A program made the translations under genes and the position numbers. DNA of 10,626 nucleotides, taken from assembly GCA_947165745.1 (NCBI GenBank), contig CAMVBO010000026.1, positions 1-10,626 of the forward strand, written 5' to 3'. Under the pieces are notes generated by a model. It searched no databases. It was not told where the DNA came from and saw only the letters and a list, made by a program, of their open reading frames with translations. Numbering within the stretch: the first letter of the stretch is position 1; every line of letters starts with the position of its first letter. This DNA comes from an uncultured Clostridia bacterium. GTDB lineage: Bacteria > Bacillota_A > Clostridia > Christensenellales > Aristaeellaceae. This document shows positions 1-10,626 of the stretch, piece after piece.

Positions 1-225
1 GGAGTGGGGCCGAGCCTGGCGGATGATGCCGTGCCACCGGCAGTCCCTGTCCTGCCAGCACAGCTCCTTGAGCAGGGGCGACGCGTACAGCACGCGGTTG
101 ACGGTGCCGCGGTCCAGGTTCAGGCGCCTGGCGATCTCCCGGGCCTTGAGCCCGTCGCCCCGGCAGATCGCGGCGCAGACCCTGCGTTCCAGCTGCTCCC
201 CGTCGCTGATAAATGTCGTGTTCAT
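1..225 (-). CDS. Winged-helix/HTH DNA-binding domain protein, partial (C-terminus off the left edge)
   Basis: The reading frame runs from an ATG at 225-223 to the window edge without a stop and gives the first 75 residues. Residues about 10-65 look like a small helix-turn-helix or winged helix: a first helix (LERRVCAAICRG), then LKAREIARRL, then a recognition-type helix LDRGTVNRVLY, followed by a Trp-containing wing (RWHGII). The KAxxIA...VNxxLY pattern is common in N-terminal winged-helix domains of clostridial proteins, where it precedes varied C-terminal domains, so the full function cannot be told. No clear Shine-Dalgarno sequence lies upstream. The start coincides with the predicted transcription start of the minus-strand promoter at 232-260, so the mRNA may be leaderless. 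It is divergent from the DUF4177 gene. DNA binding is inferred from the motif only. Confidence 0.6.
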   Translation of the reverse strand, partial: MNTTFISDGEQLERRVCAAICRGDGLKAREIARRLNLDRGTVNRVLYASPLLKELCWQDRDCRWHGIIRQARPHS

Positions 226-231
226 AGGCCC

Positions 232-260
232 AGCATATCACAACGCGGCCCGGTTTTCAA
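232..260 (-). promoter_or_regulatory. Sigma-A type promoter for the minus-strand winged-helix gene
   Basis: Read on the minus strand, TTGAAA (260-255) and TATGCT (237-232) are separated by 17 bp. The expected transcription start is near 225, on top of the ATG. The same elements with the same 17-bp spacer recur at 1987-1959 upstream of the yczE-like gene, which raises confidence that both are real. Confidence 0.65.
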
Positions 261-300
261 CCCCGCCGGCGTGGGGAGCGGACCGCGCGTCGCAAAAAGG

Positions 301-330
301 TGGACAGCGGGCGGCGCCTTCTGTTATAAT
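301..330 (+). promoter_or_regulatory. Sigma-A type promoter for the DUF4177-deformylase operon
   Basis: TGGACA (301-306), an 18-bp spacer and a perfect TATAAT (325-330). The predicted start near 337 leaves a leader of about 58 nt before the first gene. The block GGTGGACA-N-CGGGCG...TATAATGG is repeated almost unchanged at 2025-2058. Confidence 0.75.
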
Positions 331-394
331 GGACGCGGTTCGCGCGAAAAAGGTCAAAACCACGGACGCGGGACACGGAAAGGAAGGATTCAGA

Positions 395-580
395 ATGAAG
401 GAATACAAGCTGGTTTACCTGAACAAGGGCTTCAAGACCTCCCGGGAAAAGGACCTGGAGCAGGCGGAGGAGATCATCAACCGGTACGTCTGCGAGGGAT
501 GGACGCTGCAGCAGATCACCACGCCCGACGACGGCGCAGGCGCCATGGTCGGGGTCTTCTACAGGGAGAACCGGCTGTGA
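395..580 (+). CDS. DUF4177 domain-containing small protein
   Basis: A 61-residue protein beginning MKEYKLVYLN. It shows the layout of the DUF4177 family: an N-terminal beta strand (YKLVYL), a helix with an acidic face (EKDLEQAEEIINRYVCEGW), then a GW-containing turn and two strands (TLQQITT, AMVGVFYREN). The family's molecular function is unknown. It has no signal peptide or membrane segment, so it should be cytoplasmic. AGGAAGG at 381-387 sits 7 nt before the ATG. It is the first gene of a likely two-gene operon, with the deformylase-like gene starting 19 nt after its stop. The family call rests on overall pattern. Confidence 0.75.
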   Translation: MKEYKLVYLNKGFKTSREKDLEQAEEIINRYVCEGWTLQQITTPDDGAGAMVGVFYRENRL

Positions 581-599
581 TCGCCGGGGAGGTGGAACC

Positions 600-1010
600 A
601 TGATTCGCCCCATCGTGCGGGACGTATTGTTCTTGAGCCGAAAATCGGAGCCGGCCGGCGCGGGTGACGGGGCCATCTGCCGGGATTTGCGGGACACGCT
701 CCGGGCCAACCGGGACCGGTGCGTGGGCATGGCCGCGAACATGATCGGCGCGGGCAAGCGGATCATCATCGTGAACGTGGGCTTTGCGGACGTGGTGATG
801 ATCAATCCGGCGCTGTTCTCGAAGGACACGCCCTACGAGGCGGAGGAGGGCTGCCTGTCGCTGGACGGCGCGCGCCGGGCGACGCGCTTTCAGAACATCG
901 AGGTGGAGTACCGGGACGAGGCGTGGAAGAAGCATCGCCAGCGCTATTCCGGGTGGATCGCCCAGATCATCCAGCACGAGATGGATCACCTGGAGGGCGT
1001 GATTATTTAG
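600..1010 (+). CDS. def: Peptide deformylase-like protein (short clostridial type)
   Basis: This 136-residue protein carries the three deformylase motifs in order. Motif 1 is VGMAANMIG (residues 42-50), motif 2 is EGCLS (83-87, metal-binding Cys85), and motif 3 is HEMDH (126-130, two metal-binding His and the catalytic Glu127). Classical deformylases remove the formyl group from the N-terminal methionine of new proteins at the ribosome. Motif 1 is unusual: GLAAPQ reads GMAANM here, so the Gln that helps stabilise the transition state is replaced by Met. The metal site looks intact, but deformylase activity is not assured; this short form may be a paralogue of a housekeeping copy elsewhere. 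GGGGAGG at 586-592 lies 7 nt from the start. The TAG stop is the left edge of the palindromic element that follows. Confidence 0.85.
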   Translation: MIRPIVRDVLFLSRKSEPAGAGDGAICRDLRDTLRANRDRCVGMAANMIGAGKRIIIVNVGFADVVMINPALFSKDTPYEAEEGCLSLDGARRATRFQNIEVEYRDEAWKKHRQRYSGWIAQIIQHEMDHLEGVII

Positions 1011-1028
1011 AGTGTGTTTCTAAAATCC
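1008..1028 (+). repeat. Left terminal inverted repeat of the palindromic element
   Basis: It begins TAGAGTGTGTTTCTAAA and pairs with 1151-1171 with 20 of 21 bases matching. Its first three bases are the stop codon of the deformylase-like gene. Confidence 0.75.
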
Positions 1029-1150
1029 TGAACATGCATTTTCGGCGTCTAAGGCTGCATTTCTGTGTTGCTTTTCCTCGACTTGCAACCAGTAAGCCTT
1101 CGGAAAATCGCCTTGAAATGCAGCCTGATACGCTCGAAACTGCACATCCC

Positions 1151-1171
1151 GGACTTTAGAAACACACTCTA
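1151..1171 (-). repeat. Right terminal inverted repeat of the palindromic element
   Basis: It ends TTTAGAAACACACTCTA and is the inverted copy of 1008-1028. Confidence 0.75.
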
Positions 1172-1182
1172 GAGGGCACCGC

Positions 1183-1216
1183 AAAACGCACCGGGCATAC
1201 ATGCTCGATGCGTTTT
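1183..1216. terminator. Bidirectional intrinsic terminator between convergent transcripts
   Basis: AAAACGCA (1183-1190) pairs with TGCGTTTT (1209-1216). The stem continues inward through CGG/TCG (one G-T pair) and GCAT/ATGC with one mismatch, giving a near-perfect hairpin. Either strand reads into a run of four T, so it can end both the deformylase operon (plus) and the yczE-like transcript (minus). The T runs are short. Confidence 0.6.
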
Positions 1217-1229
1217 CATATGTTCCGCT

Positions 1230-1877
1230 TTACCTCCTGGCGATTTCCCGCAGGACCTGCACCACGTCCCGGTGGACGACATTGCGGGGCTCGAAGCGTA
1301 GCGCGCCGTAGACCAGCTGCATCACCAGACCCGCGCCGAAGGTGCTGATGAGGGTGCCGACGCCCACCGGCCCGCCCAGCAGCCAGCCGGCCAGCAGCAC
1401 CACGGCCCAGAGCAGGATCTCCACGATTCCGATGGGCACCCGGGGCAGCCGCTTGCCCAGGCCCACCAGCAGCGCGTCCCGGGGGCCGCAGCACTGGCCG
1501 GCGCTCATGTAGACCCACATGCCCAGCGCCATGAACACGAACCCCGCCAGCATGATGGCGATGCCCAGCCACAGGCTTTCGTTGGCGGGCAGGGGGTTCA
1601 GGTCGTTGAACATCTGCACGAAGTTGCCCGTCAGCAGCGCGTCGATGATCGTGCCGAAGCCGATGCGCTCTTTGAGCAGCAGGTCGATGCCCAGCACGAT
1701 CAGGGCGATGGTGGTCATCGAAAGGCCGTAGTTCAGCGGCGTGTGCCTTGCGACGCCCATGCCCAGGCAGTCCCAGGGCGCCAGGCCGATGTTGGCGAAT
1801 ATGGTCAGATGCACGCCCAGGGCGAACACCAGCAGCCCTGCCGCGATTTGCAGCCACTGCAGAAGGATGCGCTTCAT
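1230..1877 (-). CDS. YczE/YyaS/YitT-type integral membrane protein
   Basis: A 215-residue hydrophobic protein with about five membrane segments (near residues 5-27, 51-69, 101-123, 150-170 and 172-192). It has two hallmarks of the YczE group: GLAPWD after the first segment (31-36) and GPRDAL (131-136) before the fourth. The length is normal for the family, and the charged C-terminal tail is probably cytoplasmic. The substrate or role is unknown; a transporter-like function is often suggested but not shown. GGAGG at 1889-1885 is 7 nt upstream of the ATG, and a minus-strand promoter at 1987-1959 leaves a leader of about 75 nt. It is transcribed alone, convergent with the deformylase operon and divergent from the glycosidase-like gene. 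Confidence 0.8.
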   Translation of the reverse strand: MKRILLQWLQIAAGLLVFALGVHLTIFANIGLAPWDCLGMGVARHTPLNYGLSMTTIALIVLGIDLLLKERIGFGTIIDALLTGNFVQMFNDLNPLPANESLWLGIAIMLAGFVFMALGMWVYMSAGQCCGPRDALLVGLGKRLPRVPIGIVEILLWAVVLLAGWLLGGPVGVGTLISTFGAGLVMQLVYGALRFEPRNVVHRDVVQVLREIARR

Positions 1878-1958
1878 ATCTGTGCCTCCGGGGCCTGCGG
1901 GAACGACCGCGGGCCTGATTCCGACCCGCCCGGCGTTCGCGGGCGGCTGTCATACGCC

Positions 1959-1987
1959 AGCATACCACAACGCCGGCCCGTTTTCAA
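1959..1987 (-). promoter_or_regulatory. Sigma-A type promoter for the yczE-like gene
   Basis: Minus-strand TTGAAA (1987-1982), a 17-bp spacer and TATGCT (1964-1959). Sequence and spacing match the promoter at 260-232, including the spacer stem GGGCCG.GCGTTGTG. The predicted start is near 1952. Confidence 0.7.
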
Positions 1988-2026
1988 TGGTTCAGACGAA
2001 AAAAGGGCTTTCCGCCCGGGCAACGG

Positions 2027-2056
2027 TGGACAACGGGCGCGGCCGCCTGCTATAAT
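2027..2056 (+). promoter_or_regulatory. Sigma-A type promoter for the glycosidase-like gene
   Basis: TGGACA (2027-2032), an 18-bp spacer and TATAAT (2051-2056). The predicted start near 2063 gives a leader of about 43 nt. It is almost identical to the promoter at 301-330 in sequence and spacing, and it is paired back-to-back with a minus-strand promoter in the same geometry. Confidence 0.75.
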
Positions 2057-2105
2057 GGTGGGGAAACGACCGCGCGGGACGCGGGCGAAGCGGGGAGGAA
2101 TGGCG

Positions 2106-4055
2106 ATGAAGGCGATACAATGGTCGGCCCGGAACCGGGACGAGGCATACAGGCCCCTGGAACAGATGGGGCTCAGCGCGGAATGTGTGGAGGCGTCCGG
2201 AAGCGGCGCGGCGGGCGACCCGTGGATCTGCCGGGTCAGCGTCCGCAACCAGGGCGTCGAACCCTTCGCGGGGGTGATCCGGCTGGCCCTGCCCTTCGAG
2301 GCGGCGGAGCCCCGCTTCTTCCTGCCGGGCTTCATGTACGGCACGAACCGGGGCGAGGCGCCACTGGTGGTGGACAGCCAGACGCCCCGGCTGCGCCGCG
2401 CGCCCACGGATTTTCCGGCCTCGCCCTGGTGGCTGACCCGGGCGGACCGACTGTCACACCCCGCGGCGCTGGCCTTCACCGGCGGCAGGGTGACGGGCCT
2501 GTGCGCGTCGCCCTACTTCGTGCGCGGGGACGGCGGACGGGCGGCCTGGGTCCCCGGCGTTTCCGGCGAATTTGACCAGTACGCCGGCTTTGGCTGCGAC
2601 ATCGACCGGGGCGAGGTTTACTACACCCTGGGCTATGAGAACGCGCCCTGGTTCTTTCTGGATTCCCATAACTATTCGCCCCGGGCGGCGCTGGGCCGAA
2701 ACGCCTTTGAACTCGCGCCGGGGGAGGCGGTCGCCTTTGAAGTGGCGGTGTTCGACTACCCGGCGAACGACGAGCGGGCCATCGACGGGGCCGTCCGCTG
2801 GGTGTACGGCCGCTTCCACGAATCCCCGAGGGAGGGCCTGCCGATCCGAACCGCGGTGGAGGACATCGCCGGCGCGGTGTCCGGCGAGGCCTGGATCGAG
2901 GCAAACAGCGCCTACGCCGGGTTCGTGTTCGACTGGCAGCACGAAAACGAGGTGCGGCTGCTGCCCTCCATCACCTGGACGAACGGGCTGTCCGTGGCGG
3001 TGCCGATGCTCCAGGCGGCCCATCGGCTGGGCCGGGAGGATATGCGGCGGCAGGCGCTCAAATGCGTCGATCACATCGTCAAAACCTCCGTCAACCCGAA
3101 AAACGGCCTGCCCTTCACCGCCGAGGTGGACGGCGTCTGGGGCAACCGGGGCTGGTGGTACGACAAGCAGCCCGTGCCCGGCCACGCGGCCTATCTGGTG
3201 GGCCAGGCGCTGTATTACATCCTGAAGGCGTACGCGCTGGAGAAGGCCCATGGTGCGGACCATCCGGACTGGCTCGCTTACGTCGAAGGCGCGCTTAAGG
3301 TGACGGAGCGCTCCCGCAACGGCGACGGGGAATACCCCTACATCTTCTCCGGGGAATCCGGCGCGGGGCTGTGCTACGGGGCCATGTCCGGCGCCTGGTG
3401 CCTGGCCGCGGCGGCGTATTACGGGTATCTGACCGGCGACAGAAGCCGCCTTGGCGCGCTGCTTCAAAGCGAGGCGCGCTACCACGCCGCTTACGTCGTG
3501 CCGATGGTGTGCTATGGCGGGCCGCTGGACATCGATATGCAGGTGGATTCCGAGGGCGTGCTGGCCTACATCCGCGCCGCGCGGTGGCTGCACGCGATGA
3601 CCGGCGACGCCGGGCTGCTTCGGCGCATGGGCGACGCGCTGGAGTACGAGTTCACCTTCAAGTTCTGCTACAATTCGCCCATCCGGGTGCCGCCGCTGAG
3701 CAAGGTGGGCTGGAGCAGCTGCGGCGGCAGCATCACCTCCGTCACCAATCCCCACATCCACCCCATGTCCTCGTCCATCGTGGACGAGCTGGCGTATTAT
3801 GTGGAAAAGACCGGGGACGCCTATGTGAACCGCCGACTGGAGGACACCGTGCGCTGGAGCCGGCAGGTGTCCAGCGCCTACGACGGCGAGTACGACTACG
3901 GCAAGCGGGGCTGGATGAGCGAGCGCTTCTGCCACTGTGAGGGCCTGCTGACGGAGCGCTATCCCGACGGCGCGCCCGCCAGCACCTGGTTCGCGCTGAT
4001 GCCCTGGGCCTGCGGCTGCATCCTGGAGGCGCTCTGCGGTTCGGCCTGGGCTTGA
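2106..4055 (+). CDS. Uncharacterised six-hairpin glycosidase-like protein
   Basis: A 649-residue protein without signal peptide or membrane segment, so probably cytoplasmic. The first ~245 residues look beta-rich, like an N-terminal sandwich domain. From about residue 275 to the end the pattern is of paired helices with aromatic loops, as in (alpha/alpha)6-barrel glycosidases: SITWTNGLSVAVPML (near 288-302), WGNRGWWYD (345-353), a Gly/Cys-rich GAGLCYGAMSGAWCL stretch (from about 420), a PLDIDMQVDSEG loop, and NPHIHPMSSSIVDELAYY (from 548). Several acidic residues in these loops could be catalytic, but I cannot assign a glycoside hydrolase family or substrate. The frame is open further upstream and has an ATG at 2100, only 1 nt from GGAGG; the ATG at 2106, 7 nt from GGAGG, is the likely start. 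It has its own promoter and terminator and no sugar transporter beside it. Confidence 0.6.
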   Translation: MKAIQWSARNRDEAYRPLEQMGLSAECVEASGSGAAGDPWICRVSVRNQGVEPFAGVIRLALPFEAAEPRFFLPGFMYGTNRGEAPLVVDSQTPRLRRAPTDFPASPWWLTRADRLSHPAALAFTGGRVTGLCASPYFVRGDGGRAAWVPGVSGEFDQYAGFGCDIDRGEVYYTLGYENAPWFFLDSHNYSPRAALGRNAFELAPGEAVAFEVAVFDYPANDERAIDGAVRWVYGRFHESPREGLPIRTAVEDIAGAVSGEAWIEANSAYAGFVFDWQHENEVRLLPSITWTNGLSVAVPMLQAAHRLGREDMRRQALKCVDHIVKTSVNPKNGLPFTAEVDGVWGNRGWWYDKQPVPGHAAYLVGQALYYILKAYALEKAHGADHPDWLAYVEGALKVTERSRNGDGEYPYIFSGESGAGLCYGAMSGAWCLAAAAYYGYLTGDRSRLGALLQSEARYHAAYVVPMVCYGGPLDIDMQVDSEGVLAYIRAARWLHAMTGDAGLLRRMGDALEYEFTFKFCYNSPIRVPPLSKVGWSSCGGSITSVTNPHIHPMSSSIVDELAYYVEKTGDAYVNRRLEDTVRWSRQVSSAYDGEYDYGKRGWMSERFCHCEGLLTERYPDGAPASTWFALMPWACGCILEALCGSAWA

Positions 4056-4095
4056 GGCACGATTGGCGATTGCGTCTCATGCCGCGTCAATGCGT

Positions 4096-4138
4096 AATGT
4101 CCCGGCGCGGCAGATTTTGTCCTGGCGGGACATTTTTT
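4096..4138 (+). terminator. Intrinsic terminator after the glycosidase-like gene
   Basis: AATGTCCCG (4096-4104) pairs perfectly with CGGGACATT (4126-4134), and the T run extends to 4138. The 21-nt loop is larger than usual. It lies 40 nt after the stop codon and upstream of the next promoter. Confidence 0.75.
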
Positions 4139-4180
4139 GCATCAACGGATTCAAAATCTTCCTTCCGCCCTGAAAAACAG

Positions 4181-4209
4181 TTGAAAAGCAGGGTGGGACA
4201 TGGTAAAAT
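4181..4209 (+). promoter_or_regulatory. Sigma-A type promoter for the DUF2130 / HD-GYP / deaminase-like cluster
   Basis: TTGAAA (4181-4186), a 17-bp spacer and TAAAAT (4204-4209), in a locally AT-rich stretch. A second possible start has GGGACA (4195-4200), a 17-bp spacer and TATAAC (4218-4223). The leader to the ATG at 4257 is about 30-40 nt. It appears to be the only promoter of this quality before 10407, although the coding interior was not exhaustively scored. Confidence 0.65.
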
Positions 4210-4256
4210 TAAGTTAGTATAACTGATTTAACAAATATCGCGCGGGAGGCGGCAGG

Positions 4257-5483
4257 ATGCAGGAAATCAAGTGCCCGAATTGCGGAAAGATATTCCAGGT
4301 GGACGAGTCCGGCTATGCCAACATCCTTCAGCAGGTGCGCGACCGGGAGTTCGACAAGGAGCTGGAGCGCCGGGAGCGGGAGCTGAACGAAAAGCGGGAT
4401 CGGGACCTGACCATCGCCCGCATGGAGCAGGAAAAGACCTATGGCGAGGCAATGGAGAAGAAAAACGGCGAGCTGGCCGAGCGGGACCGGTTGATCGAAC
4501 AGCTCAGGGCCAGGATCGCCGGCAGTGAAACCGAAAAGAAGCTGGCCGTCACGGAGGCGGTGCAGGAGAAGGAGCGCGCGCTCTCCGAAAAAAGCACGGA
4601 GATCACCCAGCTCAAAAACGATCTGGAGCTGCAAAAGCGGGAGGGCGAGCTTCGGGAAAGGAACCTGGCCGAGAAGCACCAGGGCGAGCTTCGGCTGCGG
4701 GACGAGGAGATCGAGCGGCTGAAGGACTTTAAGGCCCGGCAGTCCACCAAGATGGTGGGCGAGAGCCTGGAGCAGCACTGCATGACCCAGTTCAACCAGA
4801 TCCGCATGACCGCCTTCCCCAACGCTTATTTCGAGAAGGACAACGACGCCCGCACGGGCAGCAAGGGCGATTTCATCTTCAGGGAGTCGTCCGGGGACAC
4901 GGAGTTCATCTCCATCATGTTTGAGATGAAAAACGAGATGGACGAGACCGCGACCAAGCACAGGAACGAGGATTTCTTCAAGGAGCTGGACAAGGACCGC
5001 CGGGAGAAGAAATGCGAATACGCCGTGCTGGTGTCGCTGCTGGAGAGCGACAACGAGCTGTACAACAACGGCATCGTGGATGTGTCCTATCGCTATCCGA
5101 AGATGTTTGTCATCCGGCCGCAGTTCTTCATCCCCATCATATCGCTGCTGCGCAACGCCGCGATGAACTCGCTGGAGTACCGGGAAAAGCTGGCGGACCT
5201 CCAGAACCAGCAGCTGGATCTGTACCACTTCGAGGAGAACCTGTCGCTGTTCAAGAACAGCTTTGCCGACAGCTTCCGCAAGGCCAGCGACCGGTTCAAC
5301 GACGCCATCAAGGGCATCGACAACGCCATATCCGCCCTGACGAAGATCCGGGAAAACCTGGTCAAGTCCGAAAACCACCTGAACGCGGCCAACAACAAGC
5401 TGGACGACGTCAGCGTCAAGCGACTGACGAAAAACGCGCCCTCTGTCCGGGCGCTGCTGGAGGACATGAAATCCGAGGAATGA
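4257..5483 (+). CDS. DUF2130 protein: zinc-knuckle, coiled coil and PD-(D/E)XK nuclease-like domain
   Basis: A 408-residue protein starting [14 protein letters not shown]6 and C9 form half of a zinc-ribbon-like knuckle. Residues about 25-160 are highly charged, alternating E/K/R/L, and read as a long coiled coil. From about 160 the DUF2130 domain follows. It has [10 protein letters not shown] (166-175, conserved Glu169 and Glu172), KGD with Asp205 (203-205), and FEMKNE (222-227). D205, E223 and K225 form the D...ExK active site of the PD-(D/E)XK nuclease superfamily, where DUF2130 has been placed. It would cut nucleic acid in a metal-dependent way, but the family has no firm biochemical role that I know of. 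A second charged helical stretch (about 310-390) may aid assembly. GGGAGG at 4244-4249 is 7 nt from the ATG. It is first in a probable three-gene transcript. Confidence 0.8.
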
Positions 5484-5546
5484 GGTCCGTTTTCTGACAG
5501 ATGAAACCCCGCGTTGAGCCGGCGCTGACTGACGGGAGGTATGGAA

Positions 5547-7931
5547 ATGACCGAGATTTACTTTCTGGGATATACGATCATTGCCCTGATCATGGCCTTC
5601 GTGGATTTTCACTTCGCGGTAAAGGCGTTCAGGAAGGGCGACAAGGTGGGCCGGGCGATCGGCTGGTCCGCCGGCTTCGCGGGCATCATCACCCTGGCCT
5701 ACCTGGCCAGCGTGCACACGCACAACCTGGCGCTGGTCTCCCTCTTCTCCAACCTGACCTTCATCAGCATCGACTGCATGCTGGTGTCCCTGGCCTATTA
5801 CGCCTTCCTGGTGACGGGGCTGAACGGCGTCAAGGGCAGCCGGACCGTCAACGACACGATCCGCACCTTCGCCGCGCTGGACATCCTGGTGATGGTGGCC
5901 AACATCTTCACCGGCGTTGCGACGACCTTTCAGCTGGAATCCCCGGTGGGCGTCAGCTATCAGATGAAGACGCCCTACGTCATCCACCTGGTGTTCACCT
6001 ATTTCATCGTGGTGGTGACGCTGATCGTGCTCGTTCACAAGAGCATCCATACGCCCCGAAAGTACCGCAACCAGTATCTGCTGATCATCGCCGCCATCGG
6101 GGTGGCGGTGCTCATCAACGCCGTGTTCCTGTTCCAGGACAAGGGCTCGTTCTTCACCAAGGTGGACTGCTCCATCCTGGGCTACAGCATCGGGCTGTAT
6201 CTGATGTACTGGACCGCTTACGACTACAAGCCCAACGACATGCTGAACTCCCTGTCCAAGACGGTGGTGGAAAACGTCAACCAGGGCATCGTGCTGTTTG
6301 ACTACATGAACGAGCTGATCATGTACAACCGGCGGGCGGAGGCGCTTTTGCAGGGCGTGCCGCTGAAGGAATCCATGCCGTTGGACGATTTCAGCGCGTC
6401 CATCGGCCTTCCTGCCAGCGAGGAGGAGCGGTTCAGCGCCCAGTGCGATATCGAGGGCTGCGTGCCCCTGCGGTGCGACTTTCGCGTGCTGAAGGATAAG
6501 CGCAACAGGCCCATCGGCCGGCTCTTCGCCTTCACGGACATCACCCGGGACATCGACCTGACCACCGGGTTTGAGTACGCCAAGGACTACGCGTACACGG
6601 ACAAGAACGCCGCCCGGTATCCGGCGCCCACCACGGTCATCGTGTTCGACATCATCGGCCTCAGGGAGATCAACCGCGTCCAGGGCCGGGACAGGGGCGA
6701 CAAAATGATCCGCGCGCTGGCCAAGCGCATGAGACAGACCCTGCCCCAGGCCACCACGTTCCTGCGGGGCTTTGAGGCCTACCTGATCGCCATCTGCCCC
6801 GGATTGGACGAGGCGGAGAGCGCCGGGAGGCTGGAGGCGGTCATCGGGGAGAACCGGGAGCGGTGGATCTATGCCATGAGCGCGACGGGGCAGCGGACGC
6901 TGACCGAGGCGCTGCGAACCGCCTATCGCAGCATCCAGATCAAGAAGCTGCTGTGCCCCGGTTCGCTGCGGTCGCAGTCGCTGGCCTCCCTGGTGCGCGC
7001 GTTGAAGGAGGCGGACGCGGACACCGAGGACCACGTGCGCAGGACCCAGAAGATGGGCGCGCTGCTGGGCAGGCGCATCGGCCTGACGGACGCGCAGCTG
7101 GTGCAGCTGGAGCTGCTGTGTCTGCTGCATGACATCGGCAAGATCGGCATCCCCCTGGAGATTTTGAACAAACCGGGCAAGCTGGCGGACCAGGAGTGGG
7201 AGGTGCTGCGCACCCATCCGGAGAAGGGTTATCAAATCGCCATGTCCGCCGACGAGCTGAGCACCATCGCGGACATGATCCTGTACCACCACGAGCGCTG
7301 GGACGGCCGGGGTTATCCCAAGGGCTTGAAGGGGGAGGAGATCCCGGTGCTGTCGCGGATCATCTCCATCGTGGACGCCTACGACGCCATGGTCAACGAC
7401 CGCAGCTACAGAAAGGCCCTGAAGCCGGAGAAGGCCCAGGAGGAGATCCGTGTGAACGCCGGCACGCAGTTTGACCCGGTGCTGGCCGGGGAGTTTTTGA
7501 ACCTGCTGGCGGAGCACCCGGAGGTCGCCCGGGGCGAAAAGGTGGGCCCGGAAGCCGAAGAGAGCGTCGTGAAGGCGCTGACGGCGGACGCAAGCGCCAC
7601 GGGCGTGACGGTGCCCATCGCCTACAGTCGCTACATGTTGGACATGAACGAGACCATCATCGAGGTGGACGAACGGTTTGAGGAGATCACCGGCTATGAC
7701 CGGGCCAACGTGATCGGCAAGATGACCCAGTTCGACCTGATCCCGGCGGAGGACCGGGCGCACTATGTGCTGCAGGTGGGCAAGCAGTTCTCCCAGGGCG
7801 ACATGGCCTACCTGCGCCACGAGATCCGCCGCAAGGACGGCGTGAGGATCCAGGTGGCCTGCTACGGCAGGCGGTACTACGATTCGGCGGTCAAGGCCTA
7901 TCGGAACGAGATCATCATCTTCCAGCTCTGA
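5547..7931 (+). CDS. Membrane receptor: 7TM - PAS - degenerate GGDEF - HD-GYP - PAS (c-di-GMP phosphodiesterase)
   Basis: A 794-residue protein, numbered from the ATG at 5547, which is 7 nt after GGGAGG; the ATG at 5541 is only 1 nt from it. About seven membrane segments fill residues 1-225, as in 7TM sensor kinases. A PAS-like segment follows (about 240-340). A GGDEF-type fold is then recognisable by FDIIGLREIN (D368), but the signature reads LRGFEA (406-411) and the metal Asp position after FDI is Ile, so cyclase activity should be lost. The HD-GYP domain is intact: HDIGKIGIP (H528, D529), HPEKG (H557), HHERWDGRGYP (H581, H582, GYP 589-591) and VDAYDAM. It should hydrolyse cyclic di-GMP or a related dinucleotide at the inner membrane face. 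A second PAS domain (about 690-794) ends the protein, an uncommon position. It lies 63 nt after DUF2130 and 43 nt before the deaminase-like gene. Confidence 0.85.
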   Translation: MTEIYFLGYTIIALIMAFVDFHFAVKAFRKGDKVGRAIGWSAGFAGIITLAYLASVHTHNLALVSLFSNLTFISIDCMLVSLAYYAFLVTGLNGVKGSRTVNDTIRTFAALDILVMVANIFTGVATTFQLESPVGVSYQMKTPYVIHLVFTYFIVVVTLIVLVHKSIHTPRKYRNQYLLIIAAIGVAVLINAVFLFQDKGSFFTKVDCSILGYSIGLYLMYWTAYDYKPNDMLNSLSKTVVENVNQGIVLFDYMNELIMYNRRAEALLQGVPLKESMPLDDFSASIGLPASEEERFSAQCDIEGCVPLRCDFRVLKDKRNRPIGRLFAFTDITRDIDLTTGFEYAKDYAYTDKNAARYPAPTTVIVFDIIGLREINRVQGRDRGDKMIRALAKRMRQTLPQATTFLRGFEAYLIAICPGLDEAESAGRLEAVIGENRERWIYAMSATGQRTLTEALRTAYRSIQIKKLLCPGSLRSQSLASLVRALKEADADTEDHVRRTQKMGALLGRRIGLTDAQLVQLELLCLLHDIGKIGIPLEILNKPGKLADQEWEVLRTHPEKGYQIAMSADELSTIADMILYHHERWDGRGYPKGLKGEEIPVLSRIISIVDAYDAMVNDRSYRKALKPEKAQEEIRVNAGTQFDPVLAGEFLNLLAEHPEVARGEKVGPEAEESVVKALTADASATGVTVPIAYSRYMLDMNETIIEVDERFEEITGYDRANVIGKMTQFDLIPAEDRAHYVLQVGKQFSQGDMAYLRHEIRRKDGVRIQVACYGRRYYDSAVKAYRNEIIIFQL

Positions 7932-7974
7932 CGGAAGGATTGAATCCCCAAGGCGGCACGCAAGGAGGCGCGAA

Positions 7975-10407
7975 ATGCTCTTTTTTCAGCAGTTTTACCT
8001 GGACCGCGAGAAGGACATCGTCGTGGATCTCTACCTGGAGGGGGAGCGCCTCTTCCACGTCATCAGGACGCCCAACCACCACAGCGGCAACCTGGTGACG
8101 AACCTGGCGCGGCTGTGCGACCTGGAGACCTCGCTGGATGAAAACGGGTTGAAGGTGATTCGCGGCGAGGTGCCCTGCTATTTCGACGGGGACAACCGGC
8201 GGGTGTACATCCTGCGCCTGGGGGACACCAAGGTGGCCAACATCTTCCCGGACGGGCGGGTGGAGCTGAAGGCCTCCGTCCCGGCCATTTCCAAGACGCT
8301 GATGAGCCAGACCAAGGACTATCGCCTGGGCATCGAAAAGACCATCGTCAAGACCTATATCCGCAGCGATTGCAAGTTCCGCACGGACCTGCACACCCAC
8401 ATGAACGGCAACCTGCCCCCGGACGCGCTGATCGCCCTGGGCATCACCCACCAGATCCGCTATCCGTATTATTACGTGAAGAAGCTGGAGCTGCAATGCA
8501 CGCTGGAGCAGATCGCCCGGCTGGAGGCGGCGCGGGTGGTGGCGGAAAAGGCGCTGGGGGACATCCCCCTGACGGGCCGCCACCGGGAGCGCCGCATCGA
8601 CGACTTCACCTTCATCAACTTCGCCGACCTGATCCTGGGCAACCCGGACCATGCCCTTGAAAACATCGAAAAGATCCGCAATTCTCTGACCATCCCCAAG
8701 GACGGCCAGGCGGTGTTCGCCAATCTGGAGAAGGTGTACCTGTACCGCTATGTGTTTACCAAGGGCGTGCGGGTGGCGGATCCCTTCGCGGGCGTGAACA
8801 TCGAGCGCATCCCGGACCGGGAGGTGCTCGCCTACGCCCAGCGCATGCAGCGGGACCGGGAGGACGACCGCTATCGGGGCAACACCCTGTACCAGGACCT
8901 GCTCCTGTGGATCGCCCGGGAGTACCAGAGGCACGGCATTGAGTACGCGGAGATTTCCGACACGTCCCTTCTGAACCGGGCGGAATATCCCGCCAAGCTG
9001 CGCCAGATCCACGAGGTGATGCCCGCCGTCACCCGGGAGACGGGCGTGGTGCTGCGGTTCCTTGCGGGCATTCGCCGCGTGCCGCTGACCATCGTGAAGG
9101 ACGCGATCACCCCCAACGACTACCTGGCCGAAAATTTGCGCTGTCTGCGGGCCATCGCCGGGGACCCCTACGTGGCCGGCAGCGACATCATCGGCGAGGA
9201 GATCAACGACGTGATGGAGCTGAAGGGCGTCATCCGCGAGCTGGTGCGCCTGGCGGGAGAGCACCCCGGCTTTGTGATCCGCATCCACGCCGGGGAAAAC
9301 GACAGCCTGCGGGACAACGTGGCAAACAGCATCCGCTGCGTGGAGGAGGCCCTGGCCCCTGGCCAGCGGATGCCGCCGCTGCGGCTGGGCCACGGGCTGT
9401 ATACCTGCGACCTGCGCAGCGAAAAGGGCAAAAAGCTGCTCAACGACATGCGCCGCCTGGGCGTGACGCTGGAATTTCAGATCACCTCCAACGTGCGGCT
9501 CAACAACCTGTCCAGGCTGGAGCGGCACCCGTTGCGGCGCTATCTGAAGGCGGGCGTGCGCTGCGTGCAGGGCACCGACGGCGGCGCGCTGTACGGCACG
9601 AATACCATCGACGAGGAGCTAAGCCTGGAGAAGCTGCTGGGGCTGAGCCAGGCGGAGCTGCGCCGGATGCGCGAGGCGGAGGACGACATCCTGAAGGAGA
9701 GCCGCCGGGTGTACGCCGCGCGGCTGGACGCCTTCCGCGAGGCCTGCGCCGGGGACGTGGAGCAGTTCTACGGGGCGCGGCTGGAGGCGGCGGACGGCGC
9801 CCCGGAGGACCTGTGGCACGCGGGCGGCAGGGTGGCCGCGGAGGAGGCCCTGCGGGAGCAGATCGCCCCGCTGCCCCAGGGACGCCTGCCCATCGTGGTG
9901 GCAGGGGGCAGCTTCAACAGCAGCCGGCGGCGCACCCCCCTGCGCCAGGAAGACCGGGATTTCATTGACGCGCTGCTGGAGGGCGCCGACCCGGAGAAGG
10001 TCTGCTTCGTGGTGGGCCACGCGCTGACAGCCCAGGAGGGGTATCTGGTCCGGCGGGCGGCCGGGCGGTTCGGCGTGTTCGCCATCGTGCCGAACCGGCT
10101 CACCCCCGCCCAGGCGTCCAGGCTGCGGGAGGCGAACGCGGGCATACTGGTGTCCATCGAGAGCACCGCCGGCGGGCTGTACAAGAGCTTCGCCTATGAG
10201 ATCTTCAAGCGGCAGCCCTCGGTGCTGATCGCCTTCGACGGCAATTCCGCGGCGCTGAACCTGATTCAGGAGGCCCGCAACGCCCGGCGCAAGTGCCGCA
10301 TCTATATCAACCCCCGCTCCCGGGGCCTCGCCGCCAAGGGAAAGATGTTGGAGGGCTATGTCCAGCCCATCGGCGACGCGAAGGCGCTGCTCGGGGAGAT
10401 CCAATAG
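7975..10407 (+). CDS. Adenosine-deaminase-like metal hydrolase fused to a Rossmann/SLOG-like C-terminal domain
   Basis: An 810-residue, probably cytoplasmic protein. Residues 1-130 are an unrecognised beta-rich N-terminal region. An adenosine/AMP-deaminase-type core follows: DLHTHMNGN with HxH (H140, H142), GIEYAEIS, HAGE (H438, E441), RLGHG (H473) and GTDGG (D535). These match the zinc ligands, general acid Glu and catalytic His of the family. The core is enlarged: HxH to D535 spans about 395 residues against about 280 in ordinary adenosine deaminases. The DD pair of the family reads DG here, which may alter base recognition. From about 638, IVVAGGSF, VVGH (679-682), SIESTAGG and SFAYEIF...VLIAFDGNSAALN suggest a Rossmann-type, possibly SLOG, nucleotide-binding domain; this part is less certain. 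The large size recalls RADAR RdrB, but no RdrA-like ATPase is present. AAGGAGG (7962-7968) is 6 nt from the ATG. Confidence 0.65.
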   Translation: MLFFQQFYLDREKDIVVDLYLEGERLFHVIRTPNHHSGNLVTNLARLCDLETSLDENGLKVIRGEVPCYFDGDNRRVYILRLGDTKVANIFPDGRVELKASVPAISKTLMSQTKDYRLGIEKTIVKTYIRSDCKFRTDLHTHMNGNLPPDALIALGITHQIRYPYYYVKKLELQCTLEQIARLEAARVVAEKALGDIPLTGRHRERRIDDFTFINFADLILGNPDHALENIEKIRNSLTIPKDGQAVFANLEKVYLYRYVFTKGVRVADPFAGVNIERIPDREVLAYAQRMQRDREDDRYRGNTLYQDLLLWIAREYQRHGIEYAEISDTSLLNRAEYPAKLRQIHEVMPAVTRETGVVLRFLAGIRRVPLTIVKDAITPNDYLAENLRCLRAIAGDPYVAGSDIIGEEINDVMELKGVIRELVRLAGEHPGFVIRIHAGENDSLRDNVANSIRCVEEALAPGQRMPPLRLGHGLYTCDLRSEKGKKLLNDMRRLGVTLEFQITSNVRLNNLSRLERHPLRRYLKAGVRCVQGTDGGALYGTNTIDEELSLEKLLGLSQAELRRMREAEDDILKESRRVYAARLDAFREACAGDVEQFYGARLEAADGAPEDLWHAGGRVAAEEALREQIAPLPQGRLPIVVAGGSFNSSRRRTPLRQEDRDFIDALLEGADPEKVCFVVGHALTAQEGYLVRRAAGRFGVFAIVPNRLTPAQASRLREANAGILVSIESTAGGLYKSFAYEIFKRQPSVLIAFDGNSAALNLIQEARNARRKCRIYINPRSRGLAAKGKMLEGYVQPIGDAKALLGEIQ

Positions 10408-10506
10408 AGTTTGTTCACACTGCCGCTCAAAGGCCTTGATTCGATCGGTTTTTCGCAATGCCGCGATACGTTCCCGTGAATGCCTCCAATATTCCTCCGC
10501 AAACGC

Positions 10507-10543
10507 AACCCCCGTGCGCTTGAATCAATGGCGCACAGGGGTT
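10507..10543. repeat. Inverted repeat (12 paired bases, one mismatch)
   Basis: AACCCC (10507-10512) with AGGGGTT, and GTGCGC (10514-10519) with GCGCAC (10531-10536), around an 11-nt loop. No T run follows on either strand, so it is not a standard terminator. Confidence 0.55.
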
Positions 10544-10571
10544 GGCTGCGCTGTGCGGCAGCGAACGGGAT

Positions 10572-10588
10572 GGAACATTCCATGTTCC
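10572..10588. repeat. Perfect 7-bp inverted repeat
   Basis: GGAACAT-TCC-ATGTTCC. It could be a protein-binding operator or part of a structured element; nothing nearby decides which. Confidence 0.5.
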
Positions 10589-10607
10589 GCGCGGCAGCAG
10601 GAGGGGT

Positions 10608-10624
10608 CCGGGGCAATGCCCCGG
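10608..10624. repeat. GC-rich extragenic hairpin
   Basis: CCGGGGC-AAT-GCCCCGG, preceded by GGAGGGGT. It resembles REP-like palindromes found between genes in GC-rich Clostridia; that link is from memory. Confidence 0.5.
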
Positions 10625-10626
10625 CG

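Follow-up and report, generated by a model that had tools for sequence, protein, structure and literature searches.

Cad1, also called CAAD, is a CARF-fused adenosine deaminase of type III CRISPR systems, in which an N-terminal CARF sensor is joined to an adenosine deaminase (ADA) domain. According to excerpted text of one report (PMC12669630), TaqCad1 turns ATP into ITP with cA4 or cA6, and its deamination of adenosine could not be detected by UV and gave a weak signal in mass spectrometry. The same excerpts describe TaqCad1 and close homologues as substituted (G and N) at the positions equivalent to Asp19 and Asp296 of mouse ADA; the N549D and N549D/G264D variants were inactive on ATP, and restoring the aspartates raised adenosine activity somewhat but did not rescue it. 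As there was no rescue and the wild type weakly converts adenosine, the two aspartate positions alone do not set specificity. In an extract of a second report (PMC11645235), Cad1 is said to have no significant activity on adenosine, AMP, dATP or CTP.

Two further defence proteins are described in the excerpted text of PMC12948488. ThsA of Thoeris (SIR2-SLOG) carries a SLOG domain that binds a cyclic ADP-ribose isomer, and RdrB of RADAR is an ADA-type deaminase. The MHR1/MHR2 region of the channel TRPM2 binds ADP-ribose in cryo-EM structures, a role called controversial in an extract of PMC7438885. PMC9503650 reviews SLOG functions and PMC7159879 mentions them briefly, as judged from extracts of both.

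We analysed a 10,626-nucleotide stretch from an uncultured Clostridia bacterium (the window), which encodes a protein that we call ADA-SLOG. Like Cad1, it combines a sensor-type domain with an ADA domain, but the putative sensor is a SLOG domain at the C-terminus. CARF was not assigned because this domain best matches SLOG structures. Unlike Cad1, ADA-SLOG has an extra N-terminal domain and an enlarged barrel, and no link to type III CRISPR was seen among the adjacent genes and control set scanned. ThsA likewise has an enzyme domain under SLOG control, as is proposed for ADA-SLOG, but its effector is an NADase and its signal is made by a TIR partner gene. As to RADAR, no PADLOC model, RdrB included, matched the window protein at E 1; the RdrA model matched none of the 147 adjacent genes at E 1e-10. 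Titles and the opening parts of abstracts yielded no description of an ADA-SLOG fusion; a survey from 2015 that covers nucleotide-centred conflict systems (doi 10.1093/nar/gkv1267) lay outside that search, so we do not claim that the fusion is unpublished.

Architecture of the ADA-SLOG protein

The gene and the parts of its product are as follows.

7962..7968, + strand: likely ribosome-binding site AAGGAGG, 6 nt 5' of the ATG, inferred from sequence and spacing
7975..10407, + strand: whole coding sequence of ADA-SLOG, an ORF with ATG start (810 aa)
7975..8274, + strand: N-terminal domain, residues 1-100, mainly beta strands and one helix in the model's secondary structure
8350..9720, + strand: ADA barrel, residues 126-582
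9874..10404, + strand: SLOG-type C-terminal domain, residues 634-810

Scans for promoters and terminators found none. The three-part architecture is near certain. The Pfam family A_deaminase (PF00962) matched the window protein best over residues 313-566, scoring 58.4 bits against a cut-off of 27, and both ends of the protein were without a Pfam family. The core of a first structure model was poor (mean pLDDT 61.8), and for this reason the C-terminus alone was used from it; a second model (AF2) reached a pLDDT of 89.4 and a pTM of 0.89. When the second model was submitted to a fold search, ADA and amidohydrolase rows filled the list, and the SLOG result comes from the first model. A BFVD search gave no useful match.

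Homologues were compared in two groups, the clade of the window protein (window clade) and a divergent clade. Residues 1-125 are the most conserved part of the window clade (mean identity 0.75, and 0.17 to the divergent clade). No family or fold was assigned to residues 1-100, which is not evidence of a novel fold.

Active site of the ADA core

The active-site alignment held 91 sequences, 41 from the window clade and 50 from the divergent clade. It gave the following features of the core.

8392..8400, + strand: metal motif HxH, H140 and H142, invariant in 91/91
8404..8406, + strand: N144, equivalent of mouse ADA Asp19 by alignment
8518..8598, + strand: insert 1 of the core by comparison with the divergent clade, near residues 182-208, alignment by eye
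8764..8880, + strand: insert 2 in the core, about residues 264-302, alignment by eye
9079..9105, + strand: insert 3, short, about residues 369-377 by alignment, partly coinciding with residues 372-379, where the confidence of the model is lowest
9286..9297, + strand: HAGE, with H438 as metal ligand and E441 as catalytic glutamate, invariant in 91/91, roles by analogy with ADA
9391..9393, + strand: H473, catalytic histidine, invariant in 91/91, role by analogy with ADA
9577..9582, + strand: metal ligand D535, then G536, the equivalent of mouse ADA Asp296 (D and G in 91/91)

The motif set named in the preliminary description (H140, H142, H438, E441, H473 and D535) was thus confirmed without exception. 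This set, the fold and a score above the curated Pfam cut-off place the core in the ADA superfamily, and the barrel with its complete metal and catalytic residues is common to ADA-SLOG and adenosine deaminase (Add, PF00962). ADA-SLOG differs from Add in its two extra domains and in about 121-131 extra residues between the first histidine and the metal aspartate; the H140-D535 span has a median of 396 aa in the window clade and 325 in the divergent clade, against 265-275 in plain ADAs (measurable in 4 of 5 proteins). It also departs from canonical ADA at both aspartates that contact the nucleoside, Asp19 and Asp296 in mouse numbering, which are replaced in all 91 sequences. At the first position the window clade has N (33/41) or S (8/41) and the divergent clade A (49/50) or S (1/50), with D or E in 0/91; at the second, G is universal. 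Seven plain ADA-type proteins were tried and six aligned: D or E occupied the first position in five, and the second was D or N in all six. Since it was N in three of them, a change at the Asp296 position is tolerated. The parallel with Cad1 at the two positions is suggestive and not proof, because restored aspartates raised adenosine activity in TaqCad1 but failed to rescue it.

One reading of these data is that ADA-SLOG is an ordinary purine-salvage adenosine deaminase whose extra domain merely aids folding or assembly. It agrees with the full metal and catalytic set, with the annotation of the few source-named homologues as adenosine deaminase, and with 14 of 17 carrier genomes having no other PF00962 protein, many of these genomes being incomplete MAGs. 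We nevertheless consider it very doubtful: both nucleoside-contact aspartates are gone in all 91 sequences, the NCBIfam adenosine deaminase models stay far under their cut-offs (best 44 bits against 459; TIGR01430 42.9 against 216.55), a plain ADA of 327-356 aa occurs alongside in 2 of the 17 genomes, and presence is patchy.

The C-terminal domain

The top structure matches of the C-terminal domain, taken from the first model, were SLOG proteins, and the predicted SLOG Rossmann fold places it in the SLOG superfamily. The earlier idea of an enlarged ADA core fused to a SLOG-like domain was supported by structure comparison and by weak LSDAT/TRPM matches in the divergent clade; a fold unrelated to SLOG was not seen. 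By sequence, the window-clade C-terminus had no credible match among solved structures or in Pfam, and Pfam LSDAT did not match the window protein. LSDAT_prok or LSDAT_euk matched weakly in 8 of 9 divergent proteins scanned (E 0.0023-0.13, below cut-off), the former in 7/9 and the latter in 3/9, with neither in P0128; P0145 was outside the nine. When a 14-sequence profile of the divergent C-terminus was compared with solved structures, 23 of 25 rows at E 10 were TRPM2, TRPM8 or TRPM2-like channels (E 0.06-0.46), and one TRPM alignment spanned lvtGGTNfGvekelhe. The two top rows (E 0.03-0.05) were the unrelated Far upstream element-binding protein 1. Each of these scores is weak and none is significant; it is their consistency, together with the fold, that points to an LSDAT/TRPM link. 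A corresponding LSDAT set could not be built because PF18171 gave a single weak match across 148 genomes of the class.

The C-termini of the two clades align with each other in profile comparison (94.6%, E 7e-8). ADA-SLOG shares the SLOG fold with the LSDAT/TRPM N-terminal domain (PF18171, PF18139), and the TGGTN motif is present in 49/50 divergent sequences; it differs in having no membrane channel part and in profile scores below cut-off. TGGTN occurs in 0/41 window-clade sequences, so the site is altered in that branch, and the window SLOG may therefore have an altered ligand or a structural role only. SLOG is also the least conserved part of the window clade (0.60 vs 0.71 and 0.75). A search for stand-alone copies of this SLOG type gave 28 matches among 2876 candidates of about 108-343 aa; many of the matches lie on short contigs and are probably fragments.

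Alternatively, ADA-SLOG could be a bifunctional salvage or clean-up enzyme, whose barrel deaminates an adenine nucleotide, perhaps N6-modified, and whose SLOG domain cleaves the product, or the same nucleotide, as a LOG-like or deoxyribosyltransferase-like glycosidase. This appears unlikely. The LOG motif PGGxGTxxE (PF03641) is missing from all 91 family members and present in 7/7 LOG controls, which were chosen by their PGGxGT; profile comparison with these seven proteins, a check raised at the outset, was non-significant (E 0.4-0.5); and no purine gene family recurs next to ADA-SLOG among the first 25 families listed. A LOG-like hydrolase was accordingly rejected as the identity of the C-terminus.

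Proposed mechanism

Our preferred reading, tentative and in our estimate a little short of even, is that ADA-SLOG works as a self-contained unit, deaminating a phosphorylated purine nucleotide under the control of a ligand. We infer the following about its substrate and its ligand, about allosteric coupling and about its role in the cell. The protein would be a metal-dependent ADA-superfamily deaminase carrying its own regulatory nucleotide-binding domain in one chain. Most likely, the barrel would strip the 6-amino group from ATP, dATP, AMP or a modified adenine nucleotide, and not from free adenosine. By analogy with the ADP-ribose-binding fold of TRPM2, the C-terminal SLOG would most likely bind a nucleotide-type ligand, and the ligand-bound domain would switch or tune the deaminase. 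This would amount to the Cad1 logic of sensor domain plus ADA packed into one gene, with no dedicated neighbour to make the signal.

Several of the results above speak against a ligand-regulated deaminase, namely the TaqCad1 variants and wild type with their behaviour on adenosine (PMC12669630, excerpted text), asparagine at the second position in half of the aligned plain ADA-type proteins, loss of TGGTN and low conservation of SLOG in the window clade, and LSDAT/TRPM matches that are individually weak. The original suggestion that the protein senses one nucleotide and deaminates another is compatible with the loss of both aspartates and the Cad1 parallel, with ligand and substrate both putative.

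If the ligand-regulated reading is true, a SLOG-controlled deaminase exists in common, mostly uncultured gut and rumen bacteria. It would join nucleotide sensing of the TRPM/Thoeris type to ATP-deaminase effectors such as Cad1, and would make both sensing and deamination approachable in a single protein whose nucleotide-binding domain has a fold also found in animal TRPM channels. Even as a metabolic enzyme, ADA-SLOG would represent a large family filed under the wrong substrate.

Distribution

A search among 8000 candidate proteins of similar length returned 5446 homologues at E 0.001. The best 120 of these were 74-100% identical over 89-100% of the query, and the top homologue (P0001) was identical to the window protein but for 2 of 810 residues. 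Those among the best 120 with a source protein name came from Clostridia and Oscillospiraceae MAGs and were annotated 'adenosine deaminase'. In species-representative genomes, at least 435 of at least 500 pattern-matching stretches were confirmed; the best 80 genome loci showed 59-89% identity, and their titles were mostly ruminant-gut Clostridia MAGs.

Each of 17 genomes picked as carriers had one copy of ADA-SLOG. Another PF00962 protein was found in three of them (one each), two of these being the plain ADAs mentioned above. Within one genus 11/28 genomes carried the gene, and within another 27/61, one with a second, partial match. The taxonomic family gave 36/150 genomes, some with fragments only. 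At the level of the order, 10/200 genomes matched (five with the ADA-SLOG family, one with a divergent relative and four with proteins of plain-ADA size), and at that of the phylum 6/398 (two ADA-SLOG family, four plain-ADA size). Absence is overstated by these counts because many of the genomes are MAGs. Scored against one profile, full-length copies in the 27/61 genus spanned 1662 to 1169 bits, a spread suggestive of transfer or ancient divergence. The gene appears to be chromosomal, mostly present as a single copy, and patchy in distribution.

Two scans of viral contigs gave 18 and 32 pattern matches, none of which was confirmed. Phage records contained no relative of the window protein and, for P0160, two ADA-region matches at 24% identity; plasmid records held add genes only. 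A viral origin was rejected, as no viral-contig copy was found and the phage and plasmid records hold only ADA-like stretches (at most about 27% identity).

Gene neighbourhood

Neighbouring genes were clustered in 81 loci, the best 80 plus the window, using our own simple gene calling. There was no generally conserved neighbour. The commonest cluster, ABC transporter ATPase-like, occurred in 24/81 loci at scattered positions, and the most shared cluster per position reached 2/75 loci at -1, 5/73 at +1 and 6/67 at +2. The peaks at +1 and +2 derive from six loci (L033, L038, L040, L042, L045 and L049) that have a block of downstream genes in common, which occupies +2 and +3 and, in five of the loci, +1 as well; the block looks like a product of shared ancestry of the loci. 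Closest relatives sit at differing chromosomal places. The L001 and L002 loci resemble each other, and directly downstream in both (12449-12886) lies a near-identical small gene, its product in L001 matching HD_4, a family found in 2/72 downstream neighbours.

Pfam was used to scan the adjacent genes, 75 of them upstream and, downstream, 72 of 73 (a 3,259-aa protein of L035 was excluded), with genes five places away as control (103 of 105, two long ones excluded). No family exceeded 3/75 upstream, 5/72 downstream (AI-2E transporter) or 4/103 in the control. Among the 25 families listed, no purine gene recurred beside ADA-SLOG in the 81 loci, so the purine gene cluster expected of a plain salvage enzyme did not appear. 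With PADLOC at E 1e-10, any one model matched at most 3/75 upstream and 1/72 downstream genes, against at most 2/103 in the control; a DEDDh 'CAS-associated' model matched one of the 72 downstream genes and 0/75 upstream. A defence-island or operon reading was rejected, there being no general partner in the 81 loci and no Pfam family in more than five adjacent genes on either side. The hint of a conflict system made earlier gained nothing from context, since defence-model matches were no more frequent next to the gene than five places away and neither viral contigs nor phage or plasmid records yielded a copy. A neighbour that produces the signal is common for sensor-regulated effectors; no such gene was seen in the loci examined, which also counts against ligand regulation.

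GGDEF domains were found in 3/75 upstream and 3/72 downstream genes (6/147 adjacent; at most 2/103 in the control, where GGDEF was outside the 25 families listed), and EAL in 3/72 downstream. A leaning towards c-di-GMP signalling neighbours is possible but unproven; the GGDEF counts are too few for us to claim enrichment. In the window, a gene for a 796-aa signalling protein (5541-7931, + strand) ends 43 nt before ADA-SLOG on the same strand. Pfam assigns to its product a 7TM region, PAS, a weak GGDEF (21.4 bits, below the cut-off of 23.8), an HD-GYP-type HD domain and PAS; among the 80 other loci it clusters only with the same-place gene of L005. Further upstream are a DUF2130 protein (4257-5483, + strand, E 2e-86) and a protein of about 683 aa (2004-4055, + strand) with no Pfam or NCBIfam match at E 1.

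ADA-SLOG might instead be a single-gene abortive defence effector, in which infection raises or changes a nucleotide, SLOG detects that nucleotide and the deaminase exhausts ATP or dATP. In mechanism this overlaps with the ligand-regulated deaminase. The likeness to Cad1 and to ThsA (SLOG plus NADase) would fit, as would the patchiness within genera, the strongly differing copies in one genus, and shifting chromosomal places as in single-gene accessory systems. We regard it as improbable all the same, given that no PADLOC model matches the protein, that adjacent defence-model matches resemble the control, that 59-89% identity among the best 80 loci is unusual for an arms-race gene, and that viral, phage and plasmid copies were not found. 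An accessory role of ADA-SLOG is favoured by its patchiness and shifting location, a metabolic or stress role by its conservation and the lack of defence neighbours. Somewhat unlikely, too, is a one-protein nucleotide alarm, in which a TRPM-type SLOG would sense ADP-ribose or a similar or other nucleotide and gate deamination of an adenine nucleotide pool (such as ATP or dATP, to the inosine form), causing growth arrest under stress or viral attack without help from CRISPR, a cyclase or a TIR partner; in that case the window clade would be a second branch with its sensor retuned to another ligand.

Divergent clade and variant members

A 783-aa relative in genome G143 (L087 5226-7577) was the starting point for the divergent clade, which is 23-27% identical to the window protein. 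At E 0.001, 457 of 7996 candidates matched, of which the best 120 were listed and 50 aligned. Members share the layout of N-terminal piece, ADA core and Rossmann-like C-terminal part, and among the sources named are Bacilli, Clostridia, Christensenellaceae, Ignavibacteriales and Azospirillum MAGs.

Some divergent members are 950-1016 aa long, with additional C-terminal sequence. P0123, P0128, P0145 and similar proteins (about 950-1003 aa) extend at the C-terminus by about 190 aa more, and the one match to this extension is PGDYG, below threshold, in P0123 and P0128; the downstream gene of L090 was considered as a counterpart of the P0123 extension and ruled out, showing no similarity. In P0189, from an Ignavibacteriales MAG, the extra C-terminal stretch resembles nucleoside deoxyribosyltransferase PF15891, below cut-off. 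An ADA-like protein of L103 has an N-terminal stretch that by eye is acetyltransferase-like and an altered HxH region, and its genome also carries ADA-SLOG.
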